From positions 1 to 50,715 of the forward strand of contig JAILDR010000068.1 of NCBI GenBank assembly GCA_024689285.1: a stretch of 50,715 bases of DNA, given 5' to 3'. The position numbers and the translations under genes are program-made. Source of the DNA: Bacteroidales bacterium. Its GTDB lineage: Bacteria > Bacteroidota > Bacteroidia > Bacteroidales > F082. The notes beneath the pieces were generated by a model. It saw only the letters and a program-made list of their open reading frames with translations, made no database searches and was not told where the DNA came from. Below are positions 1 through 50,715 of this stretch, piece by piece (position 1 is the stretch's first letter; each line of letters begins with the position of its first letter).

Positions 1-315
1 CTGCACGTCAACGTGAAGCCCAAGTACACCGACATCGTGTTTCTCAACAGCAGAGGCACGGGCCTCACCCGACAGATGGTCTTCCTCATCGTGAAAGACC
101 TGGCCGAGCGCAACGGCATCACCAAGACCATCAGTCCGCACACCTTCCGCCACAGCTTCGCCACCCATCTCTTGGAAGGCGGCGCCAACCTGCTGGCCGT
201 CCAGCAGATGCTCGGTCACGCCAGCGTGAGCACCACCGAAATCTACACCCACATCTCCGACGAACTCTTGCGCGACACCATGGTGCAGTTCCATCCGCGG
301 TTTAAGGGGAGATAG
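1..315 (+). CDS. Tyrosine recombinase, XerD-type, C-terminal part (5' truncated by window)
   Basis: The frame is open from the first base, so the gene begins outside the window; about 104 residues remain. The catalytic half of a tyrosine recombinase is clear: the HTFRHSFATHLLEGG stretch carries the His-x-x-Arg pair, LGHASVSTTEIYTH carries the next His and the nucleophilic Tyr in a XerC/XerD-like arrangement, and the tail is short. XerD with XerC resolves chromosome dimers at dif, cutting and rejoining DNA through a phosphotyrosine bond. The length and ending suggest the housekeeping XerD rather than a phage or transposon integrase, but the missing N-terminal domain prevents certainty. The next gene lies on the opposite strand. 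Confidence 0.85.
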   Translation: MHVNVKPKYTDIVFLNSRGTGLTRQMVFLIVKDLAERNGITKTISPHTFRHSFATHLLEGGANLLAVQQMLGHASVSTTEIYTHISDELLRDTMVQFHPRFKGR

Positions 316-501
316 GGAAAGAAAACGAAAAACATCACACATCCCCCATCGGATTATTGGTGCAAATATAACACTTTTCAGTGAAAATCCGCCTTTTATA
401 GACTTCTTTTTTTGGACATTATTCAAAGTTATTCTTCATAGAGCAAATTGCAAATTGACGATTGACGATTGACGTTTTTCTTTTGAAGAGTTCCAAAGAA
501 A

Positions 502-532
502 AAGCGCCTCCGGATTTTACTCTGGGGGCGCT
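502..532 (-). terminator. Intrinsic terminator of the smalltalk gene
   Basis: AAGCGCC and GGCGCTT arms form a GC-rich hairpin around a 12-nt loop. On the minus strand the stem is followed by a T-rich run (TTTCTTT). It sits just behind the stop of the small gene at 548. Confidence 0.6.
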
Positions 533-547
533 TGCTGTTTTGTGGGC

Positions 548-670
548 TTAGATGAAGAAAGGTCCGTGGCCCATGCAGCTCGTGGTGGTGATGGCCGTCA
601 CGAAGGCCGTCAGAGCGGCTACGATGACTTTGACCACGATTTCGATGATGTTTTTCTTTTTGTTGTCCAT
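548..670 (-). CDS. Smalltalk-like micro-protein
   Basis: This 40-residue protein starts at the ATG at 670 (MDNKKKN). A longer frame upstream runs through tandem repeats and is unlikely to be coding. The layout is a short lysine-rich head, a single hydrophobic helix (IIEIVVKVIVAALTAFVTAI), then TTTSC and a short tail. It matches the Bacteroidales proteins named smalltalk, which are 30-40 residues, have one helix, and often lie near DUF6266, HU-like DNA-binding or amidase genes. A DUF6266 gene is indeed next door on the same strand. The function of the family is unknown. The cysteine after the helix could be a lipobox, which would make it a tiny lipoprotein. Confidence 0.6.
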   Translation of the reverse strand: MDNKKKNIIEIVVKVIVAALTAFVTAITTTSCMGHGPFFI

Positions 671-675
671 GATGT

Positions 676-1128
676 TTGATTGTTGAATTGTTGATTGTTG
701 AATTGTTGAATTGTTGCCTGCCGGACGTGGAGCCTTGTCGTCGCTTTGCGCTTCCCCCTCTGAGAGGGGGTGCCCGAAGGGCGGGGGAGTCAATCAGCCG
801 CTTTGCGCCGGACAGCCGCTTTGCGCCGGACAGCCGCTTTGCGTCATTGCGAGGCACGAAGCAATCCATTTTAGTCGTCCGTTCTGCCGCTTTGCGTCAT
901 TGCTAACGAAGTGAAGCAATCCAGGGGTGTGGCTTCATGTCAGGATTCAAGTCGAAAGTTTTGCATTTAGCTTCATGCCTGGATTGCTTCGTCGTTCCTC
1001 CTCGCAAATCGTCAGATTCGACGATACGAAGTGAGTCAATGACGCGAAGCGAGTCAGAGGTTCAGCGATTTCAGCGGATTAACTTCGTTGAATGCTACGC
1101 ATTTCTGCGTGAGACAAATTCCACGTGA
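676..1128. repeat. Repeat-rich intergenic block
   Basis: From 676 to 716 a TTGTTGAATTG-type motif is repeated in tandem. From about 797 three near-identical copies of GCCGCTTTGCGCCGGACA follow, leading into GTCATTGCGAGGCACGAAGC and a second variant near 890. At 979-1007 lies an inverted form whose 29 bases exactly match, in reverse complement, 13433-13461. The end (about 1058-1125) shares GGTTCAGCGATTTC and TTTCTGCGTGAGA words with 13533-13605. Open frames across the block are made of repeats and are not credible genes. Confidence 0.8.
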
Positions 1129-1132
1129 GTCC

Positions 1133-2143
1133 TTACTCGGTGGTGCCGCCGTTGTCGCCGCTGCTCTTGGTGAAGGTCTTGGAGGCGACTGAGCTGCTCA
1201 CGCCGTCCTTGATGGCGATGGCCTTCACAGTGGTGGTGGCGCTGAGGGTGAAGGGCTCGGTGTAGAGCGTGCTTTCAGCGGTGGGCGTGCTGCCGTCGGT
1301 GGTGTAGTAGGCGCGTGCGCCTTCAGGCTCGGTGAGGGTCACCTGGGTGGTGTCGGCGAAGGGCGTGGTGCCGCTGATGGTGGGTGCCGTCACGGTTTGC
1401 GTTTCGTTGCCGGTGTTGCCGGAGCCACTGTTGCCTGAACCACTGTTGCCGGAGTTGCCTGAGCCGCTGTTGTTGCCTGAGTTGCCGCTCTCATTTGTGC
1501 CGAAGGCACCGAGATAGGTGGTTTCGGAAGCCAGGCCTTCGTTGAAGGCGGCGGAGCCGATGACGAAGCCGTAGGCATAGACGCGCTTGTTGCCCCACTT
1601 GGCGGGGAGGTTGAGGCTGAGGGCCGTGGTGGTGCTACGTGTGCCGACTGACTCGCAGCGTGCGTCGTGCAGCTCGGGACAGTAGGCGCAGAGATACACA
1701 CGGTCGCTGGCCGACACGCGGCGACCATAGAGGTTGTCGTCAGTGATGCTGACGCTGAGGGCGTTGCCGCTGACGCTGGCCTGACTGAAGTCGACACCAC
1801 GCAGCTTGCCCGACGAGAGCTTCAGCTGCTCGTAGTCGACCACCAGGTTGGCCGCCTCGTCGCCAATCACGGTGTCGATGTTCTCCCTCACGAACAGGCC
1901 GTTCTGGGTGGTGCGCAGGTTGTCGGCCTCGCGGCGGAAGCCTTCGTAGATGGCCTCATACAGCTCGCCGCCGGTGCGGGTGATGAGGGCGAAGCGCGTG
2001 CGCTGAAGCACCTGTCCCTTGGTGTTAGGGTTGGAGGTTTGGGTGAGGGCGCGTTGCACGTTCTTGCCCTTCCAGTTGAAGCCGACCACGTTGCCGAGCT
2101 TCCCGATGAATCCTGAGGTAATACCCCAATTACTTTTTGCCAT
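1133..2143 (-). CDS. DUF6266 family protein with added C-terminal chitobiase-type domain
   Basis: The N-terminal part (residues 1-210) has the DUF6266 signature: [19 protein letters not shown], then [17 protein letters not shown]. This family is confined to Bacteroidetes and has no known function. Residues about 217-250 are a Gly/Ser/Asn linker (repeats of SGSGNSGN). The last 85 residues ([41 protein letters not shown]) look like the immunoglobulin-like domain found at the end of chitobiases and many surface proteins. There is no signal peptide, so export is uncertain. The protein is GC-rich and lies next to a smalltalk gene, a recurring neighbour. The fusion is unusual for DUF6266, which normally ends after the first domain. 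Confidence 0.75.
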
Positions 2144-2225
2144 AATCTTTACATTGTTAAAGGGTTAATACTATTGTTTTTTTGTTCGTGACAGGCCGAC
2201 GAGCTCTTTCCGACCTTTCACGCTG

Positions 2226-2233
2226 CAAAGATA
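2226..2233 (-). promoter_or_regulatory. Minus-7 box TATCTTTG for the DUF6266 gene
   Basis: TATCTTTG on the minus strand, 82 nt before the ATG at 2143, gives a leader of about 75 nt. Confidence 0.55.
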
Positions 2234-2607
2234 CGACATCTTTTCTGCGCCCGGTGTTTTATAGGGTTGCATGTGGTTGCATGCAACCAAGTCCCTGAAA
2301 TCAGGGACGAGCAGAGAGGATGCAGAGAGAAATCAGGGAGCAGGCAGGGGCTGGGGGACATTTCTCGCCCCCTCCGCAAAAAATGTGAAATGTGAAATGT
2401 GAAATTCAAAAAATTTTTCTTGGAGGGGGATTTTTTACAAATTAATTAAAGAATAAGTACATCATATTATTTATTAATAAGGTATACCCTATACCCGGCC
2501 GCGAAAAAACAATGCATTTGACGTTTCACGTTTCACGTTTTTGAGGGCAACTTGAAGTTGCATTGCGATTTCAAGTTCAGAAAAAATGAATATTTGCAAA
2601 ATTCACT
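2234..2607. other. Non-coding spacer with short tandem repeats
   Basis: No credible gene was found. The stretch contains three tandem GTGAAAT units (2382-2405), three TTTCACG units of the opposite sense (2522-2540), a small palindrome GGTATACCCTATACC, and AT-rich sequence. Confidence 0.6.
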
Positions 2608-2799
2608 TTAACCCTTTGGAGCCATGAAGAGGGTTCTTTCGCCAAGGATATATCGTGTACGTTCGTCAGTAGCCTCGTCGGGGGTCAGCCTTAGCCACTC
2701 AACGAGTTCATGGGTTTCGGGAGACACATTGATTTCCACCATTTTTTGTGACAGAAATTCGTCTTCCTCCTTACGTTTGGCCTCTTCCGCCTCGCGGAC
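2608..2799 (-). pseudogene. Decayed gene fragment, C-terminal 63 codons
   Basis: On the minus strand a frame ending at TAA (2608-2610) reads VREAEEAKRKEEDEFLSQKM, then VEINVSPETHELVEWLRLTP and DEATDERTRYILGERTLF. Its composition is that of a real protein: an acidic coiled segment followed by a compact domain. It is cut off on its upstream side by an in-frame stop with no start codon before it; the first Met is internal (2740). No promoter box lies where one would be needed. I read it as the 3' remnant of a gene whose front was lost. Alternatively, a 44-residue protein could start at the internal ATG. I do not recognise the family. Confidence 0.45.
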
Positions 2800-2844
2800 T
2801 TAACAATTTTCACCCAAAAAACATCTCCTATTCGAATAATGACT

Positions 2845-2852
2845 ATATTTGC
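2845..2852 (+). promoter_or_regulatory. Candidate promoter TATATTTG of the hairpin RNA
   Basis: TATATTTG lies about 95 nt before the long hairpin at 2945. A start near 2859 would give a transcript of about 230 nt ending at the T-run at 3083-3088. Confidence 0.4.
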
Positions 2853-2944
2853 ACCCGATAATACAAGTAAAACCAAACCTTATTGAATGACAGAATAAAG
2901 TAAAGGCAATTTCAACATATTGACATAAAAGCGTTTTCGCTTTT

Positions 2945-3088
2945 CTTTGATGATCTGAAACCTAGGAAATTTCGATGCAATGTTCAAGAAAGCAAAATCG
3001 CTTGCGGTTATACCGTGAGCTTTCTTGTTAACATTGCGGGTTTTCCTAGGACCTCGGATCTCAACAAAGAAGTTCGCGGTTCTTTTTT
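2945..3088 (+). ncRNA. Candidate structured RNA: long interrupted hairpin with terminator
   Basis: Two arms pair over about 125 nt. From the outside in, the pairs are CTTTG/CAAAG, GATC/GATC, CCTAGGAAA/TTTTCCTAGG, GCAATGTT/AACATTGC and CAAGAAAGC/GCTTTCTTG, separated by small asymmetric loops, with a GCGGTTATACCGT tip. After the hairpin, AAAGAA (3066-3071) can pair with TTCTTT (3080-3085) and runs into six Ts, an intrinsic-terminator shape. This small stem shares bases with the outermost CTTTG/CAAAG pair, so the two are mutually exclusive. Such a rod with internal loops recalls 6S RNA, but I cannot confirm a family. It could instead be a leader element of the CsgG-like gene that starts 71 nt after the T-run. 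Confidence 0.6.
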
Positions 3089-3159
3089 ATGTCCTTTCAA
3101 AACGCAGAAACACAAAGCAAACAATAACTTATCAAATTAACTAATCAAAACATCAAACC

Positions 3160-4098
3160 ATGAAAAAGCTTTATTTAATCACCTTTTTGCTGATGGCCTT
3201 TGCGATGGCGGCCTCGGCGCAAGACAAGAAAATGAAAATCGCGGTGATGGACTTCAAGGCAGGTGTGGGCGTTAATGCTGACGAGGTGGAAGGCCTCAGC
3301 GACATGCTTATCAACACGCTTTTCGAGACAAAGAAGTTTAGCATCGTTGAACGCTCGCAATTGTATGAAGTACTTAAAGAACAAAATCTTCAGGGAGAAC
3401 TCACGGTGCAACAGTGTGTTAAAGTGGGCCGTATCTTGGGTGTGGAATCCGTTTTGATAGGCACTGTGAATTTCCTTGCTGAGCAGAAGACCCTTGGTGG
3501 CTCAACGATAGGTGAATACAATGTTGATATTCGCGCTGTTGATGTCGAATCAGGCGAAGTGGTGACCACAGCAGGAGGCACAAAAACTTCCGGTTCAACC
3601 TATCGCGCGATGATGGAAAAGATTGCACGACAGTTGGCTGAAAACCTGACGGGAGATGCTATCGAAATCCAACCGGTGGGAGGCTTGATTACCAAAGGAA
3701 GAGATTTTTACTACCTTGATGGAAAACGACTCACGAGCGAACAGTACATGGAACTGATTCAGAATTGCCCCGAGGCTTGGGCGAGTTATGAGAGAGGGCG
3801 CAGACAAATCAAAACGGGAACGATTCTTTTGATATCTATAGCTGGAACTGCTTTAGTCGGTACAGCAATAGGTGCAATTATAGGGGGGGCCGATGGAGGA
3901 GTAGGTGGATTAATGATAGGTGGGATATTTGTTGGTGTCCCTCTAGCTTTAACAGCCGTCCCGTTTTACATTGCAGGCAGCAGCAAAAAGAAAAACGCCT
4001 ACAAGGTTTATAACGAGTATTGTTCCAAGCCTACAGCCTCGCTCAGCTTCGGCCCCGCCACCACGGGAATGGGTGTGGGAATTTATCTGAACTTCTAA
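3160..4098 (+). CDS. CsgG-like exported protein with C-terminal membrane segments
   Basis: 312 residues. A Sec signal peptide (MKKLYLITFLLMAFAMAASA) is followed by KIAVMDFKAGVGV, then SDMLINTLFETKKFSIVERS and GRILGVESVLIGTV, the core pattern of CsgG/curli-assembly-like domains, which form outer-membrane or periplasmic oligomers. Residues about 160-210 (GRDFYYLDGKRLT, ASYERGRRQ) are less conserved. Two Gly-rich hydrophobic segments follow (from TGTILLISIAGTALV and GGLMIGGIFVGVPLAL), unusual for CsgG itself. The end (SLSFGPATTGMGVGIYLNF, final Phe) resembles an outer-membrane beta-strand. It is transcribed alone, between the candidate RNA and a hairpin terminator. The true role is unknown; a secretion-pore role is only inferred from the fold. 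Confidence 0.7.
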   Translation: MKKLYLITFLLMAFAMAASAQDKKMKIAVMDFKAGVGVNADEVEGLSDMLINTLFETKKFSIVERSQLYEVLKEQNLQGELTVQQCVKVGRILGVESVLIGTVNFLAEQKTLGGSTIGEYNVDIRAVDVESGEVVTTAGGTKTSGSTYRAMMEKIARQLAENLTGDAIEIQPVGGLITKGRDFYYLDGKRLTSEQYMELIQNCPEAWASYERGRRQIKTGTILLISIAGTALVGTAIGAIIGGADGGVGGLMIGGIFVGVPLALTAVPFYIAGSSKKKNAYKVYNEYCSKPTASLSFGPATTGMGVGIYLNF

Positions 4099-4130
4099 AG
4101 ACCAAGTGCTTTCGGCAAGTTGATTCCGCT

Positions 4131-4170
4131 GTCCCACTGTCCACCTGTTTCACCCTTAGGACAGTGGGAC
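4131..4170 (+). terminator. Perfect 12-bp inverted repeat behind the CsgG-like gene
   Basis: GTCCCACTGTCC (4131-4142) pairs exactly with GGACAGTGGGAC (4159-4170) around a 16-nt loop. No T-run follows, so termination is not certain. The right arm is also the start of the 169-bp direct repeat; the second copy at 5237 has only the right arm. Confidence 0.5.
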
Positions 4171-4324
4171 ATTTCCAACTTTAACCTAACTTTAGCTTTT
4201 CGCTAATCCAAAAACCACAGAAAAAAATGCGAGATGGACGACCCTCCATCTCGCATTAAAACTAACTCAAAAAACTCGTGGTTACATATTGCAAAAATCT
4301 ACTGCAAAGTAACGGCGATTCAGG
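4156..4324. repeat. Direct repeat, copy 1, left of the PIN toxin-antitoxin pair
   Basis: 169 bp, nearly identical to 5237-5404. It contains a stem (GCGAGATGGA / TCCATCTCGC) and the shared tail GTTACATATTGCAAAAATCT to CGGCGATTCAGG. Its left edge falls inside the loop of an inverted repeat that continues into unique DNA, so this copy appears to sit in its native context. Confidence 0.9.
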
Positions 4325-4383
4325 GAGCCATGAAGAGAGTGGTGGGAAATATCAGTTGGCTGCTGCGCAGCCGCCGAAAGAGG

Positions 4384-4788
4384 TTATTCCTTCATCCAAT
4401 TCTCGATATTCAGTTCGGGGATGCGGCTGAAATGGTCTGTGTTTCCCGTTACGAGGATAAGATCCTCTTCCAAAGCTGTGGCAGCGATAAACATGTCCAT
4501 ATCGCCAATGGGTTTGCCAATGCTCTCAAGTTTCAATCGGATTTCGCCATAACGCCGAAAGCACTTGATGGGATATTGCTCGAAAGACTGTATGATATAA
4601 GATACTTCATCAATGTGTTGCTGCCTGCCCGATTTGATAGCACCGAAATAAAGTTCGGCCAAGGTGATGTCGGATATTTTGCAATTATGCATGCCCACCT
4701 CTCTGAGATGGCGGAGCACCTCTGGCTTTTTCTTCATGTAAGCGATGCAGGTGTCGGTGTCGAGAAGATGTGTGCCGTGTGTCCTCAT
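4384..4788 (-). CDS. PIN-domain (VapC-like) toxin
   Basis: 134 residues from the ATG at 4788; a TTG nine bases upstream overlaps the antitoxin stop and is less likely. PIN-domain acids are visible: D10/D12 (LLDTDTC), E45 (LAELYFGA), D96/D98 (GDMDMFIAATAL) and D118 (TGNTDHF), which would hold Mg2+ in a ribonuclease site. VapC toxins cleave tRNA or rRNA and arrest growth until neutralised by their antitoxin. The start follows the antitoxin stop by 2 nt, and a GGAGG sits about 10 nt upstream inside the antitoxin's end, so translation is coupled. The pair is bracketed by the 169-bp direct repeats at 4156 and 5237, marking it as an inserted cassette. Confidence 0.85.
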   Translation of the reverse strand: MRTHGTHLLDTDTCIAYMKKKPEVLRHLREVGMHNCKISDITLAELYFGAIKSGRQQHIDEVSYIIQSFEQYPIKCFRRYGEIRLKLESIGKPIGDMDMFIAATALEEDLILVTGNTDHFSRIPELNIENWMKE

Positions 4789-4790
4789 CC

Positions 4791-5111
4791 CTACCAAACC
4801 TCCACGTCTCTGACCATTTCAGGCCCTTGTCTTAATGAACTGGCGATTTCTTCGGGAGAAGCGTCGCCGCCCCAGTCGCCGCTGAATTTGGCCAACATGG
4901 CGTCAAGCAGGGCATCGTCCTGCTCTTTCCAAAAAGCATCCAGGCTTTTCTTGATGCTATTATTTGCCGTTGCTGCCTCTTCTTTCTCACGTTCTACCTG
5001 TTCGGTCATCTGCTCAACCAGCCAGAGGCGGTCGGTCAGGCTTAGGCTGTTTAAGAGAGCCAGAATCGCATCCGTAGGGATAGTACTCACCATTGTGTTC
5101 ATATCTTTCAT
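4791..5111 (-). CDS. Antitoxin partner of the PIN toxin
   Basis: 106 residues. The N-terminal half (STIPTDAILALLNSLSLTDR, LWLVEQMTEQVEREKEEA) is helical with alternating hydrophobics, as expected for a DNA-binding or dimerising segment. The C-terminal half is acidic and ends in GPEMVRDVEVW, a plausible toxin-binding tail. I do not see a classical AbrB, ribbon-helix-helix or Phd motif. Assignment rests mainly on position directly upstream of and coupled to the toxin, on size, and on charge. By analogy it probably autoregulates the operon from the promoter at 5126. Confidence 0.65.
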   Translation of the reverse strand: MKDMNTMVSTIPTDAILALLNSLSLTDRLWLVEQMTEQVEREKEEAATANNSIKKSLDAFWKEQDDALLDAMLAKFSGDWGGDASPEEIASSLRQGPEMVRDVEVW

Positions 5112-5125
5112 AGCTTTTTGCGATG

Positions 5126-5133
5126 CAAAGATA
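5126..5133 (-). promoter_or_regulatory. Minus-7 box TATCTTTG for the PIN toxin-antitoxin operon
   Basis: TATCTTTG on the minus strand, 14 nt before the antitoxin ATG, so the mRNA leader is very short. It lies inside the flanking repeats and thus travels with the cassette. Confidence 0.6.
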
Positions 5134-5236
5134 GGCAGAAAATCTGAAACGGCAAGGGGGAGAAAGATTTATATGGGTAAACTATTGCGAAGCTTTATCA
5201 TTGTGTTTGTTCCCATCATCAAGACCTACTACTATT

Positions 5237-5404
5237 TTAGGACAGTGGGACATTTCCAACTTTAACCTAACTTTAGCTTTTCGCTAATCCAAAAACCACA
5301 AAAAAAGTGCGAGATGGACGACCTCTCCATCTCGCACAAAAACTAACTCAAAAACTCGTGGTTACATATTGCAAAAATCTGCTGCAAAGTAACGGCGATT
5401 CAGG
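5237..5404. repeat. Direct repeat, copy 2, right of the PIN toxin-antitoxin pair
   Basis: 168 bp, differing from 4156-4324 by a few substitutions and length changes in A-runs. It includes the stem TGCGAGATGGA / TCCATCTCGCA and begins with GGACAGTGGGAC but lacks that arm's partner. Confidence 0.9.
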
Positions 5405-5488
5405 AAACTGTTAAATCCCCATTCGTGGCGATTTTGCCTCCCGCAGTATCCCAAAGTTTGGCGATGTGGTGAATCAACAGGATTTTAC

Positions 5489-5496
5489 TATCTTTG
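5489..5496 (+). promoter_or_regulatory. Minus-7 box TATCTTTG for the hemerythrin operon
   Basis: TATCTTTG lies 23 nt before the ATG at 5520 and excludes the earlier in-frame GTG at 5466 as a start. Confidence 0.6.
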
Positions 5497-5519
5497 CATC
5501 ATCAAAACGAGAGCTAATC

Positions 5520-6221
5520 ATGGACAACAAAAAGACCGTATTCTCAAGAAAAACCAAGCTTGCAGAGCTGATGACGGCAGACCGCCGGCTGCTGCAGCTG
5601 CTGCCCCGCTTCGGCATCGGACTGGGGTTTGGCGACCGCAACGTCGACCAAATATGCCAGGCGAACCGCGTCGGCACCGACCTCTTCCTGATGATCTGCG
5701 AAATCTACTCCGACGCGGGGTATCATCCCGGCAGGGAAACACTACGGAGCATCGATATGAACGACCTGCTTTCCTACCTCAAAGCCTCTCACCGGTATTA
5801 TCTGGACGAACGGTTTCCGCATATCGAGGAACATCTGCAACACATCATCGACGCCTGCGGACAGAAATACGGCCCGATGCTCAGCCATTTCTATGGCGAA
5901 TACAAGCAAGAGGTGATGCGCCACATCCAATACTACGAGGAAGAAGTGGTGTTCCCTTACATCGAGGCCCTGCTCAAGGGACGGCACACCGACACCTACA
6001 AAATCGACGAGTTTGAACACAACCACACCAACATTCAGGACGTGCTCGACGATATGATGAACATCCTCCTGAAATACCTGCCGGGCGACATCCTGCCCAA
6101 GGAACGCATCGAGATTTCGCTTGACATCATGGAACTCAGCGACGACCTCAACCGCCATTCCCTCATCGAGGAACGCATCCTCATCCCTTACGTCGAACTG
6201 CTTGAAAACACACCGTCATGA
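5520..6221 (+). CDS. Hemerythrin-domain protein of the RIC/ScdA/YtfE type
   Basis: 233 residues from the ATG at 5520. Residues 10-62 correspond to the ScdA N-terminal region, but the usual Cys-Cys pair is missing: FGIGLGFGDRN stands where other members have a GIDFCC-type stretch. The rest is a four-helix hemerythrin bundle with candidate di-iron ligands H91, H101 or H105, H135 with E139-E142 (YYEEEVVFPY), H168 (EFEHNHT) and H213/E217 (RHSLIEERILIPY). Relatives repair iron-sulfur clusters damaged by nitric oxide or peroxide, or sense these gases. The stop overlaps the start of the next gene (ATGA), so it is translationally coupled to a LuxR-type regulator; the pair probably forms one redox or NO-response unit. 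Confidence 0.8.
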   Translation: MDNKKTVFSRKTKLAELMTADRRLLQLLPRFGIGLGFGDRNVDQICQANRVGTDLFLMICEIYSDAGYHPGRETLRSIDMNDLLSYLKASHRYYLDERFPHIEEHLQHIIDACGQKYGPMLSHFYGEYKQEVMRHIQYYEEEVVFPYIEALLKGRHTDTYKIDEFEHNHTNIQDVLDDMMNILLKYLPGDILPKERIEISLDIMELSDDLNRHSLIEERILIPYVELLENTPS

Positions 6222-6805
6222 GAAACCGCGTCATCATCTGCGAAGCCTCCGAAATCATCACCAACGGCCTGGCCGAAATCATCAACAGTATGGCGCAGTT
6301 TGACGTGGTGTTGCGCATCGACAGCCCTGAAAGGCTTTCTGAAAAGATTGTGGCCACTGATGCCAATATGCTGGTTATCAACCCGTCGCTGCTGGGCTAC
6401 GAAGGTAAGGACTTCCTGCTCAAACTCAGCAAGGAATACCCGCATGTCAGCCTCGTAGCGCTGGTGACTTCCTGCCTCGAGCATTCCTCGCTGGCTCCTT
6501 ACGGCGGCATTATCGACATCTACGACTCGAAGCAGAAAATCGTCGGCAAACTGAACGAATGGGTGAACGACAACAACCCGAAAAAGAATGACGACGTTGA
6601 ACTCTCGAAACGCGAGACGGATGTGCTGGTGGCCGTCGCCAAAGGCATGATGAACAAGGAGATTGCCGACCAGATGAACATCTCCATCCACACCGTCATC
6701 TCCCATCGGAAGAACATTACGCGCAAAACCGGCATCAAGTCGGTTTCGGGCCTCACCGTCTATGCGCTGCTGAACAATCTCATCAAAGAGGATGAATTGA
6801 TTTGA
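6218..6805 (+). CDS. LuxR/NarL-type regulator with degenerate receiver domain
   Basis: 195 residues. The N-terminal half folds like a receiver (VIICEASEIITNGLAEIINS, then MLVINPSLLG), but the phospho-acceptor Asp is replaced by Asn (N55) and the acidic pair after strand 1 is reduced to one Glu. Residues about 128-190 are a LuxR helix-turn-helix: LSKRETDVLVAVAKGMMNKE, IADQMNISIHTVISHRKNI, KTGIKSVSGLTVYAL. The protein should bind DNA, but aspartate phosphorylation is unlikely. Control may come through its coupled hemerythrin partner, with which it shares ATGA. No histidine kinase is adjacent. Confidence 0.85.
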   Translation: MRNRVIICEASEIITNGLAEIINSMAQFDVVLRIDSPERLSEKIVATDANMLVINPSLLGYEGKDFLLKLSKEYPHVSLVALVTSCLEHSSLAPYGGIIDIYDSKQKIVGKLNEWVNDNNPKKNDDVELSKRETDVLVAVAKGMMNKEIADQMNISIHTVISHRKNITRKTGIKSVSGLTVYALLNNLIKEDELI

Positions 6806-6855
6806 AAACCGATAATAAATCACGGCTTTTCGCGTTTTCATTACGTGGAATTTAG

Positions 6856-6863
6856 TATTTTTG
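6856..6863 (+). promoter_or_regulatory. Minus-7 box TATTTTTG for the TPR protein
   Basis: TATTTTTG, 16 nt before the ATG at 6880. Confidence 0.55.
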
Positions 6864-6879
6864 TCAAAAATTTCAAAAT

Positions 6880-9800
6880 ATGGAATCTCGACTGAAAATT
6901 GGCTTGACATCATTGATGTTTCTTTTGCTATCTGTTTCGTTGTCAGCACAGAAACATGTTGATGACTATGCCCCCGAAGCCTTGTTCGACGAAGGGGTGC
7001 TGCTGTTTCAAAACCAGGAATTCGGTTCCGCTTTGTCGACTTTTGCGCAATATCGCGCTCTGAACAACGACCCCAAGTCGCAACGTTGCGTCGATGCGCA
7101 ATATTACGAGGCGGTCAGCGCGCTCTATCTCGGTCATGCTGACGGTGCGGCCAAAGTGATTCAGTTTGTGAACGACAATCCCGGCAGCACTTGGGCGAAA
7201 CACGCCAATTTCCTGTATGCCAACAACCTGTTCCAGAACAAGAAATACAAGGAGGCGTTGGCCATCTATGAGAAAACAGAGACTTCCTCGCTGACCACCG
7301 ACGAGGCGCAACAGATGCAGTTCAATATGGCATACGCCTATTTCCAGTCGGGCGGGCTCGACAAAGCTGTGCCGCTCTTCCACGGACTGATGATGAACGA
7401 AGGAAAATACAAAGAATCCGCAAGATACTATTATGCCCATATTCAGTATATTAAAGGAAGGTATGATGAGGCGTTGGACAACTTCCGCCGTTTGCGCAGT
7501 CACCCTGAATATGCCAAAGTGGTGCCGTCATACATCATGCAGATTGAATATCTCAAAGGTGATTACCAGTCGGTGATTGATGAAGGCCCCGCCTACATCA
7601 TCAAGGCCGACAAGAAACGCAAGTCGGAAATGGCGCAAATAGTGGCTGACGCCTACTTCCAGCAGAAAAACTACGACAAGACGCTGGAGTATTACCAGAT
7701 TTACACCAAGAACCTCATGCGCGGCATCACGCGCGAGGCCTATTACGAAATGGGTGTAAGCAAGATGATGAAGGGCGACTACAAAGGTGCCATCGGCGAT
7801 TTGCAGAAGGTGGCGGGCAATACCGATATCCTGGCGCAATATGCTTCCTATTATCTGGCCTCGAGTTATGCCAAAACGGATGAACTGAAATATGCACGCA
7901 GTGCTTTCTATACGGCTTATTCCGCCGGCTTCGACAAGGAAATCAGCGAGGAGGCTTTGTTTGACTACGCCCGGCTGAGCCTCATCCCCGGCACCGACCC
8001 TTTCAACGAGGCCGTCGGTCTGCTTGACAACTTCATTGCCGAGCATCCCGATTCTGACCGTAAGGCCGAGGCTGGGGAAATGGCCATCTATCTGCTGCTC
8101 AACGCTAAAGAGAATGACGAAGCTTTGACCCGTCTTGAAGCGATGAAAAAGAAAAGTGCGGAATTGCAGGCCGTTTATAACGACTTGCTTTATTCCACAG
8201 GCATTGAGAATTTCCAGCAGGGCAACTACGACAAGGCACAGGTGTATTTCTCGAAGATGATGAACAGCAAACAATCTGCCGCCAACAAAGCGGAAGCCTG
8301 TTTCTGGATGGGTGAGTCGGCCTATCAGCTTGGCGATTTCGCCAAGGCGGGCAAATACCTGACCCAGTTCAAGGAGATGGGTGCGGCCTCAAGACTGGCG
8401 GAATACGCGCTTGCCGACTATGACTTGGGCTACATCTACTACCAAAAGCCCGACTACGATGCGGCTGTGGAGCGGTTCAGAAACTTCATCCGTTTGGCCG
8501 ACGACAGCCAGAACGACCTCAAGACCGACGCCTACATCCGTCTTGGCGACTGCTTCTTCATGGAACGCAGCTACGACCAGGCCATCAATTATTATGACCT
8601 CGCCACCCGTTTGGGCAAGCGCAACGCCGATTATGCGCTTTATCAGCAAGGGCTCTGCTATGGCGCAAAAGGCAATGTGAACCAGAAGATAGCGACACTC
8701 AACGATATGCTGCAGACCTATCCGAGTACTCCCTATTACGACCAGGCCTTGTTTGAAATCGGCAACACTTATCTCGTGCACGGTGACAAACGCTCGGCTT
8801 TGGCCAGCTTCAACCGCCTCATCAAGGAACGCCCGCGCTCAAGCTATACGCGTCAGGCCATGATGAAGGTGGGAATGGTGTATTACAACAACAACCAGTA
8901 CGACCAGGCTTTGGAGACCTTGAAGAGCTTGGTGGCAAGCTACCCCAACACCGATGAATCGCGCGAGGCGATGAGCATCATCCGAAGCATCTATATGGAA
9001 CAGAACAAGTTGGACGAATACTTCGGCTATGCCAACGCCAATGGCGGTCAGGTGAAGGTGACCCAACAAGACTCGCTGGCCTTTGCCAACGCCGAGGGCT
9101 TCTATCTCGACGGCAAATACCAAAAGGCCCAGACGGCATTGGAGTATTATTTCAACAGTTTCCGCAATGGGGCGTATCTCCTGAAGGCTCATTATTACGC
9201 ATACGTCTGTGCCGAGAAAGTGGGAACGGAGGATGATGTTGTGACACACCTTAATTATATACTGTCGCAGCCCGACAACGACTATACCGATGAGGCCTTG
9301 CTGAAGCTGGCGCGAATCGAGTATGAGAAGAACAACTATCAAAAGGCTGGTGAGTGCTACGAGCGCCTGTCGCGCATCACCGAAGATCCCTTAACCCGTC
9401 TTGAAGCTTTGGAGGGCAGCATGAAGAGCAGTTTCTTCATGGGCAATTATGACAAGGCCATTGAGATGGGAGAGGACTTGCGGGTCTCGAGGGACTTGAC
9501 CGCCGAGCAGGTCAACCAAATCAACCACATCGTGGGTAAGTCATACTTCGAGAAGGGCAACTACACCGCCGCCATCGAAAAGCTGGACAAGAGTGCCCGC
9601 AACGACAAATCGGTGTATGGCGCCGAGAGTGCGTATTACTCCGCTGTGGCCTCTATCAAGCTGAAGAAATACGACGAGGCCGAAAACAAGGTGTTCGACA
9701 TTTCGGACAACTTCTCGACATACGACTATTGGGTCGCCAAGTCGTTCATCGCGCTGGCCGATGTCTATGTGGCCAAGGAGAATTACTTCCAGGCCAAGGA

Positions 9801-9936
9801 GACCCTCCGCAGCGTGATTGACAACTACAAAGGCAGTGACCTGAAACAGGAAGCCCGCGCCAAGCTCGCCGAAGTGGAGCGTAAGGAACCCAAGGTGGGC
9901 AGCAGCAACGGCATAGAACCTATAGAACCCGAATAA
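6880..9936 (+). CDS. Large exported tetratricopeptide-repeat protein
   Basis: 1018 residues with a signal peptide (IGLTSLMFLLLSVSLSAQ). The rest is almost entirely TPR or TPR-like helix pairs, visible as repeated patterns such as YYEAVSALYLGHADGAAKVI, YDKTLEYYQIYTKN, GNYDKAQVYFSKMM, YDQAINYYDLATRLGK and NNYQKAGECYERLS. The acidic tail ends IEPIEPE. A periplasmic or outer-membrane-associated scaffold is the natural reading. The beta-barrel gene 62 nt downstream on the same strand suggests the two work together at the outer membrane, a pairing known in Bacteroidales genomes. No enzymatic motif is visible. Confidence 0.85.
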   Translation: MESRLKIGLTSLMFLLLSVSLSAQKHVDDYAPEALFDEGVLLFQNQEFGSALSTFAQYRALNNDPKSQRCVDAQYYEAVSALYLGHADGAAKVIQFVNDNPGSTWAKHANFLYANNLFQNKKYKEALAIYEKTETSSLTTDEAQQMQFNMAYAYFQSGGLDKAVPLFHGLMMNEGKYKESARYYYAHIQYIKGRYDEALDNFRRLRSHPEYAKVVPSYIMQIEYLKGDYQSVIDEGPAYIIKADKKRKSEMAQIVADAYFQQKNYDKTLEYYQIYTKNLMRGITREAYYEMGVSKMMKGDYKGAIGDLQKVAGNTDILAQYASYYLASSYAKTDELKYARSAFYTAYSAGFDKEISEEALFDYARLSLIPGTDPFNEAVGLLDNFIAEHPDSDRKAEAGEMAIYLLLNAKENDEALTRLEAMKKKSAELQAVYNDLLYSTGIENFQQGNYDKAQVYFSKMMNSKQSAANKAEACFWMGESAYQLGDFAKAGKYLTQFKEMGAASRLAEYALADYDLGYIYYQKPDYDAAVERFRNFIRLADDSQNDLKTDAYIRLGDCFFMERSYDQAINYYDLATRLGKRNADYALYQQGLCYGAKGNVNQKIATLNDMLQTYPSTPYYDQALFEIGNTYLVHGDKRSALASFNRLIKERPRSSYTRQAMMKVGMVYYNNNQYDQALETLKSLVASYPNTDESREAMSIIRSIYMEQNKLDEYFGYANANGGQVKVTQQDSLAFANAEGFYLDGKYQKAQTALEYYFNSFRNGAYLLKAHYYAYVCAEKVGTEDDVVTHLNYILSQPDNDYTDEALLKLARIEYEKNNYQKAGECYERLSRITEDPLTRLEALEGSMKSSFFMGNYDKAIEMGEDLRVSRDLTAEQVNQINHIVGKSYFEKGNYTAAIEKLDKSARNDKSVYGAESAYYSAVASIKLKKYDEAENKVFDISDNFSTYDYWVAKSFIALADVYVAKENYFQAKETLRSVIDNYKGSDLKQEARAKLAEVERKEPKVGSSNGIEPIEPE

Positions 9937-9998
9937 AGTCCCGAAGGGACGCCCTTGTCACAATCTGAGACGCAGTCTCAGGATATACCACCAATACA

Positions 9999-11735
9999 AT
10001 GAAGAAGACAATAGCAATCCTCACCCTCGCCCTGCTGGCCCTTCAAGCCGCAGCCCAACACGACGAACAAGTGACCGTCGAAGGAAAATATCGTCCTAAG
10101 GTCAATAAGGTAAACAAGCTGCAGCTCACACCCGAAACACCGCAGCCTTCCTACGCCTATCCCAGCACGGAAGTCAACCCGAAGGACGCGAAGCAGAAGT
10201 TCGAACTCACCCTCGAGAAAATAGCCCCGACGGGCTTCGCTTCAAAGAACGACAAACTGGTCAACCCGACCAAAAACTTCCTTTTGGCGGGTATCGGTAC
10301 CAATCTTTCGCCTGTGTTTCTTTACAAGCACAATTCCTTGCTGGGCAAGGACTTCGGTCTCGGTGTGGGCGTGAAGCACAACTCCTCGTGGATCAATATC
10401 AGGAACTATGCGCCGTCAAGCTATATGAACAACGCCTTCGACGTCAACCTGACGACGAGTGTGGTTGACGGCTTCCAAATCGATGCGGGCGTGGTGTACA
10501 AGAACGACATGTACCATTACTATGGCGTCAACTTGGATTCGATTCCCTTGACGGATGAGGAGATTGAACAATACTGCCCGAGGCATACCTACAACACGAT
10601 AGGCATTCACGCCGGTCTGGCTTCCACCTCGACCCGCTTGGGCGAGTTGAGCCATAAGGGAAGCATAGATTACCACTACACATTTGACAATACCTACGCG
10701 CGAGAGAACTTTGTGGATGTGGAATACGGCCTCGGTTATGGACAGCACTGGTGGGGCGACAAGAGCTATCCGCAGAAGGTCGGCGTGGATGTGGCTTTCC
10801 AATACGAGTGTTTTGATGTCAGCCATTGGGAGGGCGAATTACCCGTTGCTGGACGTAATGATTTGTTTCTGCTTAAAGTCAACCCGTTCTTCGAGATGAG
10901 TGGCGAGTTCTACAAGCTCCGTTTGGGCGTAAGGTTTGACGGCGTGAACCGTATCCAGGAGGACGACAAGTTTTTCGCTGTGCGCCCCGATGTCAGCGGC
11001 AGCTTGTACGTCCTGAACAAGAAGCTGGAGTTTTATGCAGGCCTGAACGGCGGCAGAAAGCTGACGACCTACAGCGAGATCATAGGCGAGAATCCCTTCG
11101 TCGGAAGTGACCTCATGTTGCTGGCCCAGAACGTCAGATTCGGCTTTGAGGGAGGCGTGCGCACCAATATCGCCGAAATTGTTGATGTGCATTTGGGCGT
11201 GCGCTATCGCAACGTCGACAACGACCCGCTGTATATGACCTACGACTACAATATTGACTACACGGAGTCGCCTGTGCCGTTCAACAGGTTCACGTTGGTT
11301 TACGACGAGACGCGCACGGTGAGTTTGCTGGCCAATGTGCGCCTCAAGATGCGCAACAGCCTGACAGCCGACTTGGGCTTTGCCTACAACAACTGCAGAC
11401 CTGCCAACGAGGAATGCGCCTGGTATAGGCCCACCACCGAAGGCAAGCTGAAACTGACCTACGACCTGAATGACCAGTTGGCCTTCAACGGCAGCTTCCT
11501 CTTCCAAGGAGGACGCTACGCTAAAGTGGTCGGTTTTGGTGAGCACGGCCTGGCCTACACGACACAAAAGCTGAAGAACGTTTTCGACCTCAGCCTCGGT
11601 GCCGACTACAAGGTGAACGATCAACTGACGGCATTTGCGCTGTTGGACAATGTGCTTTGCCAAAAGTACCAGTTGTACTACGACTATCCCGTCACGGGCA
11701 TCCAGCTCTTTGCTGGCGTGAAGCTGAGATTCTGA
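9999..11735 (+). CDS. Outer-membrane beta-barrel protein, TonB-receptor-like
   Basis: 578 residues. A signal peptide (KKTIAILTLALLALQAAAQ) is followed by a short N-terminal segment (EQVTVEGKYRPKVNKV) that recalls TonB-dependent-receptor starts, then alternating amphipathic strands (DFGLGVGVKHNSSWI, VNLTTSVVDGFQIDAGVVYK, RFGFEGGVRTNIAEI, SLLANVRLKMRNSLTADLGF). The end, GIQLFAGVKLRF, has the aromatic final residue typical of outer-membrane barrels. A complete plug domain is not seen and the protein is shorter than most TonB receptors, so a ligand cannot be proposed. It probably forms an operon with the TPR gene; the spacer contains only two small hairpins (GTCCCGAAGGGAC and GAGACGCAGTCTC). Confidence 0.75.
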   Translation: MKKTIAILTLALLALQAAAQHDEQVTVEGKYRPKVNKVNKLQLTPETPQPSYAYPSTEVNPKDAKQKFELTLEKIAPTGFASKNDKLVNPTKNFLLAGIGTNLSPVFLYKHNSLLGKDFGLGVGVKHNSSWINIRNYAPSSYMNNAFDVNLTTSVVDGFQIDAGVVYKNDMYHYYGVNLDSIPLTDEEIEQYCPRHTYNTIGIHAGLASTSTRLGELSHKGSIDYHYTFDNTYARENFVDVEYGLGYGQHWWGDKSYPQKVGVDVAFQYECFDVSHWEGELPVAGRNDLFLLKVNPFFEMSGEFYKLRLGVRFDGVNRIQEDDKFFAVRPDVSGSLYVLNKKLEFYAGLNGGRKLTTYSEIIGENPFVGSDLMLLAQNVRFGFEGGVRTNIAEIVDVHLGVRYRNVDNDPLYMTYDYNIDYTESPVPFNRFTLVYDETRTVSLLANVRLKMRNSLTADLGFAYNNCRPANEECAWYRPTTEGKLKLTYDLNDQLAFNGSFLFQGGRYAKVVGFGEHGLAYTTQKLKNVFDLSLGADYKVNDQLTAFALLDNVLCQKYQLYYDYPVTGIQLFAGVKLRF

Positions 11736-11765
11736 TTTTTTTGGTTTGCTTTTCAAAAGAATTAC

Positions 11766-11773
11766 TATTTTTG
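11766..11773 (+). promoter_or_regulatory. Minus-7 box TATTTTTG for the Rpn-family gene
   Basis: TATTTTTG, 20 nt before the ATG at 11794. Confidence 0.55.
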
Positions 11774-11793
11774 CAAAGTAAAACCATCATGCC

Positions 11794-12669
11794 ATGATCG
11801 GACAGCGATACATCAGCCCTTACACCGACTTCGGTTTCAAGTACATCTTTGGCAGCGAGCTGAACAAGGAATACTTGATTTCGTTCCTGAACGCCCTTTT
11901 CGAAGGCAGACACCATATTACGGATGTCACCTACCAGAATTCGGAACATCTTGACGAAGTGGTGTATTCGCGCCGTGCCATCTTCGATGTGTATTGCACC
12001 ACCGACAAGGGCGACCACATCATCGTGGAGATGCAGAACGTGGACCAGGACTATTTCGTCGACCGCATGGTGTATTATTCCTCCTTTCCCATTCGCGAAC
12101 AAGCCAAGCGCGGCGATTGGGACTACAAACTTAATCCTGTTTACACAATTGGCATCCTGAATTTCATCTTCGACAAAAACAGTGAGGATGTGCATCACGA
12201 GGCCAAACTGATGAACGTGGCGACCAATGAAGTGCTCTATGACAAATTGTCGTTCATCACCATCGAGTTGCCGAAGTTCAACAAGAAGGAGGACGAGCTG
12301 GAGACCTTGTACGACAAGTGGCTGTTCGTGTTGCGCAACCTTTCGCGGTTGATGGAACGTCCTGCCGCCTTGCAGGAAAGGGTGTTCACCTCGCTGTTCC
12401 GCCACGCCGAGATTGACAAGATGCAGCCCAACGAGCGCAGGCAATACGAGAAATCGTTGTTTGACTACAATGACATTAATAATAGTAATACGAAACACTT
12501 CCGCGAGGGCAAGGAAGAAGGCTTGAGGGAAGGCAAGGAAGAAGGCCTGAGAGAAGGCGAACGGAAGAAAGCCATGGACATTGCCCGCAAGCTGAAAGCC
12601 GCTGGCGTGGACGATAGCGTCATTATTGCCACGACAGGGTTGAATGAAAACGAATTGAAATCATTATAA
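11794..12669 (+). CDS. Rpn-family recombination-promoting nuclease / PD-(D/E)XK transposase-like protein
   Basis: 291 residues. The start ISPYTDFGFKYIFGSE and the core FDVYCTTDKGDHIIVEMQ are diagnostic. D65, E79 and Q81 form the PD-(D/E)xK-type nuclease site, followed by FVDRMVYYSSFPIREQAKRG. The E. coli RpnA relatives are endonucleases that promote RecA-independent recombination. The C-terminus carries in-register repeats of GKEEGLREG followed by a helix (AMDIARKLKAAGVDDSVI), a variable tail seen across the family. There are no terminal inverted repeats or target duplications around it, so it is not an insertion sequence in the normal sense. Such genes are usually multicopy in Bacteroidales. 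Confidence 0.85.
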   Translation: MIGQRYISPYTDFGFKYIFGSELNKEYLISFLNALFEGRHHITDVTYQNSEHLDEVVYSRRAIFDVYCTTDKGDHIIVEMQNVDQDYFVDRMVYYSSFPIREQAKRGDWDYKLNPVYTIGILNFIFDKNSEDVHHEAKLMNVATNEVLYDKLSFITIELPKFNKKEDELETLYDKWLFVLRNLSRLMERPAALQERVFTSLFRHAEIDKMQPNERRQYEKSLFDYNDINNSNTKHFREGKEEGLREGKEEGLREGERKKAMDIARKLKAAGVDDSVIIATTGLNENELKSL

Positions 12670-12782
12670 ACCAATAAAATAAAGAACAAAAGTTTATAGA
12701 AAAGACCAACGAATAGACTGACATAACTAATCTTCAGAGCTTTACGCTCTTGTTCCTCAACCTGACAAAATCGCCAATTTTA

Positions 12783-12790
12783 TATTTTTG
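12783..12790 (+). promoter_or_regulatory. Minus-7 box TATTTTTG for the T9SS-tail gene
   Basis: TATTTTTG, 22 nt before the ATG at 12813. It rules out the in-frame ATG at 12750. Confidence 0.5.
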
Positions 12791-12812
12791 CAGCCATAAA
12801 ACTGATAAGACT

Positions 12813-13364
12813 ATGACTGCAAATGCTCCAACATTGAATATGCAGTTCTCTTACGCTCAAGTTATCTCGCCCGACATCGCAAACCCGAGCCTCATGAACT
12901 TCACGTGGGAAGACCCGTTCATCGAAGAAGGCTCGCCCTATTCGGTGGTAGCCTACCGTATCGGGAGATTCAACGAGAACACGGGCGAGTTCGTCGCCAT
13001 CGACCAGCTCAGTGCCAATGTCCACCTTGGCAAGTACAGCATGGACTTGTTCGACGGAGACTATGGCATCGTAGCAGCCGTATTCAATGATGCGAAGAGA
13101 GACAATGAAGAACTGGCCTTCTCCAACCGCTCCGAGAATGAAATCGTCGGTGTCGGCGAACAAAACAACGAGACCTTCGGCATTTATCCTAATCCTGCCA
13201 AAGGCCGTTTCACCATTGAAGGCACAGGCACAATGACCGTCACGAACTCCCTTGGGCAGACCATCTTAACCCGCGAAATCGACGTAAAGGAAACCATGGA
13301 ATTGCCGCAAGGCATGTATTTCGTGAAATTGGGCGAGGCCACGCGGAAGGTTTTGGTGGAATAG
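12813..13364 (+). CDS. Short protein ending in a T9SS sorting domain, no signal peptide
   Basis: 183 residues from the ATG at 12813. Residues 1-105 look like a beta-rich domain (MNFTWEDPFIEEGSPYSVVA, YRIGRFNENTGEFVAIDQL) of the kind found just before sorting signals in secreted adhesins and peptidases. The last 75 residues are a type A sorting domain (FGIYPNPAKGRFTIEG, NSLGQTILTREI, LPQGMYFVKLGEATRKVLVE). T9SS cargo normally needs a Sec signal peptide to reach the periplasm, and none is present here. The gene may be the surviving 3' end of a larger secreted protein, brought under a new promoter-like sequence, or an internal-start variant. Confidence 0.65.
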   Translation: MTANAPTLNMQFSYAQVISPDIANPSLMNFTWEDPFIEEGSPYSVVAYRIGRFNENTGEFVAIDQLSANVHLGKYSMDLFDGDYGIVAAVFNDAKRDNEELAFSNRSENEIVGVGEQNNETFGIYPNPAKGRFTIEGTGTMTVTNSLGQTILTREIDVKETMELPQGMYFVKLGEATRKVLVE

Positions 13365-13404
13365 TTTTGCCACGCATAATACGCTGAACTATGTGAATTT
13401 GCTG

Positions 13405-13620
13405 TCGCTTTGCGCCAACGCGCTTTGCGTCATTGCGAGGAGGAACGACGAAGCAATCCAGACAACAAGGCTTTTGTGGATTGCTTCGTTCCTCGCAATG
13501 ACGCGAAGCGACGCCAAGTTTGGGCCTGGCAGGTTCAGCGATTTCTGCGTGAGAAAAAGCCGTGTCCGTCAGCTTCAGCGTATTCTGCGATTTCTGCGTG
13601 AGATAAATATTCGTTTCCTT
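13405..13620. repeat. Palindromic intergenic repeat element
   Basis: A long imperfect hairpin has left arm 13421-13460 (CGCTTTGCGTCATTGCGAGG onward, ending AAGCAATCCA) and right arm 13477-13510 (TGGATTGCTTCGTTCCTCGC onward, ending ACGCGAAGCG), with a 16-nt loop. The left arm contains the same 29 bases found inverted at 979-1007. From 13533 the sequence has two further words, TCAGCGATTTCTGCGTGAGA and TTCTGCGATTTCTGCGTGAG, also related to 1060-1110. The rest of the spacer to the gyrB promoter has no gene that I can support. Confidence 0.8.
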
Positions 13621-13818
13621 TAGCGAGAAGTTGTTTTGAGATTCTGAAAGTAGCCCAAACGCCTCGAAAAGCCCCTTCATACCGATGGGGCTTTTCTTTT
13701 TCCTGCACAGCGGAAAAAAGATGCGTTTCCAAAAATTGCCCGTTTTTAGCCCCGTAGAGCTGTTTTTGCCTCAAAAACAAAAAATCCAAATTATTGCACG
13801 TCGTATCGAAAAAATGCG

Positions 13819-13826
13819 TATCTTTG
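13819..13826 (+). promoter_or_regulatory. Minus-7 box TATCTTTG for gyrB
   Basis: TATCTTTG, 36 nt before the ATG at 13863. Confidence 0.6.
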
Positions 13827-13856
13827 CAGCTTTATTGTAAAAATCGAAATTGTTAG

Positions 13857-15845
<1,989 letters not shown>

Positions 15846-15868
15846 CCAATCAATTGGTTAATAAATAA

Positions 15869-15892
15869 GGAGAGTTCCGGCTCTCCTTTTTT
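15869..15892 (+). terminator. gyrB terminator
   Basis: GGAGAG/CTCTCC stem with a 6-nt loop followed by a run of six Ts. A variant of it recurs at 16594. Confidence 0.85.
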
Positions 15893-15964
15893 GTTGTTTG
15901 GTTTTATGCGAAACTAAAAACTGAAGATTTTGTCGAAAAAGCAAGCGTTTCCCGAAAAGATGTG

Positions 15965-15972
15965 TATCTTTG
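15965..15972 (+). promoter_or_regulatory. Minus-7 box TATCTTTG for the RelE/ParE-type operon
   Basis: TATCTTTG, 26 nt before the antitoxin ATG at 15999, which fixes that start over the earlier frame opening at 15930. Confidence 0.6.
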
Positions 15973-15998
15973 CGGTCGTAATCAAGAAAAGAAACGCT

Positions 15999-16172
15999 AT
16001 GTTTACAGAATCAGAATTAAGGCCGTATACCATTGAAGAGATTAATGCAAGAATTGACCAAGCCGAAAGGGAATCTGCTTTAGGCTTGGGAATTGATACT
16101 GAAGAAATGCTCCGTGAAATGGATGAAGAATTCGACCGTGAAGAAAAACTTGAGATGGCTGCGACACTATGA
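15999..16172 (+). CDS. Antitoxin of the RelE/ParE-type pair
   Basis: 57 residues from the ATG at 15999 (MFTESELRPYTIEEINARID). It is short, acidic and mostly helical (ESALGLGIDTEEMLREMDEE), without a visible DNA-binding motif. It resembles the small antitoxins found before ParE-like toxins in Bacteroidetes, in which a C-terminal helix wraps the toxin. It shares ATGA with the toxin, so the two are co-translated. Its identity rests largely on the partner. Confidence 0.7.
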   Translation: MFTESELRPYTIEEINARIDQAERESALGLGIDTEEMLREMDEEFDREEKLEMAATL

Positions 16173-16480
16173 AAGTGATTTGGTTACCGCAGGCAAGAAA
16201 AGAAGTGCGACACATAGGCAATTACATTCGTCGCCAGTTCGGGCAGTTGAGTTATGAAAAATTCAAGCAAGAGATTCGTGAGACATCTCATTTGCTTGGC
16301 ACAAATCCCAACATAGGCATTGTAGAACCTTTGTTAGCAGAACGGACTATCACATACCATAGCCTTGTGATGAATGAGTTGAACAAAATCATCTATTTCA
16401 TAAAAGACGACCACGTTGAAGTCGCTGACTTTTGGGATGTAAGACGCGAACCAAGCAAATTGGCTGCGCGAATCAAATAG
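16169..16480 (+). CDS. RelE/ParE-family toxin
   Basis: 103 residues with the compact RelE/ParE fold pattern: VIWLPQARKEVRHIGNYI, then SYEKFKQEI, HLLGTNPNIG, HSLVMNELNKIIYFIKDDHV and VADFWDVRREPSKLA. ParE members poison gyrase, whereas RelE members cut mRNA on the ribosome; sequence alone does not settle which applies here. The FWDVRREP ending is common to ParE-like toxins. It is strikingly placed directly behind gyrB, with a copy of the gyrB 3' end and terminator after it, so the pair is an inserted cassette. Confidence 0.85.
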   Translation: MKVIWLPQARKEVRHIGNYIRRQFGQLSYEKFKQEIRETSHLLGTNPNIGIVEPLLAERTITYHSLVMNELNKIIYFIKDDHVEVADFWDVRREPSKLAARIK

Positions 16481-16516
16481 CCATACATCATTAATAAACA
16501 GAATCACCTCCTCTGT

Positions 16517-16570
16517 CGCGAGTTCATCGAGCAGAACGCCACTTATGCGAATATCGATGCGTAATCGCTG
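16517..16570. repeat. gyrB 3'-end direct repeat, duplicated copy behind the toxin gene
   Basis: It encodes [15 protein letters not shown] and a stop in one frame, with no start or promoter, so it is a gyrB tail remnant. It has one synonymous difference from 15792-15845 (GCG for GCA). Confidence 0.95.
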
Positions 16571-16593
16571 AAATTCAAATGAATAAAGGAAAA

Positions 16594-16619
16594 GGAGAGC
16601 CGTATAGCTCTCCTTTTTT
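16594..16619 (+). terminator. Terminator after the toxin cassette, variant of the gyrB terminator
   Basis: GGAGAGC/GCTCTCC stem with loop CGTATA and six Ts. The stem matches that at 15869 while the loop differs. Confidence 0.8.
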
Positions 16620-16713
16620 GATGCATAATTCTAAAAAGCCACCCTCGTATTCCTTCAGAGTTTTGCAAAGATAAATATTTTATTTTCATCTTGGTCATTT
16701 CAAATAATATCGT

Positions 16714-16721
16714 TAACTTTG
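16714..16721 (+). promoter_or_regulatory. Minus-7 box TAACTTTG for the kinase-AAA+ gene
   Basis: TAACTTTG, 18 nt before the ATG at 16740. An in-frame TTG at 16719 lies inside this box and cannot be the start. Confidence 0.55.
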
Positions 16722-16739
16722 CCAAAATATTTTTTGCGT

Positions 16740-18494
16740 ATGGAAACATTCAAAAAAGGTGAAAAGATTGGCAAATATGTCATTCATTCGTTCATAAAGA
16801 AAGGCATTGTGGCTGAGTCGTATACGGTGCTCGGCCCCGACGACATGATGTATTTCATGAAGATTTATGATTTCCACAGCATCCCGCGTGAGCAGCTTTT
16901 TGAGGGCAAGGAAGTCTACGAAATTCACCTCTGCAAGGAGCTGAACACGGACGAAAACCAAAATGTCATCCGTTATGTCGACAACGGCGAGGTGAAAAAA
17001 AGCAATGTCGTCTACCATTATCTCGTCACGGAGTTCTATCGCGGCATAACACTCTATGACGCCGTGAGGAACGAAGGCCGCTTCGACCTCGAGGACGCCG
17101 TGCAGATCACGCTTTGTGTGCTGAGCGGCTTGTCGTTCATCCATTCCCGTGCTTTGATACACAATGACATACGTCCGTCGAATATCATGCTGCAGGAACT
17201 GGATGACGGCATGTTGATGCCCACCATCATCGACCTCGGACACATCTCCTACATGGTGAAAGGCCGCCCGACCTTCGCAGACGAGGACCTGATGCCCTAT
17301 TTCCGTGCTCCTGAGACCTTCCGTTCGGTCTACACAGTGAAGAGCGACATTTTCTCCACAGGTGCCCTCCTTTATTTCCTCATCTTTGGCAACGCACCTT
17401 GGGAGGAAATGGATTTACGGACCCTTAACGGCGACAAGAAAAAGGTGGCCGATGCGGTGAAGAAAGCAAGAAAACAAGACCTCGTTTTGGAAACAGATGA
17501 GGTGAAATTGCCTGATTATATGAAGGCTATCTTGCTGAAAGCCTTAGCCAAGAAACCTGAAGACCGTTTTGGATCGGCTGTAGAGTTTGCTCAGGACTTG
17601 ATGGAAAAAGTAATGCCTGAGTTGACGAAAATGGTGGATGAAGACAATGTCAAGGCAGAGCCGCAAACTGATGGTGAAGGCCAGGAAGACAATGCCCCGA
17701 TTATCACTTTCAAGAAAGGCTCGGGCAGCGGCTTCGATAACGTGACGGGTCGCGATGAACTGAAGGAGCAGCTGCGCAAGGAAGTCCTCTTCGCTATTCA
17801 AAATCCTGAAAAAGCTCGGCTGTACAGGCTGCCTACCATCAATGGTGTGTTGCTCTATGGCCCGCCCGGATGCGGAAAGAGCTTGGTGCTGAGCAGCTTT
17901 GCGGAGGAACTTGGCTTCAATTATACCATTATCAGAGGCCCCGAAATGGGACATATCTATCAGGATGGTGTACTCGAAAACCTGCAAAGGGTGTTTGATG
18001 CCGCTGAGATTAAAGCTCCGTTTGTGTTGTGCTTTGATGAGTTGGAATTCATCGCTCCCAATCCCAACGGAGAAGGACAGGATGGCAGCATCACGCCGCA
18101 AATCACTACCTTGTTTGGCATGATGAACAACTGCTCTCAAAAAGGCATTCTTGTGGTGGCCACTACCAATCGCCCCGACCTTATCGACCAGTCTATCATG
18201 CGTGTCGGATGCTTCGATCGCGTGTTTTATGTGCCACAGCCTGACTTCGAGGCGCGTAAGGATATCTTCATGGCTCACCTTAAAGACCGCCCTTGCGAAG
18301 AACTTGACTTTGATGAGCTGGCCAAGATGGCTGCTGACTTCAATGCAGGCGATATTGCCGAAGCCGTTGACGAGGCCGCTATGACCGCAGCATACAACGA
18401 TGTCCCGATTTCGCAAAAGATACTCGTTGACGTACTGAAATATAAAAACCCAACCTATTCCACCAAAACGCGCATCGGTTTCAACAAGAAATAA
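16740..18494 (+). CDS. Eukaryotic-like Ser/Thr kinase fused to a AAA+ ATPase
   Basis: 584 residues. Residues 8-290 are a Hanks-type kinase: a weak Gly loop (FIKKGIVAESYTV), K41 in FMKIYD, HNDIRPSNIM with D143 and N148, DLG at 165-167 in place of DFG, and APE at 190-192, followed by SDIFSTGALLYFLIFG. An acidic linker (about 295-330) leads to a Cdc48/FtsH-like AAA+ module: Walker A GPPGCGKS (374-381), Walker B VLCFDE (429-434), sensor-1 ATTNRPD with N477, and MRVGCFDR (487-494) in place of the usual RPGRFDR. No membrane segment is seen, so it should be cytosolic. The lysine, aspartates and Asn needed for phosphotransfer are present. A small gene starts 5 nt after the stop. Confidence 0.85.
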   Translation: METFKKGEKIGKYVIHSFIKKGIVAESYTVLGPDDMMYFMKIYDFHSIPREQLFEGKEVYEIHLCKELNTDENQNVIRYVDNGEVKKSNVVYHYLVTEFYRGITLYDAVRNEGRFDLEDAVQITLCVLSGLSFIHSRALIHNDIRPSNIMLQELDDGMLMPTIIDLGHISYMVKGRPTFADEDLMPYFRAPETFRSVYTVKSDIFSTGALLYFLIFGNAPWEEMDLRTLNGDKKKVADAVKKARKQDLVLETDEVKLPDYMKAILLKALAKKPEDRFGSAVEFAQDLMEKVMPELTKMVDEDNVKAEPQTDGEGQEDNAPIITFKKGSGSGFDNVTGRDELKEQLRKEVLFAIQNPEKARLYRLPTINGVLLYGPPGCGKSLVLSSFAEELGFNYTIIRGPEMGHIYQDGVLENLQRVFDAAEIKAPFVLCFDELEFIAPNPNGEGQDGSITPQITTLFGMMNNCSQKGILVVATTNRPDLIDQSIMRVGCFDRVFYVPQPDFEARKDIFMAHLKDRPCEELDFDELAKMAADFNAGDIAEAVDEAAMTAAYNDVPISQKILVDVLKYKNPTYSTKTRIGFNKK

Positions 18495-18499
18495 GGCGT

Positions 18500-18904
18500 A
18501 TGAATGTCAAGACCTTGGTTTCTAAATGTTTGAGATCGCAAGGCATAGTTGCGAATAAGAGTGGATTGGGCTTGAACTTTTCTTTTCAAGACTGGAATTT
18601 CCTGCTTTTTGACGATAAGGAAGACCCGTCGCTTTTTCGCTTGACTTTGCCGGGAATCTATGATGTGACCGATGCCAACTTTGCGCGGGCCATCATGGCG
18701 TGCAACAATATCAATTGGAACTATAAGGTGGTGAAGGCGGTGCTTTATGAATACGAAGACGGCAAGGAAAAAGGTGCATCGGTTTGGATGTGCTATGAGC
18801 AGCAGATAGACGCTGCTGTCGAAATGGAGGCTCTCGTAAACCGCGCCCTACAAAGCCTGCTCTCTGCCTGCGACGCATTTTCAAGAGAAATGAATGATGA
18901 ATAA
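18500..18904 (+). CDS. Small protein partnered with the kinase-AAA+ gene
   Basis: 134 residues, starting 5 nt after the kinase-AAA+ stop, so surely co-transcribed. The pattern is mixed alpha/beta: VSKCLRSQGIVANKSGLGLN, FSFQDWNFLLFDDKEDPSLF, LPGIYDVTDANFARAIMACN, NYKVVKAVLYEYEDG and a long C-terminal helix (EMEALVNRALQSLLSACDAF). The shape recalls YbjN or type III secretion chaperone-like proteins, which bind client proteins, but I cannot confirm membership. It could be a substrate, adaptor or chaperone for the ATPase. No catalytic motif is visible. Confidence 0.6.
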   Translation: MNVKTLVSKCLRSQGIVANKSGLGLNFSFQDWNFLLFDDKEDPSLFRLTLPGIYDVTDANFARAIMACNNINWNYKVVKAVLYEYEDGKEKGASVWMCYEQQIDAAVEMEALVNRALQSLLSACDAFSREMNDE

Positions 18905-18970
18905 TTAGATGGTCACGCTTCGCATCTTTTGCTAACGAAGTGAAGATATCCAGAGTAAATTATTAACTTT

Positions 18971-20779
18971 ATGAAAATCAAACTGCTCCTAATCTCAATG
19001 CTTCTAACGACTGCCGTTATGGCCCAATATGCGCCTGCTGGCGATAGAATCAAGACGGAATGGGCTGACGAGGTATCACCCGAAAGCGTCCTGCCGGAAT
19101 ATCCACGTCCGATGATGGTGCGCCCGGATTGGAAAAACCTCAACGGTCTGTGGCAATACGCTATTACGCCAAAAGAGGATAAGGCACCTCTGAAATACGA
19201 AGGAGATATCCTCGTGCCTTTCTGTATCGAATCATCGCTGTCGGGTGTGCAGAAAGAGGTTGGTCCCGATAATGCCCTCTGGTATCAAAAGGTCTTCACG
19301 GTGCCGGGCAATTGGAAAAGCGGCCGTATCCTGCTGCATTTTGGGGCTGTTGATTGGATGACGGATGTATGGGTGAACGGCATCAAGGTGGGCTCGCATA
19401 CTGGTGGTTATACGCCTTTTACATTTGATATCACGCAGGCCTTGCAGGGAAAGAATAATACGATGACGGTAAGGGTGTGGGATCCTACCGACAAGAGTTA
19501 TATCCCGCACGGCAAGCAAGTCGTTAAGCCGCAGGGCATCTTCTATACTTCGGTGACGGGTATTTGGCAGACGGTGTGGCTTGAGAATGTCCCTGAGAAT
19601 TATATCCAAAATGTGGTTACTACGCCTGATTTCGATAAAGCCACAGTTTGTGTGGAGGTTGATTTCACTCATCCTACTCAGGACGACCTCTATCAGGTTG
19701 AAGTGTCGTTTGAGGGACAAATGGTGGCAACAGGCAGAGCCATTAACGGACAGCCGGTGGAGGTGAATATGCCGGAGGAGTTCCTGCGCTGGACGCCCGA
19801 CCATCCTTATCTCTATGATATGAAGGTGAGTGTCTTGCGCAAAGGGAAAGTCATTGATGCCGTTGACAGCTATTTCGCTATGCGTAGTTTTGGTACGCAG
19901 CGCGACGAAAGTGGCATTGTGCGTCTCACTTTGAATGGTCTACCCATCTTTCATTTCGGTCCTCTCGACCAAGGTTGGTGGCCCGATGGGCTTTATACCG
20001 CTCCTACCGATGATGCTTTGGCCTATGATGTTCAGAAGACCAAGGATTTGGGCTTCAATATGATTCGCAAGCATGTGAAGGTGGAGCCGGCACGCTGGTA
20101 CTACCATTGCGATCGTATTGGAATGATTGTGTGGCAAGATATGCCGAGTGGTGGACGCGGCCCAGGTTGGCAGACGACAAAATACTACGATGGTCCCGAA
20201 AGCCTGCGCAGCCCTGAATCAGAGGAGTGCTATAAGAAAGAATGGACGGAAATTATTAATAGCCTGAAATCGGTGCCCTGCATTGGCGTTTGGGTGCCGT
20301 TCAACGAGTCGTGGGGACAATTCAAGACGCCGGAAATCGTCGGGATGACTAAAAAACTCGACCCGACACGCTTGGTGAATCCTGCTTCGGGTGGCAATTT
20401 CTACACTTGTGGCGACATTCTCGATTTGCATCATTATCCTAATCCTAAGATGGTGCTTTACGACCCAATGAGGGCTACTGTCTTGGGTGAATACGGCGGC
20501 ATTGGGCGCAAAGTGGAAGGCCATACTTGGGTGAAAGACCAAGGCTGGGGCTATGTTGAGTTTGATACAGAAGAGAAAGTGACCGACACTTACGTGGAAT
20601 ATGCTGAGCAACTCTATAAGATGGTGTTTCAAGGTTTTTCAGCGGCTGTCTATACGCAAACCACTGACTGTGAGACTGAACTTAACGGTTTGATGACTTA
20701 CGACCGTAAGGTAGTCAAGTTGGATGAGAAACGCCTGCTGCAAATCAACCGGAAAATCAGCCACTCGCTGGCAGAATAA
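18971..20779 (+). CDS. Glycoside hydrolase family 2 enzyme, exported
   Basis: 602 residues with a signal peptide (MKIKLLLISMLLTTAVMA). The order is a sugar-binding jelly roll (YPRPMMVRPDWKNLNGLWQY, WKSGRILLHFGAVDWMTDVW), an immunoglobulin-like middle domain, and a TIM barrel. The acid/base Glu is E446 in PFNESWGQF and the likely nucleophile is E507 in VLGEYGG. Family members are beta-galactosidases, glucuronidases or mannosidases; the substrate cannot be told. At 602 residues it is a short form. It is probably periplasmic. No susCD pair or other polysaccharide genes are adjacent. A variant of the intergenic word TTTGCTAACGAAGTGAAG lies just upstream (18928-18945). Confidence 0.85.
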   Translation: MKIKLLLISMLLTTAVMAQYAPAGDRIKTEWADEVSPESVLPEYPRPMMVRPDWKNLNGLWQYAITPKEDKAPLKYEGDILVPFCIESSLSGVQKEVGPDNALWYQKVFTVPGNWKSGRILLHFGAVDWMTDVWVNGIKVGSHTGGYTPFTFDITQALQGKNNTMTVRVWDPTDKSYIPHGKQVVKPQGIFYTSVTGIWQTVWLENVPENYIQNVVTTPDFDKATVCVEVDFTHPTQDDLYQVEVSFEGQMVATGRAINGQPVEVNMPEEFLRWTPDHPYLYDMKVSVLRKGKVIDAVDSYFAMRSFGTQRDESGIVRLTLNGLPIFHFGPLDQGWWPDGLYTAPTDDALAYDVQKTKDLGFNMIRKHVKVEPARWYYHCDRIGMIVWQDMPSGGRGPGWQTTKYYDGPESLRSPESEECYKKEWTEIINSLKSVPCIGVWVPFNESWGQFKTPEIVGMTKKLDPTRLVNPASGGNFYTCGDILDLHHYPNPKMVLYDPMRATVLGEYGGIGRKVEGHTWVKDQGWGYVEFDTEEKVTDTYVEYAEQLYKMVFQGFSAAVYTQTTDCETELNGLMTYDRKVVKLDEKRLLQINRKISHSLAE

Positions 20780-20785
20780 ACGAAG

Positions 20786-20808
20786 AAAGGAGTCCCGCAG
20801 GGCTCCTT
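20786..20808. terminator. Hairpin between convergent GH2 and Omp28-like genes
   Basis: AAAGGAG/CTCCTTT arms around TCCCGCAGG. It can serve both strands, since the flanking genes end toward each other. Confidence 0.65.
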
Positions 20809-20834
20809 TCGAGTTTCTGGAAAGCAATACGACA

Positions 20835-23198
20835 TTAGTGGGTAATAACCACGCGTTGGTTGCTCACTGTGCCGTCGCTTTGGAGGATGTTGAAGAAGTA
20901 CACACCGTTGTTCAGGTTGGCGGTGTTGATGTTCACATTGTGGCTGTTGGCCGAAACGGTCTGCACCAGAGCACCCAACATATTGTAAACCTTTACGCTT
21001 TCGATGCCGTTGGCAGACTCGATGCGCACTTGGCCGTTGGCGGGATTCGGATAGACTTTGGCTGTTGATGAAAGTTCTGTGACTTTCAGCAGTTCGCCGT
21101 CAACCTGGATGAGGAACACAACGGTGCCGGCATCGGAGGTTACAACAACCTTAGACTCGGCAATGCTTTTGCCTTCACCGGGGCTATTAGGCTCGATGTT
21201 AATGGTGTACACTGCGTTGTAAGGCAGTGCATAGGGCAGTTCCTCGCAAGAAATATTCAGATATTGAACACCTTCGGGGTTCTCTTCCTCGACGGAAAGG
21301 ATAGTAATGTCAGCCTGAGAATTGTCGTTGGCATTGATTACAAAGAGTTGTGCAGAGCTTTGTTCAGGATTGAGCATTGCATGGTCGCTGCCGTTGATAA
21401 TCAGACCCAGATCTTGCATAGTGCTTGACGTTGAAGTGACTACCTTGACCGATGTCATTTCGTTCTCATACAGGGCAACTACACCAACCACGTAGAACAT
21501 GTCAGGATCACCTTCAAATGAATACTCGGTTTCGGTGATGTTTTCAGCCATCAGTTCGTTGTTCACATAAACATTGTATCCGGTAGGAGTGCCGTTGGCC
21601 GGGGCATCCCAAGATGCCTCAAACAAACCTCTTGGGCCGACAACTTCGGCTAATGTCAAGTTTTCGACAGGATAAGGGTGTGCATCGGTGTATTCGTAGG
21701 CGAAGTGGCTGTTGTACACATATTTTGATCCGTGATTCTGTACCCAGATGGACACTTCGAGGTCGTTCATTTCCTCAACGTTTGTTCCCGACAAATCTTG
21801 GGTGAATTCCAAACGTTGCATCTCGCCAGCTGAGAAAGCAAGCGTTGAACCTTCGCCGTTGGGCATCATTTTCATGAAGACGTGGTGGAATTCAGTTTCG
21901 CCGTTGGTGCCCACGTTGCCATGAGTCACTTTTTCATTGACAGAGACATATACGCGGACCTCATCATCAACATAGGGCATTACATCAGCGAGAATATGGA
22001 TGTTGTTGCCATCCACAGTGAATGAACCTCTTATGTCGAAGTAGCCCGGCTCTGCAGCATGTTGGTTGAAAGTGTTTTGGTTGACAGCAGCGTTGTTGGT
22101 GCCCACGCCGTCAAGATAAATGTCCGGAACACCGCTGACACCGTAATAAGTACGGCGTACACCACCTTCGGCAGTATAATACGGATCGCCATTGCCAGGC
22201 CAGTTCATCTGATACTTGGTGTAGGTGTAGCGCCCAGCGTTGTTGTTGCAGAACGTGTTCATTTGGTTGTTCACGCTCACGCAAGGTCCGCAGGTGGAGG
22301 AGGAGAAATGCTCAATCATGGGTATCCTTTGAACATAGTCCATCGGAATGGAGACGGATTTCACCAACATATTGTTGTCAAGCACATCATCGTCCTGACC
22401 ATTAACCTTGACGATGGTCAAAGTTACGTCATAGTTTCCTGGGGTGTTTATGGCAGCAGGAGCATCGAAGCTCAAGGTGGTAGTGGCCAAAGGAGCGATG
22501 TTCACCTCAAAGGTTTGGCCCAAAGGCATCATGCCCGACACTTCGTAGGAAGCTTCAACGGAAGTGATTGTGGTGGCACCATAGTTCATGACGTTCATCT
22601 CGATGGTGTGGTTACCCGTTGGTATAATGGCAGGCAGAGAGGTACCGGTAATGGCGAGGTCAAGGTTTTCAAGGGTGAAAGCCATGATGTCGTCAAAATA
22701 CCAATTGTCGATGTTGTAGGAATTGCCGCTGTAATAGACGCAGAATTGGAAGTTGGCGCTTCCCACGTCGGGTGTCGTGATTTCTTGGATCACAGTATAC
22801 ACGCCGTCTGTAGAGTAGGCTTGGCTCCAGCCTTCGTTCCAAGTGGTGCCTCCGTCGGAAGTGGTGGCAATGCCCAGCGTGTGGGAACCACTGTAGTTGT
22901 CGAGGGAGTGCTTGAATGAAATGATAACGCTGTTGAGACCCGTCAGGTCAACAACAGGAGAAACAAGGCGGGAAATGCCGTTGAATTGTGGACCGTAATA
23001 CAGCCACATTTCGTTGGGCTCGCCGCCTGCATTGTTGGTGGCTGAAATGTTCCAGTTGCTTTGTCCAAGGCCTACAATAGACCAGCCCGCTGGCATCGAA
23101 GCACCGTCGAAAGATTCTTGCAGCAAAACCGCGCGGTTTTGTGCCATCATTGCCGTCGCAAACAGCAAAGTGAATGCAAATAGTAAGGATTTCTTCAT
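20835..23198 (-). CDS. T9SS-exported Omp28-like multidomain protein
   Basis: 787 residues. A signal peptide (KKSLLFAFTLLFATAMMAQ) is followed by a jelly-roll domain (LLQESFDGASMPAGWSIVGL, WYFDDIMAF) of the choice-of-anchor/MAM-like kind, an adhesion domain (LDLAITGTSLPAIIPTGNHT), then an Omp28/thioredoxin-like domain with MIEHFSSSTCGPCVSV and a CxxC pair at C303/C306, a fibronectin-like module (GPRGLFEASWDAPANGTPTG), and a type A T9SS tail (KVYPNPANGQVRIESANGIE, LNNGVYFFNILQSDG). It should be anchored on the cell surface. The CxxC suggests thiol-disulfide activity or a structural disulfide. P. gingivalis Omp28 is the known relative of the middle domain. Confidence 0.8.
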   Translation of the reverse strand: MKKSLLFAFTLLFATAMMAQNRAVLLQESFDGASMPAGWSIVGLGQSNWNISATNNAGGEPNEMWLYYGPQFNGISRLVSPVVDLTGLNSVIISFKHSLDNYSGSHTLGIATTSDGGTTWNEGWSQAYSTDGVYTVIQEITTPDVGSANFQFCVYYSGNSYNIDNWYFDDIMAFTLENLDLAITGTSLPAIIPTGNHTIEMNVMNYGATTITSVEASYEVSGMMPLGQTFEVNIAPLATTTLSFDAPAAINTPGNYDVTLTIVKVNGQDDDVLDNNMLVKSVSIPMDYVQRIPMIEHFSSSTCGPCVSVNNQMNTFCNNNAGRYTYTKYQMNWPGNGDPYYTAEGGVRRTYYGVSGVPDIYLDGVGTNNAAVNQNTFNQHAAEPGYFDIRGSFTVDGNNIHILADVMPYVDDEVRVYVSVNEKVTHGNVGTNGETEFHHVFMKMMPNGEGSTLAFSAGEMQRLEFTQDLSGTNVEEMNDLEVSIWVQNHGSKYVYNSHFAYEYTDAHPYPVENLTLAEVVGPRGLFEASWDAPANGTPTGYNVYVNNELMAENITETEYSFEGDPDMFYVVGVVALYENEMTSVKVVTSTSSTMQDLGLIINGSDHAMLNPEQSSAQLFVINANDNSQADITILSVEEENPEGVQYLNISCEELPYALPYNAVYTINIEPNSPGEGKSIAESKVVVTSDAGTVVFLIQVDGELLKVTELSSTAKVYPNPANGQVRIESANGIESVKVYNMLGALVQTVSANSHNVNINTANLNNGVYFFNILQSDGTVSNQRVVITH

Positions 23199-23255
23199 GG
23201 TATTAAGATTTAATAAGTTAGATAGTTAGTAATATTGCTTTTATAAATTATGGCG

Positions 23256-23263
23256 CAAAAATA
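23256..23263 (-). promoter_or_regulatory. Minus-7 box TATTTTTG for the Omp28-like gene
   Basis: TATTTTTG on the minus strand, 57 nt before the ATG at 23198. Confidence 0.5.
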
Positions 23264-23318
23264 ATAACAAATCGGTACTAAATGAAAAAAAAGTCTAAAA
23301 TAAAACATCCGCATGTTC

Positions 23319-24416
23319 TCAATCCCTATTTGTCACCATCACTCTCACAACAGCACCTTCAGCGGTCTTGATGAGATATATCCCTTGCGAATAGTTGCTT
23401 AAATCAATTTGGTTTGCTCCTTTTTTTACAGGACAGGTTGTCATAATGCGTCCTTGGAGGTCGATTATCTCAATGTTTGAGTCCTTTTCTATCTCAAGGG
23501 TGCAATGCCCATTGGAGGGGTTGGGCCATAGGTGAAGGCTTGTGGATTCAGACTCGGCAATACCGACATTGCTTCCGTTGCCCTTAGTGAAGAAATTATG
23601 GATTTCATTGAAATAGCTGATATCGTTCTGGTTTTCGTTCAGATACCAGGTGTGGTTGCCGCCTATGACCTTGATGTGTTGCACTTCTGCATCACCTTCG
23701 TAGGTGTAGCGCACAAACAGTAGCCCGTCGTTGTGCAGGTCGGGTAGGGTGTCGATAGTGGGTTCATCGGTGCAATGGTTGGCACTTTTCCAATAGTCGA
23801 GGATAGCTTCCACACCCAATCCGAGGTTGCCTCCAAAATACTGAGAGTTGCCGTTGTAGCCCACCACCGGGTCGGAAGTGCCGTGAATATGCAGCATCCT
23901 AACGGGTGCCACTGCTGTATGCGCAGCCATCGTGTGTGTGATAAGTCCGCTGACGGGCGCGCAGGCCGTAATCCGGTCGCCGTGCTCAATGGCCATCCGG
24001 TGGGTCATGAAACCGCCCATCGAGAATCCCGTGAAGAAGACGCTGTCCAAATCAACGGGATACTGTACGGCCAACGAGTCGAGAAGAGCCATTAGGAAGC
24101 CTGAGTCATCGATATTGCTGTTTGTCAGTGCCGCGTTCCACATGGTGTAGCCCGATTGTGTAAGGGCCTGCGGCACCACCATCATCCAACCGAACTGGTC
24201 GGCTATCTGTTGGAAATGATATTCGTTGTCCAATCGGGTGATGTTGTCGCCCAAACCGTGCAGGAAATACACGATAGGCAGCGTCTCTCTGTTTTGCGCA
24301 GGTGTCTTCACTAAATATTCGCGTTGCACCCCTTGCCATTCAAAGTGTTGAATCTGAGCCCAAACCGATGTCGCTGACAACAAAAGTATCAGTGCAAAAA
24401 AGAGTCTCTTAAACAT
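23319..24416 (-). CDS. PHB-depolymerase/feruloyl-esterase-like hydrolase with T9SS tail
   Basis: 365 residues. A signal peptide (MFKRLFFALILLLSATSVWA) is followed by an alpha/beta hydrolase of the LpqC/poly(3-hydroxybutyrate) depolymerase type: oxyanion strand FLHGLGDN (52-59), nucleophile S132 in GFSMGG, the acid probably in HGTSDPVVGYNG, and His in GGNHTWYLNEN. Such secreted members usually cleave feruloyl or acetyl esters on plant polysaccharides. The last 80 residues are a type A sorting domain (LWPNPSNGHCTLEIEK, IIDLQGRIMTT, YSQGIYLIKTAEGAVVRVMV), so it should be displayed on the surface. The substrate is not determinable. Confidence 0.8.
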   Translation of the reverse strand: MFKRLFFALILLLSATSVWAQIQHFEWQGVQREYLVKTPAQNRETLPIVYFLHGLGDNITRLDNEYHFQQIADQFGWMMVVPQALTQSGYTMWNAALTNSNIDDSGFLMALLDSLAVQYPVDLDSVFFTGFSMGGFMTHRMAIEHGDRITACAPVSGLITHTMAAHTAVAPVRMLHIHGTSDPVVGYNGNSQYFGGNLGLGVEAILDYWKSANHCTDEPTIDTLPDLHNDGLLFVRYTYEGDAEVQHIKVIGGNHTWYLNENQNDISYFNEIHNFFTKGNGSNVGIAESESTSLHLWPNPSNGHCTLEIEKDSNIEIIDLQGRIMTTCPVKKGANQIDLSNYSQGIYLIKTAEGAVVRVMVTNRD

Positions 24417-24448
24417 AGTAAATCTGTGTTTTTAATTGTTTTCATTTG

Positions 24449-24456
24449 CAAAAATA
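24449..24456 (-). promoter_or_regulatory. Minus-7 box TATTTTTG for the esterase gene
   Basis: TATTTTTG on the minus strand, 32 nt before the ATG at 24416. It lies in the divergent spacer shared with the PNGase gene, whose own box is a near match (TTATTTTG). Confidence 0.5.
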
Positions 24457-24494
24457 GAACTTTTTTCATTATTTTGCAGACAAATCAATGCGAT

Positions 24495-26210
24495 ATGAAA
24501 AAGATTCTACTTAGCCTCATTGTCATCTTGATCGGAACGAATGCCTTCGGGCAACATACGCTCACCTATCATAGCTACGCGAAAGACGTTGTGGATGGTG
24601 ACACCACACAAGTCACTGTTGTAGAACAACAAGGATGCTTGATGATTAGTAATCTGAGCGATGAGGTCAAAAAACCTATTCCAGGTTATGTTGAAAGTGT
24701 CACCTGTGTTAGTTATGTCGAGGACTCGGTCTATACCTTGCTGCAATATCCCGACACAAGTTATTATAGTGCTTATGCTTTCGCTGACAATGATGTCAGC
24801 TTCAGCGAGGAGGGCGAGGAGAAAGTGCTGGGATATCCCTGCAAAAAATACAAGACCAGCATCAATTCAAATACCATCGAGGTGTGGATGACTGAGAAAC
24901 TGGGCTTTGAGGCTACCCCTATGCCTGGACTTGGCCGATTGCATGGTGTGATGGTACGCTGCATGAGAAACGGCATCTACGTCACAGACTTGAAAACGGT
25001 GAAAAACAGCAAGGCCGTGGGAAACCTCATCCCCGAAGACAAAGGGGAGAGGAAGACCTCTCGCGAGCTGAGCCAGCTGCGCAAGGACAAACTTGTGATT
25101 CGTATTCCCGTGTTTAAGGAAAGCCAGATTCATTTTTCCGACTATGAACCTGTTGGAGGTGAGATTCCATATGACACCACTATCCATTTCAGTCATGGGA
25201 CGCTTATCGTAAAGCGGATGATTCTCCCGCAATTACCGGAGCATTACCAACTCTTTGCTGAGCTTCACCAGCGTTCCAACGGTGATGCATACGACCGTAC
25301 TGCCTCCGTCTTCGTTATCCCAACAGAAAAAACGAAGAGCTTCCGAGATGGTCTGACGCAAGGCGTTGAGGCTCTGCCAGTTTTTGTCGGTCGGGACGGA
25401 AAAGAATATCAAGGTGTCAAATCAGAAAAGAACTATCTGCCTCCAGTCGAGTTGATGCGTTTCTTCACCTCTTTCGGTGCAGGCCATTTTAACGACAAGG
25501 TGCAGATTGATGGCGTGAAATGGACCGAAGAAAACTATTACAAGCAGGAAGTCAGTGAGTTGCGCGACCGACTGCATGGTGAAGTACTCATAGGGGTTTT
25601 TATTGGCAACTACGATAAAGGAGGGCATATCGTCTCTTTGGATCTTCTGGCTTATCCGGGCGATTATGAATGGGATGAGACCCCGTGTCACCAGCATTCC
25701 GTTCCGTTGTTCAACACCTGCAATGTGATGGAGATGTCAGGTCAGAACTACGGTCGGCTGTTTGCCACCGATAGCCTTGAGGTCGAGTTTGAGATTCCCG
25801 AAGGTGCTGAAAACGTGCGTCTCCGTTATATCAGCACGGGTCACGGTGGCTGGGGTGGTGGCGATGAATTCAACCCTAAGGAGAACGCTATCTATATTGA
25901 TGGTGTGAAGACTTTCACGCATACCCCTTGGCGGTGCGACTGTGCCACTTTCCGCGACCAAAATCCCGTTTCGGGTAACTTTTGGAACGGTGTCTCCTCG
26001 TCTGACTACTCCCGATCGGGCTGGTGCCCTGGTACTGCCACTAACCCCGTTTATTTCAATCTCAGCTATTTGAAATCAGGTAAGCATACCTTAAGAATTG
26101 CTATCCCTCAAGGCAAAGACGAAGGCGGTAGTTTCAGCCACTGGATGGTGTCGGGGACGCTACTGTATGAGGACGCAAGTAATGACTATAGCACAACTAA
26201 AACTCCATAA
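24495..26210 (+). CDS. PNGase F-like peptide-N-glycosidase with extra N-terminal domain
   Basis: 571 residues from the ATG at 24495 (MKKILLSLIVILIGTNAFGQ, signal peptide). Residues 21-190 form a separate domain with EVWMTEKLGFEATPMPGLGR that resembles GLPGLI/DUF4412-type proteins. From about residue 235 the two eight-strand PNGase F domains appear: DRTASVFVI with the likely catalytic D267, FTSFGAGHFNDKV, then STGHGGWGGGDEF (His at 450), WRCDCATFRDQNPV and GWCPG. PNGase F removes N-linked glycans by cleaving the amide between Asn and GlcNAc; in gut Bacteroidales this releases host glycans. There is no T9SS tail. The gene's 3' end overlaps that of menA on the other strand by 25 nt. Confidence 0.85.
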   Translation: MKKILLSLIVILIGTNAFGQHTLTYHSYAKDVVDGDTTQVTVVEQQGCLMISNLSDEVKKPIPGYVESVTCVSYVEDSVYTLLQYPDTSYYSAYAFADNDVSFSEEGEEKVLGYPCKKYKTSINSNTIEVWMTEKLGFEATPMPGLGRLHGVMVRCMRNGIYVTDLKTVKNSKAVGNLIPEDKGERKTSRELSQLRKDKLVIRIPVFKESQIHFSDYEPVGGEIPYDTTIHFSHGTLIVKRMILPQLPEHYQLFAELHQRSNGDAYDRTASVFVIPTEKTKSFRDGLTQGVEALPVFVGRDGKEYQGVKSEKNYLPPVELMRFFTSFGAGHFNDKVQIDGVKWTEENYYKQEVSELRDRLHGEVLIGVFIGNYDKGGHIVSLDLLAYPGDYEWDETPCHQHSVPLFNTCNVMEMSGQNYGRLFATDSLEVEFEIPEGAENVRLRYISTGHGGWGGGDEFNPKENAIYIDGVKTFTHTPWRCDCATFRDQNPVSGNFWNGVSSSDYSRSGWCPGTATNPVYFNLSYLKSGKHTLRIAIPQGKDEGGSFSHWMVSGTLLYEDASNDYSTTKTP

Positions 26211-27115
26211 ACCAGCACAAGAATGAAAGTGTTTCTGACTTGACGCCCCAAGTATGGGTCAAGTGATGCAGGATTGGTTTTCTTGATGGCTATCAAGTCT
26301 TTAAGGAAGAGGGGGAATAGAATCCAGATGGCGTAAGTGTAATATGGAGCGTTTTTCAGGGCAAGAAACACCGTTAGACAGACAAAGGCCCCAACGATGA
26401 GGAAGCAATGGTACAGGTAAGCCTTCTTCAATCCCATCTTCACTACAAGGCTGTTCTTGCCTGAGGCTTTATCGTTTTCATAGTCGCGCATATTGTTGAT
26501 GTTCAAAACAGCATTGGAAAGAAAGCCCATTGCAGAAGCAGGCAACAGAATACTGAAATCAAACGAGGGGGCAGCCAGGTAATAGGTTCCTGCTACAGCA
26601 GTCCAGCCGAAGAAAAGGAAGCAAAACAAGTCACCTAAGCCGCGATAGCCGTAGGGACGTTTGCCCAAAGTGTAGAATAATGCTGCGAGTATGGCGGCAA
26701 TGCCCAAAAAAGCAAAAGGAAGCACCACTCGCCATGAATTATGTTTCTGCATAGCTGACAACAGCAACAAGCCACCTGAAACGAGGCAGAGGATGATAGT
26801 TACAATGAGTCCCCGATGCATTTCTTTCTCCGTGATGCTTCCGCTCTGCATCTCGCGTTGCGGACCAACGCGCTTTACGCTGTCTGTTCCCTTTTTGTAA
26901 TCGCCATAATCGTTGGCGAGGTTGGAGAGCACTTGAAGCAGGACTGCAGTTAAGGCGGCGAAAAGAATCACAAGTCGGTCATCGCGTTCTGTAACAAGAA
27001 TGGACTCGCAGCAGGAGGCTGCGACCGACAATATGCTGCCTAACAGCACTCCTGAAAAAGAGAGCAGCACCGTCCGGGGACGCGCTGCTCTTATCCATGA
27101 TTTTAACTTAGCCAT
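26186..27115 (-). CDS. menA: 1,4-dihydroxy-2-naphthoate polyprenyltransferase
   Basis: 309 residues of the UbiA superfamily. Hydrophobic helices run throughout, and the first Asp-rich motif is NDYGDYKKGTD (68-78, contacts Mg2+ and diphosphate), followed by QREMQSGSIT. The second is NNMRDYENDKASGKNSL, typical of MenA. It attaches the polyprenyl tail to 1,4-dihydroxy-2-naphthoate in menaquinone synthesis at the inner membrane. Its ATG overlaps the helicase stop by one base (TAATG), so it is read from the deaD transcript. Other men genes are not nearby. Confidence 0.92.
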   Translation of the reverse strand: MAKLKSWIRAARPRTVLLSFSGVLLGSILSVAASCCESILVTERDDRLVILFAALTAVLLQVLSNLANDYGDYKKGTDSVKRVGPQREMQSGSITEKEMHRGLIVTIILCLVSGGLLLLSAMQKHNSWRVVLPFAFLGIAAILAALFYTLGKRPYGYRGLGDLFCFLFFGWTAVAGTYYLAAPSFDFSILLPASAMGFLSNAVLNINNMRDYENDKASGKNSLVVKMGLKKAYLYHCFLIVGAFVCLTVFLALKNAPYYTYAIWILFPLFLKDLIAIKKTNPASLDPYLGRQVRNTFILVLVYGVLVVL

Positions 27116-29238
27116 TATCTCCTACGGCCTCCGCCACGACGGCGTGGTGAATAGTAATTATCCTCATAGCGGCTGGCACCACGGCGGCCGCGGTTCGACT
27201 CTCTTGATGACGAGTACCCTCCTCTTGAACTTCCACCTCTCGATGAGCTACTTTTTGAGGAACTGCCACTCCCTTTTTTGGCACCGAAGCCACGCTCGGC
27301 GTTGCGTTGCTTGCGGCTTGGTCGGTCGTCATCATCGAAAAATACGTCAATGTCGTCCATGTGGTCTTTCCAATCGTCATCCAGCCATTCGCGACCATCG
27401 CGTGAGCGTTCCGACTTGTAGTAGGGCTTGTCGTCAGCGAAGTCTTTCTTTTTCTTCTTCGACTTCTTCTCGAAGAAGTCATCATCACGCTTCTCGCGCT
27501 TCTCGCGACGGTCGTCGCGATGCTCGTCTTTTTCACGGAAGTCGTCACGGCGTTCTTTGCGCTCCTTGCGTTCTCCGAAGTCTTTCTTTTCGCCTTTGGC
27601 CTTGCGGTCGGGCTGTTCTTTGGCAATTTCCACCACAATACCGCGCGGGTTATTGTGCGGGTCGGCAAAACAATCCAGAATCATAGGCACGAAACTCTCT
27701 TCCACGTCGACGTAGGAGAAGTCAGGATAGAGGTCAATACGGCCAATCGGGATGTTTTTGCTGTGGGTGACATCATTAATCTTGCCAATAATCTTCTGGG
27801 GCAGGATGTGGTCGTTTTTACCCATACCGAAGTAAAGGCGCTGCATGGTCTCGTCCTTATGCTCACGTTCCTTCTTACGTTCCTTGCGGTCTTTCTTCTC
27901 GTCGCGCTCGTCAGCGTTGAGGTCGACGGCATCCTTGTAGTAGTCGAGGAAGCGGTTGAAATTGAGGGCTACCATACGGGTGATGAGTTCTTCACGGCTC
28001 ATCCATTCCAATTTGCGGAAAATGACAGGCAGGTAGTCGTCAATGTCCTCGCGGTTGATGTCGACATGCTCGATGCGGTCGATGTGGTTGAAGAGTTGTT
28101 TTTCGCACACCTCCTTGCCGGTAGGAATCATCTCCCGTTCGAAGGGGCGGCCTACAATTTTTTCAATTCGTTTGATTTTTCCTTTCTCGCGAAGGTTGAT
28201 AAGGCTGATGCAAATACCACGTTTGTCGGCACGGCCTGTACGACCGCTGCGGTGTACGTAGGTCTCGATGTCGTCAGGCAAATTGTAATTAATAATGTGT
28301 GTCAGTTCCTTCACGTCGATGCCGCGTGCGGCTACATCGGTGGCGATTAGCAGTTGCAGACTACGCTTGCGGAAATGGTCCATCACGTTATCGCGCATTC
28401 CTTGCGAGAGGTCGCCGTGCAAAGCGGCAGCGTTGTAGCCGTCCTGAATGAGATTGTCGGCAATCTCTTGGGTCTCCAACTTGGTGCGGCAGAAGATGAT
28501 GCCATAAATGGAAGGTGTGTAGTCGATGATGCGCTTCAGGACAGAGTAGCGGTCCTTGGCTGCCATCATGTAGTAGATATGATCAACATTGGCGGTGCCT
28601 GAGTTGCGTTCGCCCACGGCAACTTTTACGGGGTCAGTCATATACTTGTTGAGGATGGCTTCCACTTCTTTAGGCATGGTGGCTGAGAAGAGCATGGTGT
28701 GGCGACCTTCCTTGGGCATGTATTCGAGGATATCGTCGACTTCCTCCTGGAAGCCCATGTTGAGCATTTCGTCGGCTTCGTCAAGAATCATCGTCTTGAC
28801 GTTGGTGAAATCGACACGGTTGCGGCGGATCATATCGCGCAGGCGGCCTGGGGTGGCCACGATGATTTGGGGTTTCTTTGCCAGGTCCTTAAACTGCATC
28901 TCGATGCTGGCACCGCCGTAGACGGGCACAATCAGGATTTCAGGAATGTAACGGGCATAGTTACGTAAGTCGCGGGTGATTTGCATGCATAGTTCGCGCG
29001 TCGGACAAAGAATCAACGCCTGAACACAACGTTGCTCAGGGTTGATTTTGTTCAGCAATGGCAAGCCAAAGGCTGCCGTCTTGCCCGTTCCCGTCTGTGC
29101 AAGACCCACAAAATCGGTGTCTTTTTCTAAGAGCACAGGAATCGCTTGTTCCTGTATCGGCATAGGATTCTCGAATCCCAGCTCTTTCACAGCCCTCAGT
29201 AGAGCGGGATTCAATCCAAAATCGGTAAATTGTGTCAT
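27115..29238 (-). CDS. deaD: DEAD-box RNA helicase with DbpA-type domain and charged tail
   Basis: 707 residues. The helicase core shows the Q motif (FTDFGLNPALL and PMPIQEQAIP), AQTGTGKT (47-54), PTREL, TPGR, DEAD (153-156), SAT, and HRSGRTGR in the second RecA domain. Residues about 465-545 (RLYFGMGKNDHILPQKIIGK, SYVDVEESFV) match the DbpA-like RNA-binding domain of DeaD/CsdA. The tail of about 150 residues is low complexity: Lys/Asp/Glu/Arg-rich, then Ser/Gly/Arg-rich, ending SPRRRGGGRRR, and probably binds RNA non-specifically. DeaD helps ribosome assembly and RNA decay in the cold. It is co-transcribed with menA. Confidence 0.92.
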   Translation of the reverse strand: MTQFTDFGLNPALLRAVKELGFENPMPIQEQAIPVLLEKDTDFVGLAQTGTGKTAAFGLPLLNKINPEQRCVQALILCPTRELCMQITRDLRNYARYIPEILIVPVYGGASIEMQFKDLAKKPQIIVATPGRLRDMIRRNRVDFTNVKTMILDEADEMLNMGFQEEVDDILEYMPKEGRHTMLFSATMPKEVEAILNKYMTDPVKVAVGERNSGTANVDHIYYMMAAKDRYSVLKRIIDYTPSIYGIIFCRTKLETQEIADNLIQDGYNAAALHGDLSQGMRDNVMDHFRKRSLQLLIATDVAARGIDVKELTHIINYNLPDDIETYVHRSGRTGRADKRGICISLINLREKGKIKRIEKIVGRPFEREMIPTGKEVCEKQLFNHIDRIEHVDINREDIDDYLPVIFRKLEWMSREELITRMVALNFNRFLDYYKDAVDLNADERDEKKDRKERKKEREHKDETMQRLYFGMGKNDHILPQKIIGKINDVTHSKNIPIGRIDLYPDFSYVDVEESFVPMILDCFADPHNNPRGIVVEIAKEQPDRKAKGEKKDFGERKERKERRDDFREKDEHRDDRREKREKRDDDFFEKKSKKKKKDFADDKPYYKSERSRDGREWLDDDWKDHMDDIDVFFDDDDRPSRKQRNAERGFGAKKGSGSSSKSSSSRGGSSRGGYSSSRESNRGRRGASRYEDNYYSPRRRGGGRRR

Positions 29239-29270
29239 GTAACTGTATTAGTTTGATTAGAAATGGGCTG

Positions 29271-29278
29271 CAAAAGTA
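29271..29278 (-). promoter_or_regulatory. Minus-7 box TACTTTTG for deaD-menA
   Basis: TACTTTTG on the minus strand, 32 nt before the ATG at 29238. Confidence 0.55.
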
Positions 29279-29351
29279 GTAATAATTAGCCAATTACACC
29301 GAAATATTCTTTGTTTTGACCAAAAAAAGACTTTTTTACCGCAACTTTTTG

Positions 29352-29359
29352 TAACTTTG
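29352..29359 (+). promoter_or_regulatory. Minus-7 box TAACTTTG for the serine hydrolase lipoprotein
   Basis: TAACTTTG, only 8 nt before the ATG at 29368. Transcription would start at or within a few bases of the start codon. Confidence 0.55.
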
Positions 29360-29367
29360 CCTCCGTA

Positions 29368-30549
29368 ATGAATAGAAAATCCCTCATCATATCACTTTTT
29401 GTACTGCTCGCTGCAGTCCTTCTTTCCTGCGAAAGAACGCGTGTTCCTAAAGGAGTTGTCGTCAACACCGACAGCATCTTTTTTGACTTGAATAAGGAAA
29501 TATTGGAACAAAGGGCAGAAATGGCTGATCAAACTTTCAAGTCCTTGAGTCTTAATGGAGTGGTCCTATATGCCGAACAAGGCCGTATTGTTTATGAAAA
29601 GGCCTTTGGCTACCGAGACTTGAGCAAACGTAATCCCGACTCGTTGCGTGTTGACGATGCTTTTCAGCTCTCTTCTGATTCAAAGATGTTCACCGCTGAG
29701 GCTATTATGCTGCTGCAAGCCGAGGGCAAACTGGGGTATGACGATGATGTGAAGAAGTTTATCCCGGAGTTGCCTTATGAAGGCATTACCATTCGGATGT
29801 TACTCAATCATCGTTCGGGCTTGCCTCGTTACGACGCTATGGCTGATGCTTTTTGGCCTGACCGTAAGAAACCTTTCTCCAACGAGGCGATGATTGACAT
29901 GCTGGCCCAACGTATGCCAGATCCCTATGGCGTTCCGGATGCGGCCTATTTCTACAACAATATTAACTATGCATTATTGGCCTCTGTGGTGGAACGTGTC
30001 TCACGGCAACATTTCGAGGATTTCTTGCGTGAGCGTATCTTCGAGCCATTGGGTATGAACCATTCTTATGTTTATTCCATGCGAGAAGACCTTTCCGTTT
30101 CACTGTATATGCCTACTGATGTTCAGGGTCACGACCTTTACAAAAGAGGCCCGATGAAAACGCAAAACAACTATCTTAATGGCGTGATGGGCGATAAAAT
30201 CATGTTTTCAACTGTGGAAGACCTTTGGATTTTCAACGAAGCCCTGGATCGTCACATTCTGTTGCCCGACAGTCTTCAAGCCATAGCCTTTCAACCTGGT
30301 TCGCCTGCATGGAAGAATGGTGAGAACTATGGTTTTGGCTGGCGTTTGACAAAGGAACATCCTGGAGCCTATTTCCATTATGGCTGGTGGAAGGGCTATC
30401 GTAGTGCCGTAATACGTGATACGGCGCACCGCCGTTTCCTTGCCGTCCTTTGTAACACTACGCAACAGATTCCTCCCGATATTATTTGGGACTTTATCAG
30501 CGACACAACAGCAGGGCTGCCAGAGTCGTCGCTGTTGTTACTGGAATAG
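29368..30549 (+). CDS. Serine hydrolase lipoprotein, beta-lactamase / class C PBP family
   Basis: 393 residues. The signal peptide ends in a lipobox (AAVLLSC, C21), so the protein is a lipoprotein. The SxxK motif is S103-D-S-K106, the Tyr motif lies in FYNNINYALL, and HYGWWKG near the end stands for the KTG/HxG box. KLGYDDDVKKFIPELPYEGI and LLNHRSGLPRYD are typical of this family, which includes D-aminopeptidases, esterases and peptidoglycan DD-peptidases. The exact substrate is not apparent. It is a single gene, with a shared terminator behind it. Confidence 0.85.
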   Translation: MNRKSLIISLFVLLAAVLLSCERTRVPKGVVVNTDSIFFDLNKEILEQRAEMADQTFKSLSLNGVVLYAEQGRIVYEKAFGYRDLSKRNPDSLRVDDAFQLSSDSKMFTAEAIMLLQAEGKLGYDDDVKKFIPELPYEGITIRMLLNHRSGLPRYDAMADAFWPDRKKPFSNEAMIDMLAQRMPDPYGVPDAAYFYNNINYALLASVVERVSRQHFEDFLRERIFEPLGMNHSYVYSMREDLSVSLYMPTDVQGHDLYKRGPMKTQNNYLNGVMGDKIMFSTVEDLWIFNEALDRHILLPDSLQAIAFQPGSPAWKNGENYGFGWRLTKEHPGAYFHYGWWKGYRSAVIRDTAHRRFLAVLCNTTQQIPPDIIWDFISDTTAGLPESSLLLLE

Positions 30550-30560
30550 GCAATAACAAA

Positions 30561-30592
30561 AAAACGGCTGTGTCGATTGGCACAGCCGTTTT
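30561..30592. terminator. Bidirectional terminator between serine hydrolase and rprY-like genes
   Basis: AAAACGGCTGTG/CACAGCCGTTTT arms with an 8-nt loop. The A- and T-runs on either side make it functional on both strands. Confidence 0.85.
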
Positions 30593-30612
30593 GTTTCATA
30601 ATAAAAGAGCTC

Positions 30613-31299
30613 TTATTTTACATCAAGGCGGAAACCTACACCGTGCACATTGGTGATGCTGACATCAGGGTCTTCAGAGAAATACTTTCTCAACTTGGTA
30701 ATATAAACATCCATCGAGCGTGCGTTGGTGCGGTTTTCCTCTTTCCAAATGGTTTGAAGGGCGTGGCTGCGCTCAAGTGTGTTGCCTTTGCTTTCGCAGA
30801 GCATGAGCAGTAAGTCTGATTCCTTTGAGGTCAGCTTGCGTTCTTCGCCTTGGGAGTCTGTTAGTGTGTGGCGCGGCGCGTCGAAGATAAAACTGCCTAA
30901 ACGAAACTCCATCGGGGTTGATGGCGAAACAGCATAACGACGACAGACGGCGTTGATGCGTGCCAACAGCTCTTCCATGTTGAAAGGTTTGGTGACATAA
31001 TCATCAGCACCGATGGCGAAACCTTCCAGGATGTCCTCAAGTTCGTCGTGGGCGGTAAGGAAGATGATGGGTATATCGGATTGCACTTCCTTTACCTTGC
31101 GAGCTAATGTAAAACCGTCCATCACAGGCATTGTAATATCGAAAAGGCATAAGTCAAAATGCTGGACCCCGAGAGTTTTCCATGCGTCTTCTCCATTGGC
31201 GCATAAGGTGGTTGCATGGCCATTGGCATCAAGGAAAGCTTTGAGAATCATGCCTAAATTGCGGTCGTCTTCGGCTAATAAAATTTTCAAATGTGACAT
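30613..31299 (-). CDS. rprY: OmpR-family response regulator, RprY-like
   Basis: 228 residues. An intact receiver has D11/D12, phospho-acceptor D54 (LFDITMPVMDG), T82 and K104 (VTKPFN). A winged-helix domain (KLTSKESDLLLMLCESKGN, RTNARSMDVYITKLRKYF, ITNVHGVGFRLDV) follows. The sequence style fits RprY of Bacteroides and Porphyromonas, which controls oxidative-stress and transport genes. No sensor kinase is adjacent, as in P. gingivalis, where RprY is an orphan. Confidence 0.85.
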   Translation of the reverse strand: MSHLKILLAEDDRNLGMILKAFLDANGHATTLCANGEDAWKTLGVQHFDLCLFDITMPVMDGFTLARKVKEVQSDIPIIFLTAHDELEDILEGFAIGADDYVTKPFNMEELLARINAVCRRYAVSPSTPMEFRLGSFIFDAPRHTLTDSQGEERKLTSKESDLLLMLCESKGNTLERSHALQTIWKEENRTNARSMDVYITKLRKYFSEDPDVSITNVHGVGFRLDVK

Positions 31300-31368
31300 A
31301 AAACAATTTTTTACTATGATTTTGGTTTGGATCTCGAACCTTTAACGCCTTTACGCTTAAAAGTTGCG

Positions 31369-31376
31369 CAAAGATA
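31369..31376 (-). promoter_or_regulatory. Minus-7 box TATCTTTG for the rprY-like gene
   Basis: TATCTTTG on the minus strand, 69 nt before the ATG at 31299. Confidence 0.55.
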
Positions 31377-31420
31377 TGAATTTTTTTATTGTTTTCAACG
31401 ATTTGGCCGTTTTTTTGTTT

Positions 31421-31428
31421 TATCTTCG
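31421..31428 (+). promoter_or_regulatory. Near-consensus minus-7 box TATCTTCG for pgi
   Basis: TATCTTCG has one base off the usual pattern and lies 23 nt before the ATG at 31452. Confidence 0.45.
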
Positions 31429-31451
31429 CAGCATATTTAATTCGTTATATT

Positions 31452-32783
31452 ATGAAAATCGACCTTACACACGTTCAGCCTTTTCTGAACAATGACGTAA
31501 AAAATGGATTAGAGTCAAGAATATCAAGTGTTTACAAGACAATTTATGAAAAAACTGGTGCTGGTAACGATTTCTTGGGTTGGGTGAATTTGCCTTCTGA
31601 AATCAATGAAGATTTGCTTATCGACATTGAAAACACTGCTGCCGACCTGCGTAAAAAGTCGGATGTTTTCGTCGTCATCGGCATCGGAGGCTCCTATTTA
31701 GGTGCCCGTGCTGTCATCGAAGCCCTACAGAATCATTTTGCCCCACTGACAGGTGAACAGCCTATCATCGTATATGCTGGACACAATATGAGTGAAGACT
31801 ATCTCGCTGACTTGATAGCACTTTTGGACAAAAAAGACTATTCCTTAGCCGTCATTTCGAAGTCAGGCACAACAACGGAGCCGGCCATCGCCTTCCGCAT
31901 ACTGAAGCAACACCTTATTAATAAATATGGCGAAAAGGAAGCTGCTTCACGCGTCGTTGCCATTACCGACAAGGCCCGTGGTGCTTTGAAGCAATTGGCT
32001 AACGTGAAGGGCTACAAAACCTATATTGTGCCTGATGATGTGGGTGGACGTTTCTCGGTGCTCACGCCTGTGGGACTCCTGCCCATCGCTATGGCTGGTA
32101 TCGACATTCGCGCTTTGGTGAAAGGTGCCGTTGAAATGGAGAGACAATGCAAAGAAAACCAGACTGTCACTAATGCTGTTTCGCAATATGCCGTTGTGCG
32201 CCAAGTTCTGTATGCTCAGGGGATGACCAACGAAATCATGGTCAACTATGAGCCACGTTTGGTGTATTTCTCTGAATGGTGGAAACAACTTTATGGAGAG
32301 AGTCATGGGAAACAACATAAAGGCGTGTTCCCTGCCTCGGTCACTTTCAGCACCGACCTTCACTCAATGGGGCAATACATCCAGGATGGCCTGCGCAATC
32401 TTTTTGAAACCGTGATTTCGGTAGAAAACTCCAATCACGATTTGCGCATTCCGATGGAGAACGACGATCTTGATCAATTGAACTATATTGCGGGCAAACG
32501 AATCTCGGAGGTGAATCACAAAGCTGAGTTAGGCACAGTTCTCGCTCATGAGGATGGCGGCGTGCCCAATATCCGCATCGTTATCCCCGAAATCTCTGCC
32601 AAGGTGCTTGGCGAGTTGATTTATTTCTTTGAGATGGCCTGTGCAGTTAGTGGTTATCTTTTAGATGTCAACCCGTTCGACCAGCCCGGCGTGGAAGCTT
32701 ACAAGAAGAATATGTTCGCCTTGTTAGGCAAGAAAGGTTTTGAGGAACAGACGAGGAAGCTGAATGAAAGATTGGGGATTTGA
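31452..32783 (+). CDS. pgi: Glucose-6-phosphate isomerase
   Basis: 443 residues from the ATG at 31452; an upstream in-frame extension crosses the promoter and is unlikely. The short, Bacillus-like form of the enzyme is clear: VVIGIGGSYLGARAVIEAL, VISKSGTTTEPAIAFRIL, DDVGGRFSVLTPVGLLPIA, the conserved GESHGKQHKG stretch, and the C-terminal NPFDQPGVEAYK with its lysine. It interconverts glucose-6-phosphate and fructose-6-phosphate in glycolysis in the cytosol. It stands alone. Confidence 0.96.
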   Translation: MKIDLTHVQPFLNNDVKNGLESRISSVYKTIYEKTGAGNDFLGWVNLPSEINEDLLIDIENTAADLRKKSDVFVVIGIGGSYLGARAVIEALQNHFAPLTGEQPIIVYAGHNMSEDYLADLIALLDKKDYSLAVISKSGTTTEPAIAFRILKQHLINKYGEKEAASRVVAITDKARGALKQLANVKGYKTYIVPDDVGGRFSVLTPVGLLPIAMAGIDIRALVKGAVEMERQCKENQTVTNAVSQYAVVRQVLYAQGMTNEIMVNYEPRLVYFSEWWKQLYGESHGKQHKGVFPASVTFSTDLHSMGQYIQDGLRNLFETVISVENSNHDLRIPMENDDLDQLNYIAGKRISEVNHKAELGTVLAHEDGGVPNIRIVIPEISAKVLGELIYFFEMACAVSGYLLDVNPFDQPGVEAYKKNMFALLGKKGFEEQTRKLNERLGI

Positions 32784-32812
32784 AATGAATGTGATAATCG
32801 AAAAAAAAAGTG

Positions 32813-32820
32813 TAATTTTG
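32813..32820 (+). promoter_or_regulatory. Minus-7 box TAATTTTG for the small gene at 32848
   Basis: TAATTTTG, 27 nt before the ATG at 32848. Confidence 0.5.
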
Positions 32821-32847
32821 CAGCCTCAATTATAGACAACATCTGAA

Positions 32848-33006
32848 ATGGACGTACCTAAAGACGACGTAAACTCTCAGTTTACATTTACTTACGATGA
32901 CATTAAAGGCACAGTGCATGTCATCGACCACCTAACAGGCGAAGAATACGATTTGTTGAAAGAAGACACTGGTTGGTTTGATGCCGAATTCAAGTTTGAC
33001 GTATAA
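32848..33006 (+). CDS. Small acidic protein, 52 residues, unknown function
   Basis: The frame from the ATG at 32848 reads MDVPKDDVNSQFTFTYDDIK, then GTVHVIDHLTGEEYDLLKED and TGWFDAEFKFDV, ending TAA. The composition is protein-like: acidic, with alternating beta-type residues. It has its own promoter box at a normal distance and a perfect palindromic terminator behind. I do not recognise a family. Its isolation behind pgi and its clean transcription unit argue that it is a real single-gene unit. Confidence 0.7.
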   Translation: MDVPKDDVNSQFTFTYDDIKGTVHVIDHLTGEEYDLLKEDTGWFDAEFKFDV

Positions 33007-33011
33007 AACAA

Positions 33012-33039
33012 GTAGAGACGCGCTGCAGCGCGTCTCTAC
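33012..33039. terminator. Perfect palindrome terminator
   Basis: GTAGAGACGCGCTG joined to its exact complement, with no loop in the DNA. It lies between the convergent small gene and the DUF2147 gene. Confidence 0.75.
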
Positions 33040-33044
33040 AATTG

Positions 33045-33482
33045 TTATTTATTCCGTTTCCAAGTCTGTGAGCGGCCCAGCAACCCTGCCTTGTCCAACG
33101 AACCTCGCAAGACGAGTTCGTCGGTTTTGGCCTTGTAGCTTATTTTGCCGAAATAGGTCTTTTGGCTTTCAGGGTCATAGAGTTTCCCTTTGAGGTGGTC
33201 TCCATGCTGTTTCATGCCTCTGAAGAGTTGTGAGCCCACCACACCTTCATATCCTTTCGGGTAGGGTGGTTGCATCACCTTGTAGCTCCCATTATCATCT
33301 TTTTCGTACAGCTTAACGACTACGCAAAGGTATTCGCCGTCTTTCTCGTAGATATTGACGCATGAGCGCATTTCACCGGTTTTGTCGTCGAAGGTGTTCC
33401 ATTCACCAACAATTTTGCTCACTTGAGCTTTGCCGAGGGTGGCGGCGGCGAGGAGGAGGAATAACAAAAAGTGTTTTTTCAT
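33045..33482 (-). CDS. DUF2147 family exported protein
   Basis: 145 residues from the ATG at 33482 (MKKHFLLFLLLAAATLGKAQ, signal peptide). An upstream in-frame extension crosses the promoter box. The body shows the DUF2147 pattern: IVGEWNTFDDKTGEMRSCVN, EKDGEYLCVVVKLY, GSQLFRGMKQHGDHLKGKLY, then DPESQKTYFGKISYKAKTDE and LVLRGSLDKAGLLGRSQTW. Related proteins form small beta-barrels of unknown function, probably in the periplasm. It is a single gene. Confidence 0.85.
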   Translation of the reverse strand: MKKHFLLFLLLAAATLGKAQVSKIVGEWNTFDDKTGEMRSCVNIYEKDGEYLCVVVKLYEKDDNGSYKVMQPPYPKGYEGVVGSQLFRGMKQHGDHLKGKLYDPESQKTYFGKISYKAKTDELVLRGSLDKAGLLGRSQTWKRNK

Positions 33483-33549
33483 AGTTATGTTGTTTTGATG
33501 GTTCTCGTATTCTTCTTTTTTCGTTGCCATCGCGATACGTATTTTGCTG

Positions 33550-33557
33550 CAAAAATA
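33550..33557 (-). promoter_or_regulatory. Minus-7 box TATTTTTG for the DUF2147 gene
   Basis: TATTTTTG on the minus strand, 67 nt before the ATG at 33482. Confidence 0.5.
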
Positions 33558-33815
33558 CACGCATTTTCCCATCACGCAAGCCTTTTTGTTGAAAAATTCT
33601 CTTTATATGGTTTAGCGAGACATGAGACCGCAAGAGTTGCATTCCTGCTTTAGCTGCAAGGTGCTTGATTTCTGTAGCAGATGCATAGGCCGATTTGACC
33701 CGTAGCACCCAATAGGTGCCGACTGCATAGGCCGAAAATAACTGCAACAACTGCAACAACTGCAACAAAAACAAAAGAATAACAGAAAAAACTTGCCAAA
33801 TCCGGTTATTTTTCT

Positions 33816-33823
33816 TACCTTTG
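33816..33823 (+). promoter_or_regulatory. Minus-7 box TACCTTTG inside dispersed element copy 1
   Basis: TACCTTTG, exactly 22 nt before the ATG at 33846, the same spacing as in copy 2. Confidence 0.5.
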
Positions 33824-33845
33824 CAACTTCAAACGCAAAGCCCGA

Positions 33846-33917
33846 ATGAGACAGGAGAATCCTTGTAACTATCTGTTCCTCTATGTGTTACGCTGTGTAG
33901 ATAGACTTTCTTGCTGA
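33846..33917 (+). CDS. Candidate 23-residue peptide of dispersed element copy 1
   Basis: It reads MRQENPCNYLFLYVLRCVDR then LSC. It aligns codon for codon with the frame at 47563-47471: both have ATG, five variable codons, CNYL, eight variable hydrophobic-rich codons, then DRL and S or T. This could be a membrane-active or leader peptide, or the match may reflect RNA conservation. No ribosome-binding site is obvious. Confidence 0.35.
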   Translation: MRQENPCNYLFLYVLRCVDRLSC

Positions 33918-33965
33918 TTTTCCCCTATAACACGCTCATTCCCAATCCATTAAAGTATAAAAAAC

Positions 33966-34062
33966 AATAGCAACGCTATACCAACGCTATACTAAAACTA
34001 TAGTAATCCTATAGCCGCCAGCTGGTAGCTATGAGGTAACTTTGAGGTAACTCCGTGTTACC
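33966..34062. repeat. 11-bp periodic array, copy 1
   Basis: Units are AATAGCAACGC, TATACCAACGC, TATACTAAAAC, TATAGTAATCC, a 13-bp unit, TGGTAGCTATG, AGGTAACTTTG, AGGTAACTCCG. The period is near one helical turn of DNA. The first half is TATA-type and the second AGGTAACT-type. Confidence 0.8.
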
Positions 34063-34175
34063 CCCCTGATTCCTCTCTGTGGTGATTTGGAATAGAAGAT
34101 TGTCACCGCGCTTGTAAAAGGCCTGTCGTGTGGCACTTCTTGTTCCCGAAAAAAACTGTAACAACTTTAGCAACT

Positions 34176-35537
34176 TCAACGAGCCGAAGTCATCTGACGA
34201 TATGTCACCAGGTTGATCCTGTATTCAGCGCGGCTGTCGGTCAACTCGTCGCGGCTCTGCTTGAGAAGGGTTTGGGCTTCGAGCAGGTCTGAAACAGTAA
34301 CCAATCCCGCTTCGTAGTAATCCTTCGTGATTATCAGATTGGCTTCGGCATCGTGCATAGCGGTTTGTGCCATATTGATGCGCAGCCAGCTCTGCTCCAG
34401 GTTGAACCAGGCTTGGTTGGTCTGTAGCTGCATTTTCTCGGTGAGGTCGTTGCGGGTGTTTTCGGCCTTTTGTGTGTCAAGGTCGTGTTTCTTCAGCTTG
34501 ATGGAGGTCTTGTGCCAGTCGGTGAGAGGCACCTGCAGCATGGCGAAGACCATCGCGTTTGGCTTGGTGTGGTCGAAAATGGTGTGATAGCTCACGCTGC
34601 CACCGACCATTAAGGAAGGCAGGGCTTCGCCGAGGGTCATTTTCTTTTTTATGTCTTCGGCTTTTAGGGAAAGGTCTAAAAGATGGCTCTCATTGCGATG
34701 TGCTACAGCATTTTCCGCGACTTGGAAATAGGCCGAAGGCTCCGTTTCAAGGCCGAGGGTGTCGGATAGCATCATCGTTTGCCAGTCTGTGCCGATGTAT
34801 TGCGCCAAGGCCATTTTCAATAAGGTGATGCCATCATTCAGTTTCTTGCGGTTGAGCTGGCTCTCGTTTTGCTTCACGCGGAGTTTGTATTGGTCGGTGG
34901 GCATGGCTAAACCAGCTTCGACGGCACCAGCCAAGTCCTTTTCCAAAGTGTCCAATAGTTGGTCGAGCTGATTCAAGGTGGCGTTTTTCTCTTGCAGGGC
35001 GACGATTTGCCAATAGAGGGTTTCCGTTTGTAGGCGTACTTCATCCTCCTTCATCATGGATTGGTATTCGGCGGCTTCGATGCCTAACTTGGCGAGTTTG
35101 TTGCCGTTGCGGATGCGACCACCGGCATAAATCGGTTCGGTTGCCACCGCATTGAGTATCACACCGTTTTGTACAAAAGAATATTCCTTGTCCAAGCCCA
35201 TGTTGGCACCATATTCGGCATAAAGCGTATAGAGGATTTGTCGCAGTTGGGCGTTGTCGATATCGTCAATGCCGAAAGATAGTAAGGGATTGAGCGCATC
35301 AAAGGCCAAGGCCTGTGCCGAAATCGTTGGGAGATACAAGGTTTGGGCTTCTTTCTTCATTGCCCTTGCTTTGTCGATTTCCAACTGGCTGTTTTTCAGT
35401 TCGATATTGTTCTCCAAAGCCATATCGATGCAGTTCTGCACGGAGAGGCGAAGTGTGTCAGTCCAACGGATTGCAAATCCGTCGGGACAAAGGGCCAATA
35501 ACAACAGGCACAATACGATGATTTGCTTCTTTTTCAT
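34176..35537 (-). CDS. TolC-family outer-membrane efflux protein
   Basis: 453 residues. A hydrophobic start (IIVLCLLLLALCPDGFAI) is followed by the duplicated helical-barrel pattern: LRLSVQNCIDMALENNIELK at the front, a repeat in the second half, and the C-terminal ITKDYYEAGLVTVSDLLEAQ with RAEYRINLVTYRQMTSA. It forms the trimeric channel that carries substrates from the inner-membrane pump across the outer membrane. Its start overlaps the RND gene stop by 4 nt, so it is the last gene of the efflux operon. The stop lies inside dispersed element copy 1. Confidence 0.9.
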   Translation of the reverse strand: MKKKQIIVLCLLLLALCPDGFAIRWTDTLRLSVQNCIDMALENNIELKNSQLEIDKARAMKKEAQTLYLPTISAQALAFDALNPLLSFGIDDIDNAQLRQILYTLYAEYGANMGLDKEYSFVQNGVILNAVATEPIYAGGRIRNGNKLAKLGIEAAEYQSMMKEDEVRLQTETLYWQIVALQEKNATLNQLDQLLDTLEKDLAGAVEAGLAMPTDQYKLRVKQNESQLNRKKLNDGITLLKMALAQYIGTDWQTMMLSDTLGLETEPSAYFQVAENAVAHRNESHLLDLSLKAEDIKKKMTLGEALPSLMVGGSVSYHTIFDHTKPNAMVFAMLQVPLTDWHKTSIKLKKHDLDTQKAENTRNDLTEKMQLQTNQAWFNLEQSWLRINMAQTAMHDAEANLIITKDYYEAGLVTVSDLLEAQTLLKQSRDELTDSRAEYRINLVTYRQMTSAR

Positions 35538-38500
35538 GACTTGCTGGTTCTAAAGATTTGCCAATACATCACAGGCATCACAGCCAAAATAATCACCATT
35601 GAAAGCACCACGCCGAAGCAGATGACCACACCCATCGGCATCCAAAGCGGATTGCGAGTAATGATCATCGGGATTACGCCCAAAGCAGTGGTGGCCGAGG
35701 TGAGGAAGATGGGTCTCATGCGGCGGCTACCGGCTTTCATGGCGGCTTCCTTGGCGGGCAGACCCTCGTCGGATCGGAGCGTCTCAGCGTATTCGTACAT
35801 CACGATGCCGTTGCGGACGATGATACCGATGAGGCTGACGACGCCTAACAAGGAGGTCATTCCGAAGTCGAGGCCGAAGAGCCACTCGCCGAAGAAGGCT
35901 CCAAACATGCATAGGGTGCTGGAACACAAGGTCAACAGGGCGAGGTTGACTTTCTTGAAATAGGCGACAAGGAAGGCCAACATCACAAGGATGGCGGCAA
36001 TCAGGCTCTTGATGAGTTGCGGGATGACCATGGTGTTGAGCGACGACAGGCCGCCGTAATCGATGCTCACGCCTTCGGGCAGATTGGGTCGCACTTCTGT
36101 GTCGATATAATGCTGGACTTTCTTCATACTCGCGGTTTGAGACTTCCAGAATTTCATGTCGGCGGCCACAGTGATGGCGTTTTTGCCATTGTGATGCACT
36201 AGGGTGGCGGGATGCCAGTCGGGACTGATGTTGGCCACTTGTCGGAGTGGGACATTGGTGCCAGGCAGTATTGTGGGAATCAATTGGTTTCCAACGGTTT
36301 CATAGTCGTCTGGGTCATGGTTCTGTTCTGCATACAACTTGACGGGCAGACTGCGGTCACCTTCCCATACGGTGGTCAGCGGTTGCCCGTTGAGGTTGCT
36401 GGCAAGGTCGAGGGAGAGCATGGTTTTGGTGATTCCCAAACGAGCACACTCCTCGGGCTTCATGGTCACTTTCACTGAGGGTAAGAATTCGTCATAATCG
36501 GTGTGCACCCAACGGAAATCCTTGTCCAAAGAGAGCATATAGTCCTTGATTTGCTGGGCCACAGGGGCTGTTGCGGTATAGTCGTCACCGTAAACGAAGA
36601 CCTCTGCAGGTGTGGTAACCGCTTGATAATCCATCTGCCTGAAGCGAACATGAGCTTCGGTGAAGTAGTAGGAATAAATCTCGTCCATCTCTTTCAGCAG
36701 GTCTTCAGTGGCTTGCTTTGAGGTGGTGTTCACGATAAGTTGCGATAGGTTGTTGGCGGGGATGCTTGGTGCGTATGTCACATGAAAACGAGGTGCGGTC
36801 TCGCCTATAAACGCGGTAATAGAGGTGATACGGTGGTCGGCAAGCATCATTTTCTGCAACGAGTCGCTGATGCGCGTGGTGGCTTCAAGGCTGCTGCCTT
36901 CGGGCAGGCGGATTTCCACTGCAAAACAATCGCGCTCAGCGTTGGGCATCATCTGCACGTTTAAGGCGAGGAACATCAACACACCCAAAACAATGGAGCC
37001 AACGCCCATGCCGATGGTGAACAGCGGATGGTTGAAGCAGTGGCTTTGCAACTTGTCGTAAAGGCCTTGCAAGAAAGCGAAGAACTTCATTTGGGCTTTC
37101 AGGAAACCGCTGTGTTTGGGCTTGTCGTCGGGCTTGATGAACATGATTTCCAACGAGGGGATGACGAGCATGGCGTAAGCCAACGAAGCCATCAGCGAGA
37201 AGGCGACGGTCCAGGGGAAGAGTTGCACGAAATCGCCCAAAGGCCCCTTGATGATGCGCGTCATCGGGAAGAACATGCAGGCGATGGCTCCCGTGGCGAT
37301 GAGCATGGGCATGAAGAGTTCCTTGGCGCTGCTCACGGCGGCCTCGAAGGGCTTGTATCCTTGGCTCAACTTGTCGATGTAGCCATCAATATTGATAATG
37401 GAGTCATCGACAATCATGCCGAGTACGACAATCAAGGCGGCCAGTGTTACCGTATTCAATTCAATACCAAATAAATACATCAAGCCGATACTCATGGCCG
37501 TGCAGATGGGCAAACCCGAACTGGCGATGAGGGCGGTGCGGATGGGGAATAGCAACAGCATGACCGCGATGACGACAATCATGGAGATGAGCAGGTCGCG
37601 TAGGAACGAGTTTACTGACTTCTGGACCACCTTAGGCTGGTCAGTGATGCGGTACAGCTGAACGCTGTCGGGCAGCGTCTGCTTGAACTCGGAGAGCACT
37701 TTGTCCACTTCTTTTCCGTAGGCGACGATGTTGTAACCCTTTCGCATCTCCACAGAGACAATCAAGGCATCGTGGCCGTTGAAATTCACCACTTTGGAGG
37801 GCTTGGCGAGCCTGCGTTCCACAGTGGCCACGTCGCGCAGGCGCACGGTGTTGCCTGCTGCGTCGGAATAGATGATCTGTTCTTCAAGTTCCTCTTCTGT
37901 GACGACGGGATTTTCAATGTGCAGCGGAAAGTTGAAGTCTGTGGCTTCCATGGTTCCGCTTGTGGTGAGGAAGCCTTGCGAGGCGTATTGCAGCATTAAC
38001 GTATTGGGACTGATGCCGTAGAACGACAGTTTCTCCTTGTCGACGGTGACGGCGATTTCCTCGTTCTGCTCGCCCATGACGCGCACATTGCCTGTTTTGG
38101 GAAGGTCGCGCAAGCGGCGGGTGAGGTCCGCGGTGTAATCGTGCATTTCGCGATAGGTTTTGTCGGGCGACTCCATGGCGATGAGCAACGAAGAAGTGCT
38201 GCCGAAGTCATCGATGACGGCAATGGCCAGCACACCTGCCGGAAACCCCATCGTTTTGTTCTCGTTGATTTTGTTCCTGATTTTTGTCCACGTCGGAGCA
38301 TAATCGGTCAAGCTTTGGTCGAGCATCACATAGACGTAGCAGAGGCCTTCCTTGCTCACCGAATAGGTGTTTTTTCGGTCCACTTCAGGGATAGCAAACA
38401 GCAGTTCTTCAAGGGGTTTGGTGAGATGAGCCTCCACCTCTTCGGAATTGGCGCCGGGATAAACGCCCGCCACGATGCCCTGCGGATAGCTGTAGGCGGG

Positions 38501-38632
38501 AAACTCGTCCTTCTTCATGTCCACAAGGGCATAGATGCCGAAGGCCACAATGACCGCAACAATCACCCAGACAATCTTTTGATGCTGGATGCTCCCGCTG
38601 ATGATGCCGCTATCTCTCTTGATTTTACTCAT
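35534..38632 (-). CDS. RND-family efflux permease (AcrB-like)
   Basis: 1032 residues, full length. The pattern is one N-terminal helix (KIVWVIVAVIVAFGIYALVD), a large periplasmic loop, six helices, a second loop and six more helices. The proton-relay acids are in GMIVDDSIINIDGYIDKL (helix 4). A second-half helix set (IAAILVMLAFLVAYF, SLLGVVSLIGIIVRNGIVMY) closes the protein. It uses proton motive force to expel drugs, bile acids or similar compounds. The closest style is the family often annotated as HAE1/AcrB in Bacteroidetes; the substrate is unknown. It lies 27 nt behind the adaptor gene. Confidence 0.93.
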   Translation of the reverse strand: MSKIKRDSGIISGSIQHQKIVWVIVAVIVAFGIYALVDMKKDEFPAYSYPQGIVAGVYPGANSEEVEAHLTKPLEELLFAIPEVDRKNTYSVSKEGLCYVYVMLDQSLTDYAPTWTKIRNKINENKTMGFPAGVLAIAVIDDFGSTSSLLIAMESPDKTYREMHDYTADLTRRLRDLPKTGNVRVMGEQNEEIAVTVDKEKLSFYGISPNTLMLQYASQGFLTTSGTMEATDFNFPLHIENPVVTEEELEEQIIYSDAAGNTVRLRDVATVERRLAKPSKVVNFNGHDALIVSVEMRKGYNIVAYGKEVDKVLSEFKQTLPDSVQLYRITDQPKVVQKSVNSFLRDLLISMIVVIAVMLLLFPIRTALIASSGLPICTAMSIGLMYLFGIELNTVTLAALIVVLGMIVDDSIINIDGYIDKLSQGYKPFEAAVSSAKELFMPMLIATGAIACMFFPMTRIIKGPLGDFVQLFPWTVAFSLMASLAYAMLVIPSLEIMFIKPDDKPKHSGFLKAQMKFFAFLQGLYDKLQSHCFNHPLFTIGMGVGSIVLGVLMFLALNVQMMPNAERDCFAVEIRLPEGSSLEATTRISDSLQKMMLADHRITSITAFIGETAPRFHVTYAPSIPANNLSQLIVNTTSKQATEDLLKEMDEIYSYYFTEAHVRFRQMDYQAVTTPAEVFVYGDDYTATAPVAQQIKDYMLSLDKDFRWVHTDYDEFLPSVKVTMKPEECARLGITKTMLSLDLASNLNGQPLTTVWEGDRSLPVKLYAEQNHDPDDYETVGNQLIPTILPGTNVPLRQVANISPDWHPATLVHHNGKNAITVAADMKFWKSQTASMKKVQHYIDTEVRPNLPEGVSIDYGGLSSLNTMVIPQLIKSLIAAILVMLAFLVAYFKKVNLALLTLCSSTLCMFGAFFGEWLFGLDFGMTSLLGVVSLIGIIVRNGIVMYEYAETLRSDEGLPAKEAAMKAGSRRMRPIFLTSATTALGVIPMIITRNPLWMPMGVVICFGVVLSMVIILAVMPVMYWQIFRTSKS

Positions 38633-38659
38633 AACTCCTCACTTTTCACTCCACACTCC

Positions 38660-39697
38660 TCACTTCTCACTCACTTTCATTCCTTCACTCACTTTTTGGT
38701 AGCCTTCCACAATCACTGCATCGCCCGTCTCCAAGCCTTCGCTGACGATAACGCCATTGCCCGAATAACCCGAAAGGGTGATTTTCCGCCGTGTGGCGCG
38801 ACCGTCTTCCACTATCCAGACAAACTTACCCTCTTGGTTGATCAATACTGCGTTGGCTGGCACGATGATGCCCTTGCTGACATCGGATTTCAGTATCACT
38901 TTGCCAATCATTCCCGGGGTGAGTTCCTTCTCGGGCTGCTCGATGACTACCTTTACGGGATAGCTGTGCGTGAGCAGCGAAGCGGTCATGCTTTTCTCGA
39001 TGACCTTGCCCTCCAGGTGCTTGTCATTCAAGGCTGGGATGACGACTTCTGCGGTGTCGCCTATCTGCACCTTGGCAATCTCGTTTTCGGGTACGGAAAT
39101 CTTCACAGCCATGCCTTTCGTGTTGATGAGGCGTATGATAGGCTTCAGCGGCGCGATGTTTTCCCCGACTTCGGCATTGACCGAGGCCACCGTTCCGTCA
39201 AAAGGTGCTTTGATGACGTTGTCAGCCAGCATGGCATTGGCCAAATCGAAGGCCGACTGGGCTTTCTCGAGGTCGGCAACCATCTCGCGCCATTTGATTT
39301 CGGGCAGGCTACCGTTGTCGTGTACCTTTTTCAAGCGGTCGTAGGCATCTTGGGCTTGTTCGAGGGTGGCTTGTGCCGAGCGTCGGGTGCTTTCCATTTG
39401 GGGCGACGAAACGCTTGCCAACGTTTGCCCTTTCCTGACAGGGCTGCCTTCTTTTACGTTAAGCTGTTGTAAGGTGCCGCCGTACTTGAAAGCCATCTCC
39501 ACCGACTGGCCTTCTTCCAAATAGCCCGGGTAGGAGTTGCTGACAATGCCGCTCACTTCGTCAATCACCTGAACGCCAACGGGAATGACGCGCTCCTCAA
39601 CCGGCCCACCTAAAATTTTTTCTTTCAACTGCTGCGGGTCGTCGTGGCAGGCGGTTAGCAGCAAAGGTAATAGCCATAAGATGTGTTTGGTTTTCAT
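38660..39697 (-). CDS. RND periplasmic adaptor lipoprotein
   Basis: 345 residues. The lipobox LLTAC (Cys at 17) shows lipid anchoring. Domains are a short lead, lipoyl half-motifs flanking a helical hairpin (LQQLNVKEGSPVRKGQTLAS, then VIKAPFDGTVASVNAEVGEN), a beta-barrel (MAVKISVPENEIAKVQIGDT) and a membrane-proximal domain (ATRRKITLSGYSGNGVIVSE). It links the pump to the TolC channel. It starts 3 nt after the preceding lipoprotein stop. Confidence 0.92.
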   Translation of the reverse strand: MKTKHILWLLPLLLTACHDDPQQLKEKILGGPVEERVIPVGVQVIDEVSGIVSNSYPGYLEEGQSVEMAFKYGGTLQQLNVKEGSPVRKGQTLASVSSPQMESTRRSAQATLEQAQDAYDRLKKVHDNGSLPEIKWREMVADLEKAQSAFDLANAMLADNVIKAPFDGTVASVNAEVGENIAPLKPIIRLINTKGMAVKISVPENEIAKVQIGDTAEVVIPALNDKHLEGKVIEKSMTASLLTHSYPVKVVIEQPEKELTPGMIGKVILKSDVSKGIIVPANAVLINQEGKFVWIVEDGRATRRKITLSGYSGNGVIVSEGLETGDAVIVEGYQKVSEGMKVSEK

Positions 39698-39700
39698 CGC

Positions 39701-40198
39701 TTAATTTCTTATCGCTGCCGTTCTGATGTTGTCGCCGTGAATGGTAAAGCTGCGCCCGTTGGTTTCGGCTTCGCCATCATAAACCATGTTGATAATGAGT
39801 GTGTTGTCCTCGTACATCTGTCCTTGGGCCTGCACGCGCACCTCGTTTTTCAGTGTGATGGAGTCACCGGTGAAAAGCAGGGTGCTTTTCGTGAAGTCCT
39901 TTAGGAAGATTTCGTTGCCGTCGCAGAACGCATGGGTGACAACGACTTCGCCGCCCATGGTGTTCATGACGACGAGGACGCTGTCTTTTCCGTTGTCCAA
40001 GTCGCTGATTTCCAGCTGTCCGATTTGGTTGGGTAGGCTGACGGTGTAGGTGGTGGGCTCGTCTTCGGGGTCGATTTCGTCCATAGTGACGCTGCCCGAG
40101 GTCTTGAAACTATAGTCGCCGCGAAACAACGGGGCGTTTTTCTTCTGGCACGAGGCGAGGGCCACGAGGCAACAAAGGAATACTAATGTTTTTTTCAT
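39701..40198 (-). CDS. Small lipoprotein leading the efflux operon
   Basis: 165 residues with lipobox VALASC. The body is beta-rich: GDYSFKTSGSVTMDEIDPED, TVSLPNQIGQLEISDLDNGK, GGEVVVTHAFCDGNEIFLKD and MVYDGEAETNGRSFTIHGDN. It resembles the META-like or lipocalin-like lipoproteins of Bacteroidetes but matches none I can name. It is transcribed first, with only 3 nt before the adaptor, so a link to efflux (for example ligand binding or envelope sensing) is likely but not shown. Confidence 0.75.
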   Translation of the reverse strand: MKKTLVFLCCLVALASCQKKNAPLFRGDYSFKTSGSVTMDEIDPEDEPTTYTVSLPNQIGQLEISDLDNGKDSVLVVMNTMGGEVVVTHAFCDGNEIFLKDFTKSTLLFTGDSITLKNEVRVQAQGQMYEDNTLIINMVYDGEAETNGRSFTIHGDNIRTAAIRN

Positions 40199-40223
40199 AA
40201 TAGTAATGTGATTTTGATTGGTG

Positions 40224-40231
40224 CAAAAATA
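40224..40231 (-). promoter_or_regulatory. Minus-7 box TATTTTTG for the efflux operon
   Basis: TATTTTTG on the minus strand, 25 nt before the ATG at 40198. Confidence 0.6.
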
Positions 40232-40315
40232 GAAAGAATTCCTAAAACAAAGCAGAAGGATTCCTTACTTTTTTATTGTCTTTAGGGCGTTTTTTGTTGT
40301 TTGTAGAGACAATTT

Positions 40316-40347
40316 AAGAATCCCCGATACGTTGTTCAGGGATTCTT
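40316..40347 (-). terminator. Terminator behind the deiminase gene
   Basis: AAGAATCCC/GGGATTCTT arms around a 14-nt loop. It lies 41 nt behind the stop of the gene ending at 40388. Confidence 0.65.
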
Positions 40348-40387
40348 TGATTTTCAATAAGAAATGATGAAAAGTGTCTCTAAAGGA

Positions 40388-42691
40388 TTATTTCACCACC
40401 AATTTCTTGGTCACTACGGCACCGTTCTCCTCAATGATATTGACGAGATAAATGCCTTTGTTCCAGTCAGTAGCATCAATGTTGACAACCTTGTTGCCTT
40501 GCTGCTCGCAGACTTTCTGTCCGACGAGGTTATACACATCCACTCTGGCCACGTTGGCTCCTTCCACGGTGAATTGGCCTGTGGTCGGGTTGGGATATAG
40601 CTTGGCTTCGGCGGAAAGCTCGGTGACAGAAAGCAATTCGTTATTGATATGGACTGTGATGAAAACATCGCCGTGGTCCGTGGAGAGTACAATTTTTGTG
40701 TCAATATATCCTTTTCTGTTTTCTCTGGCCTTTACTTTGAAGGTGAAGCTGGAAAGGGAAGGAACCGAAACGGGCATAGGTTCAGAATCGATGATAAGAT
40801 AATCCGTCTCTTGTTCGTAGATTTCATTGATGACGACGGACGACAAATAATAATTGAAAACTGTTCCCGTGACATATTCATAGTTTTCCAACCAAATATC
40901 CTCAAAACTCAAAAGTCCGCCCCAAATGGAATCGCTGATGACCAGGTCGACGCGTCTGTTGCCTGCGGAAGAAACGATATCGATGTTGGAATAGTAATTG
41001 GATTTATTTGGATAGGGAGCCGAAACAAAGTCGACATCCACTTGGATGGTCTGGCCTGGCTGTATGGTCAAAGGCAAGACATTACCAATGATTTGTCCCT
41101 CATACCAAATATTTGCATAAACAGCGGTGTTGTCGGGCTGGTTCATCGCAGAAATAACAACCGCTTCGTTGGTTTCGTTGATGAGACTTATGCTTTGAGC
41201 CTCATTGTTTTCGAAATACAGCGTATCAGGAGTAACAATGAATTCTCCTGTCGGCTGATGCTCACCCACGGTGAAATGGTGCGGGTCGAGGTCAGCAAAG
41301 ACGGGCTGCGTGTAGCGGTGGCCTGATTCGTCGGCACCGAACACGTAGTAATTGATTTCCGACTCGCCCTGATAACCCTTGATATAGCCTACATATTCGT
41401 CGGGATTGCCTGTGGCGGTCATGTGAGCCACTTGGTAAGTGCCGCCGTCGATGCTATAATATATAAGGAGTGAGTCTTGCTTAAGGTCGGAGCCGCTATA
41501 GGCGATAAACTTGGAAACCACGGGAATGGAATCTTGCCATTCCTGTTCACCGAAGAGCACGTTGCGGTGGTCAACAAAGAGCATGTCAAAGTCCATCACG
41601 CCACGGGTGCGGCAGTGGAGTGCATCGGTGTTTTCCCATCCGGCTGAGCCTCCGTTGACACCAATAATCTCGTAACCTGGCATAGCCTGCTGATAGACGG
41701 CCAATGCGTCGTTGTTGTAGGTGCTGTTGGTGCCCATTGGCACATAGACGGTCTTGTTTAGAATCAAGCTGTTGGTGTAAGGGGCGAGAGTGTAACCGCC
41801 TGGCTCGTCCACACGATACACGCGATAAGGATAGCCCCAGCAGCAATTGGTAGTTTCAAAATATTCAGCAACTTGTTCATAATATTGGTAACGTGGGTTG
41901 CTTTGCGGCAGACGGGCAATCAAAATCTTGTCGGGCGCGAGGTACTTGCCCCAACAGTCCACGTGGGCGATGTAGTCGCCTTGCGGGTCGATGGTAACGT
42001 GATAAGGGTCGATGCCGAGATAGTCACTCATCCTTTGTCTGACAGTGGCTTCGTTAATCCCGTAATGTTGCATGTTCTCCTGAAAAACAAGATCATCGCT
42101 CACACCATGGCCGCGACCGTCTTCCATCATGTTGCCACCGGTGTGTTCGATTCTCATGCCGTACATGGGGATGTTCCAGAAGTTGGCAAAAACTTGCGAC
42201 ATGTTGTCGTCGTTGGGACGGGGACGGTTGTAGATATTGTCGACGATGGCGGGGTTGCGGTCTTCGAAGATGTACCAAGGGCCGTAGTCGCGCACCCAAT
42301 AAGAGTCGGATTGGGCGTTGACGAAAGTGACGTTGCTCATGTTGACACCAGCACTTTGGAAACTGCTTTGGGCTTGACCCTGGTATGAGGTGCTGACGAT
42401 GCAGTACACGTGGCAATTGTTGGCCAATTGGACGACGAGGCTGGTGGGGATGCCCAAGGGATAGCGGATCATCACGCCCTGCATGGGCTCAAATTCGGCC
42501 ACGAAACGCGGCTCGCCCGTGGGCGGGTCGGTCTCAACGAAGTTCATGCCACGGGTGTGGTCATACATTTCTTCTTCGGAGAGGTAGTGCCATCTCATCC
42601 AGTCGGGTTTCTTTTGGTTGTTGGCATCCTGTGCTTGAACGGTGAAAGCCATCAGGAGCAAAAGGGTAAAAATGGATAGTGATTTTTTCAT
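40388..42691 (-). CDS. PPAD-like peptidylarginine deiminase, T9SS-exported
   Basis: 767 residues from the ATG at 42691; the earlier in-frame start crosses the promoter. A signal peptide (KKSLSIFTLLLLMAFTVQAQ) is followed by a deiminase domain (about 50-385) very close to Porphyromonas gingivalis PPAD: SDSYWVRDYGPW with D135, YNRPRPNDD with R156/R158, HVDCWGKYLAPDKIL with H243/D245, PYTNSLILN with N307, and TDALHCRTRG with the nucleophile C360. PPAD turns C-terminal peptide arginine into citrulline, and its two substrate-binding arginines are both present here. A middle immunoglobulin-like region and a type A sorting tail (LYPNPTTGQFTVEGANVARV, WNKGIYLVNIIEENG) follow. The protein is longer than PPAD (about 556) by an added domain. 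Confidence 0.9.
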   Translation of the reverse strand: MKKSLSIFTLLLLMAFTVQAQDANNQKKPDWMRWHYLSEEEMYDHTRGMNFVETDPPTGEPRFVAEFEPMQGVMIRYPLGIPTSLVVQLANNCHVYCIVSTSYQGQAQSSFQSAGVNMSNVTFVNAQSDSYWVRDYGPWYIFEDRNPAIVDNIYNRPRPNDDNMSQVFANFWNIPMYGMRIEHTGGNMMEDGRGHGVSDDLVFQENMQHYGINEATVRQRMSDYLGIDPYHVTIDPQGDYIAHVDCWGKYLAPDKILIARLPQSNPRYQYYEQVAEYFETTNCCWGYPYRVYRVDEPGGYTLAPYTNSLILNKTVYVPMGTNSTYNNDALAVYQQAMPGYEIIGVNGGSAGWENTDALHCRTRGVMDFDMLFVDHRNVLFGEQEWQDSIPVVSKFIAYSGSDLKQDSLLIYYSIDGGTYQVAHMTATGNPDEYVGYIKGYQGESEINYYVFGADESGHRYTQPVFADLDPHHFTVGEHQPTGEFIVTPDTLYFENNEAQSISLINETNEAVVISAMNQPDNTAVYANIWYEGQIIGNVLPLTIQPGQTIQVDVDFVSAPYPNKSNYYSNIDIVSSAGNRRVDLVISDSIWGGLLSFEDIWLENYEYVTGTVFNYYLSSVVINEIYEQETDYLIIDSEPMPVSVPSLSSFTFKVKARENRKGYIDTKIVLSTDHGDVFITVHINNELLSVTELSAEAKLYPNPTTGQFTVEGANVARVDVYNLVGQKVCEQQGNKVVNIDATDWNKGIYLVNIIEENGAVVTKKLVVK

Positions 42692-42718
42692 TTTTTTTCT
42701 CGATATGAAAATTTGCGG

Positions 42719-42726
42719 CAAAGGTA
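42719..42726 (-). promoter_or_regulatory. Minus-7 box TACCTTTG for the deiminase gene
   Basis: TACCTTTG on the minus strand, 27 nt before the ATG at 42691. Confidence 0.55.
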
Positions 42727-42761
42727 AGAAAAAAAGTTGAAATACTGAAATACGCAAAAAG

Positions 42762-42789
42762 AAAGGTGCGCCATTGCTGACGCACCTTT
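42762..42789 (-). terminator. Terminator of the lipoprotein gene at 42816
   Basis: AAAGGTGCG/CGCACCTTT arms with a 10-nt loop. On the minus strand it is followed by TTTCTTTTTG. Confidence 0.75.
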
Positions 42790-42815
42790 GTAGATGTTGT
42801 GAAATCAGTGATTTC

Positions 42816-43661
42816 TTATTTCACTTGACCGGTGATGGTGGTGTGGACGCCGAAAGAGCCAGTTTGCACGTTGGCGGTACCAATCAGCACGAGATGAGCT
42901 GCGCCTGTTGCGTCAATGACTGCCAAGATGTCGTTATAGGTCTTGTCGCCGGTGATGGCAACAGAGACGTTGCGATATTCTTCAACAGGGCTTGCAAGCT
43001 CTTGGAGGTTGGAGAAGTAAGCGGCTTTGTCAACGTCGGTGGCAATGCCTTCAAAAGTTTCCAGATTGTCTGTGATGACGTAGAGAGTGCAGTTGTTCAA
43101 GGGTCTGATGTTGGCATGATAGGCATCTCTGGCAACCCATTGCAAACCGACGGCAGCCATTTCTTGTTCGGTGTCGCCTTGCAGGTTGGAGCCTCTACGG
43201 GCCCAGGTGATGTCTTTCACTTCAAGCGCTTGAGCAGGTTGGTTGATGCTCATGCCGATGCTTGCACTCTTGACTTTGCCGTCCACGTCGGTGACAGTGG
43301 CGGTGACCGTTACTTTGCCGACCAATTCTCTATCCATTTCGAATTTCAGAGGTTGCTGGAACACGTATTCAGTTCCGCTGATGGTCAGGGTGGTGTCGCT
43401 CGTGGAGGTTGTGTTGCCGTCCAAATCTGCAATTGTGATAACGAAGTTGAACTTTGACAACTCTTTCGAAGTCTCGCTGTTGGAAGCGGCACGGAAACCG
43501 ATTTGGTATTCTGTTCCAAGGTCGATGGTTTGGCCGTCATACACGAAGTTATCACCCGTCATGATGGCGATTGAGGGTTCCGGATTAGTGACTTCCGGCG
43601 TGCAGCTTGCGAAGAAGGCAACGCTGACGAGGCACACAAGTGCCAGAGCTAATTTCTTCAT
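42816..43661 (-). CDS. Lipoprotein of unknown function
   Basis: 281 residues with lipobox FFASC. The mature part begins TPEVTNPEPSIAIMTGDNFV and contains two immunoglobulin-like stretches (YQIGFRAASNSETSKELSKF, KVTVTATVTDVDGKVKSASI), then a C-terminal alpha/beta region (YVITDNLETFEGIATDVDKA, AAHLVLIGTANVQTGSFGV). It is probably anchored at the outer membrane. I recognise no family beyond a general Bacteroidales lipoprotein. It has its own promoter and terminator and therefore is not in an operon with the deiminase. Confidence 0.75.
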   Translation of the reverse strand: MKKLALALVCLVSVAFFASCTPEVTNPEPSIAIMTGDNFVYDGQTIDLGTEYQIGFRAASNSETSKELSKFNFVITIADLDGNTTSTSDTTLTISGTEYVFQQPLKFEMDRELVGKVTVTATVTDVDGKVKSASIGMSINQPAQALEVKDITWARRGSNLQGDTEQEMAAVGLQWVARDAYHANIRPLNNCTLYVITDNLETFEGIATDVDKAAYFSNLQELASPVEEYRNVSVAITGDKTYNDILAVIDATGAAHLVLIGTANVQTGSFGVHTTITGQVK

Positions 43662-43721
43662 TGTTTTAATGATTTAAGTTAGTAATTAGGTATTAAGTGT
43701 TTTCGTTTTCAAAGAACGTGG

Positions 43722-43729
43722 CAAATATA
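43722..43729 (-). promoter_or_regulatory. Minus-7 box TATATTTG for the lipoprotein gene
   Basis: TATATTTG on the minus strand, 60 nt before the ATG at 43661. Confidence 0.5.
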
Positions 43730-43772
43730 ACAAATAGTTTGCCAAACTTGTAAAAACTGCCAAAAAAATTGA

Positions 43773-43799
43773 AAAAAGCCTGTTTTTGGCAGGCTTTTT
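43773..43799 (-). terminator. Terminator of the ferredoxin gene
   Basis: AAAAAGCCTG/CAGGCTTTTT arms with a 7-nt loop, flanked by A-runs on the plus strand (T-runs on the minus strand). Confidence 0.8.
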
Positions 43800-43829
43800 C
43801 TCTTTTAATGCAGATTTGTTCGTTTCAGA

Positions 43830-43997
43830 TTAGTCTTCCACGATTGCTTCGTTCGGGCAAGCGCCAGCGCAAGTACCGCAACCAACGCAAGTGTCGGGGT
43901 CGATGACGTAGATGTCGCCTTCCGAGATAGCGCCCACCGGGCATTCGTCAATGCAAGTGCCGCAAGCAACGCAGCTGTCTGTGATTTTGTAAGCCAT
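43830..43997 (-). CDS. 2[4Fe-4S] ferredoxin
   Basis: 55 residues from the ATG at 43997: [55 protein letters not shown]. Two CxxCxxCxxxCP motifs each bind a [4Fe-4S] cluster, as in clostridial-type ferredoxins. It carries low-potential electrons in the cytosol. It is divergent from korAB, whose 2-oxoacid:ferredoxin oxidoreductase would use such a carrier, so the two probably act together. Confidence 0.95.
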
Positions 43998-44048
43998 AGT
44001 TTTAAGTTTTTAATTTAATGAGTTAGTTAGTTCTAAAATTTGCGTCCG

Positions 44049-44056
44049 CAAAAATA
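44049..44056 (-). promoter_or_regulatory. Minus-7 box TATTTTTG for the ferredoxin gene
   Basis: TATTTTTG on the minus strand, 51 nt before the ATG at 43997. Confidence 0.55.
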
Positions 44057-44210
44057 CTACAACTTTCATTCCAATACGACCAAATCGGAAATTTTTATTC
44101 AATCTAAATAACTACAAGGTTTAAGTCGTTGATATTGAATATTATATAAAAACGGTTCTAAAAAGAAAAATAAAAAGTTGGTTTCTTTGGATTTGCACCT
44201 GTTTATTGCT

Positions 44211-44218
44211 TACTTTTG
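44211..44218 (+). promoter_or_regulatory. Minus-7 box TACTTTTG for korAB
   Basis: TACTTTTG, 78 nt before the ATG at 44297, with a TTTG upstream (44192-44195) that may be the minus-33 box. Confidence 0.55.
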
Positions 44219-44296
44219 CAGCATAAACGCGCTCATGGCGCATGGGCTTTTCAAATAGTTCAGAATCAGTAAACTAAATAACTTAATTTAATCATT

Positions 44297-46138
44297 ATGA
44301 CAGCAAAAAGTAAGGTTGTAGCCCTTGAACATGTCGTCATTCGCTTCTCTGGCGACTCGGGCGATGGTATGCAACTTACCGGAAATCTATTTTCGGATTC
44401 AACAGCATTTGCTGGAAACGATTTCGCCACTTTCCCGGACTATCCGGCAGAAATCCGTCCTCCTCAAGGCACGGTGGCTGGCGTTTCAGGTTTCCAGGTA
44501 CATTTCGGACACAAACCGGTTCACACCACAGGCGACCTCTGTGACGTGTTGGTGGCCATGAATCCCGCCTCAATTAAGGCGAACATGCGCTGGCTCCGTC
44601 CAGGTACGATTATCATTCTCGACTCTGACTCCATGACCGACAAGGCTCTTGAGAAGGCTGGCTATGCCGATGACCCGACGGTGGACGGCACCCTCGCTGA
44701 CTATCAAGTGGTGAAGGCCCCGATTTCGGAACTCACCAAAGAGGCTCTGAAGGACTTTGGTATGGACAACAAGTCGATGCTGAAATCGAAGAACATGTTT
44801 GCCCTTGGTATCGTGCTGTATCTGTTCAACCGTGAGCGTGACACCGTTTACCGCTATTTTGAAACGAAGTTCAAAGGCAAGGATCAAGTCATCCAGGCCA
44901 ACCGCACCGTCCTCGATGCCGGTTACCACTATGCCGACACTTGGGAACTCTTCACCAATACCTATCGTGTGGAAGCCGCTGACCTTGAAAAGGGCAAGTA
45001 CCGCAACATCACCGGCAATACCGCTGCCGCTTGGGGCTTGATGGCCGCTTCCGAGAAGTCGGGACGCCCGCTCTTCCTCGGTTCCTATCCCATCACACCT
45101 GCCACTGACATTTTGGCCGAACTGACAAAGTTCAAGAACCTCAACGTCAAGGCTTATCAGGCTGAAGACGAAATCGCAGGCATCATGTCGTCCATCGGTG
45201 CTGCCTTCACAGGCTGCCTCGCCGTGACGACGACTTCGGGTCCCGGTCTCTCGCTGAAGAGCGAAGCTATGGGTTTGGCCGTGATGACAGAGCTTCCGCT
45301 GGTCATCATCGACGTGCAGCGTGGCGGTCCCTCAACGGGTCTGCCCACCAAGATGGAACAGAGCGACCTGATGCAGGCTCTTTATGGCCGTAATGGTGAC
45401 GCTCCGCTTGTGGTGATTGCTGCCCGCAGCTCAGCCGGCTGCTTCTACACCGCTTTCGAGGCCGCCCGTATCGCCCTTGAGCACATGACTCCTGTCATCA
45501 TGCTCAGCGACGGTTCACTGGGTAACGGCTCAGAGGTGTTCCGCATCCCCAAGATGGCCGATATGCCAACGATCACTCCGCCTATCGCCAAAGCCGACGA
45601 CCCGAACTATATGCCTTTCCGCCGCGATGAGAAATGGCTGCGCCGCGAATGGGCTATCCCGGGAACGCCTGGCCTGCGTCACCGTGTGGGTGGTCTGGAA
45701 AAGGAAGATGGTAAGGGTAATCTTTCCACCAATCCTGAAAACCACCAGCGCATGACTGAACTTCGTGAGGAGAAGGTTAACCGCGTGGCAAACGACATCC
45801 CGCTGCAGGAAATCTACGGCGACAAGAATGCCGACCTGCTTGTAGTGAGCTGGGGCGGCACCTTCGGCACCGTCCGCACCGCCGTTGAGAAAATGATTGA
45901 TGAAGGCAAGAGCATTGCTCACGCCCATTTCGACTATATCATGCCGCTGCCGCGTAACACTGAAGAAGTGCTGCAAGGTCACAAGAAGATTGTGGTCTGC
46001 GAAATCAACCGCGGCCAGTTCGCCAAGTACCTGCGCATGAATTTCCCGGAGTACAAATCAGAACAATATAATAAGGTGATGGGCCTGCCGTTTACTATCG
46101 GTGAGCTGGAAGCCAAGTTTAACGACCTCTTAAAATAA
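44297..46138 (+). CDS. korA: 2-oxoglutarate:ferredoxin oxidoreductase, alpha subunit (gamma-alpha fusion)
   Basis: 613 residues. Residues 1-190 are the gamma domain (VIRFSGDSGDGMQLTGNLFS, FPDYPAEIRPPQGTVAGVSG). Residues about 225-600 are the pyrimidine/core domain (GNTAAAWGLMAASEKSGRPL, GSYPITPATDILAEL, VTTTSGPGLSLKSEAMGLAV) that contacts thiamine diphosphate with the beta subunit. It catalyses oxidative decarboxylation of 2-oxoglutarate to succinyl-CoA with ferredoxin, or the reverse. Closely similar enzymes act on other 2-oxoacids; the korA assignment rests on the gamma-alpha order and the length. korB follows after 7 nt. Confidence 0.9.
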   Translation: MTAKSKVVALEHVVIRFSGDSGDGMQLTGNLFSDSTAFAGNDFATFPDYPAEIRPPQGTVAGVSGFQVHFGHKPVHTTGDLCDVLVAMNPASIKANMRWLRPGTIIILDSDSMTDKALEKAGYADDPTVDGTLADYQVVKAPISELTKEALKDFGMDNKSMLKSKNMFALGIVLYLFNRERDTVYRYFETKFKGKDQVIQANRTVLDAGYHYADTWELFTNTYRVEAADLEKGKYRNITGNTAAAWGLMAASEKSGRPLFLGSYPITPATDILAELTKFKNLNVKAYQAEDEIAGIMSSIGAAFTGCLAVTTTSGPGLSLKSEAMGLAVMTELPLVIIDVQRGGPSTGLPTKMEQSDLMQALYGRNGDAPLVVIAARSSAGCFYTAFEAARIALEHMTPVIMLSDGSLGNGSEVFRIPKMADMPTITPPIAKADDPNYMPFRRDEKWLRREWAIPGTPGLRHRVGGLEKEDGKGNLSTNPENHQRMTELREEKVNRVANDIPLQEIYGDKNADLLVVSWGGTFGTVRTAVEKMIDEGKSIAHAHFDYIMPLPRNTEEVLQGHKKIVVCEINRGQFAKYLRMNFPEYKSEQYNKVMGLPFTIGELEAKFNDLLK

Positions 46139-46145
46139 TACGACC

Positions 46146-47180
46146 ATGGAAAATCAGAATATCGAAAATCAAGCCATTCAGCTGACCAAAGAGGATTTTG
46201 CAAGTGACCAGGTGGTGAAATGGTGCCCCGGTTGTGGTGACCACGCCATCCTGAAAGCCATGCAGGACGTGTTTCCTAAGATGGGCGTGAAGAAGGAAGA
46301 CATCGTGGTGGTGTCGGGCATCGGCTGCTCCTCGCGCTTCCCTTACTATATGAATACTTACGGTTTCCATAGCATCCACGGTCGTGCCGCCGCTTGCGCC
46401 ACTGGCGTGAAGCTGGCCAACCCGCACCTCACCGTGTGGATGATTACCGGCGACGGTGACTGCACCGCCATCGGTGGCAACCACTTCATCCATGCTTGCC
46501 GTCGTAATATCGACATCAACCTGGTGTTGTTCAATAACCGTATCTATGGTATGACCAAGGGCCAGTTCTCACCCTGCACCTTCCGTGGCACGAAGACCAA
46601 GACTTCGCCGCAAGGTACCTACGAAGATCCCTTCAATCCTGGTGAACTCGCTATCGGTGCAAAGGCTACCTTCTTCGCCCGTGGCGTTGATGTCAACCCC
46701 AAGGAACTTACCGATATCTTCATGGAGTCGTATCATCACGACGGTATCGCTGTTACTGAGGTTCTGCAAAACTGCATGATCTTCTCCAACGGCGTGCACG
46801 AGAACATCACCGGCAAGGATGTCCGCGACGATATGCAGGTGAAGTGCGTCCACGGACAGCCCCTCATCTTCGGCAAGAACCGCGATAAGGGTATCCGCCT
46901 GAACGGCAACCACCTCGAGGTGGTGAAGATTGGCGAAAACGGCATCACTGAGAAGGATATCCTCGTCCACGACAAGACCACTGAGGACACGGGTATCCAC
47001 ATGATGCTGGCTCACATGCAGCCGCCTCATTTCCCCGTTGCCATTGGTGTCATCCGCGACGTGAAAGCCCCGACCTTCAACGACAGCCTCGACGAAGTTA
47101 TCGCCAATGAGAAGGCCAACTCGAAGATCAAGTGCATGGACGACCTGCTGAACAGCGGCTCCACTTGGACGATTGAGTAA
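46146..47180 (+). CDS. korB: 2-oxoglutarate:ferredoxin oxidoreductase, beta subunit
   Basis: 344 residues. WCPGCGDHAILKAMQD at the front carries cysteines for the cluster or cofactor. GIGCSSRFPYYMNTYGFHSI follows, and the thiamine-diphosphate site is GDGDCTAIGGNHFIHACRRN with LVLFNNRIYGMTKGQFSP. No separate ferredoxin domain is present, in keeping with the short two-subunit type. It completes the KorAB complex, and the two genes form one operon ending in a strong terminator. Confidence 0.92.
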   Translation: MENQNIENQAIQLTKEDFASDQVVKWCPGCGDHAILKAMQDVFPKMGVKKEDIVVVSGIGCSSRFPYYMNTYGFHSIHGRAAACATGVKLANPHLTVWMITGDGDCTAIGGNHFIHACRRNIDINLVLFNNRIYGMTKGQFSPCTFRGTKTKTSPQGTYEDPFNPGELAIGAKATFFARGVDVNPKELTDIFMESYHHDGIAVTEVLQNCMIFSNGVHENITGKDVRDDMQVKCVHGQPLIFGKNRDKGIRLNGNHLEVVKIGENGITEKDILVHDKTTEDTGIHMMLAHMQPPHFPVAIGVIRDVKAPTFNDSLDEVIANEKANSKIKCMDDLLNSGSTWTIE

Positions 47181-47200
47181 TTACAAAACGTCTTGAAATG

Positions 47201-47234
47201 AAAAAATCCCGTTCTTTGGAGCGGGATTTTTTTT
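47201..47234 (+). terminator. korAB terminator
   Basis: AAAAAATCCCG/CGGGATTTTTT arms with a loop of about 10 nt and a long T-run. Confidence 0.85.
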
Positions 47235-47354
47235 GTTTACCTCGACACACTCTCTGCTCTTTGTGTTTTTAACTGTAGCAACTGTAGCAAAAAACGACAA
47301 CCAGTTCAGTATCGGGCTTCACCTAAACCATAGGAGGGGATACGGTGTTCTCTT

Positions 47355-47443
47355 GGAGTTAACTCGGAGTTACCTCGGAGTTACCTCGGAGTTACCTAGG
47401 AGTTGGTATAGAGTTAGTATAGCGTTGATATAGAGTTGCAATA
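47355..47443. repeat. 11-bp periodic array, copy 2
   Basis: Units are GGAGTTAACTC, GGAGTTACCTC twice, GGAGTTACCTA, a 12-bp GGAGTTGGTATA, GAGTTAGTATA, GCGTTGATATA and GAGTTGCAATA. These are the reverse complements of the copy 1 unit types, in the matching order. Confidence 0.85.
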
Positions 47444-47470
47444 GCTTTGGTGATTTTAAATTATTGGTAA

Positions 47471-47563
47471 TCAGTTTATTGTGTAACAAATCCAATCGGT
47501 AAGTCTATCTGAATCATTTATTATTATGAAAACCAAATAGTTACAATGGATTAAACAATCCAT
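47471..47563 (-). CDS. Candidate 30-residue peptide of dispersed element copy 2
   Basis: It reads MDCLIHCNYLVFIIINDSDR, then LTDWICYTIN. The first 21 codons align without gaps to the frame at 33846, sharing CNYL and DRL. The middle is strongly hydrophobic. Its ATG is 22 nt after the promoter box, the same as in copy 1. Confidence 0.35.
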   Translation of the reverse strand: MDCLIHCNYLVFIIINDSDRLTDWICYTIN

Positions 47564-47585
47564 TCGGGATTTGTACAAGCGTTTG

Positions 47586-47593
47586 CAAAAATA
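47586..47593 (-). promoter_or_regulatory. Minus-7 box TATTTTTG inside dispersed element copy 2
   Basis: TATTTTTG on the minus strand, 22 nt before the ATG at 47563. Confidence 0.5.
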
Positions 47594-47735
47594 TGAAAAA
47601 AAGACGATTTTGGCAAGTTTTTTGGGGAAAAATTATTGTTTTTTGCAATTGTTGCAGTTGTTGCAGTAAGAATCACAGAGAGAGGGAAGTCGGAGCAGTT
47701 TTTCTATGATGTGGGTGACTTTTGAGAAAAATGTT

Positions 47736-47743
47736 TATCTTTG
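47736..47743 (+). promoter_or_regulatory. Minus-7 box TATCTTTG for mntA-hepT
   Basis: TATCTTTG, only 4 nt before the ATG at 47748, so the mRNA should be leaderless or nearly so. Confidence 0.6.
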
Positions 47744-47747
47744 CAAT

Positions 47748-48044
47748 ATGAAGACAAAAACAGAATACATTAAATTGATTGAAAATCAAGAGGATGAATT
47801 AAGAAGAGACTTTGGAGTTCGCTCGCTTCGTCTATTTGGCTCGGTGTCTCGCGATGAACAGGTAGAGGGAAGTGATGTAGATGTCTGTGTGGAAATGGAG
47901 CCTCAAGCCTATTTGATGGTGAGATTGAAACGCTTCCTTGAACGTCTTTTGGGTTGTTCTGTTGATGTCATTCGAATGCATAAACACATGAATCCGTATC
48001 TTTTACAAGAAATCAATCGCGATGGAATTTACGTCATCAAATAA
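47748..48044 (+). CDS. mntA: MntA-type nucleotidyltransferase antitoxin
   Basis: 98 residues from the ATG at 47748; the longer upstream frame crosses the promoter. The minimal nucleotidyltransferase motif is complete: GSVSRDEQVEGSDVDV (31-46) with D43/D45 and a third acid D74 in SVDVIRM. In HepT/MntA systems MntA attaches AMP units to a tyrosine of the HEPN toxin, silencing it. The gene overlaps hepT by 23 nt in another frame, so the two are coupled. The region from here to about 50190 is AT-rich compared with the neighbouring core genes. Confidence 0.88.
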   Translation: MKTKTEYIKLIENQEDELRRDFGVRSLRLFGSVSRDEQVEGSDVDVCVEMEPQAYLMVRLKRFLERLLGCSVDVIRMHKHMNPYLLQEINRDGIYVIK

Positions 48045-48411
48045 AAAGCAGCGCGTACTTGGCATTTTTGAACAAATTCAGACTGCAATTGGTCAGTTGC
48101 AGGAATGGAATGTTGATGTGACACAAGCAGATGATTATTATCTTTCACCCAATGGTATGCAGAAACTTGCCGCAAGTTGCATGCTGATTGAGGCCATTGG
48201 TGAGGGCATTCATCAAATTGATGATATAACGGAAGGAAAATTGTTTACTGAACGTCCAGAAATACCTTGGGAAGATGTGATTGGCATTAGAAATCATATT
48301 GCGCATGGTTATTTTGACATTGATAGTGAAGTCGTTTATGTCGTTATCAAACAAGATCTTGATCCTTTGCTCAAAGCCGTTGAGTATTTTCTTGATACAT
48401 TGCGTTCATAA
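48022..48411 (+). CDS. hepT: HepT-type HEPN ribonuclease toxin (DUF86)
   Basis: 129 residues, mostly helical. The catalytic HEPN motif RNHIAHGY (R90, N91, H95, Y97) is intact; the Tyr is the residue that MntA modifies. The longer linker QKLAASCMLIEAIGEGIHQI and IPWEDVIGI are typical of DUF86. Active HepT cuts RNA and stops growth. It starts inside mntA and ends 12 nt before the first of three tandem membrane-protein genes. Confidence 0.88.
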   Translation: MEFTSSNKKQRVLGIFEQIQTAIGQLQEWNVDVTQADDYYLSPNGMQKLAASCMLIEAIGEGIHQIDDITEGKLFTERPEIPWEDVIGIRNHIAHGYFDIDSEVVYVVIKQDLDPLLKAVEYFLDTLRS

Positions 48412-48423
48412 TACTTAATGATT

Positions 48424-49035
48424 ATGAGCGAAAAAGAAAAGAGTCCCCAAAAGATTACCCCGAATCCTGATGGATACGATATTACAATTTATCCAAAATA
48501 TTGGGCGGGAATCATGACTATGATAATGGTTATTGTTTTAGTATATGCATTGGTGGGTATTCTCAAGCCATTATGCTCGTCTATGAATGAGTGGCTTGCG
48601 TTGGGCATTTATTGTATTTTCATATCTATACTCGTGTGTCTTTCGTTGTTTTGCATTTCGAAATTGACAAATGCCAAAGTCAATATTAGGTTGACAGATG
48701 AGGGATTGGAGCAAAGGAAAGTATCTGGACCAGCATGGATTCCAGAAAGCAAGGTGGTTAATTGGGAAAATATGTCGTACTTTTATTTGTTCGGTATAAG
48801 AGGAGGCTTTTCTCGTTCTGCTGCGTTTGATGGCAATGACTTTTTCATTGGAACAAAACAAGGATCCGACTATTCTTTTAGCACGATAGCTTTTTTCCGT
48901 CGTGAGCGAGAACTGAAAACGGTTGTGAAATCATTTCGAACAGAGTTTTTGCAGTTGGCATGTCAACGAGGGATTGAACGAAAGAAATTGTGGGAAGAGA
49001 AACAAGAGTCTTTTGACAAGAAGCATTTGATGTAA
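48424..49035 (+). CDS. Tandem paralogue A: two-helix membrane protein with PH-like C-terminal domain
   Basis: 203 residues from the ATG at 48424; an ATG two codons earlier is also possible. After PNPDGYDITIYPKYW come two transmembrane helices (MTMIMVIVLVYALVGIL and LGIYCIFISILVCLSLFCIS), then a cytosolic beta-rich domain: VNIRLTDEGLEQRKVSGPAW, VVNWENMSYFYLFG, FFIGTKQGSDYSFSTIAFF and a helix (LKTVVKSFRTEFLQLA). The domain layout recalls bacterial PH-like or YcxB-type proteins. Paralogues follow at 49071 and 49657. The function is unknown. It is probably co-transcribed with hepT. Confidence 0.75.
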   Translation: MSEKEKSPQKITPNPDGYDITIYPKYWAGIMTMIMVIVLVYALVGILKPLCSSMNEWLALGIYCIFISILVCLSLFCISKLTNAKVNIRLTDEGLEQRKVSGPAWIPESKVVNWENMSYFYLFGIRGGFSRSAAFDGNDFFIGTKQGSDYSFSTIAFFRRERELKTVVKSFRTEFLQLACQRGIERKKLWEEKQESFDKKHLM

Positions 49036-49070
49036 TTGATAACTTTATGTGATTCAATAATTTGTGTATT

Positions 49071-49613
49071 ATGAGCGAAGAACAAAAGAAAACCAATGAT
49101 GAGGAAAAAATTATCCCGAGGCCTGAAGGATATACTATTGTGAAGTATGCTCCAGGGTGGGTGTACATAAGTATTTTCTTTGGATTTTATCTTTGTTTGT
49201 TTTTAGGGCTTAATACGAACGTGTTTAAGAATATTGATAGGTTTGATTGGATTGTGTTTGTTTGTGTATCGCTAATTTTTTGGATTATAGGACGAAAAAT
49301 CACAGAGGTGAAGGTGAATCTCAAAATAACTGACGAAGGCCTTGAACAAACGAGACTCTCAGGGTCGAAGGTATATTCTGAGTATCGATTGATCAAATGG
49401 GAGGAAATGAAACATTACCATTTGACGGGAAGAATGAGAGACCAAGATTTTCTGATAAGTGTTCGAAATGACTTGAATTTCCGAATATCCATACCTGCCT
49501 TCTTTACAGTTTTTGAAAAACAGAAAGACAATTGGGAGAACTTTTCAGTATTTCGAAACGACTTTTGGGGCATTGCCCCCGAACATGATGTGCATCGGGC
49601 GTTTTTTGGGTGA
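49071..49613 (+). CDS. Tandem paralogue B: two-helix membrane protein
   Basis: 180 residues from the ATG at 49071. The same plan as its neighbours: PRPEGYTIVKYAPGWVYI, two helices (YISIFFGFYLCLFLGLN and DWIVFVCVSLIFWIIG), then VKVNLKITDEGLEQTRLSGS, LIKWEEMKHYHLTG, and DFLISVRNDLNFRISIPAFF. It shares the ITDEGLEQ core and the following W-E-x-M with copies A and C but is otherwise diverged. The start lies 35 nt after the stop of A. Like A, it has no enzymatic motif. Confidence 0.75.
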   Translation: MSEEQKKTNDEEKIIPRPEGYTIVKYAPGWVYISIFFGFYLCLFLGLNTNVFKNIDRFDWIVFVCVSLIFWIIGRKITEVKVNLKITDEGLEQTRLSGSKVYSEYRLIKWEEMKHYHLTGRMRDQDFLISVRNDLNFRISIPAFFTVFEKQKDNWENFSVFRNDFWGIAPEHDVHRAFFG

Positions 49614-49627
49614 TTTTGGAAAATAAT

Positions 49628-49635
49628 TATTTTTG
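49628..49635 (+). promoter_or_regulatory. Minus-7 box TATTTTTG for paralogue C and the flavin reductase
   Basis: TATTTTTG, 21 nt before the ATG at 49657. Confidence 0.55.
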
Positions 49636-49656
49636 CAATCAAATAATAGAACGAAG

Positions 49657-50199
49657 ATGGCAAAGAAGAAAAAGAACAATAATCTGACTAAAGAACAAAG
49701 GATTGCTCAAGAATATCCTGATGGGTTTGTTGTGAAATGTTACTCACGTCTTGTGCAAGCTGTGGTGTTATTGGCATCGTTGATTTTGTCTAGTACTCCA
49801 CTTGTATTAGTATTAAAGCGTTGGGAATTACATAGTGTAGGTGTTTTGTTATTGGTTGTGGCCTTTGTGTTTCTTGGTATCTTTTTGGCAAAAAAAATAA
49901 CTGTTGCAACGGGAACGACTGTCCATCTTAAAATTACTATAATTGGATTGGAACAGACAAAATTATCAAGGTCGGTTTTGATTCCCAAAAAACGGATTGT
50001 GGAATGGGAAAACATGAGGTTTTACCGTAATTTCCCAGACAGTTTATTTATTAGAACAAAAAAAGGGAAAAATTATCTTTTGACGTCAGTGATTCCGTTG
50101 TATTGGCCATCGGACGACAGCAAAGTTTTTGATGATTTCCAATGGGAGTTTGATAGATTGGCCAAGCAACATAAAATTCAATTCAAGTACATATTATAA
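49657..50199 (+). CDS. Tandem paralogue C: two-helix membrane protein
   Basis: 180 residues from the ATG at 49657; the earlier frame opening falls inside the promoter box. A lysine-rich head (MAKKKKNNNLTKEQRIAQEY) precedes PDGFVVKCYSRLVQAV, two helices (VVLLASLILSSTPLVLVL, VLLLVVAFVFLGIFLAK), and VHLKITIIGLEQTKLSRSVL, RIVEWENMRFYRNF, SLFIRTKKGKNYLLTSVIPL. The same family as A and B. Its stop overlaps the flavin-reductase start by one base (TAATG), so the two are read together from the promoter at 49628. Confidence 0.75.
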   Translation: MAKKKKNNNLTKEQRIAQEYPDGFVVKCYSRLVQAVVLLASLILSSTPLVLVLKRWELHSVGVLLLVVAFVFLGIFLAKKITVATGTTVHLKITIIGLEQTKLSRSVLIPKKRIVEWENMRFYRNFPDSLFIRTKKGKNYLLTSVIPLYWPSDDSKVFDDFQWEFDRLAKQHKIQFKYIL

Positions 50200-50715
50200 T
50201 GAAAATCCCCTTCAAACCCGGAACATTGATTTATCCCCTGCCCGCCGTGATGGTCACTTGCGGCGACTGCGAGGAAAACTACAATATCATCACCATCGGC
50301 TGGACGGGCACCATCTGTTCCGACCCGCCTATGTGCTATATTTCCGTCCGCAAGGAACGCCATTCGCACGAACTCATCATGAAAAACAAGGAGTTCGTCA
50401 TCAATCTGACGACGGAGGAATTAGCCGCCGCCACGGACTGGTGTGGTGTGCGCTCGGGCCGCGACTATAACAAGTTCAAACAGATGCACTTGCACACTGA
50501 GCCTGCCCAAGTCGTGAAGGCCCCTTTGATTGCCGAGTCGCCGTTGAGTATCGAGTGCAAGGTGGTGGAAGTGAAGGAATTAGGCTCGCACGATATGTTC
50601 ATCGCTGAGGTGGTGGCCATCAATGCTGAGGAAAAACTCATCGACAAGGGCACGGGCGCGTTTCAATTGAATCACGCCAAGCCTTTGGCTTATTCCCACG
50701 GCAAGTATTACGGCC
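50199..50715 (+). CDS. Flavin reductase family protein (3' end outside window)
   Basis: 172 codons are open to the window edge. The FMN-binding split-barrel pattern is clear: LIYPLPAVMVTCGDCEENYN, IITIGWTGTICSDPPMCYIS, KERHSHELIMKNKEFVINLT and the later TDWCGVRSGRDYNKFKQMHL. Such proteins bind FMN and act as NAD(P)H:flavin oxidoreductases or are called flavoredoxin. The return to higher GC marks the resumption of core genome. It is coupled to paralogue C by TAATG, but a functional tie is not implied. Confidence 0.88.
   Translation, partial: MKIPFKPGTLIYPLPAVMVTCGDCEENYNIITIGWTGTICSDPPMCYISVRKERHSHELIMKNKEFVINLTTEELAAATDWCGVRSGRDYNKFKQMHLHTEPAQVVKAPLIAESPLSIECKVVEVKELGSHDMFIAEVVAINAEEKLIDKGTGAFQLNHAKPLAYSHGKYYG

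Follow-up and report, generated by a model that had tools for sequence, protein, structure and literature searches.

Two copies of a probable MITE-like interspersed element with a promoter and an 11-nt tandem array in a Bacteroidales genome fragment

The DNA analysed here (the window, 50,715 nt at its full length) contains two intergenic regions, 33739-34182 on the plus strand and 47671-47264 on the minus strand, that the initial annotation proposed to be homologous. Full-length alignment bore this out: the words it had named occur in the same order and at nearly equal spacing in both regions, hereafter copies A and B, which are mutually inverted and intergenic and each carry a real 11-bp array. 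The similarity is above chance, as exactly two instances of the rare word pair TTGTAACTAT...GATAGACTT are present in the window, compared with a mean of 0.00 in 100 shuffles. Two features went undescribed at that stage, a promoter at the start of the element and inverted ends (Table 1). A gene pair encoding a nucleotidyltransferase and a HepT-like protein (47706-48411), of toxin-antitoxin type by Pfam, directly adjoins copy B.

Table 1. Features of copies A and B, in coordinates of the window.
Feature	Position	Strand	Remarks
Copy A, left-end 9-bp repeats (AACTGCAAC x3)	33740..33768	+	Upstream end score 17, cut 18
Copy A, promoter	33793..33823	+	TTG (33793-33795), 20 nt, TAccTTTG (33816-33823)
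Copy A, hairpin leader	33841..33941	+	Subfamily alignment; stems 33844-33850/33935-33941, 33853-33861/33916-33924, 33869-33875/33898-33904
Copy A, 11-nt array, block 1	33965..34019	+	Five CTATA-type units, the first reading CAATA
Copy A, 11-nt array, GGTAACT-type units and beginning of third block	34020..34085	+	
Copy B, left end, CTCTCTGTGATTCT and 9-bp repeats	47643..47684	-	Score 24, background maximum 13
Copy B, promoter	47586..47616	-	TTG (47616-47614), 20 nt, TATTTTTG (47593-47586)
Copy B, hairpin leader	47468..47568	-	Central stem 47540-47534 with 47511-47505
Copy B, 11-nt array, block 1	47401..47444	-	Four CTATA-type units, the first reading CTATT
Copy B, 11-nt array, GGTAACT-type and degenerate units	47335..47400	-	
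Copy B, right end (left end inverted)	47250..47290	+	AACTGTAGC repeats on the plus strand; score 30, background maximum 13

Copies A and B are both complete members of a single dispersed element family. When further copies were sought by profile, 22 more were found in the sister genome G001, the 2.7-Mb MAG of uncultured Bacteroidales bacterium SRR10912539_bin.2, so that the absence of other copies, named at the outset as grounds for rejecting the homology, does not apply. The 24 dispersed copies share a conserved body of about 300 bp comprising a promoter, a hairpin-capable leader and the 11-nt array. The complete order is left end, promoter, hairpin-capable leader of about 100 nt, linker ending in approximately CATTAAAG, array and, in some copies, an inverted end. 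A blastn search of G001 with one copy gave 23 matches, consisting of the 22 copies and one 24-nt piece of the promoter. The R1 profile recovered the same 22 copies at E <= 1e-44, although these match by construction, the profile having been made from them and the two window copies; its next match had E = 5e-5 and was followed by weaker partial matches. In a scan of the genome_contigs collection (84,980 species), an exact core pattern matched at nine places, each of them in G001.

Among 99 genomes of the genus, with the best 19 candidates scored per genome, full copies were found in G001 only, and none was found with the R1 profile in the 98 others. In nine relatives searched with 150 candidates each, nothing outside G001 scored better than E = 0.0017. 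A triple CTATA pattern was present in one of 173 family genomes, and a triple 9-bp-repeat pattern in one of 99 genus genomes. Weak partial R1 matches in seven other genus genomes were rejected as copies, as on reading they proved promoter-like or due to chance and had no array. Two loci in two other genus genomes (L035 and L039) have only a TTGTAA-type leader in common with the family; at both, a hairpin-like TTGTAA...TTACA leader comes after a promoter and precedes genes whose products, judged by eye, look secreted. An outer-membrane efflux protein encoded in the window is 82% identical to its G001 counterpart and 69-74% identical to the best match in seven other genomes (two of the ten genomes searched had no match), and on this one protein we take the window genome and G001 to be sisters. 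Speaking against this, the window's pyruvate oxidoreductase subunit shares 99% identity with those of three other genomes; G001 has no match there, and the gene is not comparable. In the genomes searched, the family is thus confined to this pair of sister species. Origin from a phage or plasmid was rejected, as copy A has no match in phages or plasmids and the core pattern has none in viral_contigs. Two array patterns do match 30 and 5 viral contigs, in surroundings that read as unrelated. These include GGTAACT repeats at 11-bp spacing (L059-L088), which, as a guess, could be replication iterons.

None of the copies is contained in a long reading frame; the nominal span is overlapped by some short frames and, at L026 and L028, by the edges of long ones. 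Neighbouring genes and their orientations vary among copies. The site of copy A is empty in G001, where about 128 nt separate the same two genes (700 nt in the window); of eight relatives with the efflux gene, G001 alone keeps both flanks. The site of copy B is empty in G042 (about 29 versus 487 nt) and G088 (about 125 versus 540 nt), the only two among 12 relatives with the next gene located at the same position. L031, the one G001 copy of 22 with both flanks in the compared stretches of relatives, corresponds to an empty site in G094 (about 250 versus 630 nt). All three sites with readable flanks are therefore empty in relatives. The flanks are too diverged for a target duplication to be read or for precise insertion to be visible, and loss in the relatives could thus account for the empty sites as well.

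The left end spans about 43 bp and consists of CTCTCTGTGATTTT followed by 9-bp repeats of the AACTGTAGC type. The CAACTGCAA 9-nt repeats of the initial annotation are present, and are better described as part of this end, which recurs inverted at the far side of copy B. By score (cut 18; maximum of 13 in 200 background windows), the left end lies upstream of 11 of the 24 copies, never reversed; copy A just misses the cut (Table 1). At least one upstream 9-mer is found in 13 of 24 copies, and on the left side of L012 and L017 the 9-bp repeats are all that is retained. The inverted right end, present in 6 of 24 copies, starts about 330-660 nt after the promoter TTG. Copy A instead has a weak forward copy of the end downstream, the sole forward case. 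In total, four copies have both ends (including copy B), seven the left only, two the right only and 11 neither above the cut. A close pair of copies (L010/L011) shares a 578-nt block reaching from about 20 nt before the promoter to just past the right end.

Within 800 kb of G001, the end, CTATA-pair, GGTAACT-pair and hairpin patterns match nowhere but at family copies. Across the whole genome, six of 20 exact end matches (C15, C37, C49, C58 twice and C90) are at no family copy, and the ends are therefore not exclusive to the family. C58 holds the only convergent end pair lacking a family copy among the G001 matches listed, with ends about 1.8 kb apart. There (L290:167-1988), a 43-bp inverted repeat (93%) surrounds a gene for a 438-aa P-loop-like protein and several 11-nt arrays. 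A role as transposase for this protein was considered and is unsupported, with no match in Pfam, NCBIfam or PHROG; its structural model is of low confidence (mean pLDDT 43.4). The protein has at least 4,881 relatives in the protein database, and within the genus its matches at E <= 1e-100 are in G001 only, in two places. One relative, of 799 aa (L296), contains in-frame tandem arrays of the TTACAGTG type and of 7 bp (about 3115-3245 on the minus strand of the locus), preceding the region it has in common with the 438-aa protein. No transposase with these ends was found, nor any convincing target-site duplication in the four two-ended copies and C58.

The TAnnTTTG box named in the initial annotation lies 20 nt behind a TTG, and is now read as the -7 part of a promoter. 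From its consensus, we take TTG-20 nt-TAnnTTTG to be a promoter of the Bacteroidota type. The TTG-20 nt-TA arrangement is found in 21 of 24 copies (it reads TTT in L027 and L030 and is lost in L019) and TAnnTTTG in 23 (TTTA in L013); the promoter is thus degraded in four copies, and those of L014 and L025 were read by eye. Scanning of 33600-34400 gave no terminator-like site and no sigma-70-type promoter, in a scan that does not cover Bacteroidota promoters.

The leader could form a central stem, CTATCTG/CAGATAG, and an outer stem that differs between two subfamilies. In the subfamily alignments (12 and 9 copies, with copy B, L029 and L031 left out of both), 93% and 89% of cells retain pairing, and 22 of the 23 pairs of the proposed fold are formed in copy A. 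Covariation in the proposed stems is not above that of shuffles, 139 and 355 of 500 of which reach the observed scores. Folded on its own, copy A keeps both outer stems in the minimum-energy structure and lacks the central one, which is the only stem that RNAalifold retains. Folding energies are mildly below those of shuffles for both leader (-1.4) and array RNA (mean z -0.84). A fold of the leader RNA is plausible on these alignments, not proven. A short ORF at CCCGAATG (ATG...CNYL) was rejected as a general explanation of the leader, as its third codon is TAG in L015, L017, L018 and L020 and L016 lacks the ATG. Within subfamily 2, a 12-codon frame of similar codons occurs in seven of nine copies and a longer frame in two, and a short peptide may be encoded there.

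We consider it probable, at roughly 0.6, that copies A and B represent a MITE-like interspersed element that carries a small noncoding transcription unit ending in a minisatellite. Many dispersed noncoding copies, as expected of a MITE, are present (22 in G001 and two in the window). The closest parallel is BrickBuilt of Porphyromonas gingivalis, described as a MITE of 19 copies with a leader-array-tail structure, internal promoters and gain and loss of units (PMC4596501). Compared by description, both are dispersed, intergenic and nearly species-restricted in Bacteroidales, and both combine a leader, a tandem array and a promoter; both terminal repeats are present in 4 of 19 BrickBuilt copies and 4 of 24 copies here. 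They differ in unit length (23 nt in BrickBuilt, 11 nt here) and in their ends, which in BrickBuilt are 12-nt, IS5-like and of the GAGACC type, whereas the approximately 43-bp ends described here carry 9-bp repeats and read CTCTCTGTG..., a difference judged by eye from the published table. A parent IS family has been inferred for BrickBuilt; for the present family there is none. By description, MITE464/PgRS of P. gingivalis is a further MITE with an internal tandem repeat and about 10-20 copies, and differs in its 41-nt units and IS5-like ends (PMC4596501). The statement in the initial annotation that no named repeat family explains the combination holds for Rfam 15, which has no match above gathering score in the window, and for literature searches of open-licence PMC papers, which gave no title or abstract describing this 11-nt element; it needs amending in that the family is the same kind of object as BrickBuilt, though not the same family.

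The strongest competing explanation, which we regard as a tentative second choice, is that these are multicopy genes for small regulatory RNAs, kept for their function, to which the end repeats and dispersal are secondary. The precedent is FopS of Bacteroides thetaiotaomicron, 14 paralogous sRNAs behind sigma-ABfr promoters, a source that also supports the promoter type given above (PMC11697453). Likenesses, again by description, are the multicopy noncoding nature, the Bacteroidota promoters and the mostly intergenic position (9 of 14 for FopS). Conservation of the promoter among copies down to about 70% identity fits such genes, as does the retained pairing in both leader subfamilies. Terminal repeats, presence or absence at comparable sites, the lack of a full copy in the 98 other genus genomes and the non-significant covariation all speak against them. 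The accessible part of the FopS account mentions no tandem array or terminal repeats, unlike the family described here, and reports conservation across Bacteroidaceae with demonstrated expression and targets, while the present family is known from sequence (PMC11697453).

The array begins with CTATANNAANN units and continues with GGTAACTNNGA units, and many copies add a third block (GTGGGCA / AGAAAACA type). An array of about eight units had been reported. The 11-bp period is real: lag-11 identity over the first 99 nt is 0.659 in copy A and 0.784 in copy B, compared with maxima of 0.455 and 0.432 among 5,000 letter shuffles. The count is too low for many copies, in which by eye the third block prolongs the array without a change of register, reaching about 14 units in some (L010 and L015). 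At lag 11 the first 110 nt match at 0.66 and nt 89-165 at 0.42, with other tested lags at 0.18-0.26 and 0.23-0.30, lag 22 excepted (0.58 and 0.35). Block order is identical across the 24 copies, and, counted in the CTATA register, the first GGTAACT is at phase 4 mod 11 in all 24. The switch between unit types at the same relative point, as first claimed, therefore applies to the register and not to the unit count: by the chosen anchor, three, four or five units precede the first GGTAACT in 5, 11 and 8 copies, respectively (five in copy A, four in copy B). In a unit that played no part in the anchoring, CTATA is near-invariant (one G among 24, at the fifth base) and positions 7 and 11 are nearly free; across such units, CTATA carries 1.75-2.0 bits and other positions down to 0.25. 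The unit that follows the first GGTAACT has no variation at positions 1, 2 and 6. As the 24 copies are mutually related, shared register and conserved cores do not count as independent events. CTATAG is partly palindromic, position 6 being G in 63 and C in 32 of 98 units; these were picked by pattern and are biased at the selected positions, of which position 6 is not one. A coding role on the element strand was rejected because the TAA in GGTAAC recurs in each frame, 11 not being a multiple of three.

Other short arrays bear on how the period should be read. The window has no lag-11 arrays outside copies A and B. In 59.8 kb of G001 intergenic DNA outside family copies (from 800 kb), 12 arrays were found at lag 11 and 17 at lag 22, two sets that may overlap, together with 12 at lag 8, seven each at lags 9 and 14 and four at lag 7; none was found at lags 10, 12 or 13. 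The plain match fraction in this DNA is highest at lag 9 and second highest at lag 11. One of the 12 lag-11 arrays is AT-rich low complexity. The units of the other 11-bp arrays in G001 (L168-L187 and L248-L267) differ from those of the family and mostly from each other, with two kinds recurring. A second dispersed 11-nt array passes from TTTACTCAAAC-type into GGTAACT-like units (L158-L161, L163 and L164); its exact sites number eight in G001, with none found in 98 other genomes, and the six copies read have no conserved promoter. Among relatives, lag-7 arrays number 12 in G074 and 22 in G094, each with a single lag-11 array, and no lag-11 array was found in G143 or in the small samples from G039 and G016.

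The presence of 11-bp arrays of other sequence in G001 and of 7-bp arrays in relatives, along with the gain and loss of units described for BrickBuilt (PMC4596501), would suit a neutral minisatellite that became trapped in a mobile element and has no function. We think this rather unlikely, though not by much less than the sRNA-gene explanation, given that variation is limited to certain unit positions and that all 24 copies have the same block order. A nucleoprotein array at the DNA level, with proteins bound at 11-bp units along one helix face, is less likely again: the strict register in 24 of 24 copies, the conserved CTATA and GGTAACT cores and the match to the supercoiled pitch favour it, but the array always lies downstream of a promoter, CTATAG is only partly palindromic and two unit types would require two specificities. 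The initial annotation had suggested a row of bound proteins or bent DNA. Since the helical pitch of negatively supercoiled bacterial DNA is commonly put at 11 bp (PMC4132750), the former is conceivable; a bending role for such periodicity is disputed (PMC7537859). Bending through A-tracts is unlikely, as any run of four A or T occurs in the first 99 array nt of only two of 24 copies, one run in each.

Returning to the MITE-like element, we infer transcription, mobility and a function of the array as follows. A transposase supplied in trans would recognise the ends with their 9-bp repeats, and copies would spread. The promoter of each copy would then give rise to an RNA in which a folded 5' domain precedes the row of 11-nt units; as the element starts with the promoter, the array should also be transcribed. 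Slippage could add or remove single units. The array might be kept because its evenly spaced CUAUA..AA and GGUAACU sites serve an RNA-binding protein or a partner RNA, which we consider likelier users than a DNA-binding protein, and the copies could jointly form a sponge or scaffold of many sites. The array role that we favour, with low confidence, is thus a set of evenly spaced binding sites on a transcribed RNA. A more speculative and improbable extension is a mobile small-RNA gene family whose tail holds two or three kinds of binding site in strict 11-nt register, with a lineage-specific protein or process reading or making the period, not the sequence. As 11-bp arrays of other sequences lie between genes of this lineage, period rather than sequence would be what matters.

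Through this family, Porphyromonas is joined by another Bacteroidales lineage that has a MITE-like element combining a promoter with a minisatellite. With 24 copies, an exact register and a conserved promoter and leader, the family offers a clean case for distinguishing rows of RNA- or DNA-binding sites from passenger arrays. The contrast in period, with 11 bp prominent in G001 and 7 bp in the two best-sampled relatives, raises the question of what sets the period of intergenic arrays.
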